NCBI RefSeq assembly: GCF_008247605.1
Contig: NZ_CP043420.1
Coordinates: 682,001-746,000, forward strand
Length of the DNA stretch: 64,000 nucleotides
Reading direction: 5' to 3'
Origin: Kushneria phosphatilytica
GTDB taxonomy: Bacteria; Pseudomonadota; Gammaproteobacteria; Pseudomonadales; Halomonadaceae
The notes under the pieces: model-generated
What the model was told of the DNA's origin: nothing
Databases searched by the model: none
The model's input: the letters and a program-made list of their open reading frames with translations, nothing else
Position numbers and translations under genes: made by a program
Shown: piece by piece, positions 1 through 64,000 of the stretch
Layout: each line of letters starts with the position of its first letter
Numbering within the stretch: the stretch's first letter is position 1

Positions 1-2
1 TG

Positions 3-116
3 TTCTGGGCCAAGATGTCGGCTGCATCGGTGCTGACCGTAACGCCGATTGTCGTGCTGGGATGGTTTGCCCAGCGTCAGATGGTGCGAGGCCTGACCTT
101 CGGCGCCGTCAAATAG
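3..116 (+). CDS. Polyol ABC transporter permease, C-terminal end (partial)
   Basis: Only the last 37 codons are in the window; the 5' part lies to the left. The frame ends in a hydrophobic helix followed by a motif rich in Arg/Gln and a Gly-Ala-Val-Lys end (QRQMVRGLTFGAVK), which is the usual tail of MalG/MtlG-type sugar permeases. The next gene, 61 bases downstream, is the matching ATPase, so this is very probably the second permease (MtlG position) of a mannitol/polyol importer. Too short to name by itself. Confidence 0.75.
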   Translation, partial: FWAKMSAASVLTVTPIVVLGWFAQRQMVRGLTFGAVK

Positions 117-177
117 GTATTCACATGCCTTCGGTCGGCGACCGAAGGGGTTCGCTGCAGGACAGGAGAACATTCCC

Positions 178-1335
<1,158 letters not shown>

Positions 1336-1412
1336 TATCGGGCCATGCACAGGCTGTCGGTTCAGATGATACGCAAAGGGCCGGTTCATTCAATCTTTCG
1401 GGAGCAGGACGC

Positions 1413-2888
1413 ATGAAGTCGCTCAACGCAGCCACGCTGGAAGCACTCGAGGGCGTTGCCAGACCGCAGTACAACCGCGGCGATGTCGGTATCGGTATCG
1501 TGCACTTCGGTGTGGGTGGATTTCATCGTGCGCATCAGGCGATGTATCTCGACGCGCTGATGAACGAAGGCAAGGCACTGGAGTGGGGCATTTGCGGCGT
1601 GGGTGTGATGCCATCGGATCAGCGCATGAAACAGGTCATGGACGCCCAGAATGGCCTCTATACGCTGGTGCTCAAGCATGCCGACGGGCAGTACGAGCCG
1701 CGGGTCATCGGTTCGATCGTGGATTATCTCTATGCCCCCGAGGACCCGGAGGCGGTAATCGAGCAGATGGCTGCCGAAAGTACGAAGATCGTCTCACTAA
1801 CGGTGACGGAAGGGGGGTACAACTTCCATCACGTGACCGGTGAGTTCAACTTCGAGCATCCCGATGTGAAGCATGACCTCGAAGAGGGTGCCGCACCGAA
1901 AACCACCTTCGGTCTGGTGACCGAAGCGCTCCGGCGTCGGCTGGAGCGAGGTATGGCGCCGTTCACGATCATGTCCTGCGACAATATCCAGGGCAATGGC
2001 GATGTCGCCCGGAAGATGTTCTCTGCCTATGCCGAGCGCAAGAGCCCCGAGGTCGGCCGCTGGATGCACGAGACGATTCATTTTCCCAATTCGATGGTCG
2101 ACCGGATTACCCCGGTGACCACCGACGACGATCGCCGCGAAGTGGCGGAACGCTTCGGCATCGACGATGGCTGGCCGGTGGTCTGTGAACCCTTCACCCA
2201 GTGGGTGCTCGAGGATCACTTCAATCTGGGACGGCCGCCTTATGAGGAAGTCGGCGTGCAAGTGGTCGACGACGTCATGCCTTACGAGCTGATGAAACTG
2301 CGTCTGCTCAATGCCAGTCACCAGGCGCTGACCTATTTCGGTTACCTGGCCGGCTATCGCTATGCCCATGAGGTCTGTCAGGACGAACTGTTCGCCAATT
2401 TCCTGCTCGACTACATGAACGAGGAGGCGACGCCGACCCTGTCACCGGTGCCCGGGGTGGACCTTGATGAGTACAAGCACACTCTGATCGAGCGGTTTGC
2501 CAATCCCGAAATCCGTGACACTCTGGCGCGACTGTGTGCGGAAAGCTCGGATCGCATTCCCAAATGGCTGCTGCCGGTAATTCGCGAACAGCTCGAGCGT
2601 GATGGTGAGATCAAGCGCTCGGCGGCTGTCGTCGCCAGCTGGGCACGCTACGCTGAAGGGGTCGACGAGCAGGGTGAACCGATCGAGATTGTTGACCGGC
2701 TGAAGGATGAGCTGCACGCCATCGCTCAGCATAACCGCGATAATCCGTTGGCCTTCATCGAAAATCGTGAACTGTTCGGTGATCTGGTAGACGATCCTCG
2801 CTTCGTTGAAGCCTATACCGACGCACTTTCCCGGCTGCATCGTCAGGGGGCTCGCGCTACGGTCGAGGCACTGCGCCAGGCGGACTGA
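1413..2888 (+). CDS. mtlD: Mannitol 2-dehydrogenase (polyol-specific long-chain dehydrogenase)
   Basis: NAD-dependent oxidation of D-mannitol to D-fructose, and often D-arabitol to D-xylulose. The 491 residues match the family length. The N-terminal Rossmann part carries GVGGFHRAHQA near 29-39. The catalytic Lys-x4-Asn-x2-His set is at K295, N300 and H303, the same numbers as known for the Pseudomonas fluorescens enzyme. SD-like cgggagcag precedes the ATG. It lies 77 bases after the ATPase and 29 bases before the xylulokinase, so it is one operon. Substrate range (mannitol, arabitol, sorbitol) cannot be settled from sequence. Confidence 0.95.
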   Translation: MKSLNAATLEALEGVARPQYNRGDVGIGIVHFGVGGFHRAHQAMYLDALMNEGKALEWGICGVGVMPSDQRMKQVMDAQNGLYTLVLKHADGQYEPRVIGSIVDYLYAPEDPEAVIEQMAAESTKIVSLTVTEGGYNFHHVTGEFNFEHPDVKHDLEEGAAPKTTFGLVTEALRRRLERGMAPFTIMSCDNIQGNGDVARKMFSAYAERKSPEVGRWMHETIHFPNSMVDRITPVTTDDDRREVAERFGIDDGWPVVCEPFTQWVLEDHFNLGRPPYEEVGVQVVDDVMPYELMKLRLLNASHQALTYFGYLAGYRYAHEVCQDELFANFLLDYMNEEATPTLSPVPGVDLDEYKHTLIERFANPEIRDTLARLCAESSDRIPKWLLPVIREQLERDGEIKRSAAVVASWARYAEGVDEQGEPIEIVDRLKDELHAIAQHNRDNPLAFIENRELFGDLVDDPRFVEAYTDALSRLHRQGARATVEALRQAD

Positions 2889-2917
2889 AGCAGCGATCAC
2901 GACAACGGGAGAGAGAC

Positions 2918-4420
2918 ATGTATATCGGTGTGGACTGTGGTACCCAGAGTACCAAGGTGGTGGTCTTTGATCCCGAGCAGCGCGTTATCATCGGCGAAGC
3001 TTCGAGTCCTCATGAATTGATCAGTGCCGCCAGCGGTCGTCGTGAGCAGCAACCCGCGTGGTGGGTTGAAGCCTTCGAACAGGCCTTTCATCAGGCCATC
3101 GAAAGCGCCGGTGTCGATGCCCACCATGTGCGGGCGATCGGTGTCTCCGGTCAGCAGCATGGCATGGTAGCACTGGATGAACGGGGTGAACCGGTTTATC
3201 CCGGCAAGCTCTGGAATGACACTGAAGCCACGCGTGAGAACGATGAGCTGATCGAAGCGCTGGGCGGTGAGCAGGGCTGCCTCGATCGTCTGGGGGTCAT
3301 CCCCCAGGCGGGCTATACCGCACCCAAGGTGGCATGGCTGAGGAAACACCAGCGTGACGCTTATGATCGTATTGCGACGCTTCTGCTACCGCACGACTAT
3401 CTCAACTTTTATCTGACCGGCGAACGGACCGCCGAATATGGCGATGCCTCGGGGACGGCATATTTCGATACCCGCAAGCGTGAGTGGGCCCCGGATGTGC
3501 TGGCCAGGGTGGCTCCCGAGCTGGATGCCCGCCAGGTGCTGCCGCGGCTGGTCGAGCCCGATCAGCCGGCCGGTTGGGTGCGTCGTGAGGTGGCCGAACG
3601 GCTGGGGCTCGGCGACAATGTCGTGGTCTCCTCGGGGGGAGGGGACAACATGATGGGGGCGATCGGTACCGGCAATATCACACCCGGGGCCGTCACCATG
3701 AGCCTGGGGACTTCGGGTACCATCTATGGCTGCTCGACCCAGCCGACGGTGTCGCGTAACGGTCTGGTTGCCAATTTCTGTGGTAGTCACGGCGGTTGGT
3801 TACCGCTGATCTGCACCATGAACGTGACCTCGGCGACCAATCAGATCCGTGAACTGATCGGCCATGATGTGAAAGCCTTCAACGCTGCGGTTGAACGTGC
3901 GCCAATCGGCGCCGAAGGCGTGCGCGTGCTGCCATTTTTCAATGGTGAGCGGGTACCGATGCTGCCGCAGGCAACCGGCAGCTTCCTGAATCTGTCGAGC
4001 CACAACTTCTCCGCGGATAATCTGTGCCGTGCGGTAATGGAAGGCGCTACTTTCGGGTTGCGTTACGGGCTTGATCTGCTGGCCGAGTTCGATATCCGTC
4101 CCAAACAGCTACGCCTGGTGGGAGGTGGTGCGAACAGTCAGGTCTGGCGTCAGATGGTCGCGGATGTGATGAATGTCGAGCTGGTCTGCCCGGTGGTCGG
4201 TGAGGCAGCAGCACTGGGCGCGGCGTTACAGGCCCAGTGGTGTGATCGACGTCAGCAGGGAGAGACGGTTGAGTTGCACGAACTTTGCGAGCGGGCGGTT
4301 GATATTGACGAATCTACCCTCACAATACCGAGTGAGGAGAGCGCAGGCTGTTACCGCGAAGTTTATCGTGACTATCTCAGAACGCTCCGGGAGCGCTATC
4401 CTCAGGGTATGGCCGTGTAG
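2918..4420 (+). CDS. mtlY: Xylulokinase
   Basis: FGGY-family sugar kinase that phosphorylates D-xylulose to xylulose 5-phosphate. The phosphate-1 loop DCGTQSTKVVVFD is at about residues 5-17, and the second ATPase-fold half carries LVGGGANSQVWRQM near 396-409 and GEAAALGAAL near 427-436. 500 residues is the normal length. It starts with ATG after gggagagagac, 29 bases from mtlD. In the Pseudomonas mtl operon the same position holds mtlY. Together with mtlD it points to use of arabitol as well as mannitol, since mannitol alone would yield fructose and not xylulose. Confidence 0.93.
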   Translation: MYIGVDCGTQSTKVVVFDPEQRVIIGEASSPHELISAASGRREQQPAWWVEAFEQAFHQAIESAGVDAHHVRAIGVSGQQHGMVALDERGEPVYPGKLWNDTEATRENDELIEALGGEQGCLDRLGVIPQAGYTAPKVAWLRKHQRDAYDRIATLLLPHDYLNFYLTGERTAEYGDASGTAYFDTRKREWAPDVLARVAPELDARQVLPRLVEPDQPAGWVRREVAERLGLGDNVVVSSGGGDNMMGAIGTGNITPGAVTMSLGTSGTIYGCSTQPTVSRNGLVANFCGSHGGWLPLICTMNVTSATNQIRELIGHDVKAFNAAVERAPIGAEGVRVLPFFNGERVPMLPQATGSFLNLSSHNFSADNLCRAVMEGATFGLRYGLDLLAEFDIRPKQLRLVGGGANSQVWRQMVADVMNVELVCPVVGEAAALGAALQAQWCDRRQQGETVELHELCERAVDIDESTLTIPSEESAGCYREVYRDYLRTLRERYPQGMAV

Positions 4421-4549
4421 TTTTACAACAGCTTCCGAGCTTCGCGAGCACGGTCACTACCGGTTTCGTTCTGGCTCAGGCCAGACGAACAGTTTCCGTG
4501 GCAAGGGTGCCCCGTGCATCCTGCCAATGACATCGAATCAGGAGGCGAT

Positions 4550-5521
4550 ATGGCAACGCAGCTCGAATCCCTGAAGGCACTCTCCAAGGTCGTGGCGGAT
4601 ACCGGCGATCTGGAAGCGATCAAGAAATATCAGCCTTATGATTCCACTACCAATCCATCGCTGCTGCTCAAGGCGTTTGATCTCGAGGGTTATCAGGAGC
4701 TGATCGACAAGACACTGGCCGAGGTCAAAAAGGAGACTGAAGGGCAGAGTCGTGAAGCTCGGCTCGAGCATGCTGTCGACCGACTGTCAGTCGTGGTGGG
4801 TACCGAAATTACCAAGCTGGTCCCCGGGCGTGTTTCGACCGAGGTGGCCTCGAAGCTCTCCTTTGATCAGCAGGCCAGCATCGACAAGGCGCGCAAGCTG
4901 GTCGAGCTTTATGAAAAGGCGGATGTCAGCCGCGATCGCATTCTGATCAAGCTGGCTTCGACCTGGGAAGGTATCCGGGCCGCCGAGATTCTTCAAAAGG
5001 AAGGCATCAACTGTAACCTGACGCTGCTGTTCAGTGACGCACAGGCACGTGCCTGCTTCGAAGCCGGCGTATTCCTGATTTCGCCGTTCGTGGGACGTGT
5101 TACCGACTGGTACAAGCAGCGTGATGGCGTTGAGCACTATGCACCGGATGATGATCCGGGCGTGAAGTTCGTGCGCGGCGTGGCGGACTATTCCAATCGT
5201 TACGGTTATGAAACCGTGGTGATGGGCGCCAGCTTCCGTAATACCGATCAGATCAAGGCGCTGGCCGGTCTCAACCGTCTGACCATTTCGCCGAACCTGC
5301 TCGAAGAGCTGGCCAACAGCGAAGGTGAAGTGGAGCGCAAGCTGACCGATAACGCCACGTCTGGTGGCGGTAGCGAACAGCGTGGTGAGAAAATGACCGA
5401 AGCGCAGTTCCGCTGGGAGCATAACCAGGATGCGATGGCCAACGACAAGCTGGCCGAAGGCATTCGCAAGTTCGCTGAAGACCAGGAGAAGCTTGAAGGT
5501 CTTATCGAAAAGCGGATGTAA
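4550..5521 (+). CDS. tal: Transaldolase (TalB type)
   Basis: Moves a dihydroxyacetone unit between sugar phosphates in the non-oxidative pentose phosphate pathway. The Schiff-base lysine is K134 in [11 protein letters not shown]; an upstream frame extends to 4514 but the ATG at 4550 has a perfect aggagg site and gives 323 residues, the usual class I length. [12 protein letters not shown] (about 29-40) is the conserved N-terminal loop. The gene is 129 bases downstream of the xylulokinase, and a strong terminator follows it, so it may end the polyol operon or have its own promoter in the gap (none is obvious there). Xylulose 5-phosphate made upstream feeds this enzyme. Confidence 0.96.
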
Positions 5522-5546
5522 CTGTTCGGGTCATTGATCCGACGTG

Positions 5547-5575
5547 AAACCGGCCCCCTGTGGGCCGGTTTTTTC
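5547..5575 (+). terminator. Rho-independent terminator after transaldolase
   Basis: Nine-base-pair stem AACCGGCCC / GGGCCGGTT with a five-base loop, followed by TTTT. It closes the polyol/transaldolase transcript. Confidence 0.9.
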
Positions 5576-5655
5576 ATGTCTGTCGTACGGTGCCCGGTTT
5601 AATGCATGCACTGTACGATGTACGGATACCGTTGCCGAGAGTGAAGGAGCAGGGC

Positions 5656-6339
5656 ATGAAGGAACCGGAAAACGCCACGGCCAACGATGCACTGATCGAC
5701 GAAGCAGTTGTCAGGGCGGCCAGGGCCATGCTGGAGAAGGGGCATCGTCGTCTGCTGGGCATCGTCGGTGCGCCGGGGTCGGGCAAGTCAACCCTGGCTG
5801 AAGGTTTGGTGGCCCGGTTGGGTGAGCAGGCATGCAATGTGCCAATGGATGGCTTCCATCTCTCCAACCGGCAACTGGCCCGTCTGGGGCGTAGCGAGCG
5901 CAAGGGCGCACCGGACACCTTCGATACCGGCGGCTATCGGGCGCTGCTTGAACGGCTGCGCCAGTCGAATGCATCAGGCGGCACGGTCTTTGCTCCCGAC
6001 TTCTTTCGAGACATCGAGGAGCCCATTGCCGCCAGTATCGCGGTAGCGGACGAAGTGCCGCTGGTGATCACCGAAGGGAATTACCTGCTGCTGGAAGAGG
6101 GGGCATGGCCGCAGGTGCGTGCTCTGCTTGATGAGGTCTGGTTTCTGGACGTAGAGACCGGATTGCGCGAGCAGTGGCTGGTAGAGCGGCATATGCGGTT
6201 CGGTCGCAGTGAGTCCCAGGCTCGGGAGTGGGTTGCGTCGACTGACCGCCCCAATGCCGAGCGCGTCGAGGCCGTGGCGCATCGGGCCGATCGACGGTTG
6301 TGCTGGCATGAAACAGGGATCGCTTTTGCTGATCGGTAG
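5656..6339 (+). CDS. P-loop kinase of the PanK/uridine-kinase/FrcK group
   Basis: A 227-residue nucleoside/sugar kinase-like protein. Walker A GAPGSGKST is at about residues 36-44, the lid-side region has PMDGFHLSN (about 63-71), and ITEGNYLLLEEGAW (about 136-149) is the Walker B-like strand typical of the phosphoribulokinase/uridine kinase superfamily. A frame is open from a GTG at 5560, but that lies inside the terminator hairpin; ATG 5656 has aaggag seven bases upstream. Related proteins near fructose transporters (FrcK) are called fructose transport system kinases, and here it follows a polyol operon. I infer a role in sugar phosphorylation, but the substrate is unknown. Confidence 0.8.
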   Translation: MKEPENATANDALIDEAVVRAARAMLEKGHRRLLGIVGAPGSGKSTLAEGLVARLGEQACNVPMDGFHLSNRQLARLGRSERKGAPDTFDTGGYRALLERLRQSNASGGTVFAPDFFRDIEEPIAASIAVADEVPLVITEGNYLLLEEGAWPQVRALLDEVWFLDVETGLREQWLVERHMRFGRSESQAREWVASTDRPNAERVEAVAHRADRRLCWHETGIAFADR

Positions 6340-6466
6340 CCGTTGAGAGGGACATGACGGCGGTTACGCCGGCATTGGATGGCAAAGCTTGCCCGGGGTG
6401 CGAGCAAGGGCATAACAGTGGCATGAATGGTACTCCCGGGAACAGTCGATGGGGGCGTGTCGCCAT

Positions 6467-7951
6467 TCATTGAGAGCGTGGCCGGATTGCATGCTCGGGG
6501 GCTGTCTGTTGCGTACAGTCAACGCTGGCGTGAAAGCGGGCGGTACTCGGCTCGACTTCATAGTGTTGCGCCCATTCGTTGGCATGACGTGAGAGCTCGG
6601 CGACGCCGGCGAGAATTCGCTCGACCTGATCATCACTGTGCAGATAGCTCAGATTGAGTCGCACCCACCCGGGTTTGGCCAGCTCATCGCCGTTCTCGAG
6701 TCGTGTCATGAGTGCACTGGATGCCACGTCATCGATCTCCATCAACCGGTGGGCATAGGGCCCGGCACAGGCACAGCCGCCGCGGGCCTGAATACCGTGG
6801 ACGTCCGATAGCATGCGGGTGAACAGCTGATGATGAATCGGCAGGCCGTCATGGTCGACGACCTGAAACGAGAAGATCGGCAGTGCCGGTGCATCGAGAT
6901 TGCCCAGCAGGTGCAGGTTCACAATCCCGGACCAGTACGCCAGCGCCCGATGTCGCAGTTCGGTGTCGCGCTCGAGAATGACATCGGTGCCGATGGCGTC
7001 CTTGACCAGCAGCACCAGTGCGGCGCGGATATCGCCGATGACGTTGGGTGTGCCGCCTTCTTCGCGGGCCTCGACGCGCTCGCTGTAGTGATGCTGCCAT
7101 GGCGAGACAAACCTGACCGTGCCGCCGCCGGGCAGTGTGGGTGCGCTGGTATGGACGACGCTGTCGCGGAAGACCAGTACCCCCGACGCCCCCGGACCGC
7201 CGATAAACTTGTGCGGTGAAAAGACGATGGCGTCCTTCTCGCTCTCCCTGGTTGGCGCCATATCCATCGGTAGATAGGGGGCGCCACCGGCATAATCCCA
7301 GATCGCCAGCGCACCATGACGCTTCAGGCAGCGGGTGACGGTATCGACGTCCGTCAGCGTACCGGTGACATTGGAGGCGGCCGAGAAGCTGCCGATGAGC
7401 AGATCGCTATCGATTTTGGCGGTGAGCGTCCTGTCCAGTATCCCAAGGTCCGGTCCACCGCCTGTTGCCTCGGGAATCTCGATCAGTTCAGCGCCGCTCT
7501 CACGCCATGGCAACAGATTGGAGTGATGTTCGTATGGGCCGATCAGGACCGTGATCCGCTGACCGCAACGAACGCGATCAGCAATATCGAGCAGACCGAT
7601 CAGCCGGTTGATGCCAGCGGTTGCGCCGGCACCGTTGAAGACGACATGGCAGCCTGCACCGTTGACCTGTTCGCGGATGATTTCACGCGCTTCCTGGCGC
7701 AGCCGGGTCATCGCCTGACCGCAGAAGGAGGCCTCGGTATGCGAATTGGCGTAGAAGGGGAGCACCTGCTCGCTGATGAACTGTTCGACCTGTCGCAGCG
7801 CGCGGCCGGAGGCAACGTAGTCGGCGTAAAGCAGCCGGCGGCGACCGAATGGCGTATCGATCCCGATTTCATCACCGATCAGCCCGGCCCGCAGATACTC
7901 GACGATATCAGCACGTTCAAGTGATGCCCGAAAAGTCTGTAGCGTGAGCAT
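6467..7951 (-). CDS. Class V aminotransferase / cysteine-desulfurase-like PLP enzyme
   Basis: A fold-type I PLP enzyme of 494 residues. The PLP lysine is in FSPHKFIGGPGASG (about 241-254), preceded by the WDYAGGAPYLP strand with the cofactor Asp. A Cys-rich GGCACAGPYAH motif near 392-402 resembles the region of the catalytic Cys in NifS-like enzymes, but no loop typical of IscS or SufS is clear. The product could be a desulfurase, an epimerase or an amino-acid-metabolising enzyme. It is divergent from an Lrp/AsnC regulator 103 bases away, which often controls such neighbours. Convergent with the kinase at 5656; 127 bases between them hold no clear terminator. Confidence 0.85.
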   Translation of the reverse strand: MLTLQTFRASLERADIVEYLRAGLIGDEIGIDTPFGRRRLLYADYVASGRALRQVEQFISEQVLPFYANSHTEASFCGQAMTRLRQEAREIIREQVNGAGCHVVFNGAGATAGINRLIGLLDIADRVRCGQRITVLIGPYEHHSNLLPWRESGAELIEIPEATGGGPDLGILDRTLTAKIDSDLLIGSFSAASNVTGTLTDVDTVTRCLKRHGALAIWDYAGGAPYLPMDMAPTRESEKDAIVFSPHKFIGGPGASGVLVFRDSVVHTSAPTLPGGGTVRFVSPWQHHYSERVEAREEGGTPNVIGDIRAALVLLVKDAIGTDVILERDTELRHRALAYWSGIVNLHLLGNLDAPALPIFSFQVVDHDGLPIHHQLFTRMLSDVHGIQARGGCACAGPYAHRLMEIDDVASSALMTRLENGDELAKPGWVRLNLSYLHSDDQVERILAGVAELSRHANEWAQHYEVEPSTARFHASVDCTQQTAPEHAIRPRSQ

Positions 7952-8054
7952 GAGGGGTCTTCTGATCGGTAAAAAACCATGATACGGCAGCGCTCATCGC
8001 TTATGGGTTGTAAGATACACAGCGAATAACATTAACAATGCAGGTTTTGAACGA

Positions 8055-8519
8055 ATGACAAGCGTCAAGCTGGATCAATATAACCTTGCCATCCTGCGTA
8101 CGCTGCAGCAGCATCCGGCGCTTGCCCAGCGCGAGGTTGCCGAGCGTATTCACCTCTCCCAGAATGCCTGCTGGCGTCGCATGAAACAGCTTGAGGCGGC
8201 TGGGGTGATCCGTGGCACGCGAGTGGTACTGGGGCGTGAGGCGCTGGGTATCGACCTGGTTGTGTTCACCATGATCCGTACCCGCAACCACTCTGCCGAT
8301 TGGCTCGCCGCCTTTCGCACACACATTCTCGACATTCCGGAAGTCAGCGACTTTTATCGCATCAGCGGCGACTACGATTACCTGCTCAAGATCGTCACCC
8401 GAGATATTGCCAGCTTCGATCGGGTCTACCAGCGTCTGATCGACGGTTTCGAGATCGATACCGTGACCTCCTGTTTCGTCATGGAGGTGCTGGCCGAGGA
8501 TCGCCCGCTGGCGTTGTGA
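8055..8519 (+). CDS. Lrp/AsnC family transcriptional regulator
   Basis: A 154-residue DNA-binding regulator. Residues about 5-60 form the winged helix-turn-helix (LDQYNLAILRTL, then LSQNACWRRMKQLEAAGVI), and about 75-150 form the RAM ligand-binding domain (VPEVSDF-like IPEVSDFYRISGDYDYLLKI). It is divergent from the class V aminotransferase gene, so the likely job is amino-acid-responsive control of that gene. The intergenic 103 bases should hold its site; I did not find a clear palindrome there. Confidence 0.93.
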   Translation: MTSVKLDQYNLAILRTLQQHPALAQREVAERIHLSQNACWRRMKQLEAAGVIRGTRVVLGREALGIDLVVFTMIRTRNHSADWLAAFRTHILDIPEVSDFYRISGDYDYLLKIVTRDIASFDRVYQRLIDGFEIDTVTSCFVMEVLAEDRPLAL

Positions 8520-8746
8520 TAATGCTGTTGTCGTATGGCTTCGGTTGATGATCCATCCCGGTCCATGCTTTGTTTTCAGTGTCGCTTATGGGCAGGGAAG
8601 GTGCGGTCCGGCCTCACGCTGGCGGCGATTTCATGCGCCACAATCCGCGTATCGGTCATGTTCGGGCAGCGCTGCCTGGCGGTTGGTCGAATCGGTCTGG
8701 CGCAAACCGGGGATGATTAACTAGGCTTGTCAGTCTGTTTTGAAAA

Positions 8747-8761
8747 TTAAAGTCACTTTAA
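8747..8761. promoter_or_regulatory. 15-bp palindrome, possible operator of the sugar porter
   Basis: TTAAAGT-C-ACTTTAA is a perfect inverted repeat 40 bases before the sugar porter start and overlaps an AT-rich likely promoter. The rest of the 281-base gap 8520-8800 shows no gene; nothing else stands out in it. Confidence 0.5.
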
Positions 8762-8800
8762 ATTGTATGCTGAAACGATTCAGCCTTGCGGGAGCAACTC

Positions 8801-10222
8801 ATGAACCAGTCCTCTGCTTCGGCAGTACAACGTGGGCCCGGCGGCAGAACCCTGGTGATCCTGGTGTCCATCATTGCGGCACTGGGTGGCCTGCTGTTCG
8901 GGTATGATACCGGCATCATTGGTGTGGCCCTGCTGGGGCTGTCGAAACAGTTCGCCCTTGACGATACCCTCAAGCAGGTGGTCACCAGTGCAATCATTTG
9001 CGGGGCGTTGGTAGGGTGTCTGTGCACCGGACCCTTATCGGATCGGCTGGGGCGTCGCTGGTCCATCGTACTGGTCGGACTGGTCTTCAGCGCCGGTTCG
9101 ATTCTCTCGGCACTGGCGCCGAGTGTCGGCGTGCTGATTGCGGCTCGCTTCATGCTCGGGCTTTCGGCCGGTAGCGCGACCCAGATCATCCCGGTCTATA
9201 TCGCCGAGGTGACGCCACCGGCTCACCGGGGCAAGCTGGTGGTGATGTTCCAGTTCATGGTGGTCTTCGGCATTCTGGTGGCCTATCTGGTGGGTTACGG
9301 CCTGGGCGAACAGTGGCGCTGGATGTTCGGACTGGGTGTGATTCCGGCGGTCATCCTGATGCTGGGGATGCTGTTGTTGCCTGAAAGTCCCCGCTGGCTG
9401 ATCAGTCATGGTCGGGAAGAGCAGGCGCAGGGCATTCTCGAACGCGTGCGTCAGAGTCGTGACGAGGCGCGCCAGGAAATCAGTGAAATCAAGGAGGTCG
9501 CCGCGCGACCCGAAGGTACCTGGCGGGATCTGTTCAGTGACTGGATCCGGCCGGCACTGATTGCCGGGTTCGGTATTGCCATGTTCTCTCAGATCACCGG
9601 CAATAACGCCATCATCTACTATGCGCCCACTATCCTCAGTAACGCCGGCTTTGATGAAAGCGCCTCCGTGCTGGCGGCGATCGGTGGCGCTGTCATGATC
9701 AATCTGGCCACGGTATTCGGCATCTTCATGGTCGACCGTATCGGACGCAAGCGCTTCCTGCTTTGGATGGTGCCCGGCTCCGCCGTGGCGCTGGTGATCA
9801 TGGGGGCCCTTTTCCTGGGGGGAGCACCCGAATCGGGCGTCGGTCAGTGGGTACTGGTGGCTTGCCTGGCCATCTACATGGCGCTCAATTGCAGTTTCGG
9901 GGTCTGCCTGTGGCTGATCAACGCCGAGGTCTATCCGCTGTTCGTGCGTGGCAAGGGGGCCAGTGTCGGTGCCTTTAGCCACTGGATATTCAATCTGCTG
10001 GTCAGTCTGACCACGCTGTCGCTGATCAATGCGCTCGGGACTTCCGGGGCCTTCTGGCTCTATGCCCTGATTACCGTGCTGGCACTGGTGTTCATCGTGC
10101 GTTATATCCCCGAGACGAAAGGGCGGACCCTTGAGCAGATCGAAGCGGACCTCAAGGCTGGCACCTTTTATCCCAAGGATCGTCATAACAAGCAGGCGAG
10201 TGCCCTTGGCACCACGCGCTGA
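8801..10222 (+). CDS. MFS sugar porter family transporter
   Basis: Twelve-helix sugar:proton symporter type of the inner membrane, 473 residues. Family signatures are present in order: GLLFGYDTGIIGVAL after helix 1, DRLGRRW between helices 2 and 3, PESPRWLISHGR at the end of the N-half (about 197-208), DRIGRKRFL between helices 8 and 9, and PETKGRTLEQIE after helix 12. An in-frame TTG at 8786 exists, but ATG 8801 follows cgggag at normal distance. Monocistronic between a palindromic operator candidate and a bidirectional terminator. The sugar cannot be read from sequence; xylose, arabinose, galactose and inositol carriers all share these motifs. Confidence 0.92.
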   Translation: MNQSSASAVQRGPGGRTLVILVSIIAALGGLLFGYDTGIIGVALLGLSKQFALDDTLKQVVTSAIICGALVGCLCTGPLSDRLGRRWSIVLVGLVFSAGSILSALAPSVGVLIAARFMLGLSAGSATQIIPVYIAEVTPPAHRGKLVVMFQFMVVFGILVAYLVGYGLGEQWRWMFGLGVIPAVILMLGMLLLPESPRWLISHGREEQAQGILERVRQSRDEARQEISEIKEVAARPEGTWRDLFSDWIRPALIAGFGIAMFSQITGNNAIIYYAPTILSNAGFDESASVLAAIGGAVMINLATVFGIFMVDRIGRKRFLLWMVPGSAVALVIMGALFLGGAPESGVGQWVLVACLAIYMALNCSFGVCLWLINAEVYPLFVRGKGASVGAFSHWIFNLLVSLTTLSLINALGTSGAFWLYALITVLALVFIVRYIPETKGRTLEQIEADLKAGTFYPKDRHNKQASALGTTR

Positions 10223-10270
10223 CAGAAGCGGCGAGTGAGGCGCGCTCACTCTGCCGGGATGGTGTGATAA

Positions 10271-10305
10271 AAAAGGACCGGTCCCTTGTCAGGGCCGGTC
10301 CTTTT
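10271..10305. terminator. Bidirectional terminator between sugar porter and malic enzyme
   Basis: AAAAGGACCGG-t-CCC / GGG-CCGGTCCTTTT with a six-base loop. The A-run and T-run make it work for both converging genes. Confidence 0.88.
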
Positions 10306-10332
10306 GCTTTCATGGGGCTGTCGGGCAGCCGA

Positions 10333-12027
10333 TCAGTAGGAAGCGCGACGATAATGGCGATAGCGAGGCAGCCAGAAGTTGGCTTCTATCGCCTGATTGA
10401 TATCCTCATCGCTGCTCTGCAGGGCCACCCCGTCTTCCTGGGCCCGTTTGGCGACAGCAAACGCGATGGTTCGGCTGACGCTCTGAATGTCAGACAGCGG
10501 TGGCAGAACCGCCCCATAGCCATCAATGGCTACAGGGGAGCAGTCTGACAGGGCGCGTGCGGCTGCCGTCAGCATGCCGTCAGTGATACGCGAGGCGTTG
10601 ACGGCAATGGCGCCCAGGCCTACACCGGGGAAGATATAGGCATTGTTGCACTGGGCGATGGGGATGCGGCGTTCGTTGACCGTGACCGGCTGGAACGGGC
10701 TGCCGGTGGAGACCAGTGCTTCACCGTTGGTCCACTCGAGGATGTCCTTGGGTGTGGCTTCGACCCGTGAGGTGGGGTTGGAGAGCGGCATCACCAGCGG
10801 GGCGCTGCAGTGCTGGTGCATGGTCTTGATCACTTCTTCGCTGAACAGTCCACGCTGGCCGGAAACGCCGATCAGGATAGTGGGTTTTGCATTGCGCACC
10901 ACATCGATCAGGGCCAGATCGCCTTCTTCATCCGTATCCCAATCGGAGAGATCTTCCCGACGCTGCACCAGCTGGCGCTGGAAATCGACCAGATTGGTCA
11001 TGTCGTCAGTGAGCAGGCCATAACGGTCAATCATGTAAATGCGGCGGCGTGCTTCGGTTTCGCTCAGCCCTTCTTCCTGCATGGCCTCGACAATCTGTTC
11101 GGCGATACCACAGCCGGCGGAACCGGCGCCGACGAAGCTGATGGTCTGCTCGGAGAGCTTCTCGTTCTTGGCCTTGCAGGCAGCCAGCAGGGTGCCCAGT
11201 GCGACTGCGGCGGTGCCCTGAATGTCATCGTTGAAGCAGCAGACTTCATCGCGGTAGCGCTTCAGCAGAGGCATGGCGTTGGCCTGGGCAAAATCCTCGA
11301 ACTGGATGATGGCATTCGGCCAGCGGCGACGGATGCCCTGAATGCACTGATCGACAAAATCGTAGTACTCATCTCCGGTAATCCGCTCATGGCGCCACCC
11401 CATGTACATCGGATCATCGAGCAGATCGGGGTTGTTGGTGCCGACGTCGATCACGACCGGGAGCGTATAGGCCGGGCTGATGCCCCCGCAGGCGGTGTAG
11501 AGCGAGAGCTTGCCGATGGGGATACCCATGCCACCGATGCCCTGATCGCCCAGGCCGAGGATACGCTCGCCATCCGTGATAACGACTACCTTGACGTTGT
11601 CCTTGGTAGCGCTGTGCAGAATATCGTTGATGTGATCGCGGTGCGGGTAGGAAATGAACAGTCCGCGATGTGAGCGGTAGATCTGTGAAAAGGACTGGCA
11701 CGCTTCACCGACCGTGGGGGTATAGATGATCGGCAGCATTTCCTCGAGATGTTCTTCCAGCACGCGGAAGAAGAGCGTTTCGTTGCTGTCCTGGATCGAG
11801 CGCAGATAGATGTGCCGATCCAGGTCAGTGGTCTGCAGGCGGTACTGCTGATAGACGCGTTCGGCCTGCTCTTCGATGGTTTCGATATTCTGCGGCAGCA
11901 GTCCCACCAGATTGAAGGCCACCCGCTCCTCGAGCGTAAAGGCGCTGTCCTTGTTGAGAAGCGGCGTTTCGAGCAGCGTGGGACCGGAGTGGACGATATA
12001 AAGCGGGCGGGACGAGGTCTGCGACAT
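10333..12027 (-). CDS. maeA: NAD-dependent malic enzyme (oxidative decarboxylating)
   Basis: Converts malate to pyruvate and CO2 with reduction of NAD. 564 residues, close to the 565 of E. coli MaeA. The region [14 protein letters not shown] (malate/metal site) is near 145-158, [11 protein letters not shown] near 257-267, and the dinucleotide-binding [14 protein letters not shown] near 293-306. The frame is open to 12066, but the ATG at 12027 gives the protein start seen in relatives ([15 protein letters not shown]). No strong ribosome site is visible before either. It links glycolytic and C4 metabolism; no operon partner. Confidence 0.95.
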
Positions 12028-12143
12028 GGGACGACTCACAGCATGGGAAGTTGAAACACACGGCATCGAGTATAACGCAACGAACCGTCACGGGAGATGA
12101 CCCTGCCAAATGGCAAAGACTACCTTCAGCAGGGCCGTTGCCA

Positions 12144-12983
12144 TCAGCGGCGCAACTCGATCCGGTCCGGGTGGATCAGGATCAGTTGGCGCTTGTAGAG
12201 ACCGCCAATGGTTTTCTTGAAGGTGGCCTTGCTGACACCGAAGGTCTGCTTGATCAGCTCCGGTGAGCTGCGATCGCTGATGGCCAGGGTGCCGCCGCCG
12301 CTCTCAAGACGTGCCATGATCTGCTCGCCCAGGGCATCGGCGATCTGCTCGCGTGGCGGGTTAAGCCCGAGATCGATTCGACCATCATCGCGCACACGGC
12401 GAATATAACCCTGAATGCGCATGCCGGTCCGCAGGGGCTGATGGACTTCCGAGTGGTGCAACAGCCCGGTATGGGTGTTATCGACAATGGCATTGAAGCC
12501 CAGATCGGTAGGGCCGGTGATCAGCAGTTCAACCGGCTGCCCCTTGTCATAGCGAGGTGGCACCAGATCGAGATGCCGGTTAAGGCGCATGGTGGCGGTA
12601 ATACGATGGGTGCGCTCATCCAGATAGGCATGCACCAGTCTGTGATCACCCGGTTCGGGATGTCCACGGACTTCCGAATGCGGCAGCAGCAGATCCTTGG
12701 GCAGGCCCCAGTCGAGAAACAGACCTACCGGGGTGCGCTCGATGATTTTGAGTGATGCAAACTCATCTACCTGAATCGCCGGCTGCCGGGTAGTGGCGAT
12801 CGGGCGATCCTCGCTGTCCAGGTAGATGAATACGCTCAGCATGGTGCCGATACGGCAGTCATTATCGGCCGGCATATCGCGGCGGGGGAGAAGAATGTCG
12901 CCAAAGCGATCACCATCGAGGTAGAGCCCGAAGGAGACCTGTCTGACAATCTTCAGTGTATTGAAGCGGCCCATCTGCAGCAT
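12144..12983 (-). CDS. CvfB/YitL-like S1 RNA-binding protein
   Basis: 279 residues. S1-like RNA-binding repeats can be followed as GRFNTLKIVRQVSFGLYLD (about 5-23), FASLKIIERTPVGLFLDWG (about 75-93) and LLITGPTDLGFNAIVD (about 149-164), with a winged-helix end (about 215-275) in which FGVSKATFKKTIGGLYK stands out. This order is that of CvfB (YitL), an RNA-binding protein linked to virulence gene control in Staphylococcus; its role in gammaproteobacteria is little known. It lies upstream of maeA on the same strand with a gap of 116 bases, and is divergent from the fluoride operon. Confidence 0.88.
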   Translation of the reverse strand: MLQMGRFNTLKIVRQVSFGLYLDGDRFGDILLPRRDMPADNDCRIGTMLSVFIYLDSEDRPIATTRQPAIQVDEFASLKIIERTPVGLFLDWGLPKDLLLPHSEVRGHPEPGDHRLVHAYLDERTHRITATMRLNRHLDLVPPRYDKGQPVELLITGPTDLGFNAIVDNTHTGLLHHSEVHQPLRTGMRIQGYIRRVRDDGRIDLGLNPPREQIADALGEQIMARLESGGGTLAISDRSSPELIKQTFGVSKATFKKTIGGLYKRQLILIHPDRIELRR

Positions 12984-13075
12984 GACCGGTCTCCATTGGT
13001 TGAATCAGAGTCTTATTCTACCGCATTGCGGGGGATGACTTGTGCCCGCTTCGCGAGTGTGGCAAAAATTGATAA

Positions 13076-13146
13076 GGGAGATGGCATGCCTCCCGAATGC
13101 GCCCGTATTCAAACCATCACGTCCGTGATTGATGATGCCTGCAGTA
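13076..13146 (+). promoter_or_regulatory. Fluoride riboswitch (crcB motif) candidate
   Basis: The leader of crcB shows the layout of the fluoride aptamer: GGGAG-ATGGCAT-GCCTCCC (one strand closes on CTCCC, the internal GGCAT is left free), a variable part with hairpins, then TGATGATGCCTGCAG, in which ATGCC pairs back with GGCAT. This matches the known GG-GATG...CC...TGATGRCTCCTA pattern. A 13-bp stem with one bulge at 13137-13170 (GCCTGCAG-t-ACGCA / TGCGT-CTGCAGGC) would compete for the 3' aptamer strand, which is a plausible expression switch. No T-run follows that stem, so control may be on translation or by Rho. Confidence 0.78.
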
Positions 13147-13248
13147 CGCAGCCGAAGTGCGTCTGCAGGCAGGAGATTCCTACCTGCGCCAGGTGCGTGC
13201 TTCGACGAGCGAAATATTCAGTCCGTTATCGTCGGAGGAAAAGAATTC

Positions 13249-13647
13249 ATGTGGTTATCCATGGTTGCCATTGGTGCTGGCGCTGCACTCGGCGCCAATC
13301 TGCGCTGGTTGCTGGGCCTGGGGCTGAACTCGCTTTTTCCTGCCATTCCTCCGGGGACTCTGGTGGCCAATCTGCTGGGTGCCTGGTTGATCGGTATTGC
13401 CATCGCCCTGTTTGCGGCGCTGCCTGAACTTTCCCCTCAATGGCGCATGTTCATTGTGACCGGCTTTCTGGGCGCACTGACCACCTTCTCCACCTTTTCT
13501 GCCGAGATGTTTTCGAATCTGCAGGCCGGCCGTTACGGCATGGCGCTGACCGGAATCGGTATTCATGTGGCAGGGTCGCTGATCATGACCGGGCTGGGCA
13601 TGGCCACCCTTGTCGCCATTCGTCAAATAATGGGAGTCGCGAAATGA
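13249..13647 (+). CDS. crcB: Fluoride channel CrcB/Fluc
   Basis: A 132-residue four-helix inner-membrane protein that forms a dimeric fluoride channel. GANLRW at about 14-19, [14 protein letters not shown] at about 40-53 (pore Asn) and [15 protein letters not shown] at about 73-87 (the Phe/Ser/Thr pore track) are the family hallmarks. The frame is open from 13129, but ATG 13249 has ggagga at the right distance and matches family starts. A fluoride riboswitch candidate lies in the leader, and the DUF190 gene overlaps its stop by four bases, so the two are translated together. Confidence 0.95.
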
Positions 13648-13982
13648 GCAGCAGACATCAGGGATTCGAGGTCATTTTCATCGCGCCACAGTCACGTCGA
13701 CATGGTCATCGCACGGCAATTGACGCCGTTGTGGCGACTGCCGAATCAATGGGGATCACTCGGGTGACACGCCGTGACGACGCCCTGGGCAGCGGTTTTG
13801 ATGGCCATGTCCATTCGGCGCATTTCTTCGAATTGGCCGACCAGCCGGTGGAGCTGATGTACGTACTCGAAGGTGATCGCGCCGAGCAGCTGATCGATGC
13901 CGTGGACCAGGCCGGCATTGAGGTCTTCTTTCTGCGTCGGGCGGTCGAGTACGGTCAGTTGGGTCGTGCAGACGAAGGCTGA
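13644..13982 (+). CDS. DUF190 family protein, partner of CrcB
   Basis: A 112-residue protein translationally coupled to crcB (ATGA overlap). The ferredoxin-like/PII-like fold is suggested by alternating strands and helices: [61 protein letters not shown]190 proteins are known next to crcB genes in many bacteria and are thought to be PII-like, but no molecular function is established. The context (fluoride riboswitch leader) suggests it acts in fluoride tolerance. A larger open frame from 13440 runs through crcB in another frame and is not the gene. Confidence 0.82.
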
Positions 13983-14030
13983 TCGAGCGCCGGAGCGATT
14001 TCGATCTGCCTCCTTGTCTCGGGCCGAGGG

Positions 14031-14048
14031 CTGCAATAAAACTGACAT
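14031..14048 (+). promoter_or_regulatory. Pho box upstream of pstS
   Basis: CTGCAATAAAACTGACAT matches 15 of 18 positions of the PhoB consensus CTGTCATAWAWCTGTCAY. It sits 78 bases before the pstS start, so phosphate limitation through PhoB is the likely control of the pst operon. Confidence 0.75.
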
Positions 14049-14125
14049 ATTGCCTTGTTAGCTTGTGTCCAGCCGGAAAGGCGAAGCCTCTCTTATCGCA
14101 GGGCAAGGTCTCAAGGAGTCAAGTC

Positions 14126-15172
14126 ATGTTGAAGCGTGTTGCAGCCACTCTGCTCTCTACCTCGCTGGTACTGGGCGCTACCTCGGCCACGGCGGCTGAA
14201 ACAATCACCGGTGCCGGGGCAACCTTCCCGTATCCGGTCTACTCCCAGTGGGCCGATGCCTATCAGGACAAGACCGATATCGGCCTTAACTACCAGGCGA
14301 TCGGTTCAGGTGGCGGCATTCAGCAGATCACGGCGAAGACCGTAACCTTTGGTGCCTCTGATGCCCCCATGAAGCCTGATGAGCTCAAGAAGAACCATCT
14401 GGTGCAGTGGCCGCAGATCATGGGCGGTGTCGTGCCGGTCGTACACATTGAAGGCATCGACAAGGGCGCGCTGAAGCTGGATGGCAAGACGCTGGCCGAT
14501 ATCTACCAGGGCAAGATTACCCGCTGGAACGATGATGCCATTGCCAGGCTCAACCCTGACCTCGACCTGCCGGATCAGCAGATTACGCCGGTCTATCGTG
14601 CAGAGGGCTCGGGCACCAATTTCCTGTTTACTCACTACCTCACTCAGGTCAGCGAAGATTTCGCCAATAATGTCGGCGAAGGCAAATCCGTGGCGTGGCC
14701 GAGTGGTGTCGGCGCCAAGGCCAACGCAGGGGTGGCCAGCCAGGTCGGCAGCACCAATGGGGCGATCGGTTATGTCGAGTCTGCCTATGCGACCGAAAAC
14801 AACCTGAACGTGGCCCAGCTCGAGAACAAGGCCGGTAATTTCGTGACGGCCAATCCCGACAGCTTCAAGGCAGCTGCTGCCAATGCTGACTGGGAAAACG
14901 CGCCCGGCCTGTACCTGGTGCTGACCAACCAGCCGGGTGACAACAGCTGGCCGATCGTGGGTGCCTCGTTCATCCTGATGCACACCAAGGTGCAAAATGC
15001 TGATGCAGCCAAACGTGCGCTCGACTTCTTCGACTGGGCGTACAAGAACGGGGGTGAGGCCGCTTCCAAACTGAACTATATCCCGATGCCACAGAACGTG
15101 GCGGATATGGTGCGCAAGGAAATCTGGTCGCAGATCAAGGGGCCGAATGGCCAGCAGGTCTGGCAGCAGTAA
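14126..15172 (+). CDS. pstS: Phosphate ABC transporter substrate-binding protein PstS
   Basis: Periplasmic phosphate-binding protein, 348 residues. A Sec signal peptide (MLKRVAATLLSTSLVLG, cleavage near Ala-Thr-Ala-Ala at about 20-24) is followed by TITGAGATFPYPVYSQW. Phosphate-contact motifs include GSGGGIQQI (about 56-64), FGASDAPM and YRAEGSGTNFLF (about 158-169). The frame opens at 14063, but ATG 14126 has aaggag at the right distance and starts the signal peptide. First gene of pstSCAB; a hairpin terminator between pstS and pstC fits higher output of the binding protein than of the channel. Confidence 0.97.
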   Translation: MLKRVAATLLSTSLVLGATSATAAETITGAGATFPYPVYSQWADAYQDKTDIGLNYQAIGSGGGIQQITAKTVTFGASDAPMKPDELKKNHLVQWPQIMGGVVPVVHIEGIDKGALKLDGKTLADIYQGKITRWNDDAIARLNPDLDLPDQQITPVYRAEGSGTNFLFTHYLTQVSEDFANNVGEGKSVAWPSGVGAKANAGVASQVGSTNGAIGYVESAYATENNLNVAQLENKAGNFVTANPDSFKAAAANADWENAPGLYLVLTNQPGDNSWPIVGASFILMHTKVQNADAAKRALDFFDWAYKNGGEAASKLNYIPMPQNVADMVRKEIWSQIKGPNGQQVWQQ

Positions 15173-15195
15173 GCTCGCCGCTGATCTGTCGAGGA

Positions 15196-15226
15196 GGCTG
15201 CGGGCAATATGCCCGCAGCCGTTTTT
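15196..15226 (+). terminator. Intercistronic terminator between pstS and pstC
   Basis: GGCTGCGGGC / GCCCGCAGCC with a five-base loop, then gttttt. It is inside the operon and probably lets only part of the transcripts enter pstC. Confidence 0.85.
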
Positions 15227-15279
15227 CCATATCTCTCCGGCAATAATGCGAAGAGTATTTTCAGCGATGATGGGATGCC

Positions 15280-16227
15280 ATGACTTCTACTCGTAGTGTC
15301 AGCGCCAGTCAGCAGCAGGATCTGCTGGGTGCCAACGCGCGTGAACAGGCCGCGCTCAGGCGCAATGGCATCATCGACAGGATCTTCGAGAAAGGAACAC
15401 TGACGCTGGCGCTCGCCGTGCTGGCCTTGCTGGGCACCATCATGGCGTCGCTGATAGTGGCCGGCTGGCCGGCGCTACAGGAGCTGGGCTGGTCCTTTTT
15501 CACCGGTGATCGCTGGGCCGCCAATATCGAACACTTCGGCGCGTTGCCCGCTATCTATGGCACGCTGGTGACCTCGATTATCGCCATTATTATTGCTGTA
15601 CCTGTGTCGCTGGGTATCGCGATCTTTCTGACCGAGCTGTGTCCGGTCTCCCTGCGCCGAGTACTGGGGACCATGGTGGAGCTGTTGGCCGGGGTACCCT
15701 CGATCATCTATGGCATGTGGGGGGTGGAGGTGCTCAGTCCTTTCCTGCGTGAGCATTTCCCGACGCTTTTTCCGGCCGGTACCGGACTGACGACAGCAGG
15801 GCTGATTCTGGCGATCATGATCATTCCCTTTATCACCGCCATTACCCGTGACGTCATGGTGACAGTGCCAGCGATGATGCGTGAGTCTGCCTATGGGATG
15901 GGCTGCACCACCTGGGAAGTGGTGCGCAATGTCATTTTTCCATCCGTTCGCGGGGGGATTGTCGGGGGTGTCATTCTCGGCCTCGGCCGTGCGCTCGGGG
16001 AAACCATGGCAGTGACTTTCGTCATCGGGAACAATCTGTTCCTGTCGCCCACGCTGACCGGACAGGGCACTTCCATTGCCGCTCTGATTGCCAACCAGTT
16101 TCCCGAAGCGGACGGTCTGCAGCGCTCGGCCCTGTTGCTGCTGGGACTGGTACTGTTCGTGATTACCTTTATCGTGCTGGCCATCGCTCGTCTGATGCTG
16201 CGACGTATCGAGAATCGGGCTCCCTGA
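15280..16227 (+). CDS. pstC: Phosphate ABC transporter permease PstC
   Basis: Inner-membrane channel subunit, 315 residues with six expected helices. The N-terminus (MTSTRSVSASQQQDLLG) is polar, and the first helix is near 47-70 (LTLALAVLALLG). The EAA loop, which meets the ATPase, is ESAYGMGCTTWEVVRNVIFPSVRGGIVGG at about 205-233 (only part quoted for position); ALGETMAVTFVIGNN follows. Next to pstS and pstA. An N-terminal extension of about 25 residues beyond the E. coli protein is seen; the start is supported by no better alternative. Confidence 0.96.
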   Translation: MTSTRSVSASQQQDLLGANAREQAALRRNGIIDRIFEKGTLTLALAVLALLGTIMASLIVAGWPALQELGWSFFTGDRWAANIEHFGALPAIYGTLVTSIIAIIIAVPVSLGIAIFLTELCPVSLRRVLGTMVELLAGVPSIIYGMWGVEVLSPFLREHFPTLFPAGTGLTTAGLILAIMIIPFITAITRDVMVTVPAMMRESAYGMGCTTWEVVRNVIFPSVRGGIVGGVILGLGRALGETMAVTFVIGNNLFLSPTLTGQGTSIAALIANQFPEADGLQRSALLLLGLVLFVITFIVLAIARLMLRRIENRAP

Positions 16228-16243
16228 GCCGAGGAGAAACGCG

Positions 16244-17080
16244 ATGAATCCCGTTTATCAACGCCGTCGCCGACTCAATCGCTTCGTGATGGTGCTGTGT
16301 CTTGCTGCTGCCCTCTTTGGTATTGCCTGGCTGCTGATGATCCTGGTGTCGCTGCTGATTCAGGGGCTGCCGGCTCTTTCGCCCAGTGTTTTCTTCGAGC
16401 GTACCCAGATGTCGGGTGGGGGACTGGGCAATGCCATTCTGGGCAGTCTGGTCATGACTGCACTGGCCACTGTCGGGGGCTCGATCATTGGTATTGCCGC
16501 TGGCACATGGCTGGCTGAATATGGCGGCCGCTCGCATCTGGCCAACACCATACGTTTCATCAATGACGTATTGCTGTCGGCACCATCGATCATTGTCGGT
16601 TTGTATATCTACGCCATCATCGTGCTACCGATGGGCCACTTCTCGGGATGGGCCGGTGCTGCCTCGCTGATGGTGCTGATTATTCCGGTCGTTATCCGCT
16701 CGACCGAAGACATGCTGTTGCTGGTATCAGGCACCCTGCGCGAAGCAGCATCGGCCCTGGGGGCACATCGCTGGTGGGTTGTGATCCGGGTCTGCTATAC
16801 CGGAGCAAAGGCCGGCATCATTACCGGGATTCTGCTGGGCTGTGCCCGTATCAGCGGGGAGACGGCGCCGCTGCTGTTCACGGCACTCAACTCCAACCAG
16901 TGGGTGTTCAACCTGAACAGCGAGATGCCCAACCTGCCGATGGTGCTCTACCAGAACATGACCATCAATTCATTCATTCCAGCCAAGGTTGATCTGGCGT
17001 GGACGGGGGCACTGATCCTGACGGCCGCCGTACTGATTCTGAATATCCTGGCGCGTTTCATTTCCGCCAGAAAAGGATGA
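16244..17080 (+). CDS. pstA: Phosphate ABC transporter permease PstA
   Basis: Second channel subunit, 278 residues, six helices. The EAA loop reads LREAASALGAHRWWVVIRV (about 165-183), followed by TGILLGCARISGETAPLLFTA (cited as region 190-210). The start ATG is 16 bases after pstC with gaggag as ribosome site, so translation follows directly. With PstC it forms the pore driven by PstB. It ends 24 bases before pstB. Confidence 0.96.
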   Translation: MNPVYQRRRRLNRFVMVLCLAAALFGIAWLLMILVSLLIQGLPALSPSVFFERTQMSGGGLGNAILGSLVMTALATVGGSIIGIAAGTWLAEYGGRSHLANTIRFINDVLLSAPSIIVGLYIYAIIVLPMGHFSGWAGAASLMVLIIPVVIRSTEDMLLLVSGTLREAASALGAHRWWVVIRVCYTGAKAGIITGILLGCARISGETAPLLFTALNSNQWVFNLNSEMPNLPMVLYQNMTINSFIPAKVDLAWTGALILTAAVLILNILARFISARKG

Positions 17081-17104
17081 ACCATCAGGCTCGGGAGTCC
17101 TGAC

Positions 17105-18043
17105 ATGACCCAAACTCAAGCACGCTCCGCGCCCAACGCTGTCGAGGGCAGCTCCACTCCGGTCAGTGAGCGCCCCACCACACGCCAGGCGCACGATGGC
17201 GATCACGCTGCGGCTTCGACACCGGAAAGCAGCGATGAGACCCGCGCCCGTAACGAAACGAGCTCCTCGGGCAGTGAGCAGGCGCAGCATGAAGCCAAGT
17301 TGCTGGTGCGCGACCTGAATTTCCATTACGGGGATTTCCAGGCGCTGAAAAACATCTCCATGGCGGTCCCGGCCAATCAGGTCACGGCCTTTATCGGGCC
17401 TTCCGGTTGTGGCAAGTCGACCCTGTTGCGCTGCTTCAATCGTATTCACGATCTCTACCCGGGGCTCAAGACCCAGGGCGAGTTGCTGCTGGATGGGCAG
17501 AACGTCCTCGACCGCAAGGTCGACGTCAATCTGCTGCGCGCCCGTATTGGCATGGTCTTTCAGAAACCCACGCCGTTTCCGATGTCGGTCTACGACAATA
17601 TTGCCTTTGGGGTAAAGCTTTACGAGCGCCTTTCGAAGCGTGATATGGATGAGCGCGTGGAGTGGGCGCTGAAGAAGGCGGCGTTGTGGGACGAGGTCAA
17701 GGACAAGCTCAAGCAGAGCGGTCAGGCGCTCTCCGGTGGTCAGCAGCAGCGCCTGTGCATTGCCCGTACCATCGCGGTCAAGCCTGAGGTGATTCTGCTG
17801 GATGAGCCGACCTCGGCACTCGATCCCATCTCCACGGGGTATATTGAAGATCTGATCAACGAGCTCAAGCGTGACTACACCATCGTGATCGTCACTCACA
17901 ACATGCAGCAGGCGGCTCGCGTCTCGGATATTACCGCCTTCATGTATCTGGGTGAGCTGATCGAGTGTGATGATACCGATACCATCTTTACCCATCCGGC
18001 CAACAAGCAGACCGAAGACTATATAACAGGTCGTTATGGATAA
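17105..18043 (+). CDS. pstB: Phosphate ABC transporter ATP-binding protein PstB
   Basis: ATPase of the phosphate importer. Walker [10 protein letters not shown] is at about 99-107, [16 protein letters not shown] near 211-226, and the Walker [12 protein letters not shown] near 235-245. 312 residues is longer than the usual 255-260: the first 60 residues are Ser/Thr/Glu-rich and probably unordered, before [17 protein letters not shown] starts the ABC domain. No phoU gene follows; a terminator does. The long N-tail is real in frame and has no better internal ATG with a ribosome site, but its use is unknown. Confidence 0.95.
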
Positions 18044-18080
18044 ATTCTTCCGGATAATCCAGGATTAATTCGGGGAAGAG

Positions 18081-18105
18081 GGGACGCCACCAGGCGTCCC
18101 TTTTT
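18081..18105 (+). terminator. Terminator of the pst operon
   Basis: GGGACGCC / GGCGTCCC with a four-base loop, then TTTTT. Confidence 0.92.
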
Positions 18106-18223
18106 CATCCGGGCCCGGTCGACCCTTCAGCAAATCACGCATGACGATGGTGTCATCGTGACGTCTGGAGGGAGTTGACTAGACTGGTGACGATCATTCA
18201 AACGAAAGGGGAGCCAGCGCTTC

Positions 18224-19894
18224 ATGGCCATTCCTCCACGTCAGCGTGTCTTTATCGCTTCGGCACTCGTGATTGCGATCCTGGTAGCAATAGGGGCCAT
18301 CTTTCCCGATAGCTTCAGCGCAGGAGCTTCTGCAGCACTGAACGGTGTCACGCATCTGTTTGGCTGGTTCTACATGTTCTCGGTATTCGGGTTCGTGATC
18401 TTTCTGCTGGTGCTGGCATTCAGCAAATACGGCAAGATTCGGCTCGGCCCTCAGGAGAGCAAGCCCAACTACAGCTTTTTCTCCTGGGTCAGCATGCTGC
18501 TGGCCGCCGGCTTCGGGGTAGGGCTGGTGTTCTACGGCATGGCCGAACCGATGACGCATTTCGCCAATCCGCCCTATGGCGATATGGAAGGCGGTACCCC
18601 TCAGGCCGCGCGTTATGCCATCCAGTATGCGTTCTTCAACTGGGGTGTACACCAGTGGGCCGCTTTCTCGGTGGTCGGGCTGATCATCGCTTATACCCAG
18701 TTTCGCAAGGGGCAGAGTGGTCTGGTCTCTACGGTCATGTCACCGCTGACAGCAAAACTGGGACGCGGTCGAGTACTCGCCGGCGGCATTCTCAATACCT
18801 TTGCCGTAGTCGCCACGGTGATGGGTGTGGCGACGTCGATCGGACTGGCCGTGCTACAGATCAACGGCGGCCTTCATGCCGTTTTCGGCGTGGCCGAAGG
18901 CTTCAAATGGCAGGCCATCATCCTGTTTGCCATGTTCGTCTGTTACATGGCTTCGGCAGTTTCCGGGCTCGACAAGGGCATCAAGCGCCTGTCGAATCTC
19001 AACATGGCACTCGCCATCGGGCTGATGCTCTATGTCCTGATTACCGGGCCGACGATTGCCATCCTGGAAACCATTACTCTCGGCATTGGTGATTATCTGC
19101 AGAATTTCTTCATCATGAGTCTGCGCCTGTCGCCCTACAACGATTCCAGCTGGGTCGATAGCTGGACCGTGTTCTACTGGGCCTGGGTGATTGCCTGGTC
19201 GCCGTTCGTGGGGACTTTCGTGGCTCGCGTATCGCGGGGGCGTACCATCAAGGAGTATGTTTTTGGGGTTCTGGTCGTGCCGCCGCTGCTGGCCTGTCTG
19301 TGGATTGGCGTATTCGGCGGTGCCGCGCTGCACATGGATCTCTTCCAGGGGACGAACCTGGCGCAGGCAACCAGCGACAATATCACCACGGCTCTGTTCA
19401 ACATGCTGGACCTGATGCCGTTCTCGTTTGTGATCTCGCTGATCGCCATGCTGCTGATCTTCATTTTTCTGGTCACTTCCGCAGATTCGGCGGCCTATAT
19501 CGTTGCTCAGATGACCGACAAGGGGTCGCTCAATCCGCCGATGTACAAGAAGGTGACCTGGGGGATTCTGATCGCGGCCATCTGTCTGATCCTGATTACG
19601 GCAGGGGGCAAGAGCGGCTTGTCCGGCTTGCAGTCGGCTGCCGTGGTCTCGGCGCTACCTTTCACGCTGATTGTTTATGGCATGGTTTACATGATCCTCA
19701 AGGAGCTGCGGGCCGATCGTCGGGCGATGCTGCGTAATCTCTATCGTCAGCATGGTGATACCCCGGTGGGGGCAGATGCCTTCGAGGCTGATGAACTCTC
19801 GGGGACCCATGAGGAGCGTATTCGGCGCTCACCGGGGACCATTCGCAATCGTCAGATCAATTTCCGTGGCGGTACCAGCTCCGGGGATGAGTAA
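18224..19894 (+). CDS. BCCT family betaine/choline/carnitine transporter
   Basis: Twelve-helix carrier for trimethylammonium compounds, 556 residues. Hallmarks: AAGFGVGLVFYGMAEPM in helix 3 (about 99-115), the Trp-rich stretch with WVIAWSPFVGTFVARVSRG (about 321-339) in helix 8, and LVTSADSAAYIVAQM (about 419-433) in helix 10. The C-terminal tail of about 70 residues is charged (EADELSGTHEERIRRS) and could sense ionic strength, as in BetP. The ATG follows aaaggggag. In a halophile the natural job is uptake of glycine betaine or choline as osmoprotectant; the exact ligand is inferred only. Confidence 0.93.
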   Translation: MAIPPRQRVFIASALVIAILVAIGAIFPDSFSAGASAALNGVTHLFGWFYMFSVFGFVIFLLVLAFSKYGKIRLGPQESKPNYSFFSWVSMLLAAGFGVGLVFYGMAEPMTHFANPPYGDMEGGTPQAARYAIQYAFFNWGVHQWAAFSVVGLIIAYTQFRKGQSGLVSTVMSPLTAKLGRGRVLAGGILNTFAVVATVMGVATSIGLAVLQINGGLHAVFGVAEGFKWQAIILFAMFVCYMASAVSGLDKGIKRLSNLNMALAIGLMLYVLITGPTIAILETITLGIGDYLQNFFIMSLRLSPYNDSSWVDSWTVFYWAWVIAWSPFVGTFVARVSRGRTIKEYVFGVLVVPPLLACLWIGVFGGAALHMDLFQGTNLAQATSDNITTALFNMLDLMPFSFVISLIAMLLIFIFLVTSADSAAYIVAQMTDKGSLNPPMYKKVTWGILIAAICLILITAGGKSGLSGLQSAAVVSALPFTLIVYGMVYMILKELRADRRAMLRNLYRQHGDTPVGADAFEADELSGTHEERIRRSPGTIRNRQINFRGGTSSGDE

Positions 19895-20008
19895 CTCCGT
19901 GCAACCGGGGTGGCAGCGCTGCCCCGGTACATGCTGATAGGAAGAGGCAATGTGAATGATGCATTCTAACAATTAGCAGGTTAATGAATGTCGCAGTATA
20001 TTGATTCT

Positions 20009-20107
20009 CGTCCGGGACGCCAGACCCGGATATGCTTCGTTTCCTGCATCCTTGATGCATTGCAACACCCCCACCTGTCCCGCGTACCTCCTACGCGGGA
20101 TTTTTTT
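20009..20107 (+). ncRNA. Candidate small RNA of about 100 nt ending in a strong terminator
   Basis: In the 289-base gap after the BCCT gene a possible promoter (TTAGCA at 19973, 18 bases, TATATT at 19997) is followed by three clean stem-loops: TCCGGG/CCCGGA, TGCATC/GATGCA, and CCCGCGTA/TACGCGGG with a seven-T tail (20079-20107). Between loops two and three lies an unpaired C-rich stretch (ACACCCCCACCTG), and the terminator loop is CCTCC, complementary to Shine-Dalgarno sequences. No ORF fits. It could instead be a long 3' end of the BCCT mRNA. Confidence 0.5.
20079..20107 (+). terminator. Rho-independent terminator with CCTCC loop
   Basis: Eight-base-pair stem CCCGCGTA/TACGCGGG, loop cctcc, then A and seven T. 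It ends either the candidate small RNA or the BCCT transcript. Confidence 0.93.
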
Positions 20108-20183
20108 GTCTGTATAACTGGTGCCCGGGAGCAGGGCGACTGCTGGTTAAGGGATATGACTATTTTCGATAGAGGGAGATGAC

Positions 20184-20909
20184 ATGCGCTATCTCCTGCT
20201 GATGATTGTTGTTGCGGCTGGCGTTTTTCTGGCCGGTCTCTGGCAACACTGGGAAGGCTGGCCGTGGCGAGACGTTCCTCGGCGTTACAATCCGTTTGCC
20301 CCATTGCATGTTGATGATCCGCCATCCCTGTTGACTCGAATCAAACGCGAACGCATTGCGCACGATCCAAAGGCATGCCGGGCCACCCTGGAGCAGGCTC
20401 GGCGGGCCGGTGAAGTGGCGTATCGGGCGGTAGGCAGCCCCTCCATCGGTCAATGCCAGCTGCATCATGCTGTACGCATTCGTTCAACCAGCGTCGATTT
20501 CAACCACTCCTTTCTGGCGTCCTGCCCGCTGGCAGTCGCCTGGCTGCGTTTCGAGCGACATCAGTTGCAGCCGGCTGCCCGGGACCTTTTCGATGCCCCG
20601 GTACGCCATGTCATCCACTATGGCAGCTTCGCCTGTCGCAATATCTATCATCGCAAGGATGCTCGACGCAGTGCGCATGCGACGGCCGAAGCGCTTGATA
20701 TTGCTGCCTTTCGGCTGGCGGACGGTACGTCTGTCAGCGTGCAGAAAAACTGGGCGAAGCACTCGGATGATGATCGACGCAGCCGTTTTCTGCATCGCAT
20801 TCATGAGGGGGCCTGCCAGGAGTTCTCCACTGTACTGGGTCCGGGATACAACGCTGCTCACGCCAATCACTTCCATCTCGGCGTGGATGGGTTCAGTGTC
20901 TGTCGTTGA
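20184..20909 (+). CDS. Extensin-like C-terminal domain protein (probable envelope peptidase-like)
   Basis: 241 residues with an N-terminal membrane anchor or signal (MRYLLLMIVVAAGVFLAGLW). Four Cys in the exported part suit disulfide bonds in the periplasm. The region 150-241 fits the extensin-like family (DUF): SAHATAEALDIAAF near 171-184 and GPGYNAAHANHFHLGV near 219-234, a His/Asp/His set like that of D-Ala-D-Ala carboxypeptidases of the LAS group. A role in cell-wall handling is inferred; no substrate is known. Start ATG follows agagggagatgac. It follows a terminator and stands alone. Confidence 0.8.
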   Translation: MRYLLLMIVVAAGVFLAGLWQHWEGWPWRDVPRRYNPFAPLHVDDPPSLLTRIKRERIAHDPKACRATLEQARRAGEVAYRAVGSPSIGQCQLHHAVRIRSTSVDFNHSFLASCPLAVAWLRFERHQLQPAARDLFDAPVRHVIHYGSFACRNIYHRKDARRSAHATAEALDIAAFRLADGTSVSVQKNWAKHSDDDRRSRFLHRIHEGACQEFSTVLGPGYNAAHANHFHLGVDGFSVCR

Positions 20910-21113
20910 GGCGCAGCCTGGCAGGACAGGAGTTTTTGACTGCGTCAGCGAAAAAGGCGGGACGCAGTGATGTGACCTTCATGGAAGGCATTTGCGAGCG
21001 TGATAATGCTGCTCGCTCACCGTTTGTCACACAAGTCCCGTAACACCGGGGTGATCTACTGGTCATAATAAGCAGCACGCAGGGCCCGATTACGGACGAA
21101 AGGAGTACCGTGC

Positions 21114-21554
21114 ATGTTCAGCCATATCCAGCTTGGCGCGCGAGATCTACCGCGGCTGGCCGCTTTCTACGACCATATCCTCGAACCGCTCGGTCTTGTG
21201 CGGCTGGAATCTGTCAGTGACGGCGGACCTCCGGATGTCATCTGGCGCCGTCCCGGTACCCAGTGGCCGCTGTTCATTCTGCAATATCCCTGGAACGGGC
21301 TGCCGGCCACCTGGGGCAACGGTAGTCAGGTGAGCTTTTCGGCGCCCTCCAGGGAGGCAGTGGATCTGGCCTGGCGACGGGTAGTCGATCATGGCGGGCT
21401 CAGCGAGGGTGTGCCTGATCTGAGACCCAATTATGGTCCGGATTTTTATGCGGCTTATGCCAGAGACCCGGAAGGCAACAAGCTCTGTTTTGCGTATGCA
21501 GAACGACTCGATGCCGTGATGGCAGGGGCCGAGATGGCGCATCAGCACGCCTGA
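21114..21554 (+). CDS. VOC (glyoxalase/bleomycin resistance) family protein
   Basis: 146 residues of the vicinal-oxygen-chelate fold: FSHIQLGARDLPRLAAFYDHIL at the start (beta-alpha module 1) and YGPDFYAAYARDPEGNKLCF near 103-122 (module 2). The His at 4 and the Glu/Asp of the RDPEGN segment are the usual metal-side positions. Many such proteins have no assigned reaction and I cannot assign one. The gap before it (20910-21113) shows only a weak hairpin, and the gap after it has no terminator; purE starts 122 bases on. Confidence 0.85.
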   Translation: MFSHIQLGARDLPRLAAFYDHILEPLGLVRLESVSDGGPPDVIWRRPGTQWPLFILQYPWNGLPATWGNGSQVSFSAPSREAVDLAWRRVVDHGGLSEGVPDLRPNYGPDFYAAYARDPEGNKLCFAYAERLDAVMAGAEMAHQHA

Positions 21555-21676
21555 CGCGTGTGCCAGGTCGAAAGTGGTTTCAGCTCTTTCTCGGTGGTTC
21601 ACTTGACGGTATGCTGCTCGGTTTTCCGGCCGCGGTCATGCGGTCGTTGCGCTGACACGAATTACGGGATCGCATC

Positions 21677-22177
21677 ATGCAGGTACGCGTCGGGGTGATC
21701 ATGGGCTCCACATCGGACTGGCCGGTCATGGAGCACGCCGTCAATATGCTCGAACAGCTGGGTGTGGCATGCGAAACACGCATTGTCTCCGCTCATCGCA
21801 CGCCCGAGCTGCTGTTCGAGTACGCCGGGCAGGCTGCCGAGCGGGGTCTTGAAGTGATCATCGCCGGCGCTGGTGGTGCGGCGCACCTGCCGGGGATGGT
21901 GGCCTCGCGCACACCAGTGCCGGTACTGGGGGTGCCGGTGGAGTCGAAGGCGCTCAATGGCCTTGATTCACTTTTGTCGATCGTACAGATGCCGGGAGGA
22001 GTTGCCGTGGGTACGCTGGCCATTGGCAAGGCCGGTGCAACCAATGCCGGGCTGCTGGCGGCTCAGATCATTGGCACACATGACAGCAGTGTTCGCGAAG
22101 CCGTCGAGCGTTTTCGTGCCGAGCAGAGCCAGAAGGTAATGGATCAGCCTGACCCTCGAGCCTCGTCATCATCCTGA
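21677..22177 (+). CDS. purE: N5-carboxyaminoimidazole ribonucleotide mutase PurE (class I)
   Basis: Purine biosynthesis: converts N5-CAIR to CAIR. 166 residues. [14 protein letters not shown] is at about 5-18, the active-site [13 protein letters not shown] at about 38-50 (catalytic His), and [16 protein letters not shown] at about 64-79. The partner PurK follows 36 bases later on the same strand, which is the gammaproteobacterial arrangement and marks the class I pathway. A short hydrophilic C-tail is added. Confidence 0.97.
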
Positions 22178-22213
22178 TCTACCCAAGTTACACGAATAAC
22201 GGAACCTCGCGTC

Positions 22214-23332
22214 ATGCGCATCGGAATTCTCGGAGCAGGACAACTGGGTCGCATGCTGGCCCTGGCGGGTATGCCACTGGGTCAGCGGTTTGTATTTTAT
22301 GATACGACCGGCTCGCCCAGTGCCGGCATCGGTGAGGTGATCAGTGATCCGGAGCGTGCCCAGGTCGAGAGCTTTCTTGAACAGGTCGATCTGGTGAGTT
22401 TCGAGTTCGAACATCTGCCGCTGGATCTGGTGGAATTCATCGAGACACGCAAGCCCGTATTGCCCGGTAGCCGAGCGCTGAAGATATGCCAGCATCGTGG
22501 CGAAGAGAAGGCCCTGTTTGATCGGCTCGCTATTCCCACGCCCGAATATCGACTGGTTGACAGTGCTGAAGCACTGTGCGCCGCTACCGAAGAACTGGGG
22601 GCGCCTGTCGTCGCCAAATCGGTCACAGAGGGCTATGACGGCAAGGGGCAGGCGGTGCTGCGGCATCCTGATGAAGCCGAGGCGGCCTGGCACCGCATTG
22701 GCCATCCGCAGCTGATCGTGGAAACAATGGTCGATTTCGTGCGCGAAGTGTCGATCATCGCTGTGCGCAGTCGCGATGGTGAGGTGCGCTGCTATCCGAT
22801 GGCGGAGAATCAGCATGTCGAAGGCATTCTGCGCTATTCGGTGGCACCGTTGCCGGACCTGGCGGCTTCGACCCAGCAGCAGGCGAATGCGTATATCCAG
22901 TCATTACTCGAGGCGCTTGATTATGTCGGCGTGCTGACCCTGGAGCTGTTTCAGACCCATGATGGCCAGCTGTTGGCCAACGAGATGGCGCCCCGGGTGC
23001 ACAACTCCGGTCACTGGAGCCAGGATGGCGCTGTCACCAGTCAGTTCGAGAATCATCTGCGTGCCGTGGCAGGGCTGCCGCTGGGCAGCACCGAGGCGCG
23101 CCTGCCCAGTTGCATGATCAACATGATTGGCCGGGAAGCCGATGCCAGGGCGCTGTTGTCACTGCCTGATGTACATCTGCACCGTTATGACAAGAGCGAG
23201 CGGCCCGGTCGCAAGCTTGGCCATGTCAATGTCGTGGCCAATGACCATGCCACGCTGCTGGAGCGGGTACGAACCTGCGTGACCTGTCTGCCCGAGGCAC
23301 CGCCCGTCTCATTCAGTTTCGAGCATGACTGA
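22214..23332 (+). CDS. purK: N5-carboxyaminoimidazole ribonucleotide synthase PurK
   Basis: ATP-grasp enzyme that carboxylates AIR with ATP and bicarbonate to N5-CAIR. 372 residues. N-terminal nucleotide-like fold IGILGAGQLGRMLALAG (about 3-19), ATP-grasp P-loop region VAKSVTEGYDGKGQAVL (about 135-151), and NEMAPRVHNSGHW near 256-268, which holds metal and substrate ligands. Forms an operon with purE. A GC-rich hairpin follows the stop. Confidence 0.97.
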   Translation: MRIGILGAGQLGRMLALAGMPLGQRFVFYDTTGSPSAGIGEVISDPERAQVESFLEQVDLVSFEFEHLPLDLVEFIETRKPVLPGSRALKICQHRGEEKALFDRLAIPTPEYRLVDSAEALCAATEELGAPVVAKSVTEGYDGKGQAVLRHPDEAEAAWHRIGHPQLIVETMVDFVREVSIIAVRSRDGEVRCYPMAENQHVEGILRYSVAPLPDLAASTQQQANAYIQSLLEALDYVGVLTLELFQTHDGQLLANEMAPRVHNSGHWSQDGAVTSQFENHLRAVAGLPLGSTEARLPSCMINMIGREADARALLSLPDVHLHRYDKSERPGRKLGHVNVVANDHATLLERVRTCVTCLPEAPPVSFSFEHD

Positions 23333-23337
23333 ACGCA

Positions 23338-23362
23338 AAACGCCCCGCAGTGCGGGGCGTTC
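23338..23362. terminator. GC-rich terminator between purK and the small minus-strand gene
   Basis: ACGCCCCGC paired with GCGGGGCGT. Read on the minus strand it is followed by TTTT, so it fits best as terminator of the gene at 23384-23725; it may also stop purK. Confidence 0.75.
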
Positions 23363-23383
23363 GATGTAACGGGCGCCACTTTC

Positions 23384-23725
23384 TCAGTGCGTGGCAAGGC
23401 TTGAGTCGCTGCGGTTGACTGCCCGCAGCGGTACCACGTTGTCCCGGGGAACGTGACGATTGAGCCACTGATTGATGCGCTGTGGTCCGTAGCCTTCCAT
23501 GGGATCCGCCATGCCCATGACATAGACGGCTTCGGTATTTTCGGCATGCAATCTCAACTGGCGCATCAGGTGTTCGGCGGATTGTTCGGTAGCGACCAGC
23601 CAGGTGGTTGCAGATAAGGCGGTCCACGAAACACAGCGATCGAGTTCGCGCTCGATGCGCTCGAAACGCCGGGTTTCCGGCGCTACAGTACAGGTCACGA
23701 TATAGGCGTTAAGCTGAACGGACAT
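23384..23725 (-). CDS. Small protein of unknown function (ferredoxin-like fold suspected)
   Basis: 113 residues, start ATG with ctcgggagggaacag upstream; the open frame to 23791 has no ribosome site. Strand-helix-strand pattern: NAYIVTCTVAP, a helix RFERIERELD, then TTWLVATEQSAEHLMRQL and TEAVYVMGM. This resembles Cas2-like/SinR-like small proteins with a strand ending in a Trp-Leu-Val motif, but no cas gene or toxin-antitoxin partner is near and the catalytic residues are not clear. I cannot assign a function. Confidence 0.6.
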   Translation of the reverse strand: MSVQLNAYIVTCTVAPETRRFERIERELDRCVSWTALSATTWLVATEQSAEHLMRQLRLHAENTEAVYVMGMADPMEGYGPQRINQWLNRHVPRDNVVPLRAVNRSDSSLATH

Positions 23726-24088
23726 CTGTTCCCTCCCGAGTCGATCGGTTAAGTCCTTGATTGCCTTGACTCGAACAGGGATGGCGGTCAAACTTTAATC
23801 ACCAGTGGGTAGGCCATCGCCTGCTCGGCACGTGAAAGCGCCAACTTTCGACGTGCTTTTCATGACACCCCGGCGCGCCAACGCCGGGGTGTTTCTGTTT
23901 GTACCGGCTTCATGCTCTTTTGACAACGATTGAATAAATCATTGTTAATAAATATCTTTTTCTCAAGATGTCGGTAATTTCCGATAACATGAACACTCTG
24001 GCCTGGCTATGGCGGCTAACTCTGGAACGCAAAAATTCGAATCGAGCGACGACTTCGGCGGCCGTGTGCAATGGCCTTGCCGATGCCT
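23726..24088. other. 363-base intergenic region with paired hairpins and an AT-rich promoter-like block
   Basis: No gene is supported here. Two hairpins share the same loop (23828-23893, listed separately). Further right is a perfect -35 TTGACA at 23920-23925 followed by an AT-rich block, read to the right into the end of the reductase-like gene; it could start an antisense transcript but no -10 box is good (best TGTTAA). Confidence 0.5.
23827..23900 (+). ncRNA. Twin-hairpin element, candidate small RNA
   Basis: Hairpin 1 GCACGT-GAAAG / CTTTC-g-ACGTGC and hairpin 2 ACACCCCGGCG / CGCCGGGGTGT both close on the identical loop CGCCAA. The second is followed by TTTCTGTTT, a weak terminator-like tail, which sets the plus strand as the sense strand. 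No convincing promoter was found upstream. Confidence 0.35.
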
Positions 24089-25717
24089 TCATTTCAGAGT
24101 CAGCGAGCGAAGCCCCAGCCGCCAGGCCTTGTAGATGTAATAATCGAGTGCTTCGGCCGAGCGCTCTATCAGCGGTGGCATGATCGCCCAGGCCTGGTCG
24201 AATTCGCTTTGGAGCCGGGCCGTTTCCTCCAGTGACAGTTCTTCGCCCTCAAGAGGAATCGGTAATTGCGTCAGGTCAGGGGCAAGGCCATTGGCCATCA
24301 GGGCGAGATTACGGATACCGTCTCGTGAAATGTCATGTCGTAACGCTTCGGTGGCAAGGGTTTCCTCGGCAGCCGGCAAGTCGCACCACTGATCTCCGCG
24401 CTCATGCCGGATCATGCGTGCAGCGTCCTGTGGCAGAGCGCCCTGCTGCCAGAGCGAGCCATGAAAAGCGGGACAGGGGCCGCGCTCGCAGGCCAGTTGG
24501 TGTGAGGCTCGCATGATGGCATGCGCGAAATGGCTGATGAGGGTTTCAAGTGATGAGTATCGATCAGAGGGGGCGGCATCGATACCGTCCAGCGCAGCAG
24601 TAACACCACCGGGCGCAATGCCCTGTGAGCGGTAGTGGCACAGCGTATGACCTGATCGAGCATCGGGGGCCAGCAGCTCGATGGCGTTATCGAGCATGCG
24701 CACGGCCAGCCGAGCGGTATGTTGCAGCCGTTTGTGGTCAACATGTGACCCGTCAAGGTGGCGCTCGAGGTTGATGATGCCTCGCACAGCCGTTGCCACG
24801 GTATCGGCATCGCTGTTCAGCAGCAGGGCGCCATCCGCGCTGGGCCCATGTATCATGCCGGCATGGCGCTGCAGACTGGCCAGGTTGCAGGTATCGCGAA
24901 ACATCAGTCCCGGACCGCTGTTGTGGCTCAAGAGCTGCAAGAGCCGTTGCCATAGCGTACGGGCGCGGACACACTCGTGAGGCAGACCGGGTTCCTGGGC
25001 AACCCGTTGCTCGTGTGCCAGATATCGCGCCTCGAAGGCGGCGCCGTAAAGTCCATTCAGTTCCGGACACTGATGGGGTGGCAGCAGGGTCCAGTTGCCG
25101 TCTTCCGCCAGCCTTTTCATGAACAGATCGGGTAGCCACAGCATAGTGGTGACGGTCGGATCAGACACGATCCCGGTCAGGAAAGTCTCCAGGTCGGCAT
25201 GCCAGACATTCAGGCCGATACAGCATCCGGCAAATGAGGGTGGCCAGGTATCGGCAGCGAGTGATGACCAGTCCAGCGTATCCCCCGAACACCATTTGCT
25301 GGTGTAATTGCAAGCGCCGGGAGTGGCCAGTGTCATTATGCCTTCCAGGGTCGGTGCCGAGGATGTGCCGACATGACGCAACACCTGGGCAGCGGGCAGA
25401 AACTCGCCATTGCTCATCAGGGTAAAGAAGGTGAGTGCCTGTTCGTCGGGATGGGATTCGTGACGTGCCAGCCCCATCGCCACGCGCATCAGCAACCCGG
25501 GTGATGTTTCTTCGGGAAATGCCCGGAACGACCGGTTATCGATGCTGCCAAAGGGGTGAGTGGTGCATTGTGCCACTGCCCGAGCCAGGCGGGGCAGATC
25601 GAAACGGGTCAGCTGCGGTTCGAGCCATCCCGCTTCGATACCCTGCATGAGAGTATCGATGAAATCTCGGGCGCCGGCGGTCCTGTGGCTGCCCAACGAA
25701 GATGAATGAGGGCTCAT
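24089..25717 (-). CDS. Ribonucleotide reductase large-subunit-like protein lacking catalytic cysteines
   Basis: 542 residues (canonical NrdA about 760). Alignable landmarks of class I alpha subunits: LNVWHADLETFL (169-180), LWLPDLFMKRLAEDGNWTLL (193-212), NGLYGAAFEARY (221-232), LMFRDTCNLASLQRHAGMIH (271-290), and RDGIRNLALMA (465-475) in the C-terminal barrel. The ATP cone is absent. Where the thiyl-radical loop (Ser-Asn-Leu-Cys-x-Glu) should follow, the sequence is HGPSADGALLL, so the radical Cys and the Glu are gone; the redox pair and the C-terminal Cys pair are also not seen. The start with gggag at 25717 is preferred over the open frame to 25774. No nrdB is adjacent. Probably a pseudoenzyme or new activity. 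Confidence 0.72.
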   Translation of the reverse strand: MSPHSSSLGSHRTAGARDFIDTLMQGIEAGWLEPQLTRFDLPRLARAVAQCTTHPFGSIDNRSFRAFPEETSPGLLMRVAMGLARHESHPDEQALTFFTLMSNGEFLPAAQVLRHVGTSSAPTLEGIMTLATPGACNYTSKWCSGDTLDWSSLAADTWPPSFAGCCIGLNVWHADLETFLTGIVSDPTVTTMLWLPDLFMKRLAEDGNWTLLPPHQCPELNGLYGAAFEARYLAHEQRVAQEPGLPHECVRARTLWQRLLQLLSHNSGPGLMFRDTCNLASLQRHAGMIHGPSADGALLLNSDADTVATAVRGIINLERHLDGSHVDHKRLQHTARLAVRMLDNAIELLAPDARSGHTLCHYRSQGIAPGGVTAALDGIDAAPSDRYSSLETLISHFAHAIMRASHQLACERGPCPAFHGSLWQQGALPQDAARMIRHERGDQWCDLPAAEETLATEALRHDISRDGIRNLALMANGLAPDLTQLPIPLEGEELSLEETARLQSEFDQAWAIMPPLIERSAEALDYYIYKAWRLGLRSLTLK

Positions 25718-25855
25718 CGTCGGCTCCCTGTGGCTGGTGAAACGAGGAACGGGTAGTATGACCCGGCCTTGCATGGCACGATCGCACCATGAGCGGGGAT
25801 GGGTCCTGTGAAATAATGCAATATTCGCTGCGGCAATTGGGCCCGATTGAAAAAT

Positions 25856-25870
25856 CCATTAGATTAATGG
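25856..25870. promoter_or_regulatory. 15-bp palindrome in the rstA / reductase-like intergenic region
   Basis: CCATTA-gat-TAATGG, a perfect inverted repeat between the divergent reductase-like gene and rstA. The regulator is unknown; autoregulation by the adjacent two-component system is possible. Confidence 0.45.
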
Positions 25871-25990
25871 GCCCTGTTGAGCGGCAGATACGCTCGGCCG
25901 CGCGGATTACTTCCTACAAGCGCCGCGCCTGATAACGGCACGGATGCTCTCCTTCAAGACGATCGGACGGATACAGCCTTGAATACGCCC

Positions 25991-26689
25991 ATGACTGCTC
26001 AGGAACACATTCTCATCATCGAGGACGACGAACGTCTGGCAGCCCTGACGCGCGAGTACCTCGAAGGCAATGGCTTTCAGGTCACCGTCGAGCATGATGG
26101 CAGCAACGGAGCGGAGCGTATTCTGGCCCTGCGCCCTGATCTCGTGATCCTCGATCTGATGTTGCCGGGTGAGGACGGTCTGTCAATCTGCCGGCGAGTA
26201 CGTCAGCAGTACCCCGGACCGATCCTGATGCTCACGGCACGTACCGATGACATGGATCAGGTGCTTGGGCTGGAAATGGGGGCTGATGATTACGTTCCCA
26301 AACCGGTTCCTCCGCGTGTGCTGCTGGCGCGCATGCGAGCGCTGCTGCGTCGTGCTGATGCTGCCGAGGCGGCAGGGGGTGAAACACGACTCGAATTCCG
26401 CGATCTGGTCGTGGACTCTTCCACTCGCGAGGCCTGGCTCAATGGCGAGCGCATCGATCTGACCAGCGCCGAATTCGATCTGCTCTGGTTGCTGGCGTCC
26501 AATGCGGGCCGAGTGCTGACCCGTGAAGAGATATTTTCTGCTCTGCGCGGTATTCGCTATGACGGTCAGGATCGCTCGATCGATGTCCGTGTTTCCCGCA
26601 TTCGCCCCAAGATTGGCGATGACCCCCATCACCCCCAGCGAATCAAGACAGTTCGCAGCAAGGGTTATCTGTTCGTCCGGGAGCTGTAA
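25991..26689 (+). CDS. rstA: OmpR-family response regulator, RstA-like
   Basis: 232 residues from ATG 25991; an in-frame ATG at 25877 would add a long unrelated N-tail. Receiver domain (about 5-115): acidic pair EDDE, phospho-Asp in VILDLMLPGEDG, Lys in DDYVPKPVPP. Winged-helix domain (about 135-230): LTSAEFDLLWLLASNAGRVL, RGIRYDGQDRSIDVRVSRIR, VRSKGYLFV. Both the PKPVPPRVLLARMR segment and RGIRYDGQDRSIDV match RstA rather than OmpR or PhoP. It is followed 73 bases later by its kinase. Signal and regulon unknown; in E. coli RstAB is linked to acid and PhoPQ responses. Confidence 0.88.
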   Translation: MTAQEHILIIEDDERLAALTREYLEGNGFQVTVEHDGSNGAERILALRPDLVILDLMLPGEDGLSICRRVRQQYPGPILMLTARTDDMDQVLGLEMGADDYVPKPVPPRVLLARMRALLRRADAAEAAGGETRLEFRDLVVDSSTREAWLNGERIDLTSAEFDLLWLLASNAGRVLTREEIFSALRGIRYDGQDRSIDVRVSRIRPKIGDDPHHPQRIKTVRSKGYLFVREL

Positions 26690-26762
26690 TCATGGCGTCC
26701 GGCGTCCGCACTATACGCCTGTTCGAGGTTATATCGACCTGTAGCAGGGGAGGCGGACGCTG

Positions 26763-28400
26763 ATGTCGCGAGGTTCGACCGGCGGGGTCTTCCTGCGTGT
26801 TTATATTGCCCTGGTAGCAGCGCTGCTGGTGATTCTGGCCGTCGGCCTTGTGGGTGTTTCACTGGTCAATGACTGGCGGGCGGACCAGTACCGTCAGCGT
26901 CTGGCCGAGGCGCCAATGACGCTGCTGACAGCACTGGTGGCTGCCCAGCCGGAGGAGCGCCGCAATGCCTGGCTCGAGCAGGAGCAGGAACGTACCGGTA
27001 TGGGGTTGGCACTGACCGATACCGAAATGCTGGGGCTGGGCTATTGGGAACGGCGTGAGCTGGATCGGGGAGAAGTAGTGACTCGTCCCGCCAGTGGCGA
27101 TTCGGGATGGCGACTCTTTCATCGCATGCCGGACTCGGACACGCTGCTGGTCGCGCATTTTACCGGTCTGTCCGAACGTCAGCCGCAGCAGCTGATGCTG
27201 ATGCTGCGTCAGTGGCTCGATGCCGTGCCGGAAGACCAGCGCGAGGCGCGCTTCCAGACCCTGCGTGATCAGACCAGCCTGACCATGGGTATTGGCAGCG
27301 GCAGTCCGGCAGGGCTTTCCTCGAGTCAGCTGGAGCAGCTTGATGCCAACCAGGTGGTCATGAATGTTGAGCCTGAAAAGCCCAGTCTGACACTCTATAC
27401 CCGGCTGGCGGATGGGCGCTGGATCACGGTCGGACCGGTCAGGCCCTTCGAGCCACTACCGGTGATCTCCATCGGTGTGGTGATGATGGTCATGCTGATT
27501 CTGATGGGCATCATCGTGTATCTGCTGGTGCGAGGCGTCGAATCGCGTCTGAGGCACATGGAGCGGGCCGCATCCCGTTTTGCCGCCGGTGATTTCGATG
27601 CGCGCGTCGAGGCGCGCGGCAGCGATTACCTCGGTCAGTTCGGGGCTGCCTTCAACAGCATGGCCGCTCAGGTACAGGCGGTACTCTCGGCCCAGCAGGA
27701 GATGATGCGGGCTGTTTCCCATGAGTTTCGTACACCGGTTGCCCGTATTCGCTTTGCCCTGCAGATGGTCGAAGACATGAGTGATTCGCCGACCATCAGA
27801 CGTCAACTGGCGGAGGTCGATGGCGATATCGAATCGATTGACCGGTTGATTGATGAAATCCTCGCCTATGCTCGCCTCGATAGTGCTACCGAATCCGGCA
27901 TGATGTTCGAACCGGTGCCAACGGCACTCATGCCGTTGGCTGAACAGGTGATCGGCTCGCTGGCACCCATGTATCCTGCGCTCGATATCACCGTGCGTGG
28001 CGATTCACCTACCGCTGATGTGGATGCCCGTTATATTCAGCGTGCCCTGCAGAATCTGGTCTCCAACGCCTGTCATCATGCTCGTCAGCGGGTCATGGTA
28101 ACGATCAGCGTAGAGGAAGAGGTCGTCACTCTTGATGTCGAGGACGATGGGCCGGGGGTTCCTCGCCGTGATCGCAAGCGCATCTTCAAACCCTTCACCC
28201 GCCTTGATGACAGTCGGACTCGTCGTGGTGAGCGACAGGGCGGCTATGGGCTGGGCCTGGCCATCGTGGCCCGTGTGGTGCAATGGCATCAGGGGCAGGT
28301 CGCCGTCGATAGCTCGACTGTTCTGGGAGGGGCCAGATTCTCCCTGGTATTGCCCTTGCAGCGTGGCGATGAAGAGTCTTCGACTTCATCGACCCCATGA
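26763..28400 (+). CDS. rstB: Membrane sensor histidine kinase, RstB-like
   Basis: 545 residues. Helix 1 at about 10-34, a periplasmic sensor of about 200 residues, helix 2 at about 238-260, HAMP (about 262-315), the phospho-acceptor His in AVSHEFRTPVARIRFAL (about 317-333), then the N, G1 and G2 boxes NLVSNACHHA, VEDDGPGVPRRDR and GYGLGLAIV. The periplasmic part is larger than the E. coli RstB one (433-residue protein). Gene follows rstA and ends six bases before the convergent metR. Confidence 0.9.
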   Translation: MSRGSTGGVFLRVYIALVAALLVILAVGLVGVSLVNDWRADQYRQRLAEAPMTLLTALVAAQPEERRNAWLEQEQERTGMGLALTDTEMLGLGYWERRELDRGEVVTRPASGDSGWRLFHRMPDSDTLLVAHFTGLSERQPQQLMLMLRQWLDAVPEDQREARFQTLRDQTSLTMGIGSGSPAGLSSSQLEQLDANQVVMNVEPEKPSLTLYTRLADGRWITVGPVRPFEPLPVISIGVVMMVMLILMGIIVYLLVRGVESRLRHMERAASRFAAGDFDARVEARGSDYLGQFGAAFNSMAAQVQAVLSAQQEMMRAVSHEFRTPVARIRFALQMVEDMSDSPTIRRQLAEVDGDIESIDRLIDEILAYARLDSATESGMMFEPVPTALMPLAEQVIGSLAPMYPALDITVRGDSPTADVDARYIQRALQNLVSNACHHARQRVMVTISVEEEVVTLDVEDDGPGVPRRDRKRIFKPFTRLDDSRTRRGERQGGYGLGLAIVARVVQWHQGQVAVDSSTVLGGARFSLVLPLQRGDEESSTSSTP

Positions 28401-28405
28401 ACACC

Positions 28406-29338
28406 TCAGCGGTGGCTGCCTTCACCCGCCGGCCGAATACCCGAGAGTACTGAAAATGAAGTTTCCCGGGCGGTACGCAGGAAATCTTCCATCCATGGCT
28501 GGCTCAGTTGTTCCTCGCGTATCGCGGCATAAAGTGTACGCCACAGACCGTGTTCTCCCAGTGACAGGGCGCGCACATAGCCGCGCTCGAGATATTCGGT
28601 CAGTGCCCAGTTGGGCAGGGCGCTGACGCCTCGCTCGCTCGCGACCAGCTGCATCATCATGATCGTCAGTTCGGCGGTGCGGATTTCGCGTGGGGCAATA
28701 CCTGCCGGCGTCAGAAAATGCGAAAAGACGTCCAGTCGCGCCTGTTCTACCGGATAGGTAATGAGCGTTTCATCACGCAGGTCCTGTGGTTCGATCCAGT
28801 CCCGGCTGGCCAGTTTATGCTGGCGGGCTACCGCCAGCAGGCCTTCATAACGAAACAGCGGCGCATAGTGTATGCCGGTCAGCGGCTGGGGATCGGCGGT
28901 AATGACCAGATCCAGTTGTTCGCTGGACAGCAGGGGCAGGGGATCGAAGCTTTGGCCACTGGGGATGTCGACTTCCACCTCCGGCCAGTGATCGCGAAAG
29001 TGGTCGATGGTCGGCATCAGCCACTGAAAGCAGCTATGGCATTCAATGGCCATGTGTAACCGACCTTGTTCGCTCCCCGCCAGACGGCTCAGATCGCGTT
29101 CGGCCAGACGGATCTGTGGCAGTACCTGCTCGGCCAGTGTCAGAACACGCTGGCCCGCACGGGTGAATTGCACCGGGCGGGTTTTGCGATGGAAGAGCGG
29201 GCTACCGATACGCTCTTCCAGATCCTTGAGCTGATGTGACAGGGCAGACTGGGTGAGATGCACCCGTTCGGCGGCCTCCACCAGCGAACCGGTATCACGC
29301 AGGGCAATCAGGGTACGAAGATGACGGAACTCGAGCAT
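28406..29338 (-). CDS. metR: LysR-type regulator of methionine synthesis, MetR
   Basis: 310 residues. Residues 1-60 form the LysR helix-turn-helix (LRTLIALRDTGSLVEAAERV, QSALSHQLKDLEERIGSPLF). The effector domain carries MAIECHSCFQWLMP (about 96-109) and TYPVEQARLDVFSHFLTPAGI (region 195-215), both close to E. coli MetR, which senses homocysteine. The start matches relatives (MLEFRHLRTL), yet no ribosome site precedes it. A perfect MetR site lies 3-15 bases upstream, so it probably represses itself. Its target metE/metH is not in the window. Confidence 0.93.
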   Translation of the reverse strand: MLEFRHLRTLIALRDTGSLVEAAERVHLTQSALSHQLKDLEERIGSPLFHRKTRPVQFTRAGQRVLTLAEQVLPQIRLAERDLSRLAGSEQGRLHMAIECHSCFQWLMPTIDHFRDHWPEVEVDIPSGQSFDPLPLLSSEQLDLVITADPQPLTGIHYAPLFRYEGLLAVARQHKLASRDWIEPQDLRDETLITYPVEQARLDVFSHFLTPAGIAPREIRTAELTIMMMQLVASERGVSALPNWALTEYLERGYVRALSLGEHGLWRTLYAAIREEQLSQPWMEDFLRTARETSFSVLSGIRPAGEGSHR

Positions 29339-29340
29339 TG

Positions 29341-29353
29341 TGAATTTTGTTCA
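29341..29353. promoter_or_regulatory. MetR binding site candidate
   Basis: TGAA-n5-TTCA (TGAATTTTGTTCA on the plus strand) directly before the metR start codon; MetR binds TGAANNNNNTTCA, so autoregulation is likely. Confidence 0.75.
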
Positions 29354-29493
29354 TTTTCCGAGTTGAGTGATTGAGCGCTTCTCAATCGTGCCTGTTCATG
29401 ACACTGAACGCCAGCGCGACATTCGACGAGGCGCTTCATGAATCTGACAGGCGCACGTCGATTTGTCATTGCTTCATTCCGGGGGCGGCATGT

Positions 29494-30579
29494 TCAGAGC
29501 TCGTCTGTCGCCCGGCCGTGACGGCATTCCGAGGCCAGCAGTTGGGCATGTATCGCTGCCTGGCGGGCCAGGTCTGCCGGGCAGAAGGCTGTCGGGTCGA
29601 CAATGCGTCTACCCAGTGCCTGCAGGGTGTTCAGTGAGCCATGGCGCCCATCAGAACTTCGCGCCGGAATCGCCTGCCAGGCGGCGTCTGGCGTATCCCG
29701 GCGGGCAATGGCAAAGGCGAAACTGTAGTTTCCCGGTAACCCCATACGCATGTCTGTCACTACCAGGCGGTTATCGATGATATCAAAGCGTCGAAATGGA
29801 CCCGCGAACCATGCCAGCCGACGGCCTGCGGCAAACTTCAGTGTTGCAGGTGCCAGCTCGGTCGAGCGCGAGAAACTGTCCAGTTGTAGTTCATCAGCAT
29901 CATCAAACAGGCTGATCATGCCCTCGAGCTGACGCTCGTCGTCGATGACGGTGACCCGCCACAGCAGACTGGTCAGCGGTGCCGGTTGAACCATGACGGC
30001 CTGATCCTCCAGCCCGCGGGCAGCCAGTTCCGGCGTCAGACGCGCCATGACCTCGGCTTTGGCGCCTATCGTAAAGGCCAGATAGAGCGACGACAGGCCG
30101 AGACCGATCATGGAGATGCGCCGCGGTTGACCCCGGATCAGGCCTGCGATCAGGGCGATCAGCATCGGCAGGGTATAAAGCGGATCGATAATGAAAATGG
30201 TCTTCCAGGCCACCGGCGGCGAGGAAATCGGCCACAGCAGCTGGGTACCGTAAGTGGTGAAGGCATCCAGTAGCGGATGGGTCAGCAGAATCAGGGCACA
30301 GAACCACCACCAGCGTTTGAAGCCAATGGCTCGTGTATGCCGCCAGCGCGATAGCAGTATCGCCAGCAGAGTAGCGACGCCGGTCAGTACCAGCAGGGAG
30401 TGACTGAAACTGCGGTGGTAGGTGTAATCGGCGACGGCATCACCGAAGTCGAGAAAACTATCGAGATCGGGGATTGTCGCCAGTACGGCGCCGGCGACGA
30501 GTGCGCGCCGGCCAAGCTGGCGGCCCAGTACGGCGCCGCCGAGGGTAGCGCCCAGACACGCCTGGGTGACCGAATCCAT
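29494..30579 (-). CDS. Membrane-bound metal-dependent hydrolase (YdjM/DUF457 type)
   Basis: 361 residues with several N-terminal helices. The family motif set is present: DSVTQACLGATLGGAVLG (start), IPDLDSFLD (about 36-44), YHRSFSHSLL (about 53-62, metal His pair), and LLTHPLLDAFTTYGTQLLWP (about 97-116). These His/Asp residues bind metal in the membrane in the family model. The C-terminal 170 residues are soluble. Some relatives are LexA-regulated in E. coli, but I see no LexA box. Function unknown; substrate probably lipid-like. Divergent from a DNA-repair-like gene 90 bases away. Confidence 0.85.
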   Translation of the reverse strand: MDSVTQACLGATLGGAVLGRQLGRRALVAGAVLATIPDLDSFLDFGDAVADYTYHRSFSHSLLVLTGVATLLAILLSRWRHTRAIGFKRWWWFCALILLTHPLLDAFTTYGTQLLWPISSPPVAWKTIFIIDPLYTLPMLIALIAGLIRGQPRRISMIGLGLSSLYLAFTIGAKAEVMARLTPELAARGLEDQAVMVQPAPLTSLLWRVTVIDDERQLEGMISLFDDADELQLDSFSRSTELAPATLKFAAGRRLAWFAGPFRRFDIIDNRLVVTDMRMGLPGNYSFAFAIARRDTPDAAWQAIPARSSDGRHGSLNTLQALGRRIVDPTAFCPADLARQAAIHAQLLASECRHGRATDEL

Positions 30580-30669
30580 GTCCTCTCCTTGTGCTTCAGC
30601 GCAAACATGCCTTCCGCCCGCTACCCTGTGTAGCAGACAGCATCATCCATGGGTTTCAGGGAGTGTGGC

Positions 30670-31362
30670 ATGCCGCTCGACAAGCGCCATCGCGAAGCCT
30701 TCAGGCAGTTATCAGCCGAGACCGAAGGCATCGACACGCAGATCTATCAGCGCTTCGGGCGCGATCCTGGCGAGCCCATTATCGGGCTGGGCAAGCGCAA
30801 TGCGCGGCTGGGCTTCTTCGGACGTGATCCGGGTCGTGACGAGGTCAGGCACGGTGAGCCCTTTATCGGGGCTGGTGGGCAGATCGTTCGTCGGGTGCTC
30901 AGCGAACACCTGTATGGTGAGCCGCCGGCCGATTTCGAAGCGGCACAGAAGCTGGGCCGGGATTTCTTCTGGATCAATACGGTGCCCTACAAGCCTACGG
31001 GTAACAAGGCCTGGTCGATGAAGGTCAAGCGACGCTTTCATCCACTGATGCGCGAACTGCTGGTGACCCTCTGGGAGGGGCGCACCCTGATTACGCTGGG
31101 ACGAGAAGCCTTTCTCTGGTTTGGCATCGATCAGCCGAAGGAAGAGCGTGATCGCTTGGAGGCGTTCTGGAAGCGGGAAGACCGTTTCGAGTCCTGCTGT
31201 GAGGTCACGCTGGAAGATCCGGAGGGTCGACAACAGACCTTCACGCTCTACCCGCTGCCGCATCCCTCGCCGCTCAATCAGACCTGGTATGCGCGCTTTC
31301 CCGGCCTCTTGAAGCAGCGGCTGGAACAGATCGAGCTGACATCTGATTCGCTGACTTTCTGA
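30670..31362 (+). CDS. Uracil-DNA glycosylase superfamily protein
   Basis: 230 residues. GLGKRNARLGFFGRDPGRDEV (about 39-59) holds the water-activating loop region, followed by HGEPFIGAGGQIVRRVL (about 62-78), WINTVPYKPTGNKAWS (about 100-115), and a late PLPHPSPLNQTW (about 200-211) that matches the leucine-loop HPSP motif. This is the layout of family 4/5 or TDG-like glycosylases. The ATG at 30670 has agggag upstream; 30649 has none. Which damaged base it removes, or whether it is active, is not fixed by the sequence. Confidence 0.8.
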   Translation: MPLDKRHREAFRQLSAETEGIDTQIYQRFGRDPGEPIIGLGKRNARLGFFGRDPGRDEVRHGEPFIGAGGQIVRRVLSEHLYGEPPADFEAAQKLGRDFFWINTVPYKPTGNKAWSMKVKRRFHPLMRELLVTLWEGRTLITLGREAFLWFGIDQPKEERDRLEAFWKREDRFESCCEVTLEDPEGRQQTFTLYPLPHPSPLNQTWYARFPGLLKQRLEQIELTSDSLTF

Positions 31363-31384
31363 CCGCTTTAGCCCACGAGGCATG

Positions 31385-31415
31385 AAAAGGGCGCCATCGC
31401 ATTGCGATGGCGCCC
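31385..31415 (-). terminator. Terminator of the TonB receptor gene
   Basis: Twelve-base-pair stem GGGCGCCATCGC/GCGATGGCGCCC with loop att; read on the minus strand it is followed by TTTT. Confidence 0.9.
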
Positions 31416-31436
31416 GTACAGCCGTTGACCGACCAA

Positions 31437-33668
31437 TCAGAAGCGATAGCTGACGGTGGCAGTCACGTTGCGTTCCTGGCCGTAGTAGCAGTTACGCAGG
31501 CTGGTGCAGGAAGAGACGTACTTCTTGTCCAGCAGGTTGTTGGCGTTGACCCGGACATTCAGCCCGTTCAGATCGGGCGTGAGCTGGCCCAGATCATAGG
31601 AGGCCATGGCGTCGACCAGAGTATAGGCCGGCACCTGCGTGGTGTTCTCATCATCCGCCCAGCTGCTGCCGACATAGCGTACCCCGGCACCCAGTGCCAA
31701 TCCATTGAACCGACCACTGTCGAAGTCGTACTTGCCCCAGGCGGAGGCCATGTGGCGCGGGGCCTCGTAGGGTGTATTGCCTTCGGTGTCGTCCGTGGTT
31801 TTGACGTACTCCATATCGGTATAGGTGTAGGCCGCCAGCAGTGAGAACTGCTCGGTGAGATGGGTCTTCGCCGAGAGCTCTACCCCGTGGGTGCGCACCT
31901 TGCCGATGGGCTCATAGTAATTGGTGTCGGGGATCGATTCGGCCACATTGGTCTGGGTCAGACGGTAGACCGAGACGGTGTACTGATCCTCGGTGCCTGG
32001 CGGCTGATACTTGACCCCGGCTTCATACTGATTGCCCTCGGTCGGTCCCAGGATGTCACCATCTTCGCCTTCACGTGTATTCGGATTGAAGGACTCCGAA
32101 TAGCTGAGGTAGGGCGAAATGCCGTTATCGAAGGCATAGAGCAGTCCCGCACGGCCGCTGAAGTGACTCTGGTTGTCGCGGGCGCTGGAGCCGTCATTGC
32201 GATCATCACTGGTCGCCCGGGCCCAGTCCTCGCGGCCGCTCAGATTCAGGCGCCAGCCGCCCAGTGCCAGCTGATCCTGCAGATAGACGCCGGTCTGCTC
32301 CACCTTGTGGCGGAAACTGTCGGCGGGTCTATTGTAGGTGACGCCGGGATTGCCATAGTCCGGATCAAAGGCGTTGATCGGGTTGGCATTGCCGAACTGC
32401 CAGGTACCGGTGTTCTGGCGGTGCTGGTAATCCAGCCCCACCAGCACGGTGTGTTTGACCGGGCCGGTATCGAAATCGGCCTGCAGCTGGTTGTCAACGG
32501 CATAGGCCTTCAGTGACTCATTGGAGCGGCTGGCACCGCGGTTCAGCATCTCGCCATCATCGACGTAATTCCTGCCATCGCTACCGACCGTGCTGTAGAT
32601 CTGGTTGTAATCGATATCCATCGACAGGTAGCGGAAGTTCTGGCGCGCGGTGAAAATATCGTTGAAGCGATGCTCGAAGTGATAGCCGAACATCCGCTGG
32701 TAGCGATCGAAACGGTTGTAGCCGGGGTCACCATCGAAGAAGTGGCGGCTGATCTTGCGGCCATTGTGATCATGAATGGTGCCATCTGCCGGCACGAAGC
32801 CGTAGAAGCCGCTCTCGGGGTCATGTTGCAGATAGGCCATCAGCGTCAGCGTAGTGTCCTCGTCGGGGGCGAAGGTCACCGAGGGCGCAATGGTGTAGCG
32901 CTCCTGCTTGCTGTGGTGATACATGGTGTCCGAGGCGTCCGCCTGACCGACCAGCCGATAGGCGATGGTCTGGTCCTCATTGACCGGACCGCTGAAATCG
33001 AACCGGGCGGCGCGCTGACCGTTGGTGCCGAACTCCGTCTGCAGTTCGTGATAGGGCTGAAAGCGCGGACGCTTGCTGGTCAGGGCCACCATGCCGCCGG
33101 GCTGGTTCTGCCCGTAGAGCACTGAAGAGGGGCCCTTGAAGACATCGACACGCTCGAGGAAGTACGGGTCGATCTGGGGGGTGTTATAGGCGCCGGCATC
33201 GCCGAGTAACTTCAGCCCATCGAGATAGACATTATCGAGATTACTGGTCCCGCCAAAGCCGCGCAGGGTGATGAAGTCGTAGCGACTGTTGCCGGCACCG
33301 CGCCCACTGGCAAACACCCCCGGCGTGTAGCGCAGGGCCTGCTGGACCGATTCGGAGCCCTGATCCTCGATCTGCTGCCGGGTCACCACCGAAACCGACT
33401 GCGGCGTCTCGTTCAGTGGCGTATCGGTCTTGGTGGCACTGGTACTGGTATCGGCGGTATAGCCTTCGGTCGGCGCCAACGCGTCGCGCAGTCGATCCGA
33501 CGTGACGGTGACGGTCTGAGCGGTGGTCGTCGTAGTGGCCGTGGTGGTGCTGGCGGTGTTATCGCCCTCGGCCAGTGCCGGCTGGGCCAGCGTGCCGAGT
33601 AGTGCGGTCAGCAGCAGGGAGCGGCCGACAGGAGGATGGAAATGGTAGCTGGGCGATGACGCTGACAT
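31437..33668 (-). CDS. TonB-dependent siderophore receptor
   Basis: 743-residue outer-membrane receptor. Signal peptide ends near Ala-Leu-Ala (about 33), then a Thr-rich linker, the plug domain (about 75-215: TPQSVSVVTRQQIEDQG, ALRYTPGVFASGRG) and a 22-strand barrel that ends in Phe (VTATVSYRF). Plug motif YGQNQPGGMV is like FhuA/FpvA hydroxamate receptors, so ferrichrome- or coprogen-type substrates are possible but not proven. A Fur box in the promoter means iron starvation turns it on. No siderophore synthesis or ABC permease gene is near. A strong terminator follows. Confidence 0.92.
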   Translation of the reverse strand: MSASSPSYHFHPPVGRSLLLTALLGTLAQPALAEGDNTASTTTATTTTTAQTVTVTSDRLRDALAPTEGYTADTSTSATKTDTPLNETPQSVSVVTRQQIEDQGSESVQQALRYTPGVFASGRGAGNSRYDFITLRGFGGTSNLDNVYLDGLKLLGDAGAYNTPQIDPYFLERVDVFKGPSSVLYGQNQPGGMVALTSKRPRFQPYHELQTEFGTNGQRAARFDFSGPVNEDQTIAYRLVGQADASDTMYHHSKQERYTIAPSVTFAPDEDTTLTLMAYLQHDPESGFYGFVPADGTIHDHNGRKISRHFFDGDPGYNRFDRYQRMFGYHFEHRFNDIFTARQNFRYLSMDIDYNQIYSTVGSDGRNYVDDGEMLNRGASRSNESLKAYAVDNQLQADFDTGPVKHTVLVGLDYQHRQNTGTWQFGNANPINAFDPDYGNPGVTYNRPADSFRHKVEQTGVYLQDQLALGGWRLNLSGREDWARATSDDRNDGSSARDNQSHFSGRAGLLYAFDNGISPYLSYSESFNPNTREGEDGDILGPTEGNQYEAGVKYQPPGTEDQYTVSVYRLTQTNVAESIPDTNYYEPIGKVRTHGVELSAKTHLTEQFSLLAAYTYTDMEYVKTTDDTEGNTPYEAPRHMASAWGKYDFDSGRFNGLALGAGVRYVGSSWADDENTTQVPAYTLVDAMASYDLGQLTPDLNGLNVRVNANNLLDKKYVSSCTSLRNCYYGQERNVTATVSYRF

Positions 33669-33742
33669 GATCGCTTTGTTCCCTGGAATAAAGGCCCGTG
33701 CGGCGGGTCGTTTATCGAATACTCCGGTGCCTGAAAGAGAAT

Positions 33743-33761
33743 GTTATTGATATTCAATCTC
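33743..33761 (-). promoter_or_regulatory. Fur box of the TonB receptor
   Basis: GTTATTGATATTCAATCTC (plus strand) matches about 14 of 19 positions of the Fur consensus, with the core ATTGA-tat-TCAAT palindrome. It is 75-93 bases before the receptor start. Confidence 0.72.
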
Positions 33762-33823
33762 ATTCGTGAGCCAATCCTACACCGGATGACAGGATTACGC
33801 ACCCCCTCCGGCTCAGGATTGTT

Positions 33824-34228
33824 TCAGTCGGGCCGCACGGCATAACGGCCGCTGCCGATGAACAGCACGGCCAGGGCCGCACTGAGCAGTAGCACTTCCG
33901 TTTCGATGGCCCAACCACCGACCTGGTCGAGGGAGAACAGTGCGCCGCGCCTGAACAGCAGGAGGGCAACCAGCATATTGACCGCAGCGAGTGCGCCGCC
34001 CAGCCGGGCTCGCCATCCCAGTAACATCATCAGCGGGGCAACCAGCTCGCCCACAAAGACCAGCCAGGCAGCCTGTTCGGGCACGCCCCAGTGCTGTAAC
34101 CGAGCGCCGATAGGGTGCACTGCGCTGCCATTGCCGACCTTGGCGATGCCATGCAACAGCAGGGTGATGCTCAAGCCCAGGCGCAGCAACAGCTTACCGA
34201 CGGCTTCGTTGTAGAACAGGGTCATCAT
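33824..34228 (-). CDS. DoxX family membrane protein
   Basis: 134 residues, four hydrophobic helices. GLSITLLLHGIAKVGNG (about 14-30), FVGELVAPLMMLLGWRARLGG (region 56-76), VNMLVALLLFRRG and a final LLLSAALAVLFIG are the DoxX pattern. Start ATG 34228 follows ggagccgaatc; the longer frame to 34321 has no site. DoxX proteins are tied to thiosulfate:quinone oxidation or to membrane-associated oxidoreductases, but most have no known role. No partner gene is seen. Not clearly in an operon with the TonB receptor, from which a 155-base gap with the Fur box separates it. Confidence 0.85.
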   Translation of the reverse strand: MMTLFYNEAVGKLLLRLGLSITLLLHGIAKVGNGSAVHPIGARLQHWGVPEQAAWLVFVGELVAPLMMLLGWRARLGGALAAVNMLVALLLFRRGALFSLDQVGGWAIETEVLLLSAALAVLFIGSGRYAVRPD

Positions 34229-34447
34229 GATTCGGCTCCGATAATGGCGGCCATGACAGACTTTGCCAGCAATGCGGGTACAACCTGATGCAGGCCGCTC
34301 ATTCGTGGAAAAGGCTCTCACCGGGCGGCCGTTACTTTGCCATCCCGGGCCATGGCATACCAGCGATCACTGGTTGAGCCTGCTATCATTGGCGCTGTCA
34401 TGAGCATGATCGAGCACTATCGATCACCCATACGCGTGGAGCACTTT

Positions 34448-34891
34448 ATGCAATATCTGCACACCATGGTTCGAATCAGCGACATCGATGAGTCGCTGCA
34501 CTTCTTCTGCGATCTGCTCGGGATGAAGGAAGTGCGCCGACGGGAGAGCGAAAAGGGGCGTTTCACCCTGATCTTTCTCGCGGCCGACGAAGATGAGCAG
34601 CGCTCCAGCGAGCTCAAGAGCCCGGAACTGGAGCTGACGTGGAACTGGGATCCCGAAGAATTGACGAAGGATGCTCGCAACTTCGGTCATCTGGCCTATC
34701 GCGTGGAGAACATCTACGACACTTGCCAGAAACTCATGGACAACGGTGTAACGATCAATCGTCCGCCTCGTGATGGTCACATGGCGTTCGTGAAATCGCC
34801 CGACGGTATTTCGATCGAGCTGCTGCAAAAGGGCGATGCGCTGGATGCGCGCGAGCCCTGGGCGTCGATGGAGAATACCGGAAGCTGGTAA
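34448..34891 (+). CDS. gloA: Glyoxalase I-like VOC protein (GloA type)
   Basis: 147 residues from ATG 34448 (gtggag upstream). Lactoylglutathione lyase motif set: YLHTMVRISDIDESL (His5), LELTWNWDPEELT (Glu), RNFGHLAYRV (His), and ISIELLQKGD (Glu). These are the metal ligands of glyoxalase I, though the short loops and the tail PWASMENTGSW fit the gammaproteobacterial VOC family annotated as GloA-like and not proven to act on methylglyoxal. An open frame to 34337 is extended without a ribosome site. Converges on the PAP2 genes over a bidirectional terminator. Confidence 0.78.
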   Translation: MQYLHTMVRISDIDESLHFFCDLLGMKEVRRRESEKGRFTLIFLAADEDEQRSSELKSPELELTWNWDPEELTKDARNFGHLAYRVENIYDTCQKLMDNGVTINRPPRDGHMAFVKSPDGISIELLQKGDALDAREPWASMENTGSW

Positions 34892-34915
34892 CCCTGTAAT
34901 TCCGGCTATTGTCGC

Positions 34916-34950
34916 AAAACCGCTCGATACACCGTATCGAGCGGTTTTTT
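34916..34950. terminator. Bidirectional terminator between glyoxalase-like and PAP2 genes
   Basis: AAAACCGCTCGATAC / GTATCGAGCGGTTTT with a three-base loop; runs of A and T at both ends. Confidence 0.93.
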
Positions 34951-34978
34951 CATGGCAAACGGGTGCTCCCGACAAGAT

Positions 34979-35677
34979 CTAGCGTGTGGCGGGGCCGGGG
35001 ATCAGGCGACCGATTCGTTCCACCAGCGTTGGAGCCAGCGGTGTGCACAAAAGCCAGGGCAGGATCAGCAGGGCGATCGACAGTGAGCCCATGTAGACAT
35101 CGCTGAACCAGTGCGCGCCGACCATGATGCGTGGAGCGCTGAGCAGTACCACAAAGGCCATGCTCATCCATGCCGGTCGTCGATCGGCAAAACGCAGCAT
35201 GAAGCCCGCGAAGATCATCAGCATCAATCCGTGATCTCCCGGAAAACTGTTATGAGCGCCATCCTTGGTAGGAATCGTAACGACATCGGTCAAATGGCGA
35301 GCGTGCTCGAAAAAACGCGTCGGGCTGGGATGACCGTAGCGGATGCCCTTGTCGGTCAGTAGCGCCATCAGTGCTGCGGTAAGCAGCATGGTCAGGCCAA
35401 TACCCAGCCAGCGCCGGGTACGCTGTGGACGAGGGTCACGATGCATGGCATACCAGAACAGGACGCCCATGACGGCAAATGAGGCTGCGTCGAACAATCG
35501 ATGATTCAGGATGGCCAGCAGATCATCCCACCATCCTCCCTGGGGCGAGATCAGGTCGTTGAAAAACCAGAAGATATGATCATCCAGATCGGTCCATACC
35601 ATCAAATGCGGCAGACCCCAGCTGAGCAATAACAGAATACCCAGCGTGTTGAACAGCATGATGCGCTTGAGATACAT
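34979..35677 (-). CDS. PAP2 superfamily phosphatase, copy 2
   Basis: 232-residue inner-membrane protein. The lipid phosphatase signature is complete: Lys-x6-Arg region near 115 (TDKGIRYGHPSP), SFPGDHGLMLMIFAG (about 150) and GAHWFSDVYMGS (about 190) with the catalytic His. The start at 35677 follows aaggaaggctc; an in-frame ATG at 35692 overlaps the stop of the upstream paralogue, so coupling is possible. In relatives such as LpxT or UppP-like PAP2 enzymes the substrate is undecaprenyl diphosphate or lipid A. Near-duplicate of the next gene upstream. Confidence 0.88.
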   Translation of the reverse strand: MYLKRIMLFNTLGILLLLSWGLPHLMVWTDLDDHIFWFFNDLISPQGGWWDDLLAILNHRLFDAASFAVMGVLFWYAMHRDPRPQRTRRWLGIGLTMLLTAALMALLTDKGIRYGHPSPTRFFEHARHLTDVVTIPTKDGAHNSFPGDHGLMLMIFAGFMLRFADRRPAWMSMAFVVLLSAPRIMVGAHWFSDVYMGSLSIALLILPWLLCTPLAPTLVERIGRLIPGPATR

Positions 35678-35691
35678 GAGCCTTCCTTCCA

Positions 35692-36408
35692 TCAGTGCCG
35701 CGGCCGGCTGATCACGCGCTGCTGAAGCAGTACCAGTGCGCGATCGAGAGGACCGACAAGTCCGTTGATAACAGGGGTGCAGAGCAGCCAGGGCAGGATG
35801 ACCAGGGCCATGGCCAGTGAGCCCATGTAGACGTCGCTGACCCAGTGAGCGCCAACCATGATGCGTGGCGCGGTGGCGATTACGGTCATCAGCACCGCTG
35901 TCAGGGCAATTCGGCGCACCGCAAAGCGCAGCATGAAGCTGGCAAAGATCATGGCCATCAGTCCGTGATCACTGGGAAAGCTGTCCGATGCAGTATCCTT
36001 GGCCGGCAGGGTGGTCAGACTGCTCAGATGGTTGGCCTGGGGGAACCAGAGGGTGGGGCTGGGCCGCGCCAGCAGCAGATGATCATGCAGCAGACTGCCC
36101 AGCAGGGCAGCCACGATCGCCATGACCACCGAGATCGCCAGCCATTTGTGCCAGCTGCCCTGCCGATCCAGGCGCATGGCCATGAACAGCAGCACAAGCA
36201 TGATGACAAACAGCACCTGATCGAATGCCCGGGTGTTGAGCAGCGCCATCAGTTCGGTCCAGTGGGGGTAGAGCGGCGTGATGAACTGATTGAAAAAGAA
36301 AAAGACATCGTCATCCAGTGATGTCCAGAACAACAGGGACGGTAGCCACCAGCTCAGTACCAGGGCAGCACCTGTCAGATTGTAGAAAAGTATCGGGCGC
36401 AGTTTCAT
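35692..36408 (-). CDS. PAP2 superfamily phosphatase, copy 1
   Basis: 238 residues, clearly a paralogue of the downstream gene (MKLRPILFYNLTG against MYLKRIMLFNTLG at the start; SFPSDHGLMAMIFASFML and GAHWVSDVYMGSLAMAL in the active site). Six helices expected, catalytic residues outside. First gene of the pair, with a PmrA/BasR-like repeat and an inverted repeat upstream. Could dephosphorylate undecaprenyl diphosphate or transfer phosphate to lipid A; the choice cannot be made. Confidence 0.9.
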   Translation of the reverse strand: MKLRPILFYNLTGAALVLSWWLPSLLFWTSLDDDVFFFFNQFITPLYPHWTELMALLNTRAFDQVLFVIMLVLLFMAMRLDRQGSWHKWLAISVVMAIVAALLGSLLHDHLLLARPSPTLWFPQANHLSSLTTLPAKDTASDSFPSDHGLMAMIFASFMLRFAVRRIALTAVLMTVIATAPRIMVGAHWVSDVYMGSLAMALVILPWLLCTPVINGLVGPLDRALVLLQQRVISRPRH

Positions 36409-36446
36409 GACGCGGATCGATGTTTACGGGCCAGCCCTCATGATAA

Positions 36447-36463
36447 TTTAATCCTTTCATAAG
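36447..36463 (+). promoter_or_regulatory. PmrA/BasR-like direct repeat before the PAP2 pair
   Basis: TTTAAT-n5-CATAAG, fitting YTTAAK-N5-YTTAAK with one mismatch, 39 bases before the first PAP2 start. Part of a set of four such repeats in this window. Confidence 0.4.
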
Positions 36464-36491
36464 GAACAGTGTTTTGTAACTGACTGTTCCT
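36462..36491. repeat. Inverted repeat AGGAACAGT-n12-ACTGTTCCT
   Basis: Nine-base arms, perfect, in the 251-base gap between the PAP2 genes and valS. It could be an operator or a hairpin; the rest of the gap shows no gene. Confidence 0.5.
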
Positions 36492-36604
36492 GAATGAACT
36501 ACAGGCTCACCCAAATGATTGGCGTCTGCTTTGAGGGGATTTTATTGCTCGCAGGGGCTGGCTTGCTGGCAGGGCGACGGTTCACCTGATCCGGGGGCTG
36601 CAAG

Positions 36605-36640
36605 AAAAGGGCCCTGCAGTCGTCGACTACAGGGCCCTTT
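36605..36640 (-). terminator. Terminator of valS
   Basis: AAAGGGCCCTG / CAGGGCCCTTT with an inner AGTCG/CGACT stem, read on the minus strand with a T-rich end. Confidence 0.85.
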
Positions 36641-36659
36641 GCCCGGGGCTTGCGCCGGT

Positions 36660-39509
36660 TCAGGCTTCCAGCGCTTCGATGGTAGCTCGCTGCTCGCGCA
36701 GCACTTCACGATTTGACTGCGCCTCACGCAGTTTACCCTGTTCCTTTTCCACTACTTCGGCAGGAGCTTTTGCGGTGAAGTTCTCGTTGGCGAGTTTCTT
36801 CTCGATGCCGGCAATCACCTTATCCTGCTTTTCCAGCTCGCGATCAAGACGAGCCAGTTCGGCGTCCCGGTCAATCAGTCCGGCCATGGGCACCCGGACC
36901 TCCATGGCGCCAACACGCTGCACTGCAGATACCGGTACCTCATCGGGGGCGGCGAAGCGGACACTTTCCAGCCGCGCCAGTTTGCCGAGAAACAGCGCGT
37001 TGTCTTCCAGTCGCTGGCGGTCGCGCTTGTCACCGTGGGTGAGATAAACCGACAGGGTGCGCCCTGGCGCGATATTCATCTCGCCCCGGATCTCGCGGAT
37101 GGCGACGATCACACCCTTGAGCCACTCGATGTCCTCGATGGCAGCTTCGTCGATGCGGGTGGTCTCCGCTACCGGCCAGGGCTGGGTCATGATCGAGGTG
37201 CCGAGACGCTCGACGTCGACACCGGCGAGGATCGATACTTTCTGCCAGATCTCCTCGGTGATGAACGGCATCATCGGATGGGCCAGGCGCAGAATGGCCT
37301 CGAGTACCTGCACCAGGGTCCGGCGAGTCCCCCGCTTGGCTTCCAGCGGAGCGGCTTCATCCCATAGCACCGGCTTGGAGAGTTCCAGGTACCAGTCGCA
37401 ATACTCGTTCCAGATGAACTCGTAGAGCGCCTGGGAGGCGTGATCAAAGCGGTACTCTTCAAGCGCTTTGGTGACCTGGGCTTCGGTCTGCTGCAGCCGC
37501 GAGATGATCCAGCGATCGGCCAGCGACAGCGTTACTTCGCCATCAAGCCCACAATCCTCGCCCTCTGTATTCATCAGCACGTAACGGGCAGCATTCCACA
37601 GCTTGTTGCAGAAGTTGCGATACCCTTCCAGCCGGCCCATGTCGAACTTGATGTCGCGTCCGGTCGTCGCCAGCGACAAAAAGGTGTAGCGCAGGGCGTC
37701 AGTACCGTGTGCCTCAATGCCGGCCGGAAATTCCGTCTTCGTCGCCTTGGCGATCGATTTCGCCTTCTGCGGCTGCATCATGCTGTCGGTGCGCTTTTCG
37801 ACCAGGGTGTCGAGCTCGATGCCATCGATCAGGTCAATGGGATCAAGCACATTGCCCTTGGACTTGGACATCTTCTGCCCCTGGGCGTCACGTACCAGTC
37901 CGTGCACATAGACGGTTTTGAAAGGTACCTCGCCGGTAAACTTCAGGGTCAGCATGATCATTCGGGCGACCCAGAAGAAGATGATGTCGAAACCGGTCAC
38001 CAGGGTGCTGGTCGGGTGGAAGGTTGCAAGCTCCGGGGTCTGTTCCGGCCAGCCGAGTGTTGCGAAGGTCCACAGTCCCGAGCTGAACCAGGTGTCGAGT
38101 ACATCCTCGTCCTGATGCAGGGCCAGATCGGCAGCCAGCCCGTGTTTTTCGCGGACTTCGGCTTCATTGCGCCCTACGAAGACGTTGCCCGCCTCGTCGT
38201 ACCAGGCCGGGATCCGATGCCCCCACCAGAGCTGGCGCGAAATGCACCAGTCCTGCAGATCACGCATCCAGGCGAAGTACATGTTCTCGTAGTTCTTCGG
38301 CACGAAGCGGATATCGCCGTTCTCGACGGCAGCGATCGCCGGCTTCGCCAGCTCCTCGACAGCCACGAACCACTGATCGGTCAGCAGTGGTTCGATGACA
38401 TCGCCCGAACGATCGCCATAGGGCAGGGTATTGGTGATGGTTTCGACCTTCTCCAGCAGCCCCAATGCCTCCATATCAGCGACAATACGCTCCCGTGCCT
38501 CGAAACGAGGCAGACCACGATAGGCCTCGGGCAGGGTCGGGTCGATATCGTCACGAGGCTGGCCGTCCAGGGTAAATACCTCGGCCACCTCGCGGATGTG
38601 CGCCTGGCGGGTGAAGACATTGATCAGTGCGCTGTCATGGCGGCGTCCCACAGCGTAGTCATTGAAGTCGTGGGCGGGCGTGATCTTGACGCAGCCCGAG
38701 CCCTTTTCCATGTCGGCATGCTCATCGGCGACGACCGGAATGCGCCGACCCACCAGCGGCAGCTCGACATACTGCCCGATCAGCGACGCGTAGCGTTCAT
38801 CCTGTGGATTGACCGCGACACAGGTGTCACCCAGCAGCGTTTCGGGACGCGTCGTGGCGACAATCAGATGATCCTCGCCGGCAGCAGTGGTGACCCCATC
38901 GGCCAGCGGGTAGCGGAAGTGCCAGAACTGGCCCTGTTGCTCACGGTTTTCCACCTCCAGATCGGAGATGGCCGTCAGCAGCGTCGGGTCCCAGTTGACC
39001 AGCCGTTTGCCCCGATAGATCAGTCCTTCATCATGCAGTCGTACGAAGACTTCCTGCACGGCCTTGTAGAAGCCGTCGTCCATGGTGAAGCGCTCGCGCG
39101 ACCAGTCGACGCTGGCGCCCATTCGGCGTAACTGACGGGTGATATGGCCACCGGACTGCTGCTTCCACTCCCAGATACGATGAATGAAGGTGTCACGGCC
39201 GAGTGTATGGCGATCCGGTTGTCCCTCGGCGGCCAGACGGCGCTCGACCACCATCTGGGTTGCGATGCCGGCATGATCGGTACCTACCTGCCAGAGCGTG
39301 TTATGGCCCTGCATCCGCTTGAAGCGTACCAGGGTATCCATCAGCGTGTCCTGGAAGGCATGACCCATATGCAGGCTGCCGGTCACGTTGGGCGGCGGAA
39401 TCATGATCGAAAACGGGGTGCCCTGACCGCTGGGAGCGAACCGGTGGTCGGCTTCCCAGCGCTGATACCAGCGGGTTTCGATCGATTCGGGTTGGTAGGT
39501 CTTGTCCAT
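36660..39509 (-). CDS. valS: Valyl-tRNA synthetase
   Basis: 949 residues, the normal class I synthetase size. [15 protein letters not shown] near 38-52 is the HIGH box, and [14 protein letters not shown] near 544-557 is the KMSKS box. Between them lie the CP1 editing domain and [17 protein letters not shown]. The anticodon-binding domain is followed by a C-terminal coiled-coil arm (about 880-949, rich in Glu/Lys/Leu, e.g. [19 protein letters not shown]). Essential gene; holC lies 147 bases upstream on the same strand. A long open frame on the opposite strand is only a shadow of its codon bias. Confidence 0.98.
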
Positions 39510-39656
39510 GAGGCTCGCGGCGTTGTTGAAAAAGGCTGGAAAGGGCAGCGCGAAACGCTGAAATGGGAATGAGTATAACGTCAGCCCGAGCAGCGTTCTA
39601 ACCTGGCGCGCATCGGGATATCGGAGAGCAGGCCTTGCGACGACCGGTATCGCTCA

Positions 39657-40088
39657 TCAACCCTCGATGTGGTGGGCCTGAACGCTATAACCGCGACTCT
39701 TGTAGGTCTGCCAGCATTCGCGCTTGGCGTTGAGAATGCCCTGGTGCTGGTTGATGATTTCGGCGACTCGCTCGAAGCGTGAAAACCAGGCAGGAATCTG
39801 GGGATGCAGGTTGAGCAGGGCCTCGATGCCGGGTTCGGGCGTGTCCTGCCAGCCAATGGTGACCGGTGCGGGAGGCTCGCCTGCCTCACCCAGCAGCGCA
39901 TGGGGGACGAAGGCATCGAAGCGGAAATTCCACAGCCGTTCATCGAACTCCCGTCCCATAGCTTCATCCTCGGTATGAATGTGCAGACGATACCCCTTGC
40001 GATGAATGGTCTCGGCCAGCCGACAGGCGAAGTCGAGGCGGGCGTCGAGTGTGGTCTGGGGAAGAATATAGAAATCGATGCGCGTCAT
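39657..40088 (-). CDS. holC: DNA polymerase III chi subunit HolC
   Basis: 143 residues from ATG 40088 (MTRIDFYILPQ); an earlier in-frame start to 40148 gives an unrelated tail. Conserved features: CRLAETIHRKGYRLHIHTEDEAMGREFDERLW and FVPHALLGEAG (about 24-80), then a C-terminal FERVAEIINQHQG. HolC joins the clamp loader to SSB. Position next to valS is the conserved gammaproteobacterial pattern pepA-holC-valS, here interrupted upstream by the SDR and ilvE genes. Confidence 0.92.
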   Translation of the reverse strand: MTRIDFYILPQTTLDARLDFACRLAETIHRKGYRLHIHTEDEAMGREFDERLWNFRFDAFVPHALLGEAGEPPAPVTIGWQDTPEPGIEALLNLHPQIPAWFSRFERVAEIINQHQGILNAKRECWQTYKSRGYSVQAHHIEG

Positions 40089-40205
40089 GCGGTGTGCCTG
40101 AAAGTGTCTGCAGCGGGTCACGCCTCGGTGCAGGTCGGCCGGGAGCACCCGGCCGACCCGGGGCCTGTCATCGGGTCGGGCAGGAGGGCCTGCCGATGAG
40201 TCGGG

Positions 40206-40952
40206 TCATACGCCGCCGTCGATATCCAGACGGGCGCCGGTAGTGAAGGAAGCCTCGTCGCTGGCCAGCCAGAGTATGCCACCGGCAATCTCGCGTGCTT
40301 CGCCGGCACGACCCATGGGAATGCCCTTGCTCGAATTGTCCGGTTTGTCGGGATTGCCGCCGCTGGCATGAATGTCGGTGCGTACGACACCCGGACGAAT
40401 GGCGTTGACGCGAATACCCTCGGCGGCCACTTCTTTCGCCAGCCCTTCGGTGAAGGTATCGATGGCCCCCTTGGAGGCGGCGTAGTCGACATATTCGCCC
40501 GAGCCGCCCCGGTGCGAAGCCGCCGACGAGATGTTGATGATCGAGCCGCCCTGGCCGCCATGCTTCGTGGACATCCGTTTGACGGCTTCACGGGCACACA
40601 TGAAGGGGCCGGTGACGTTGACGCGCATCATGCGATCGACCCGTTCGAAGCTCATCTCGTCGACGCGGGCGACCTGATCGATGATACCGGCGTTGTTGAC
40701 CAGCACGTCGAGTCGACCCAACTCGCGGTCGACGGTGTCGAACAGCCGCACGATATCGGCCTCAACCGCCATGTCGGCCTGCACGGCAATGGCGCGTCCG
40801 CCTGCCTGTTCAATCTCGCTGACGACCCGCTCGGCGGCTTCCGAGTCGCTGCGATAGTTGATGGCGACCTGATAGCCACGTTCGGCAGCCAGTGTCGCAG
40901 TGGCGGCCCCGATGCCGCGGCTGCCGCCGGTAATGAGCATGGTCCGGCTCAT
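40206..40952 (-). CDS. SDR family NAD(P)-dependent oxidoreductase
   Basis: 248 residues from ATG 40952 (gggagagacgtc). Nucleotide motif TGGSRGIG at about 8-15, NNAG (about 86-89), catalytic Ser in NISSAAS, Tyr/Lys in YVDYAASKGA (about 157-166). Classical short-chain dehydrogenase of the FabG/glucose-dehydrogenase type (YgfF-like). Substrate cannot be fixed. It sits between holC and ilvE on the same strand, with gaps of 117 and 71 bases, so an operon with either is possible but not proven. Confidence 0.88.
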   Translation of the reverse strand: MSRTMLITGGSRGIGAATATLAAERGYQVAINYRSDSEAAERVVSEIEQAGGRAIAVQADMAVEADIVRLFDTVDRELGRLDVLVNNAGIIDQVARVDEMSFERVDRMMRVNVTGPFMCAREAVKRMSTKHGGQGGSIINISSAASHRGGSGEYVDYAASKGAIDTFTEGLAKEVAAEGIRVNAIRPGVVRTDIHASGGNPDKPDNSSKGIPMGRAGEAREIAGGILWLASDEASFTTGARLDIDGGV

Positions 40953-41023
40953 GACGTCTCTCCCTGGTTGCATGATCAGTTCCAAGGCAGGGCGAAGTGT
41001 TTTTCACCCTGCCTGTACAAGGC

Positions 41024-42139
41024 TCAGGCGAGCCGGGTCAGCCAGCCATGGGTATCCTCGGCCCGGCCATACTGCAGATCGAGCAGCTGTTTGCGCAGGC
41101 GCTTGCCGATTTCGCCGCCTTCCTCGCCAGCACCACCGATACGCCCATGCTCGGTGACCAGCTCGCCGATCGGGGTGATGACTGCTGCGGTACCGCAGGC
41201 GAAGACTTCGCTGATCTCGCCGGAGTTGACCCCCTCGCGCCACTCGTCGATGCTGATGGGGCGCTCCTCCGGGGTCAGCCCGGCATCGCGGCCCAGCTGC
41301 AGGATGGAATCCCGGGTGACGCCCTCGAGAATGGTGCCGGTCAGCGCGGGGGTGACCAGACGGCCATCACGATAGACGAAGAACAGGTTCATGCCGCCGA
41401 GTTCCTCGACCCATTTGTTTTCGACCGCATCCAGGAAAGCGACCTGATCGCAATCGTGGCTTTCGGCTTCCTGCTGGGCGGCCAGCGAGGCAGCGTAATT
41501 GCCACCGCACTTGGCGTAACCGGTGCCACCCGGCGCAGCGCGGTTATAGTTCGAGGAGAGCCAGATCGATACCGGCTTGACGCCACCCTTGAAATAGGCA
41601 GCGGCTGGCGAGGCGATGACATAGTAGTCGACTTCCTTCGACGGTTTGACGCCGAGGAACTTCTCGCTGGCGATCATGAAAGGGCGCAGATAGAGGCTGG
41701 ATTCCTCGGCCTCGCTGGCCGGCGTCGGCACCCAGTCGATGTCCTGACGCACCAGGGTGCGCAGTGATTCGATGAAGGTGGCATCATCCAGTTCCGGCAG
41801 CGCCAGACGGCGTGCCGAGGCACGAAAGCGCGCGGCGTTCTTCTCCGGACGGAAGGTCCAGACCGAGCCGTCGGCGTGCCGATAGGCCTTGATGCCTTCG
41901 AAAATCTCCTGGGCGTAATGCAGTACCGAAGCGGCGGGGTCCAGCGTCAGTGGACCATAGGGCCGCAGCTCACCGCTGTGCCAGCCATCATTTTTCGTCC
42001 AGCGGACATGCACCATGTGGTCGGTGAAATAGCGGCCGAAACCGGGATTGGCCAGAATTTCGGCCCGCACGTTGGCCTCGGTGGCCTGGGTGGTCGGGCG
42101 GATGTCAAAAGCTGGGGTGGTCACTGCATCTTTCTCCAT
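41024..42139 (-). CDS. ilvE: Branched-chain amino acid aminotransferase (type II)
   Basis: 371 residues from ATG 42139; the frame is open to 42196. Fold IV PLP enzyme that makes leucine, isoleucine and valine with glutamate as donor. The PLP Lys lies in GTGYAKCGGNYAASLAAQQEA (about 200-220), and EIFEGIKAYRHADG (about 80-93) is the substrate loop. No good Shine-Dalgarno is seen at the chosen ATG; a GTG eight codons... further in with ggag upstream cannot be excluded. Length fits the eukaryote-like BCAT group of bacteria. Confidence 0.93.
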   Translation of the reverse strand: MEKDAVTTPAFDIRPTTQATEANVRAEILANPGFGRYFTDHMVHVRWTKNDGWHSGELRPYGPLTLDPAASVLHYAQEIFEGIKAYRHADGSVWTFRPEKNAARFRASARRLALPELDDATFIESLRTLVRQDIDWVPTPASEAEESSLYLRPFMIASEKFLGVKPSKEVDYYVIASPAAAYFKGGVKPVSIWLSSNYNRAAPGGTGYAKCGGNYAASLAAQQEAESHDCDQVAFLDAVENKWVEELGGMNLFFVYRDGRLVTPALTGTILEGVTRDSILQLGRDAGLTPEERPISIDEWREGVNSGEISEVFACGTAAVITPIGELVTEHGRIGGAGEEGGEIGKRLRKQLLDLQYGRAEDTHGWLTRLA

Positions 42140-42249
42140 TGCCGGGCAGATGCCGAAGCGATGAGGACTCCGGCCAATCCGTTCAGAATGACACAAGGCA
42201 TTGCATGCGGGGAAGCTCGCCCCGACAGCGGGGCGAGACAGTTACCCGA

Positions 42250-43746
42250 TTACTCGCCGGATTGCCGCTCGGCGCAATCGAGCAGGTACTGCGACAACAG
42301 CCCTACCGGTCTTCCGGTGGCGCCTTTCTTGCCATTCCATGCAGTACCGGCAATGTCGAGGTGGGCCCAGGGCCATTCACCGACAAAGCGTGACAGGAAG
42401 CAGCCTGCCGTAATGGCGCCGGCCTTGCGCCCGCCTATGTTGGCCATGTCAGCGAAAGCGGAGTCGAGCTGGCTCTGATACTCATCCCAGAGCGGCAGGC
42501 GCCAGGCGCGATCCCAGGCGGTAGTGCCGGCTTCGGTAATCCGCTCGGCCATGGTGTCCTCGTTGCTCATCATGCCGATGGCGTGAGAGCCGAGTGCAAT
42601 GACGCAGGCGCCGGTCAGGGTTGCAATATCAACCACCGAGGCCGGCTGATAGCGATCGGCGTAGGCCAGTGCATCGCACAGTGCGAGTCGGCCTTCGGCA
42701 TCGGTATTGAGCACTTCGACCGTCAGACCCTTGAGGGTGGTCACGATATCGCCCGGCCGCATCGCCTGGCCATCGGGCATGTTCTCGGCGGAGGCGACGA
42801 TGCCGATGACATTGAGTTTTGGCTTCATTTCCATGAGGGCACTCATGGTACCGAACACCCCGGCGGCGCCGCCCATGTCATACTTCATCTCGTCCATGTC
42901 CGCGCCCGCCTTGATCGAGATGCCGCCGCTATCGAAGCTGATGCCCTTGCCGATCAGCACATGAGGCGCTTCGTCAGGATCATCGGCGCCCCGATACTCC
43001 ATCACGATCAGCCGCGAAGGCTCGGCGCTACCGCGACCCACGGCCAGTAGTGCTCCGGCGCCCATTTCCTCCAGCGCCTGTTCATCGTGTACGGTAACCG
43101 TGAGATCGCCGCTGCGTCCCATGGCTTCTGCCTGGGTGGCCAGATAGCTCGGAGTGCAGATATTGCCTGGCAGATCCCCCAGCCGGCGCGCGACATTGAT
43201 GCCGTTGCCGATGGCAGCGCCAATGTGTACGCCGGTCTCGGCCTGATCGGCTTCACTGGGATCGCTGACCAGCAGGGCAAGCTGGCGCAGCGCGATCGGT
43301 TCGCTGCGCTGCGACTTGCATTCATCGAAGCGATAGGCGGCGCGCCGGGCGGATTCGGCGATCATGCGCGCCTTCCAGTCAATACCGCGCGGTCCCAGTT
43401 CGGTATCGGTAAAGGCAATGGCCGCTTCTTCGATCGGTAGCTTGAGCAGGGCGCTCATGGCCGCATCGAGTGCGGTACGAAAACGCGCTTCGTTGAGTTT
43501 CTCCTGCTCGCCGAAACCGACCAGCAGCAGGCGAGCGGTATTAAGCCCGGGGGCAAACGGAACCAGTTGGGTGGCGCCGAGGTCCCCGGTAAAGTCACCA
43601 CGTTCGATCAGCTGACCGATCAGCCGCTCGCTGGCGTCGTCGAGCCGTGCCGCCGCCGGAGGCAGATGACTGCCCTTGATGACGGGCACGACGATACAAT
43701 CGGCTTCCGCGCGCGCCGGATTGACGGTAAGGACTGAAAATTCCAT
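42250..43746 (-). CDS. pepA: Leucyl aminopeptidase PepA
   Basis: 498 residues from ATG 43746 (gtggagtcgtc upstream). M17-family metal enzyme. C-terminal catalytic part: GKGISFDSGGISIKAGADMDEMKYDMGGAAG (zinc/Lys region, about 260-290) and signature NTDAEGRLALCDALAYA (about 344-360). N-terminal domain binds DNA in E. coli PepA. It is followed on the same strand by ilvE and divergent from lptF, as in many gammaproteobacteria. Confidence 0.97.
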   Translation of the reverse strand: MEFSVLTVNPARAEADCIVVPVIKGSHLPPAAARLDDASERLIGQLIERGDFTGDLGATQLVPFAPGLNTARLLLVGFGEQEKLNEARFRTALDAAMSALLKLPIEEAAIAFTDTELGPRGIDWKARMIAESARRAAYRFDECKSQRSEPIALRQLALLVSDPSEADQAETGVHIGAAIGNGINVARRLGDLPGNICTPSYLATQAEAMGRSGDLTVTVHDEQALEEMGAGALLAVGRGSAEPSRLIVMEYRGADDPDEAPHVLIGKGISFDSGGISIKAGADMDEMKYDMGGAAGVFGTMSALMEMKPKLNVIGIVASAENMPDGQAMRPGDIVTTLKGLTVEVLNTDAEGRLALCDALAYADRYQPASVVDIATLTGACVIALGSHAIGMMSNEDTMAERITEAGTTAWDRAWRLPLWDEYQSQLDSAFADMANIGGRKAGAITAGCFLSRFVGEWPWAHLDIAGTAWNGKKGATGRPVGLLSQYLLDCAERQSGE

Positions 43747-43957
43747 GACGACTCCACAAGACAGGAAAACCTGGATTGGCGATAATGCCGGCGCCGTCGA
43801 CGCCGGTAACGGCATTGAGGGCCCCTGAAGGCCGATTTGCGCATGATGGCACCAGTTTACGCAATGGTACGCGCTCTTGCATGCCACCAGGCAGAACCGG
43901 CAGGCATGATCGACATGAACATCTCCCGGTTGGAGCCGACGCAACGGAGACCCCGGC

Positions 43958-45043
43958 TTGATCGTTTATCGCTATCTGACCCGTGAAATCCTGACCACCA
44001 TGGGCGCCGTGACCGGTGTCCTGCTGCTGGTCATCATGGGCAACAAGTTTATCCGTTACTTCAGTGACGTGGCCGAGGGTGACTTCCCGGCCAGTCTGCT
44101 GGGTAGCCTGATGCTCTATAACATGCCCAGTTTCGTGCAGCTGATCCTGCCGCTGGCGTTCTTTCTCGGCATCATGCTGGCCTATGGCCAGCTCTACCTG
44201 AACAGTGAAATGACGGTGCTGTCCGCCTGCGGCATCAGCCCGCGTTCGGTGCTGGGAGCAACACTCTGGCCGGCGGCACTGGTGGCGATACTGGTGGGGG
44301 GCTGCAGTCTCTGGCTGACGCCCTATGGCCTGGCCCACAATGAGGCGATGCTCGATCAGCAGAAGGATCAGGCCGATTTCAGTGCGCTGGCGCCAGGACG
44401 CTTTCAGGAAATTGGCGATCGCACGGTCTATGCCGAAAGCATCGATGGCGATAACAGTCGCATGCACAATGTGTTCATTGCCGAATCCGATCGGCGTGCC
44501 GATGGTTCCCGTCGCCAGATTCTGACGCGTGGTGAAAGCGGTTATCAGACCAGCGGTAGTGGCGACAACGGCAACAGTCGCTATCTGGTACTCACCGATG
44601 GCGCACGTTACGCCATTACGCCCGGTGATCATCGCGCCGAACGGCTGGAGTTCGAGACCTACGCGCTGCGCCTGCAGGACCAGGCCGAGCAGACCAGTTA
44701 TGACGATACCGAGCTGCTCTCCACTGGTGCGCTGCTTTCGCGTCAGGACGAGGGCGCCATGGCGGCGCTGCAGTGGCGGCTGTCGCTGGCACTCATGGTG
44801 CCCATCCTGACCCTGATTGCATTGCCGTTGTCGCGCGCCAGCCCACGCCAGGGACGTTTTGCCAGGGTGCTGCCGGCCATCTTTATCTATATCGCCTACA
44901 TGAGTCTGCTACTGGCCGCCCAGGATGCCCTGAGCAATGGACGTTACAGTGCTGCCATCGGCATGTGGCCGATTCATGTCATCTTTCTGCTGATGGGACT
45001 TTGGCTGTCGTGGCGCGATGGCGTCGTGGGAGGAAGACGCTGA
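43958..45043 (+). CDS. lptF: LPS export permease LptF
   Basis: 361 residues, starting at TTG 43958 with acggag upstream (LIVYRYLTREI, matching family starts). Six helices with a periplasmic jellyroll (about 115-260) in the middle: helices near 15-40, 55-75, 95-120, then 275-295, 305-325, 335-350. With LptG it extracts LPS from the inner membrane, powered by LptB. It overlaps lptG by one base (TGATG) and is divergent from pepA, 211 bases away, the usual order. Confidence 0.95.
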   Translation: MIVYRYLTREILTTMGAVTGVLLLVIMGNKFIRYFSDVAEGDFPASLLGSLMLYNMPSFVQLILPLAFFLGIMLAYGQLYLNSEMTVLSACGISPRSVLGATLWPAALVAILVGGCSLWLTPYGLAHNEAMLDQQKDQADFSALAPGRFQEIGDRTVYAESIDGDNSRMHNVFIAESDRRADGSRRQILTRGESGYQTSGSGDNGNSRYLVLTDGARYAITPGDHRAERLEFETYALRLQDQAEQTSYDDTELLSTGALLSRQDEGAMAALQWRLSLALMVPILTLIALPLSRASPRQGRFARVLPAIFIYIAYMSLLLAAQDALSNGRYSAAIGMWPIHVIFLLMGLWLSWRDGVVGGRR

Positions 45044-46104
45044 TGCTGCTCAATCGACTCGATCGCTACACGGCTCGCACCGTACTGGTGTCGATGTTCA
45101 TGGTGCAGGTGTTGCTGCTTGGGCTGGACTTCGTCATCAATTTCATCAGTGACATCGAGGATGTCACCGATTCCTATACCACGTTCAACGTGCTCTTCTA
45201 CACTTTTCTGCGCCTGCCATGGCGGTTCTATCAGTATGCGCCGGTCAGCGTATTGATCGGTGCACTGGTGGGGCTGGGGGCGATGGCCTCCAACAACGAG
45301 CTGACGGTCATGCGTGCGGCAGGCCGCTCATTGTTGCGTATCCTGTGGAGCGTGATGAAGCCGCTGGGACTGGTGATCATCATTACCATGCTGGTGGGTG
45401 AATTCGCGGCGCCCTGGAGTGAGCAGTATGCCCAGTCCTTTCGCGCCGAACAGCGTCAGGGCAGCAGTGTGGCGTCCGAGGATGGGGGCTGGCAGCGCGA
45501 GGGCGACAGCTTCTATCGCTTCGGTTCGATTCGCACCGACGATACGGTGATCGATTTCAATCGCTATCGCTACGATGGTCAGCAGCTGGTCGAGGCGCAG
45601 CATGCCGATCGAGTGGTGCATGAAGATGGTCAGTGGGTCCTGCACAATATTCGTACGACTCACATCAACGACGACAATACGACCACCTCGACCCGTGAGA
45701 GTGCCACCTGGCAGACCTCGCTGACCCCGGAACTGCTGCGACTGATCATTACCGATCGTGACAGTCGTTCGATGACCGACCTGTGGCGATATGCCCACTA
45801 TCTCAATAGTCAGGGCCTTTCGGCGACCAGTTCGTGGCTCTACTTCTGGCAGAAGCTGCTGTTGCCACTGATGCTGGCCTCACTGGTGCTGGTAGCGGCC
45901 TCGTTCGTCTTTGGTCCGCTGCGTAGCGTGGCCGCGGGCACCCGGGTGTTCTACGGCACCATCGTGGGGCTGACATTCAAGTATCTGCAGGATCTGCTGG
46001 CGCCAGCGGCCACCGTCTTTGGCTTCTCCCCGATCTGGGCGATTCTGACACCCACCCTGGGCTGTTTCCTGCTGGGCTTTTATCTGCTGCGCCGCTCGGC
46101 ATGA
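45043..46104 (+). CDS. lptG: LPS export permease LptG
   Basis: 353 residues from ATG 45043 within TGATG of lptF. Motif MLLNRLDRYTARTVL starts helix 1; RLPWRFYQYAPVSVLIGALVGLGAMASNNELTVMRAAG (about 55-90) is the coupling-helix region that meets LptB. The earlier frame to 44773 runs in the lptF gene and is not the start. It ends in ATGA overlap with the LPS-kinase-like gene, so all three are one operon. Confidence 0.95.
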   Translation: MLLNRLDRYTARTVLVSMFMVQVLLLGLDFVINFISDIEDVTDSYTTFNVLFYTFLRLPWRFYQYAPVSVLIGALVGLGAMASNNELTVMRAAGRSLLRILWSVMKPLGLVIIITMLVGEFAAPWSEQYAQSFRAEQRQGSSVASEDGGWQREGDSFYRFGSIRTDDTVIDFNRYRYDGQQLVEAQHADRVVHEDGQWVLHNIRTTHINDDNTTTSTRESATWQTSLTPELLRLIITDRDSRSMTDLWRYAHYLNSQGLSATSSWLYFWQKLLLPLMLASLVLVAASFVFGPLRSVAAGTRVFYGTIVGLTFKYLQDLLAPAATVFGFSPIWAILTPTLGCFLLGFYLLRRSA

Positions 46105-47147
46105 CGGGGCTGCTGCGTCCGGTCTGGATGCGTCGACAGCTCAGCGGACCCTGGCGATGGTCCGGTGCCGGATGGCAGTGGTGGCTGGCTGGTCCCGACG
46201 GCAGGCAGCCTGCTCGCTGCCTTGATGACTACCTGCATCACGATGATTCATCAGCGGTGGTACAACTGCGTGCCAAGCAGTCGAGACCCCGCTGGTGCTA
46301 TCGCATTGATGATCTTTCCGGGCCGGAGCAGCACTGGTTTGCCAAACGCATGGTACTGTCCCGGCGTCAGCGGCCAGGCGCGCTACTGGGGCTGAGTCAT
46401 CGCTGGGTGGGTCTGGCCCATGGCAGCGCCGAGTTCCATCATGCCCTGATGTTGTCACAACGTACTTCACTGGGTGTGACCATGCTGGCGCTGGGCGAAC
46501 GCCTCGAAAGCGGCATGCCGGCAGAGCAGGCACTGATCAGTGAGTGGCTGGGAGAGTGGACGACCTTTGGCCATGCCCTGGCGTCATCGCCTGGCGCCCG
46601 TCGGGTGGCGCTGATGAGTGCCCTGATGGAGGCGCTGCGTCAACTCTACAATGCCGGTATCTGCCATATGGATCTGCATCCCGGCAATCTGCTCGCCCCC
46701 CGGGCACGGCCTGGCGAAAACGACCGGCCACTACAGCTGAAAGTGATCGATTGTGCACGTGTCAGTCTCAAGGCTGCACCGGACGCTGCAACGGCGATTC
46801 ATCTCGGGGTGCTGATCCATGAACTGAATGGCAAGCGCGATGGCCTCGATCCGGTGTTGGAACAGGCAGCGGGCCATCTGCTGAGGGCCATCGTCGGGCA
46901 CCCGGGGCCGGCGGTCGAAAGGTTGCTCTCACTGGTGTTGCGTTACTCCACCAAGAAGCCTTTCTCGCGTCACTCATTGATCGCCCGCTCACCCGAACGA
47001 TTGCCGCTCGATCGGATCGAACGCGAACTGCGAGAGATGATCGCACGTCGCCCACCCCAGACCATCGAGCCGGTCATGGCAGGCCCTGAACTGGCAGCTC
47101 TGATCGAAACCGCGCTGGATCAGGCAGCTGATATTCCGATGCGATGA
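46101..47147 (+). CDS. LPS kinase-like protein (InaA/Kdo kinase superfamily)
   Basis: 348 residues. Protein-kinase-like active site HMDLHPGNLL at about 189-198 (catalytic Asp191, Asn196) and the metal Asp in KVIDCARVSL (about 214-223) in place of DFG. Fits the lipopolysaccharide kinase family (InaA, Kdo or heptose kinases), which phosphorylate the inner core. Translationally coupled to lptG by ATGA overlap, so a step in LPS maturation is a fair inference. Its 3' end overlaps the convergent GT2 gene by 28 bases. Confidence 0.75.
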   Translation: MTGLLRPVWMRRQLSGPWRWSGAGWQWWLAGPDGRQPARCLDDYLHHDDSSAVVQLRAKQSRPRWCYRIDDLSGPEQHWFAKRMVLSRRQRPGALLGLSHRWVGLAHGSAEFHHALMLSQRTSLGVTMLALGERLESGMPAEQALISEWLGEWTTFGHALASSPGARRVALMSALMEALRQLYNAGICHMDLHPGNLLAPRARPGENDRPLQLKVIDCARVSLKAAPDAATAIHLGVLIHELNGKRDGLDPVLEQAAGHLLRAIVGHPGPAVERLLSLVLRYSTKKPFSRHSLIARSPERLPLDRIERELREMIARRPPQTIEPVMAGPELAALIETALDQAADIPMR

Positions 47148-48151
47148 TGGTACCAGTAGTGCATCAGCCGGGCCGGCCATCGTCGGGTCAGAGGAGAGCG
47201 CAACAGCGTTTGCCCGAGCTGGGGACTGAAGGCATGACGTGCACGCCAGCATAGCCCGGCCCAACGCCCACTGGTGACCGCCGCCAGCGCTTCGGGCTGA
47301 TGCCGGCGGCTGTGATGGTTGGCCTGCTCGATCCGGCGTAACCACTGCTCTGCCCAGATCAGGTAGTCGGCAGTCAATGCCTCACCCAGTTTGCCCGGTC
47401 GTGAAAGGTCGTAGTGCCCTGCCAGTTCCTCCTGAGAGGGCGCGAGCCCGATCTCTTCGAGCGCTCGTCGACAGATGGCCTCCTTGCGTTCTCGACCGAC
47501 TTCGCCGGTCTGACGGGTAAAGCGTGCAGCGTGCTCCCGGCCACACACCAGAATCTGTGGCAGATTGGCCATGCGGTGAGTACGTGAAAGGCGCTGATGC
47601 AGGTCGTAGTCCTGACAGCGGGGAAATGACTCGTCATAACCACCGATCTCACGTAACAGCGCCGTGCGAGCGAGAATGGTGCGATTGGTCAGGGCGCAGT
47701 AAAAGGGCAGACTGGCATCGACTTCTGCAGCAGATACCGGGCGACGGCGAACGCGTTTCAGCATTCGGCCGTGCTCATCCATGAAATTGCAGGCACTGCC
47801 GATCTGAGCCAGTTCGGGATGACGATCCAGCATGGCGACCTGTCGGGTGAGTCGTTCGGGCCAGGCGCGATCATCGCTGTCGAGCAGCGCAATATATTCG
47901 CCTCTTGCCAGTGCCAGCCCGCGGTTGCGGGTGGCCGGAATGCCCAGGTTACCCGGATTGGTTTCAACCCTCAGTCGTGGATCGCGGTATTGAGCCAGCA
48001 CGTCCAGCGTGGCATCGGTCGAGCCGTCATCGACAATCAGCAGCTCCAGGTCCGTATAGGTCTGTTCAAGGATGCTGTCGACCGCCGTCACGATATAGTG
48101 CTGACGATTATGGACAGGTATGAAGACAGTGACCCGTGGGGGAGAAGACAT
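47120..48151 (-). CDS. Glycosyltransferase family 2 (copy A)
   Basis: 343 residues from ATG 48151 (aggag upstream; a GTG at 48160 lies in that site). GT-A fold: VTVFIPVHNRQHYI (about 6-19), DLELLIVDDGSTDAT, and LDSDDRAWPERL with the DxD-like Asp pair near 92. The C-terminal third matches the other GT2 at 58204: NRGLALARGEYIALLDSDD and LTRQVAMLDRHPELAQIG align. Last gene of the minus-strand glycan operon and overlaps the convergent LPS-kinase-like gene. Confidence 0.88.
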   Translation of the reverse strand: MSSPPRVTVFIPVHNRQHYIVTAVDSILEQTYTDLELLIVDDGSTDATLDVLAQYRDPRLRVETNPGNLGIPATRNRGLALARGEYIALLDSDDRAWPERLTRQVAMLDRHPELAQIGSACNFMDEHGRMLKRVRRRPVSAAEVDASLPFYCALTNRTILARTALLREIGGYDESFPRCQDYDLHQRLSRTHRMANLPQILVCGREHAARFTRQTGEVGRERKEAICRRALEEIGLAPSQEELAGHYDLSRPGKLGEALTADYLIWAEQWLRRIEQANHHSRRHQPEALAAVTSGRWAGLCWRARHAFSPQLGQTLLRSPLTRRWPARLMHYWYHHRIGISAA

Positions 48152-48156
48152 GGGGT

Positions 48157-50562
48157 TCACTCCTGCCAGTGACGTTCGCCGGCGCGGCGCCTGATCTCTT
48201 CAACGGTTGCCTGCATTTCATCCGGTACCGGCATGGCAGGCGGTTGGAAGGCAGGTTGATCCGCGCCCTGCAGTGGCTGACAGAGCCCACGGATACGCAG
48301 CGTTTCGCCGAGGTGCTTGAGATCGCGCGGCGTGCGTACGATGCCCTGGGAATGGAGGCGATCAAAGAAGCGGCCGCGCCAGTCCTGCTGGCGGTGGGTG
48401 CCGCGGGCGCTGGTCTGGCGGGTGCGCTGATTCATCCATTCCACGATCCTGGCCTGGCGCCGGGCCCTGCGAGAGAGGGGGAGTGGCTTCAGCTGATAGA
48501 GCCAGACAGGACGATGGGTTCTGATGGCTTCGGCCATCATGGAAGCGCTGTCATCAGAGACAATGAACCCATCCGAGAGCGCCAGCAGGGCGGGATGGAA
48601 GTGGTCCTGTTGTTGTGGCTGCCATTCGTTCAGATAGCTCGGGACGGCAAGCTCTTCGCGCAGCGCGTCGATGACCGCTTTCGGCGTCCGCGGGCTGGTT
48701 GTGATCAGCAGTGACCCGCCATGCTGCTCTGCCAGCCCGGCCGCCGTCTGGAGCATCTCTCTGGCATCCTCGGCCTCGAACTTCTGCAGGCTCGTGGTGC
48801 CGCCTACCAGCACGCCATACCAGGGGCGTGGCAGGTGGTCAAGCCGACGCTGCCAGGCTTTCAGAACATCGTCTGCCACGGCCGGTGGCCGGTTGAGGGG
48901 GAGCAGGTTGTGGTGAATGTGTTCGCGTGCCGGCAGACCATACTGAGGCGTGGTCACAATCAGGTCGAACCAGTGTAGCGGGGCCCGCGGGCGCCCCAGC
49001 CAGATCAGCTGAGTGCGGCCACCCGAGTGACGCTGAATCCAGCGGGCGATATTGACAGTGCGGCGTCCGGTGCTCATGACAATATCCGGCCACGGTCCCT
49101 TGAGCTCTCCCAACTGCTTCGCTTTGACGCCTCGCAGTGAAGGCCGGGTCAGTAGCATCAGGCGGGCTGGCTTGAAATCGATCAATGGCGGTTTTTCAAC
49201 CACTCGCCAGTTCAGCTCCTTTCCCAGCGCACGCAACTGGGCATTATCACCGGCATGTTCGCTCAGCAGCAGCCAGACGACGGGCTGAGCCGACTCGGCG
49301 GGCTGTTCGGTTCGGGCGCCGGTCATGGCAGATTGGACAACTTCCACTCGATTGCTGCTGCCACGCCGGATATCGAGCTGCCAGACCAGCCGGGGATGAT
49401 GTTGTGCCAGCGTCCGAAGCTGGCGTTGCCACCAGTGGATGCTGTGCAGGGCCGTATCTGCGGCCCGGGCATCTGCAGAGAGGTGCAGTCCGATATACAG
49501 CAGTCGCTGACTGTAGCGTGCCAGCCGTTCCAGCACCCAGGGAATATCCTCGCCGGGCAGATGTTCCAGCAGACCGGTGACGGCCACACCGTCGGCACAG
49601 TCGTCGCCGAGTGATTGCAGTGAGTGTTGGTTAACCCGGTCAACCGGTAGAGGCGCGTTGGCAGCAACCTGAGCTGACGGATGACACCAGATCAGGTCAT
49701 GCAGTGACATGTCAGCGGCGAGTCGAATGGCTCCCTCGCTGGCGGTAAAGGCGGGAATCGACTGCTGTTCGAGCGTTTTCAGTGCGCCCTCGAACCAGGG
49801 GCTCGGCGCTTCGGCTGTAAAGGGGCCATAGTGACGGGCATCCGCTTCCCGTTCGAGCTCGAACCAGAGATCCTCCAGCGGATGGGCATGATAGGAGTAG
49901 GTGGTGGGTGTCGGCTGCCAGGGCTGTTTATGGAGTGCCGTGTAGTGCAGCACTCTCGCCGTCAGTTCCGAATACTCCTCATCACGGGTATTCCAGCCGC
50001 CATCCAGAGCTCCCCAGAGACCGGTCTTCTCAGCGGCGCTGGCAATCAGCTGGCGTTTGCTCTGCTGACGAGCCGTATCCAGATTCCACAGGGGCAGCAT
50101 CCGGGCGCAATCGATCAGCATGACCGAAGTATCCTCCGGCGAGATCGATAGATAGCCATGTTCTGTCAGTGGCAGATCGAACAGGTGAGCGGGATCTTCC
50201 AGATAAATCTGATCGACATCGTTATAAATGGCGCGGCCTTTACCACCGGCAAACGCGGGGATGGCATAGCGGTAATTGGTAAAGCCGGTGCGCCACTGGC
50301 TTTGATCGAATCCATCCAGATCCTTCATCAGATAAACTCGGTACTCGCGATCCGGGTTGCGATGCTTTTCCACTGAAAACAGAAAGATGCGCTGAGCACG
50401 GACCTGTGCCTGTTCGGTTCCCAGGTAGATGCAAACCGGAGGGGCGTCTGGCGATGAATCGTTCAGGGCTGGAAAGACCACACAGTGCGGCATATCCGGG
50501 CTGGCGGCGCGTTCAATCTGCAAGGGGGCTTTCGGGATGGATGTACTGGTTGGCAGAGGCAT
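48157..50562 (-). CDS. GT8-like / methyltransferase-like / ELM1-like fusion protein (copy B)
   Basis: 801 residues with no full-length match I can name. About 43-215: GT8-like, with AIYNDVDQIYLEDP (DxD at 115-117), SPEDTSVMLIDC and HYTALHKQPW near the end, as in glycogenin/LPS galactosyltransferases. About 320-405: a methyltransferase-like stretch (GVAVTGLLEHLPGEDIPWVL) without a visible GxGxG SAM loop, so perhaps dead. About 428-715: ELM1/DUF1022-like (VVWLLLSEHAGDNAQLRALG, LGRPRAPLHWFDLIVTTPQYGLP, SDGFIVSDDSASMMAEA). Alignable along its length with the gene at 50698. Stops six bases before the GT2 start. Confidence 0.72.
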   Translation of the reverse strand: MPLPTSTSIPKAPLQIERAASPDMPHCVVFPALNDSSPDAPPVCIYLGTEQAQVRAQRIFLFSVEKHRNPDREYRVYLMKDLDGFDQSQWRTGFTNYRYAIPAFAGGKGRAIYNDVDQIYLEDPAHLFDLPLTEHGYLSISPEDTSVMLIDCARMLPLWNLDTARQQSKRQLIASAAEKTGLWGALDGGWNTRDEEYSELTARVLHYTALHKQPWQPTPTTYSYHAHPLEDLWFELEREADARHYGPFTAEAPSPWFEGALKTLEQQSIPAFTASEGAIRLAADMSLHDLIWCHPSAQVAANAPLPVDRVNQHSLQSLGDDCADGVAVTGLLEHLPGEDIPWVLERLARYSQRLLYIGLHLSADARAADTALHSIHWWQRQLRTLAQHHPRLVWQLDIRRGSSNRVEVVQSAMTGARTEQPAESAQPVVWLLLSEHAGDNAQLRALGKELNWRVVEKPPLIDFKPARLMLLTRPSLRGVKAKQLGELKGPWPDIVMSTGRRTVNIARWIQRHSGGRTQLIWLGRPRAPLHWFDLIVTTPQYGLPAREHIHHNLLPLNRPPAVADDVLKAWQRRLDHLPRPWYGVLVGGTTSLQKFEAEDAREMLQTAAGLAEQHGGSLLITTSPRTPKAVIDALREELAVPSYLNEWQPQQQDHFHPALLALSDGFIVSDDSASMMAEAIRTHRPVWLYQLKPLPLSRRARRQARIVEWMNQRTRQTSARGTHRQQDWRGRFFDRLHSQGIVRTPRDLKHLGETLRIRGLCQPLQGADQPAFQPPAMPVPDEMQATVEEIRRRAGERHWQE

Positions 50563-50596
50563 GGAGTGTCCGGGTTATGAAACGATGTTCATGAAG

Positions 50597-50613
50597 ATTA
50601 AGGAAACATTAAC
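50597..50613 (-). promoter_or_regulatory. PmrA/BasR-like direct repeat before fusion gene B
   Basis: Minus strand GTTAAT-n5-CTTAAT, two TTAA cores 11 bases apart, 35 bases before the start of the fusion gene B. Confidence 0.45.
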
Positions 50614-50697
50614 AACTCCTTGTGGGGAACGGAAGCAGTCGCTCTGCCCGCGATGCTGGCGAGAAGATTGGATTGAGCAGGAAGAAGCAAGGGCGGG

Positions 50698-53157
50698 CTA
50701 CTCTTGCCGGTAGCGCTCGCCTGCGCGCAGTCGCATTTCTTCGACCGTGGCTTCGAGTTCATCATTCATGGGAATACTCCTGCGAGCTTCGGGATCAGAC
50801 GCCGGCCCGTCAGCCAGGGGCTGGATCAGCCCACGGATTCGCAAGGTACGATCGAGCAGGTTCAGATCGCGCGGCCTGACCAGCAGACCCCGCGTAAAAA
50901 GAAAATCATGAAAGCGACCCTGCCAGTTCTGCTGTCGATGAACGCCACGATGATTGAGTTGCCGGGTACGTCGACAGAGCCAGTCATGCAGCGCGTTAAA
51001 AAGCCGGTTGGTAAAAGAGGGCGAGACACTTTCCAGTGCATAAATCCAGGTAGGCTGCCGGGTGGTAATGGCTTCGGCCATCATGGAAGCACTGTCATCG
51101 GAAACGATGAATCCGTCACAGAGCGCCAGATAAGCCTGATGCGGATTATCCCCCCCCTGGTGTGTCTGCCAGTCATAGGTAAAGGCAGGGACGTCAATCT
51201 GCTCGAAGAAGGCTGTAGTGACGTCGGGTGGTGTGCGCGGGCTTGTCGAGACCAGTAGTGAGCCGCCCCGGTCTCGCGCCAGTGCACAGGCCTGTCTGGC
51301 CATGCGTACGGCGTCTTCGACAGGGAAGGGTTTTGCTCGCGTAGCACCACCGATCATGACACCCAGCCAGGGGCGAGGCAGTGCGCTCAGGTGCTGGCGC
51401 CACGCCTCCCGGGCGGCATCATCATGATTCGGTCGGTTGAGTGGTAACAGGTTATGGATGATGTGATCGCGTGCCGGCAGGCCATACTGGGGTGTGGTGG
51501 CGATCAGATCGAAGTGATCAAGAGCGACCCGGGGCCGGCCCAGCCAGAACAGCTGAGTGCGTTGTCCTGATTCGCGGCGAATCCAGCGGGCGACATTGAC
51601 ACTGCGGCGGCCGATGCCCAGGACGATATCAGGCCAGGGAGGTGCGAACTGATTCCGATTGCCGGGATGCAGGATTTGCAGGGTTGGGCGGGCGCCCTGC
51701 AACAACCGCATTGAACGGGCTCGAAAGACCAGAGGTTTCTCCTCCCAGGGCCAGCCGAGCCAGTCGGCCAGTAGCCGGAGCTGGGCGTTGTCGCCCCGAT
51801 GTACTCCGGTGAGTACCCATACGCTGGGCTGCGTATGCTCGGGCACATCTGACAGGCGGGCGCCTGGCAGTGTAGAGCTGACCACTTCCATTTTGCGTCG
51901 GCTGCCGCGACGAATATCGAGGTGCCAGCTCAGATGAGGGTGATGCCGGTTCAGTCGGCGGAGCTGTTGCCGCCACCAGTGCGTCATGCTCAGGGGCAGC
52001 CCCTGATGCACATTGGTGGAGAGTTCCAGGCCGACATAAAGCAACCGGCGGGAACGCTGTGCCAATTGCTCCAGCACCCAGGGGATATCCTCGGCGGGCA
52101 GATGTTCGAGCAGATGAGTGACGGCTACGCTATCTAGGGGCGTCAGTTCATCGGCTGGGCTTGTCTGCAGCTCGCTGATGAGCTCAGCCGGTGTGCAGGT
52201 CCGGTAACAGGCGGCAGGCAGAGGCGGATTGTCCGCATGTTGCGCCGGACGACACCAGAGCAGCGCTTGCAGGGAGAGATATTCAGCCGTATCGCGAGCG
52301 GTCCTGCCAGGAGAAAAGGCAGCGCTCGATAGCGCTTGTAACGTGCTCAGAGCACCTTCGAACCAGGGGCTGGGCGTCGCGGCGCTGAAAGGACCATAGC
52401 CCTGAACATCGGCTTCGCGCTCAAGACCGAACCAGATATCCGCCAGGGGGTGGGGCTGATAGGAGTATCGATCCGGCATCGGCTGCCAGGGCTGCTGATG
52501 CAGCGCCGTAAAGTGCAACAGGCGTGGTGTCTGATCGGCATACTCTTCATCGCGGGTATTCCAGCTGGCATCAAGCGGCGCCCAGAGCCCGGTTATATGC
52601 TCGACATGATGCAAAAGGTTCTGCTTGCTATAGCGTCTGGCCGTATCCTGATTCCAGTAATGCGCCATGCGCTCACAGTCGAGCAGCATGACGGATGTTT
52701 CCTCGGGGGAGAGCGCAAGATAACCATGCCCGCCCATCGGCAGATCGAAGAGGCGGGCAGGGTCCTCCAGATAAATCTGACCGACATCATTGTAGATGGC
52801 GCGCCCCTGACCTTCTGCCAGTGTCGGGATGGCATAGCGGTAATTGGTAAATCCGGTGCGCCAGTGGTGGCGATCAAACCCCGCCATGTTCTTCAGCAGG
52901 TAAATGCGATATTCCCGCTGCGGATCGCGAACCTTTTCGATGGAGAACAGGAAGATGCGCTGAGCACGCACCTGAGCCGTTTCGCTGCCGACATAAATAT
53001 GAACCGGCGGCCGCCGCTCGCCAACGGGTTCCAGAACCGGCAGTACCACGCAGTGAGGCATGTGAGGGGTGGTAGCGCGTTCGACGTGGATCGGGCGCGA
53101 GGCAATCGAAGAGGTAGGCAATCTTGTCACATGGGTGTCCGGTCGCATTGCCGCCAT
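50698..53157 (-). CDS. GT8-like / methyltransferase-like / ELM1-like fusion protein (copy A)
   Basis: 819 residues, paralogue of the gene at 48157, with the same three parts in the same order: YIYVGSETAQVRAQ-type start of the GT8 domain, AIYNDVGQIYLEDP where the first DxD Asp is kept but the second is Gly, SVAVTHLLEHLPAEDIPWVLEQL in the middle, and GRPRVALDHFDLIATTPQYGLPARDH plus SDGFIVSDDSASMMAEAI in the ELM1 part. Both copies end in DELEATVEEMRLRAGERYRQE-like tails. DxD loss suggests copy A may not be an active transferase. Start M1 or Met4. Confidence 0.7.
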   Translation of the reverse strand: MAAMRPDTHVTRLPTSSIASRPIHVERATTPHMPHCVVLPVLEPVGERRPPVHIYVGSETAQVRAQRIFLFSIEKVRDPQREYRIYLLKNMAGFDRHHWRTGFTNYRYAIPTLAEGQGRAIYNDVGQIYLEDPARLFDLPMGGHGYLALSPEETSVMLLDCERMAHYWNQDTARRYSKQNLLHHVEHITGLWAPLDASWNTRDEEYADQTPRLLHFTALHQQPWQPMPDRYSYQPHPLADIWFGLEREADVQGYGPFSAATPSPWFEGALSTLQALSSAAFSPGRTARDTAEYLSLQALLWCRPAQHADNPPLPAACYRTCTPAELISELQTSPADELTPLDSVAVTHLLEHLPAEDIPWVLEQLAQRSRRLLYVGLELSTNVHQGLPLSMTHWWRQQLRRLNRHHPHLSWHLDIRRGSRRKMEVVSSTLPGARLSDVPEHTQPSVWVLTGVHRGDNAQLRLLADWLGWPWEEKPLVFRARSMRLLQGARPTLQILHPGNRNQFAPPWPDIVLGIGRRSVNVARWIRRESGQRTQLFWLGRPRVALDHFDLIATTPQYGLPARDHIIHNLLPLNRPNHDDAAREAWRQHLSALPRPWLGVMIGGATRAKPFPVEDAVRMARQACALARDRGGSLLVSTSPRTPPDVTTAFFEQIDVPAFTYDWQTHQGGDNPHQAYLALCDGFIVSDDSASMMAEAITTRQPTWIYALESVSPSFTNRLFNALHDWLCRRTRQLNHRGVHRQQNWQGRFHDFLFTRGLLVRPRDLNLLDRTLRIRGLIQPLADGPASDPEARRSIPMNDELEATVEEMRLRAGERYRQE

Positions 53158-53171
53158 GGTGCCCGGGAAAT

Positions 53172-53188
53172 TTTAAGGTGGTGTTAAA
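53172..53188 (-). promoter_or_regulatory. TTAA-N7-TTAA repeat before fusion gene A
   Basis: Plus strand TTTAAG-n5-GTTAAA, the same 11-base period as before fusion gene B, but only 15-31 bases before the start codon, so the true start or promoter position is open. Confidence 0.35.
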
Positions 53189-53230
53189 TGCTTTCCTTGA
53201 TTGCAGACGAGGGAGATGTTGCGCCTTGCC

Positions 53231-53258
53231 AGGGTCGGCTCGATGTGGTGCCGACCCT
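53231..53258. repeat. GC-rich hairpin between the oxygenase gene and fusion gene A
   Basis: AGGGTCGGC/GCCGACCCT with a ten-base loop and no T-run. It might be an mRNA-processing or attenuator structure. Confidence 0.4.
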
Positions 53259-53275
53259 CGATGGCATCGGGCGCG

Positions 53276-53992
53276 TCAGGCAGCGCGCCGGAACCAGTTT
53301 TTGACCGTTTTGGTGAACTGCTTGAGTGGTCGCGCATCGCGGATAACCACAATCATGACCTTGCGATAGTACTCCGGCGGGCAGGTGATCTCGCGAACGC
53401 CATGCCATGAATTGCCCCGACGGGTAAACAGAAAGCTCTGGTTTCCCATGGCAATTGATTCGATCTCTTCGTCGAACTCCTCGAATTCGGGCGCGCTTCG
53501 GGTCTTGAAGCGTCCGTGATCGTCCAGCACCACCGTCTGGCCACCCCATTCCGGTCGCCAATCCTCCTCCGTATTGAAGTAGAAGATATGCGAGCCCAGC
53601 TTCCAGTTGGCATCACAGTGTGGCGAGACCGAACAGCTGGCCGGCGTGTAATGCCAATGACACTTCAGTGTGAAGTGGTTCGTGTTCAGCATCCGCGCCA
53701 GGAAACGCCGATACTCGGGGCCATGCAGTTCTTCCATGAAGGCCTGCCAATGGGGTGACAGGGGCATACCGGGTTCGTAATCCAGCGACAGTCGGTCATG
53801 TGGCTTCTGTCCGTGCTGGCGCGTCTTGCCGAAGATGCGGTCAAAACGCTCCGCTTCCGGCAGGCTTTCCCTGAGTGCCCTGAATCCTTCATCGGTCAGC
53901 AGACCCGCCGGGTTGGCCCAGGGGTAAGGGTGCCGATTCAGGAAGGCCCGTTCATCCATCTTCTCCAGGGCCTCGAAATCGAGATAGCTCAT
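53276..53992 (-). CDS. 2-oxoglutarate/Fe(II)-dependent oxygenase
   Basis: 238 residues from ATG 53992 (starts at 54034 and 54082 are also open). Metal triad His125-x-Asp127 in SVSPHCDANWKLG and His197 in NSWHGVREI, with Arg near 210 as 2OG ligand. Prolyl-hydroxylase-like fold. The N-terminal HPYPWANPAGLLTDEGF is family-like. It precedes the fusion genes on the same strand by 118 bases, so it may head that operon. In glycan clusters such enzymes hydroxylate lipid or sugar acyl groups; here that is inference. Confidence 0.78.
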   Translation of the reverse strand: MSYLDFEALEKMDERAFLNRHPYPWANPAGLLTDEGFRALRESLPEAERFDRIFGKTRQHGQKPHDRLSLDYEPGMPLSPHWQAFMEELHGPEYRRFLARMLNTNHFTLKCHWHYTPASCSVSPHCDANWKLGSHIFYFNTEEDWRPEWGGQTVVLDDHGRFKTRSAPEFEEFDEEIESIAMGNQSFLFTRRGNSWHGVREITCPPEYYRKVMIVVIRDARPLKQFTKTVKNWFRRAA

Positions 53993-54123
53993 CGTTGAAA
54001 CCTGATCTGACGTCGGATTGGTTGGCTCGATCATCCGGCCTGCGCCCTGCGAAATCAACCTCGTCTGAACTATCAACGCCATTGGATCTGGCCGGGTAAG
54101 CGGATAGTGTCACCCAGTCGAAA

Positions 54124-54140
54124 TTTAAGATAGCCATAAT
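54124..54140. promoter_or_regulatory. PmrA/BasR-like direct repeat between oxygenase and cysC
   Basis: TTTAAG-n5-CATAAT, the same form as before the PAP2 pair. It lies between two divergent genes of the glycan locus, 84 bases before the cysC start. Confidence 0.4.
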
Positions 54141-54223
54141 GTGAAGGTGTCATCGTATTGCGCTCGTCTATCCCGCTATACGGCACTATGCTGCCCTCAT
54201 CCTATACATGCAGTGACGCGTCC

Positions 54224-54874
54224 ATGGCTTTCGAGTATCGCGATAACGACAGTCCTGCGGACGTCGTCTGGAATACCGGCAGTGTCACGCCGGAAATGCG
54301 CAGCCGTCTCAAGCCGCATGCAGGACACTGTATCTGGCTGACCGGCCTTTCCGGATCGGGCAAATCGACCCTGGCCAATGCCCTGGAGGTCGAGCTCAAC
54401 CGACGTGGCTGTCACACCATGCTGCTGGACGGTGACAATATTCGCCACGGATTGTGTCGTGACCTTGGCATGAGTCAGTCCGATCGCAGCGAAAACATTC
54501 GTCGTATCGGCGAGGTGGCGCATCTGTTCGTGGAATCCGGCCTGATTGTCATCACCGCCTTCATCTCTCCTTTCGCCAGTGATCGGCAACAGGCCCGTTC
54601 GCTGTTTCGATCCGGTGAGTTCCATGAGGTGTTTGTCGATACCCCGCTCGGACTCTGCGAGAAGCGCGATCCCAAGGGGCTGTATCGCCGGGCCCGGGCC
54701 GGGGAGATCCATGACTTCACCGGCATTGACAGCCCCTATGAACCGCCGATGCATCCGGAGTTGACCCTGCTTGCCGAGGACAGTCAGCAGCGTCATATCG
54801 AGCAATTGCTGGCGCTTTGCCTGTCCGCCGAAGCGGAGATCGCTAACGAGCCCGAGGCTGGCCAGGCACAATGA
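54224..54874 (+). CDS. cysC: Adenylylsulfate kinase CysC
   Basis: Makes PAPS from APS and ATP. 216 residues from ATG 54224; the open frame to 54158 adds an unlikely tail, and no strong ribosome site marks either. Walker A GLSGSGKST at 41-49, LLDGDNIRHGLC (about 69-80), FVDTPLGLCEKRDPKGLY (about 144-161) and DFTGIDSPYEPP (about 170-181) are the APS kinase motifs. No cysD/cysN is nearby, so ATP sulfurylase is elsewhere. Followed by two sulfotransferase-like genes, so its PAPS is probably meant for them and not for sulfur assimilation alone. Confidence 0.93.
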   Translation: MAFEYRDNDSPADVVWNTGSVTPEMRSRLKPHAGHCIWLTGLSGSGKSTLANALEVELNRRGCHTMLLDGDNIRHGLCRDLGMSQSDRSENIRRIGEVAHLFVESGLIVITAFISPFASDRQQARSLFRSGEFHEVFVDTPLGLCEKRDPKGLYRRARAGEIHDFTGIDSPYEPPMHPELTLLAEDSQQRHIEQLLALCLSAEAEIANEPEAGQAQ

Positions 54875-54951
54875 ATTCATGAAAACAATGGCGCTTCGGC
54901 CGAGGGAGTCGACAGATATTCCCTGTCATGACAGTTACAACAGGAGCAGGC

Positions 54952-55929
54952 ATGACCGTTGAAACGAGCCTGACCGAACACGAGACTCAGCGGGCAGTTG
55001 TGGTCATTGGTGCCGGTCGTAGTGGCACCAGCACCCTGACCCGGGGCGTGCAGTCGCTGGGTGTCGAGCTGGGCAACCGACTCAAGCGTGGTACTTCCAA
55101 GAACCCCAAGGGGTTTTTCGAAGATGAGGATCTGTTGTCGATCAACAAGCGACTGCATTACGAGTTCGGGCTGCAGGGGACCGGTACCAGCCTGCGTCCC
55201 ATCGAAGAACAGGAGTGGCAGACCCGGCAATGGCGTTCCTTGCATGACGAGGCTGTCCGGGTCATCCGGGGGCGTTTCGGTAATGCGCCACTATGGGGCT
55301 TCAAGTCCGGGGGTGTCATGCGTTTGCTGCCTTTCTGGGAGCAGGTCTTCGACACGCTGGGCGTCGAGGTGAGCTATGTGATCGCGGCGCGTCATCCGCT
55401 ATCCGTGGCTCGTTCGCGCGCCAAGCTCAGCGAAGTACGCGGCCGTCAGGAAAAAAGCGATCTGGAGTGCCTGATCCGGGTCGTGCCCTATTTTCACCTG
55501 CTGCGCAGTCACCGGTTCACGGCCGTCGATTACGATCAGCTGATGAGCGAACCGGAACAACAGATGTATCGACTGGCCGAACGACTCTCCCTGCCGATCA
55601 CGGCAGAGGTCGAGCGTGAAATCGGCGTGTTTGGAAAGGAGTTCGTCAGCCCCGAACTGCGGCATCATCAGGGGGAAGACCCGGATGCTCGTGCGCGCCT
55701 CAATCCATTGATTGATCAGGTCTGGCAGTGGCTGGAAGGCCTGTCCAGCGACCGGATCACGACCGATGATCCCGAACTCTGGCGTGACATGGCGCGCCTG
55801 CGTGATGAGTTTCTGGCGATGGGGCCGGCGCTGCGTCATATCGATTATCTTGAAAGACGTCTGGCGTCTCCGGTCTCGAAGCTGCGCTGGTTCGGGCGGG
55901 GGCGCCGTCCCAATCGTGGTGCCGCCTGA
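54952..55929 (+). CDS. Sulfotransferase-like protein (copy 1)
   Basis: 325 residues from ATG 54952 (caggagcaggc). P-loop for PAPS 5'-phosphosulfate GAGRSGTSTL at 20-29 and the 3'-phosphate region AARHPLSVARSRAKL near 143-157, which are the two PAPS-binding boxes. C-terminal half helical and basic (KLRWFGRGRRPNR), perhaps peripheral membrane. Follows cysC by 77 bases; next gene starts directly after its stop. Acceptor probably a sugar of the surface glycan; inferred from the neighbours. Confidence 0.82.
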   Translation: MTVETSLTEHETQRAVVVIGAGRSGTSTLTRGVQSLGVELGNRLKRGTSKNPKGFFEDEDLLSINKRLHYEFGLQGTGTSLRPIEEQEWQTRQWRSLHDEAVRVIRGRFGNAPLWGFKSGGVMRLLPFWEQVFDTLGVEVSYVIAARHPLSVARSRAKLSEVRGRQEKSDLECLIRVVPYFHLLRSHRFTAVDYDQLMSEPEQQMYRLAERLSLPITAEVEREIGVFGKEFVSPELRHHQGEDPDARARLNPLIDQVWQWLEGLSSDRITTDDPELWRDMARLRDEFLAMGPALRHIDYLERRLASPVSKLRWFGRGRRPNRGAA

Positions 55930-56997
55930 ATGGCCGATTCCGATACTGCACAATCCTTGCGAGGCGGGCTGACAGCCAAGCGAGTCGAGCGTGGCCGTCG
56001 TCTGGCCGGTGAGCTCACGCGTGGGGCCGGATGGGGCCTGCGCGGTGGGTGGCATTTATTGCAGGGCCATCATGGTGCGGCGCTCGCTGAAGCCGCCCGG
56101 ATCGTGCGAGGTGTTCAGCCCGCCCGGGAGTCGATGCGTACCTACCAGCTGGTAGATCGTTTGCTGTCACGCAGTGGGTCAGCGCTGGCTGACTGGCGAC
56201 CGGATGAGCAGTCGCCACAGCGATTCGTGTTCTTTGTCGGCTATAGCCGCAGCGGTCACTCACTGGTCGGTTCGCTGCTGGATGCCCATCCCTCCGTGGT
56301 CATTGCCCATGAGATGCATGCCCTCAAGCATCTCTACCGGGGCTACCCATTTGACCAGGTGGTCAGGGCGATCAAACTCAATGCCATGCTGTTCGATTAT
56401 CTCGGTCGTGAATATACCGGCTACGACTATCAGGTGCCGGGCCAGTCGCAGGGGCGTTACGAGCAGTTGGCTGTAGTCGGTGACAAGAAGGGGAATGGCA
56501 CTCTGCGACTGCTGCGCCGGTATCCGGAGCTGATCGATCGGCTGGATACGTTATTGCCAATGCCTTTCGAGTTCATCCATGTCATCCGCAACCCATGGGA
56601 CAACATCGCCACTCGGGCGCGGCGTACGAATACCTCGCTTGAATCTGCAGCGCGGGGTTATCTGGCCAATACTGATCTGATGGCTCGACTGAAAGCCCGC
56701 TATCCCGATCAGGTAAGGGATGTCTATCTCGATGACCTGATCCATGATCCCCGGCAGACGCTGTCCACCCTGCTCGAAGCGCTGGGATGCACGCCGGTGA
56801 CCGAATCGTATCTGGATGCGTGTGCGTCGATCGTGTTTCGCAAGCCCAGTCGCACTGGTGCTCAGGTGAGCTGGCCCGCTGCGCTGACACGTGAGGTGGA
56901 GGCTTCGCTGGCACGTCACGATTTTCTTCAGCGCTTTGCCGAAGCCTCCTATGCGCCGGCACGGCGTCAGTCACAAGGCCATGGGGTCGATTCTTGA
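55930..56997 (+). CDS. Sulfotransferase-like protein (copy 2)
   Basis: 355 residues. A basic N-terminal 90 residues precede the P-loop FFVGYSRSGHSLVGSLLDAHP (about 101-121; the PAPS 5' box), and HVIRNPWDNIATRARR (about 217-232) is the 3' box. Matches the bacterial glycan sulfotransferase group, with a GNGTLRLLRRYPELIDRL helix between. It starts with ATG immediately at the stop of copy 1 and its stop overlaps the TTG start of the GT4, so all are co-translated. Confidence 0.82.
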   Translation: MADSDTAQSLRGGLTAKRVERGRRLAGELTRGAGWGLRGGWHLLQGHHGAALAEAARIVRGVQPARESMRTYQLVDRLLSRSGSALADWRPDEQSPQRFVFFVGYSRSGHSLVGSLLDAHPSVVIAHEMHALKHLYRGYPFDQVVRAIKLNAMLFDYLGREYTGYDYQVPGQSQGRYEQLAVVGDKKGNGTLRLLRRYPELIDRLDTLLPMPFEFIHVIRNPWDNIATRARRTNTSLESAARGYLANTDLMARLKARYPDQVRDVYLDDLIHDPRQTLSTLLEALGCTPVTESYLDACASIVFRKPSRTGAQVSWPAALTREVEASLARHDFLQRFAEASYAPARRQSQGHGVDS

Positions 56998-58178
56998 ACG
57001 CTCCCTCCGAGACTGGAATGGCTCGTCCGGCGCATATCGCCATGCTGATGGGAGCGCTACCGCTGGGGTCGCGGGAAAGAATGATGGTCAGCGTAGCGCA
57101 AGCCCTGATGGCGGCCGGGCATCGAGTGGATCTGCTGGTGCCGGGCAGTAGCCCGCATTGGCGCGACGCTGTACCCGAGGGCGCCCGATTGATCGAGTTG
57201 GGCCGGGGCTGGGTGGATCGCCTGCGTAACAAGCAGCGCCTGGTGGTCTGTGTACCGCTGCTCGCCCTTTATCTGCGTCGCGAGCAACCGGACGTCCTGT
57301 TCACCATGTCCATTCCACCCAATCTGGCGGGTCTGGCGGCCAAACGGTTGTCGGGGTCGAGGGTGCCGGTCTTGATTCGTCAGAGTAACGTGGTGCACCT
57401 GGCCTCAAGCGAGGCGTATCGCAGTGTCCGTTTTCGTCGGCGCGACCGAATGATTCCCTGGCTTTATCCCTCCGCTGCTGGTGCCATTGCGGTATCTCAT
57501 GGGGTGGCGGATAACCTGCAGCAGGTGGCGTCGCTGCCGGCCGAGCGCATCCGGGTCATTTACAATCAGATTGTCGGCCCGGAGCTCCATCAGCGCGCGG
57601 CCGAACCGGTTGAGTGTGCCTGGCTGACGACGCACGAGACACCTGTATTGCTGGCCGTGGGGCGATTGGTCACCAAAAAGGACTATCCCACCCTGCTACG
57701 TGCACTGGCAGAATTGCGCCAGCGCTGCGGGGATGTGCGGCTGATCATACTGGGCGAAGGCGAGCAGCGCGAAGCGCTTGAAACCCTGCGTACCGAGCTC
57801 GGCCTTGAGCAGGCCGTGGCTCTTCCGGGCAGGGTGGAGAATCCCTTCGCGTGGATGGCCCGGGCCGATATGCTGGTGCTCTCATCAATCTCCGAAGGCA
57901 TGCCCAGTGTTCTGATCGAGGCACTGGCCTGCGGCTGTCCGGTGGTTGCCACCGACTGCCCGGCGGGGCCGGCGGAGATTCTGGAGCATGGGCGCTATGG
58001 TCGATTGGTGCCGGTAGGGGATATACAGGCACTGACCGATGCCATTGAATCCACTCTGAGCGAGCCGATCGATCGCTCTCGGCTGGCACAGCGAGCCGAT
58101 GATTTTTCCGTTGGCGGGGCGATCAGCCACTATCAGCAGGCATTACTGGAAGCAGCAGCCGGCGGCCGCCAAGACTGA
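56994..58178 (+). CDS. Glycosyltransferase family 4, copy 1
   Basis: 394 residues. N-domain IAMLMGALPLGSRERMMVSV (region 15-34) and C-domain VLLAVGRLVTKKDYPTLL, LIILGEGEQREALE, and the sugar-nucleotide loop EGMPSVLIEALACGCPVVATDCPAG (region 295-320). Retaining GT-B enzymes. The TTG at 56994 overlaps the previous stop; a later ATG at 57018 is the alternative. Highly alike to three more GT4 proteins of this locus in the ALACGCPVVxTDCP-GPAEILE block. Confidence 0.9.
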   Translation: MNAPSETGMARPAHIAMLMGALPLGSRERMMVSVAQALMAAGHRVDLLVPGSSPHWRDAVPEGARLIELGRGWVDRLRNKQRLVVCVPLLALYLRREQPDVLFTMSIPPNLAGLAAKRLSGSRVPVLIRQSNVVHLASSEAYRSVRFRRRDRMIPWLYPSAAGAIAVSHGVADNLQQVASLPAERIRVIYNQIVGPELHQRAAEPVECAWLTTHETPVLLAVGRLVTKKDYPTLLRALAELRQRCGDVRLIILGEGEQREALETLRTELGLEQAVALPGRVENPFAWMARADMLVLSSISEGMPSVLIEALACGCPVVATDCPAGPAEILEHGRYGRLVPVGDIQALTDAIESTLSEPIDRSRLAQRADDFSVGGAISHYQQALLEAAAGGRQD

Positions 58179-58203
58179 ACAACGCCTGGAGTCCGCCGCA
58201 AAC

Positions 58204-59235
58204 ATGCCGAAAGTGACGGTACTGATTCCTGTCTGGAATCGAGAACGCTACCTGGCAGCTGCCATTGACAGTGTGCTGGCACAGACCTTCGAGGATTTTG
58301 AGCTGCTGATCATCGACGACGGTTCGACTGATCGCTCGCTCGGTATTGCCCGGAGCTATGCCGACTCCAGAATACGGATTGTCTGTAATGAGACCAATCT
58401 CGGGAATACGGCTACTCGCAACCGGGGTCTGGCGCTGGCACGTGGCCAATATCTGGCCCTGCTGGACAGTGATGATGTGGCGATGCCGCAACGTCTGGCG
58501 CATCAGGTGGCCTTTCTCGAAGCACAGCCGTCGTATGCTCTGATCGGCACGACCAAGTCGTTGATCGATGCCAATGGACGAGCGATCACGAAGCGTAAAC
58601 GCTGGCAGCGAGCGCAAAACGCGGAGGATATTTACGCTCAGCTGCTGTTTCGTTGCTGTATCTCTCAGCCCACGGTCATGGGGCGAACCGATATTCTGCA
58701 GCGCTATCGCTACGATGAATCACTGATGACCAGTCAGGATTTCGATCTGTTCATTCGGCTGGCCCGTGACTATCCCCTTTACAATCTGGGCGAACCGCTT
58801 GTCGCGGTGCGTCGTCACGATGAGCGCATCAGCGGGCAACATGAGCGGGTGGCCCACTATCAGCATCGTATTCTGCACGATCAGCTGGTTCACTTCGGTC
58901 TGACACCGACTCGTCAGGACGTGGAGCGTCATTTTTTGATATCACGCCCTCGAAGCTGGCATAAGCCTGATGCGTCATACATGAACTGGGCTCGGGAATG
59001 GCTGGCGATGCTGAGGCAACAGAATCGGCGCAATGGCGTCTATGACCCTGCGGCGCTGGATCGTGTTCTGGCGCGTTATTGGCTGACACTGGGACGCCAT
59101 GCCGGCTGGTCTCCCATGTGCCAGATCCGAATGACGCTCGGGTCCCCGCCGTTACGGACTGCCACCGGTGCGCTGGGACGCCAGCTTGCAGGAGGCGAAT
59201 GGTCTCGAGTGATGCGCATGATAAAAGGGGAGTAG
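58204..59235 (+). CDS. Glycosyltransferase family 2 (copy B)
   Basis: 343 residues from ATG 58204. VTVLIPVWNRERYLAAAID (about 4-22), FELLIIDDGSTDRS, GLALARGQYLALLDSDDVAMP (region 78-98; Asp-Ser-Asp-Asp metal site). Paralogue of the GT2 at 47120 along the whole length. The longer open frame to 58099 is in the preceding gene. It lies 25 bases after GT4 copy 1, with gcctggagtcc upstream. Confidence 0.9.
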   Translation: MPKVTVLIPVWNRERYLAAAIDSVLAQTFEDFELLIIDDGSTDRSLGIARSYADSRIRIVCNETNLGNTATRNRGLALARGQYLALLDSDDVAMPQRLAHQVAFLEAQPSYALIGTTKSLIDANGRAITKRKRWQRAQNAEDIYAQLLFRCCISQPTVMGRTDILQRYRYDESLMTSQDFDLFIRLARDYPLYNLGEPLVAVRRHDERISGQHERVAHYQHRILHDQLVHFGLTPTRQDVERHFLISRPRSWHKPDASYMNWAREWLAMLRQQNRRNGVYDPAALDRVLARYWLTLGRHAGWSPMCQIRMTLGSPPLRTATGALGRQLAGGEWSRVMRMIKGE

Positions 59236-59242
59236 CACAGGC

Positions 59243-60490
59243 GTGACGGTAGTGGATAAGGGACAGCGCATCGCGGTTCTCACTCGAGGGGTAACCGGTG
59301 GTGGTGTACAGCGTCGGATGCTGACGCTGGCCGAAACCCTGGTCGAACAGGGATATCAGGTGGATCTGTTGGTGCGTGCTCGCAAGCATCACCGTTCGAA
59401 CGACGATATCGTTGGGGATGTCTCGGCGCTACCGTCGGGAGTGCGACTGATCAGACTGAGCCCGGGGTCACGTCTGCAGGCGCACTGGCAGCTGGTGCGA
59501 ATGGATCCGCGTGGCGTCGGGGTGTTGTTGCGTCCGGTATTAATGCCCCTTGCGCCCAGCTCGGTCACGCTCTATCTGCCGGCGCTTGTCCATTATCTGC
59601 GCGAGGACAACCCCGACGGCCTGGTTGCGGCGACTACCTATCTCAATCTGATCGCTGTCTGGGCGGTTCGGGCGACCGGGCTTGAATGCCGCGTACTGCT
59701 CAGCGAGCGCGATGACCTGTCCCATCTGGTGTCACGAGATGGCAAGCGTAACAAGTGGCGCTGGCGATATGTGGGACATGTGATCCAGCGCTACTATCCA
59801 TGGGCCAATGCCATCGTGGCAGTTTCCCGAGGGGTACGTACTGCGCTGACCGAGGTCAGCGGACTCTCGGAATCACAGGTCGAGGTGGTCGATAACCCGG
59901 TGATCGACAGACATTTCAACACCCAGGCCGAGATGCATGTCGAACATCCCTGGCTCATCGGGGAAAAGCGGATCCCGGTGATAGTGGCGGCTGGCAGGCT
60001 GGTCGCCAAAAAGGATTTTGGCACGCTGCTTGAAGCCATGAAACTGTTACGTCAGCGTCGAGAAGTGCGGTTGCTCCTGCTGGGGGAGGGGCCGGAGCGA
60101 AATGCCCTGGAACAGCAACGTGAAAGACTCGGTCTTGCGGACTGTGTGGATATGCCCGGCTTTGTTACCCATCCCGTAGCCCTGTTTCGCCGGGCGAGCC
60201 TGTTCGTTCTATCGTCACAACGTGAAGGGCTGCCCGGTGTTCTGATCGAGGCCATGGCGTGCGGTTGTCCGGTGGTCAGTACCGATTGCCCCAGTGGCCC
60301 GGCAGAGATTCTGGAAAACGGCAGGCTGGGCAGGCTGGTACCCCCGGGTGATGCGCAGGCACTGGCAGAGGCCTGTGCCGATACACTGGCGGCGCCGCTG
60401 CCGGCTGAGCAGTTGATTGCTCACACGCGACATTTTACCGCCGAACGTACCACTCAGCGTTATCTGGCATTACTGGGATTGTCGGATTGA
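59243..60490 (+). CDS. Glycosyltransferase family 4, copy 2
   Basis: 415 residues, start GTG 59243 with ggggag upstream, seven bases after the GT2 stop. GGVQRRMLTLAETLVEQGYQVDLL (region 15-38) and C-domain REGLPGVLIEAMACGCPVVSTDCPSGP (region 327-353). Related to copies 1, 3 and 4. No substrate or linkage is readable. Confidence 0.88.
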   Translation: MTVVDKGQRIAVLTRGVTGGGVQRRMLTLAETLVEQGYQVDLLVRARKHHRSNDDIVGDVSALPSGVRLIRLSPGSRLQAHWQLVRMDPRGVGVLLRPVLMPLAPSSVTLYLPALVHYLREDNPDGLVAATTYLNLIAVWAVRATGLECRVLLSERDDLSHLVSRDGKRNKWRWRYVGHVIQRYYPWANAIVAVSRGVRTALTEVSGLSESQVEVVDNPVIDRHFNTQAEMHVEHPWLIGEKRIPVIVAAGRLVAKKDFGTLLEAMKLLRQRREVRLLLLGEGPERNALEQQRERLGLADCVDMPGFVTHPVALFRRASLFVLSSQREGLPGVLIEAMACGCPVVSTDCPSGPAEILENGRLGRLVPPGDAQALAEACADTLAAPLPAEQLIAHTRHFTAERTTQRYLALLGLSD

Positions 60491-60558
60491 GCGCCAGTGG
60501 TCGCTGACATTCGGTTGTGAGCGTAAATGACAACAATAGCGGGACAGGGGAAACAGGA

Positions 60559-61797
60559 ATGGACGGCGAGGGTCGTCGTGTTCGACATGTTGCGCTCTTT
60601 GTGCAGGCGCTTTCCGGTGGTGGGGTTCAGCGGGTTCTGCTGACCATGGCCAGAGCGTTGCTGGCGCGCGGCTATCGAGTGGATCTGCTGGTCACCCGAG
60701 CTGAAGGCCTGCTGGCTGATCAGGTGCCCACGGGGGTTCAATTGATTGAGCTCGGCCAGGTGTCGGCGCCAATGACCCGATGGCTGATATTCCGAGCGGA
60801 TCCGCTCGGTGTTACGGCGTTGGCAAGGCCTCTGATTTTGCCGCGACGTAATGGTGAAGCCATCGGGTCGCTTGCTGCTCTGGCGCAATATCTGCGCCAG
60901 TATTCGCCTGATGTGCTGTTTTCTGCCCGGGTCAATGCCAATCTTGCAGCCCTGCTGGCGGCGCGACTGGCCGGCGCATCAACGGCTGTTGTTGTCAGTG
61001 AGCGCGGCAGCTTCGAGGAAAAAGTGGCGTACTCACCCCGCTGGCGCTGGCGCTATGTAGTACCAGCCATTCGTCGGCTCTATCGAGAGGCGGCTGCCAT
61101 CGTTGCGGTTTCGGAAGGAACGGCAGAGAGCTTCGTAAGCACAACCGGCATGAAGCGGGAAAAGCTGCAGGTTATTCACAATCCTGTTGTCGATGCTTCC
61201 CTGAGCGAACGCATGCAGAACGATCCGGGCCACCCCTGGCTGGTATCGCCCCATTCGGTGCCGGTATTGCTGGCGGTCGGTCGTCTGGAAAAGCGCAAGG
61301 GGGTCGATCTGCTGTTGACGGTACTGGCGCGAGTGCGTGAGCAGCGGGACGTTCGCCTGATCGTACTGGGAGAAGGCGAGATGCGCGCCACTCTGGAGCG
61401 TCAGATCGACGAGCTGGGACTTGCCGGGCACGTGGATCTGGTGGGCTGGCAGGATAATCCTTTTGCCTGGATGTATCGGGCCGATCTGTTCGTGCTGCCC
61501 TCCGATTATGAAGGGCTGCCGGGCGTGCTGATCCAGGCTCTGGCCTGCGGATGCCCTGTGGTCAGCACGGATTGCCCTGATGGACCGCGAGAAATCCTCG
61601 AGGATGGGCGTTATGGCCGGCTGGTGCCGGTACGTGATCCTGCCGCACTGGCTGATGCCATTCTGGAGACGTTGGCGAGACCGCCAAAGAGTGCTCTGCT
61701 GATAAAACGTGGACAGTACTTCACCATATCAAGCGCTATGGATAAGTTTGAAATCCTGTTTGATCAGATATCATGCCATCGTGCTAATAATCGATAA
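60559..61797 (+). CDS. Glycosyltransferase family 4, copy 3
   Basis: 412 residues from ATG 60559 (caggggaaac upstream); a GTG at 60517 would add 14 residues. GGGVQRVLLTMARALLARGYRVDLL (region 20-44), VSERGSFEEKVAYSPRWRWRY, and EGLPGVLIQALACGCPVVSTDCPDGP in the nucleotide-sugar loop (region 317-342). 68 bases after copy 2. Note Gln in place of the usual Glu before Ala-Leu-Ala (IQALACG), which may lower activity, as the Glu contacts the sugar nucleotide in GT4 enzymes. Confidence 0.88.
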   Translation: MDGEGRRVRHVALFVQALSGGGVQRVLLTMARALLARGYRVDLLVTRAEGLLADQVPTGVQLIELGQVSAPMTRWLIFRADPLGVTALARPLILPRRNGEAIGSLAALAQYLRQYSPDVLFSARVNANLAALLAARLAGASTAVVVSERGSFEEKVAYSPRWRWRYVVPAIRRLYREAAAIVAVSEGTAESFVSTTGMKREKLQVIHNPVVDASLSERMQNDPGHPWLVSPHSVPVLLAVGRLEKRKGVDLLLTVLARVREQRDVRLIVLGEGEMRATLERQIDELGLAGHVDLVGWQDNPFAWMYRADLFVLPSDYEGLPGVLIQALACGCPVVSTDCPDGPREILEDGRYGRLVPVRDPAALADAILETLARPPKSALLIKRGQYFTISSAMDKFEILFDQISCHRANNR

Positions 61798-61846
61798 AAC
61801 TGGCTTCTAGCCAGCCGGGACTGTTAGAGCAACCCAATGAGGTTTC

Positions 61847-63091
61847 ATGAAACATATTGCACTTTATCTGCCCAGCCTCGCTGGCGGTGGCATGGAGCGC
61901 TCTCTTCTGAATCTTGGCGAGGGGATGCTGGCAATGGGCTATCAGGTAGATATTGTTGTTAATCGTCTCCGCGGAGAATACCTGAGTAGCCTGCCATCCG
62001 GTCTGAACGTGCTGGAGCTCAACGCAGGTAATATTGCAGGTTCTTTCATTCTGGCATTAAGGGCCGACAGTCGGCTGCTATATGAATGTTGCCGTTTAGG
62101 TACGTTCATGTTGAACGCGAAAAAGAAAATGAAGTATCTGTCAGGGTTGGTAGATTATTTGCGTGAGAAACAACCGTTCGCGCTCATTTCTGCCGGGGAG
62201 TTATGTAACCTCATGGCCGTATGGGCCAGGCAGGTAGCCAATACGAATACCAGGATTATAGTTTCCCAACGCAATATGCTTTCCAAGCCCATTGCGGCAA
62301 GAACGAGCAGCCATGCCAGATGGCGTCATATGGCGCGTTTCATCGAATATACTTATCCTGGTGCTGATGCTGTAGTAACAGTTTCAAAAGGTGTGGCCGA
62401 GGATTTATCTGTAACAGCGAAGGTGGATAGTGATGCTATTACCACTATCTATAATCCTGTGGTTACTTCATCATTGGCAGGCCGCGCTAATGAATCTGTA
62501 GCCCATCCATGGTTGCAGGTCGGTGATGGAGTGCCGACCATTGTGGCAGCGGGGCGTTTAAGAGCCCAAAAGAACTTTTCTCTACTGCTGAATGCTTTTG
62601 CTCTTTTAAGACATCATCGACCAGCTCGTTTAATAATCATGGGTGAAGGAGAAGAGCGTTCCAGTCTTGAAGCGCTAAGTCATGAGCTGGAAATCAGTGA
62701 TTGTGTTGATATGCCAGGGTTTTCAGATAATCCCTATGCTGTTTTTTCCAGAGCTGATCTTTTTGTCTTTTCTTCCGCTTATGAAGGATTGGGAAATGTA
62801 TTGATTGAAGCTCTAGCCTGTGGTTGCCCCGTGGTTAGTACGGATTGTCCCAGCGGCCCGGCAGAAATTTTGGAAGAAGGTCGTTATGGTTTACTGGTGC
62901 CGGTGGGAAATGTCGAAGCGTTAGCCGAAGCTATGTCATTAACCCTCGATAATCCACTACCTGCGGAGACGCTGAAACGCCGAGCTGCAGAGTTTAGTCT
63001 TGAAAGTAGTCTGAATCTTTATCTTGGATTGACAGATAGGGCAGTAACACCTGTTTTTGAAAAGCATGCTGTATATACGGTAGGCGAGTGA
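61847..63091 (+). CDS. Glycosyltransferase family 4, copy 4 (AT-rich)
   Basis: 414 residues, start ATG 61847. GGGMERSLLNLGEGMLAMGYQVDIV (region 12-36) and EGLGNVLIEALACGCPVVSTDCPSGPAEILE (region 316-346). The last block is almost the same as in the other GT4 proteins, but codons here use many more A/T third bases (ttatct, gtaaca, ttaata) than the genes next to it, and the gap before it is AT-rich. This suggests separate origin or transfer. Nothing clear ends it; a hairpin follows at 63135. Confidence 0.88.
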   Translation: MKHIALYLPSLAGGGMERSLLNLGEGMLAMGYQVDIVVNRLRGEYLSSLPSGLNVLELNAGNIAGSFILALRADSRLLYECCRLGTFMLNAKKKMKYLSGLVDYLREKQPFALISAGELCNLMAVWARQVANTNTRIIVSQRNMLSKPIAARTSSHARWRHMARFIEYTYPGADAVVTVSKGVAEDLSVTAKVDSDAITTIYNPVVTSSLAGRANESVAHPWLQVGDGVPTIVAAGRLRAQKNFSLLLNAFALLRHHRPARLIIMGEGEERSSLEALSHELEISDCVDMPGFSDNPYAVFSRADLFVFSSAYEGLGNVLIEALACGCPVVSTDCPSGPAEILEEGRYGLLVPVGNVEALAEAMSLTLDNPLPAETLKRRAAEFSLESSLNLYLGLTDRAVTPVFEKHAVYTVGE

Positions 63092-63134
63092 GGGTGCTTG
63101 CCAATTTGCCTGAGATTATCTGATTAACCGACTT

Positions 63135-63167
63135 GCCCTGTCTGCATTGAAGGAATACAGCCAGGGC
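63135..63167. repeat. Hairpin between GT4 copy 4 and the convergent ABC transporter gene
   Basis: GCCCTG-t-CTG paired with CAG-c-CAGGGC, without a T-run. Possible transcript end for either gene; the rest of the 109-base gap shows nothing. Confidence 0.35.
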
Positions 63168-63200
63168 GTCCCATTACATCAGATAGTGCCATAATCCCTG

Positions 63201-64000
63201 TCAGGCCGGGGCTTCGCTGGTTTCCGGCTTTTCCACTCGCGCCAGCTGTCCCTGTTCCAGTCGATAGACAATGTCCGCGGCCTGGACGAGGGCCGGCTGG
63301 TGAGATACGGCAACGATGGTCAGTTGATCGCCCAGCCCCTTGAGGGTTTGGCTGATAGCGGCTTCGGAAACCGGATCGAGTGCGCTGGTGGCTTCGTCGA
63401 GAATCAGCAGCCGGGGCTGGTGAGCCAGCGCACGTGCAATCACGATGCGCTGGCGCTGCCCACCCGAGAGCCGATTGCCGCGCTCGCCCACCGAATCGTG
63501 TATGCCCTTGTCCATCCGACTGACGAAGTCCCAGGCCTCGGCCTGACGCAATGCCCGCTCGGCATCCTCTTCGGTGAGCGAGGGGTCACCGAGGGTGACG
63601 TTGGCCAGTACACTGTCATGCAGTAGCAGGGTTTCCTGCGGGACATAACCGATCATCTTGCGCCAGGCGATCCGATCAATTTCGGAAGTAGGTACGCCAT
63701 CGATGTGAACATTGCCCTGGGTCGGTTCCAGCAGCATGCACAACAGATCAAGCAGGGTGGTCTTGCCGGCGCCGGAGGGACCAATGATAGTGACGAAAGA
63801 ACCGGCCGGGATGGTCAGATCGGTCTGTCCGAGGATGGCATGCTCGCCATAATGAAAGCGCACGTCCCGGAAGGTAATCTCATGCTCCAGGGTGGGAAAG
63901 CGGGTGCCTCCCGTCGGCTCCGCATTGTCCTGAGCAGCCTGCACGACATCCTTGAGCGCCCAGTAGGCACTCTCCTGGGTCTGCATCTGCTGGTAGCGGC
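63201..64000 (-). CDS. ABC exporter ATPase domain (partial, MsbA-like)
   Basis: C-terminal nucleotide-binding domain of an ABC exporter; its membrane part lies beyond the right edge (the frame stays open to 64000). ITIIGPSGAGKTTLLDLL-type Walker A (GPSGAGKTT) follows RDVRFHYGEHAIL, the signature is RLSGGQRQRIVIARAL, and Walker B is LLILDEATSALDP. Exporters of this type move lipids, glycans or peptides; next to a glycan locus a polysaccharide or lipid A flippase (MsbA-like) is plausible. The identity of the transported compound is not visible. Confidence 0.9.
   Translation of the reverse strand, partial: RYQQMQTQESAYWALKDVVQAAQDNAEPTGGTRFPTLEHEITFRDVRFHYGEHAILGQTDLTIPAGSFVTIIGPSGAGKTTLLDLLCMLLEPTQGNVHIDGVPTSEIDRIAWRKMIGYVPQETLLLHDSVLANVTLGDPSLTEEDAERALRQAEAWDFVSRMDKGIHDSVGERGNRLSGGQRQRIVIARALAHQPRLLILDEATSALDPVSEAAISQTLKGLGDQLTIVAVSHQPALVQAADIVYRLEQGQLARVEKPETSEAPA

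Follow-up and report, generated by a model that had tools for sequence, protein, structure and literature searches.

Two tandem genes of Kushneria phosphatilytica each join a GT8-like part, a degenerate methyltransferase-like segment and an ELM1 domain

We observed that two neighbouring genes of Kushneria phosphatilytica (A and B), lying in the 64,000-nucleotide stretch of DNA that we analysed (the window), each encode a protein of three parts: a GT8-like part, a degenerate methyltransferase-like segment and an ELM1 domain. The family of A and B is real, well formed and widespread, and part of it has already been named by NCBI. We consider it probable that these fusions are two-module glycosyltransferases, likely adding two successive sugars to the LPS core or another lipid-linked acceptor, with B driven mainly by its ELM1 part.

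Three parts in two intact genes

The initial annotation had described two neighbouring genes for proteins of about 800 residues with a three-part layout. This was borne out, since both frames (801 and 819 aa, 58% identical) were free of internal stops. The sequencing frameshift that it had named as a ground for refutation was not seen: Kushneria sinocarnis carries both genes, intact and in the same order as in the window, so a frameshift or chimera is unlikely, and we also rejected an assembly artefact as the origin of the fusions. The predicted model of A had a pLDDT of 90.8 and a pTM of 0.92. In their own 3.62-Mb genome, A and B were the sole matches at E ≤ 0.001 to a search with A. A first pattern scan of genome contigs gave 12 pattern matches, none of them a relative. 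PDB sequence searches (with A, the alignment or a single ELM1 protein as query) found no credible relative, and the NCBIfam scan gave one match each for A and B, at chance level only.

Table 1. Features of the fusion genes and their neighbours (positions in the window)
Feature	Position	Strand	Basis or remark
Fusion gene A	48157..50562	-	801 aa, DxD intact; open frame
A part 1, GT8-type GT-A domain, residues about 40-248	49819..50445	-	fold
A DVD, residues 115-117	50212..50220	-	alignment
A part 2, degenerate class I methyltransferase-like domain, residues about 250-425	49288..49815	-
A part 3, ELM1 domain PF06258, residues 437-728	48379..49254	-	E 6.8e-49, 167.1 bits
A R625 of SPRT motif, aligned with R180 of KdoT SRRT	48688..48690	-	profile alignment
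Fusion gene B	50698..53157	-	819 aa, second Asp of DxD is Gly; open frame
B part 1, GT8-like domain	52387..53016	-	family part-1 profile, 4.8e-108 (B among the rows building the profile)
B G126, replacing second Asp of DxD	52780..52782	-	alignment; Ala in the K. sinocarnis copy
B part 2, degenerate methyltransferase-like domain	51862..52380	-	family part-2 profile (B among the rows building the profile)
B part 3, ELM1 domain PF06258, residues 455-725	50983..51795	-	E 3.6e-47, 161.4 bits
2OG-Fe(II) oxygenase gene, upstream of B	53276..54082	-	PF13640, E 1.7e-5, 26.1 bits vs cut-off 27
GT2 glycosyltransferase, downstream of A	47120..48160	-	PF00535, 1.9e-32; start overlaps A end by 4 bases
WaaP/Kdo-kinase-like gene (weak)	46101..47147	+	PF06293, E 0.0016, 18.4 bits vs cut-off 21.3
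Two permease genes, putatively lptF and lptG (LPS export)	43958..46104	+	assigned from sequence and order
APS kinase and two sulfotransferase-like genes	54158-56997	divergent from the minus-strand fusion genes	Pfam
Terminal part of a 586-codon open frame that extends beyond the window	63201-63986		ABC exporter by similarity to 570-aa exporters in L026 and L027

Fold comparison of the model showed that part 1 of A has a GT-A fold of the GT8 type, which upheld the earlier GT8-like assignment for this copy. The Pfam GT8 profile (PF01501) stayed below its cut-off of 24.3 bits in B (12.1 bits, E 0.14) and had no match listed at E ≤ 1 in A. Confident matches for all three parts in both proteins, named beforehand as support, were obtained for the ELM1 part of both copies but not for the GT8 profile. 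Among 40 full-length rows (B and 39 relatives), 23 matched PF01501 at E ≤ 1, the best at 5.4e-4. DxD is the metal motif of GT8 enzymes. D115 of A was conserved in 122 of 122 aligned rows and D117 in 116; A has the motif (DVD); B has DVG. The copy with the Asp-to-Gly change, correctly noticed earlier in one of the two, is the gene at 50698-53157, because NDVGQ sits in B and NDVDQ in A. In a tree of 47 rows, the second Asp was also lost separately in P0011/P0012 (Gly) and P0040 (Ala). Two large proteins of other loci (L024:8515-10587 and L025:7833-9980) had a related GT8-like N-terminal part and a C-terminal part with weak GT4-type matches near or below cut-off; the GT8-like module therefore seems to recur with other GT-B partners.

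The middle part had been called methyltransferase-like without a SAM glycine loop, and profile searches agreed, placing it among the kin of class I SAM methyltransferases (P0121, 7.7e-22; P0122, 3.6e-19). The own Pfam methyltransferase matches of these two relatives were somewhat below the cut-offs. Both do possess the SAM loop, but the pattern for this glycine-rich loop matched 0 of the 122 rows, and we rejected an active methyltransferase on this absence. Foldseek with the middle part gave no match at E ≤ 0.001.

The ELM1-like nature of the last part was confirmed by PF06258, with both copies far above the curated cut-off of 27 bits. The domain was found in all 40 full-length rows of the 41 scanned (the 41st is a middle-part fragment), and in 120 of 120 relatives of B among the matches listed. 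The available text on KdoT (locus 2903) of Acinetobacter baumannii describes an ELM1-like protein that transfers the third Kdo in LOS, with CMP-Kdo as donor (PMC12856342, PMC10936431). Its SRRT motif is called highly conserved there; the R180A mutant lost most activity and R180K did not, R179A had no effect, and the model given predicts a GT-B fold (PMC12856342). A and B have SPRT and not the full motif. The R179 position was P in 83 of 122 rows and R in 3, while the arginine aligned with R180 was R in 120 of these near relatives, an alignment made by profile through single SRRT-motif ELM1 proteins and not with the KdoT sequence itself. In most of the fusions, the dispensable arginine is replaced and the important one retained. 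When the set was widened to 77 rows (A, B and 75 fusion frames), the aligned residue was R in 57, K in 7, another residue in 9 and a gap in 4. Residue numbering did not pick out KdoT orthologues among the genomes.

A GT-B fold of part 3 is suggested by the model in the KdoT paper and by Foldseek, which listed GT-B enzymes for the A model (for instance MurG 7d1i_A, E 6.5e-6) without ranges, the ranged alignments listed covering part 1. With the fusion ELM1 profile, most single ELM1 proteins of the order scored about 22-54 bits, the single genes of L026, L027, L052 and L054-L057 282-378 bits, and the fusions, some of which had built the profile, 469-517 bits.

Spread and duplication of the fusion

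Of 7991 candidates scored in the search with B, 295 were relatives at E ≤ 1e-3. In named records, 132 of 225 pattern matches encoded a relative, and we retained 79 distinct loci, many from metagenome-assembled genomes; by record titles they belong to Gamma-, Beta-, Alpha- and Deltaproteobacteria, Nitrospirae, Myxococcota, Planctomycetota and others. The search for the same domain order elsewhere, proposed in the initial annotation, found all three parts in one frame in 72 of the 79 loci (75 frames, with two in L058 and three in L073); 7 loci had a frame without one or two parts, some at contig ends. The earlier statement that no protein of this order had been described held for the literature searched, where we found no paper on the fusion (other literature may exist), but not for the databases, in which proteins of this architecture are widespread, some of them under the name of putative glycosyltransferases. 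The fusion was present in 2 of 10 Kushneria genomes. Ten of the 146 relatives searched gave any match, 7 of these to one part only, and PF06258 itself was found in 76 of the 293 genomes sampled from the order.

Separate GT8-like and ELM1 genes adjoin in L026 (G098) and L027 (G129), near lptF/lptG homologues and an ABC exporter, and L052 and L057, both of the genus to which G098 belongs, showed the same pairing. In these four split loci, the ELM1 genes scored 282-367 bits with the fusion ELM1 profile. Separate sulfotransferases adjoin the split genes in L026 and L027. In a Methylopila sp. (L134:8830-11218), parts 1 and 2 lay in one frame and part 3 in a second, overlapping one, either a natural split or a sequencing error.

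In the 47-row tree, A, B and the two K. sinocarnis copies grouped with P0004 (five rows, SH-aLRT 98). A paired with the A copy of K. sinocarnis and B with its B copy, and the duplication therefore predates the split of the two species. The second DxD position of B is Gly in the window and Ala in K. sinocarnis. Between the species, identity was 83% for A and 74% for B in the GT8 part, 64% and 54% in the middle part, and 78.5% and 81% in the ELM1 part. The dN/dS values (NG86; rough, as dS was high) were 0.09 for A and 0.18 for B in the GT8 part, 0.17 and 0.11 in the ELM1 part, and, for B, 0.37 in the middle part and 0.50 in the last 41 residues; thus the B GT8 part is somewhat relaxed, but not free. 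Fisher tests, which treat sites as independent and are only indicative, gave p 0.02 for the GT8 part and p 0.44 for the ELM1 part (A pair against B pair), and p 0.04 for GT8 against ELM1 substitutions between the pairs.

Azotobacter beijerinckii has three neighbouring full fusion genes (L073:6332-16551). The third has NEVG for NDVD, with both Asp lost and the His-PW and SPRT motifs kept, and in the tree it joined its two neighbours along with the proteins of A. chroococcum and A. vinelandii; its DxD loss is independent of that in Kushneria B. No ELM1-only constraint was evident in this copy, given a long branch (0.57) and an ELM1 part no better conserved (59-60% identity to the other copies) than the GT8 part (63-68%).

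Gene neighbourhood

The minus-strand order is 2OG oxygenase, B, A and GT2. The initial annotation had placed these genes in one operon, which is suggested by strand and spacing. The divergent neighbours, by Pfam, also include GT4 and GT2 genes. We searched the fetched flanks of the 79 loci for homologues at E ≤ 1e-5, and found lptF or lptG (which serve LPS export) in 33 loci, the 2OG gene in 29, GT2 in 14, the ABC gene in 26, the first sulfotransferase in 7 and the APS kinase in 1 (K. sinocarnis), in counts where weak lptF/G matches may be paralogues and many contigs end early. At E ≤ 1e-10, and in loci with a full fusion frame only, the counts were 19 for lptF, 16 for lptG and 28 for 2OG. As controls we took 29 genes from other parts of the window: 21 occurred in 0 loci, 6 in 1-7, and two unrelated ABC ATPases in 26, so the ABC count is not specific.

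The 2OG oxygenase recurs beside the fusion in different phyla, with homologues of 47-93% identity plus one weak match at a contig end. Of the 28 genes, 15 lay within 300 bases of a fusion when distance was measured between frame ends defined stop to stop; among these 15, the L077 case is an artefact of a long open frame. Its nearest solved chain was 9ei6_A (E 4.7e-7). PF11004, which we take to be the Kdo hydroxylase family, was not among its Pfam matches at E ≤ 1 and was rejected for this gene, which may nevertheless carry out that reaction; a core sugar as its substrate is a guess.

In the window's genome, the genes of the ordinary heptose and Kdo families are found at about 28-38 kb, far from the window. 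WaaA-, heptosyltransferase- and HldE-family genes (PF04413, PF01075 and TIGR02198, over cut-off) are kept in 10 of 10 Kushneria genomes; therefore no inner-core gap calls for a Kdo transferase, and we rejected the idea that the fusions replace the ordinary inner core. In the fetched stretches of three other Kushneria (G001, G002 and G008), lptG is not followed by any of the named island genes. Given this and the retained heptose and Kdo families, the island is accessory.

Proposed function and comparison with known systems

Each fusion would be a cytoplasmic glycosyltransferase with two sugar-transfer modules. Part 1 may be a metal-dependent, retaining GT8-type GT-A module using a UDP-sugar donor, by analogy, and part 3 a GT-B module of the ELM1 family, in which KdoT takes Kdo from CMP-Kdo. 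Part 2 is probably a spacer or acceptor platform that arose from a methyltransferase domain after loss of the SAM loop. The two sugars would most likely be added in succession to the LPS core or another lipid-linked acceptor before export. Once the gene had duplicated in the Kushneria lineage, A appears to have retained both modules. The GT8 site of B is without the second, presumed metal-binding Asp, so the activity of B probably comes mainly from its ELM1 part and may be directed at another acceptor; A. beijerinckii seems to repeat the duplication and GT8-site change independently. Kdo as the donor is a tentative lead, and a doubtful one.

The same two-module enzyme could instead make a sulfated exopolysaccharide or capsule, which we regard as unlikely. 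The divergent APS kinase and sulfotransferase-like genes, the GT4 and GT2 genes, the sulfotransferases beside the split genes of L026 and L027 and the accessory nature of the locus would suit such a product and count against LPS; however, lptF/lptG homologues occur in 33 of the 79 loci, across phyla, while those of the first sulfotransferase and APS kinase are limited to 7 and 1. We think it very unlikely that the GT8 module is the sole catalyst and the ELM1 part an acceptor-binding or scaffold domain. All four rows with a changed DxD among the 77 (B, two DVA frames and the NEVG copy) retain the ELM1 arginine, as do nearly all near relatives, and B, with its altered GT8 site, has an ELM1 part as conserved as that of A. 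On the other side, the fusion ELM1 is distant from most single ELM1 proteins, its motif is mostly SPRT and not SRRT, and as late as 2024 the available text of one paper described what ELM1 proteins do in bacteria as unknown (PMC10936431). The two-module proposal itself has against it that distance, an arginine that is not universal in the more distant fusions and a part 1 below the Pfam GT8 cut-off.

The initial annotation had suggested that one copy may be catalytic and the other regulatory, for which we found only partial support. The GT8 site of B is indeed altered in both Kushneria species, A and B adjoin on one strand and A. beijerinckii has the same pattern, but the GT8 part of B is still constrained, the between-species dN/dS of its three parts is 0.18, 0.37 and 0.11, its ELM1 part is 81% identical between the species, and DVG is also found in P0012 (Halomonas ventosae) and the near relative P0011. 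B as a regulatory or pseudo-enzyme partner of A is thus highly improbable in our judgement, and a GT8-weak or GT8-dead, ELM1-active enzyme would fit better. A broader version of the two-module proposal is speculative and quite unlikely as a whole: the family would be a widespread set of LPS-core enzymes with two sites, the ELM1/KdoT-class module would add Kdo (or a relative) and GT8 the next or previous sugar, the neighbouring 2OG oxygenase would hydroxylate that sugar (for example Kdo to Ko), and lineages would repeatedly duplicate the gene and switch GT8 off in one copy, giving a dedicated ELM1-only transferase.

Bacterial ELM1 proteins are still labelled 'mitochondrial fission' in records, and one was shown to be a Kdo transferase in 2025. 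To our knowledge, this protein, KdoT, is the only bacterial member of the family with biochemistry shown. In the present family, found in several phyla and also in the laboratory organism Azotobacter vinelandii, ELM1 is linked with a GT8 module and with genes of LPS export, which offers many misnamed genes a function that can be tested. Kushneria B and one A. beijerinckii copy are two natural experiments for telling the modules apart.

The NCBI name, "ELM1/GtrOC1 family putative glycosyltransferase" (P0007, P0014 and P0016, aligning to B over 89-98% of its length), passes over parts 1 and 2, and we saw no biochemistry behind it. DQD, the acceptor-side motif of GT8, was not evident by eye in the fusion. 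The fusion has a conserved His before a PW motif, whose role we take to be that in GT8 enzymes. LgtC and other GT8 enzymes (PDB 1g9r, 3tzt) share this His, the fold and DxD with it, but the fusion differs in its Pfam score below cut-off, in being fused and, in B, in the missing second Asp. WbbM (PDB 6u4b) is reportedly a bifunctional glycosyltransferase too, but its other module is said to be GT111 and not ELM1, in a different domain order. KdoT has a single ELM1 domain with SRRT, the available text on it mentions no GT8 or methyltransferase parts, and the donor has been shown for KdoT only; it is like the fusion in its ELM1 type, in an SxRT motif with the second arginine aligned, and in its LPS-core locus (PMC12856342).
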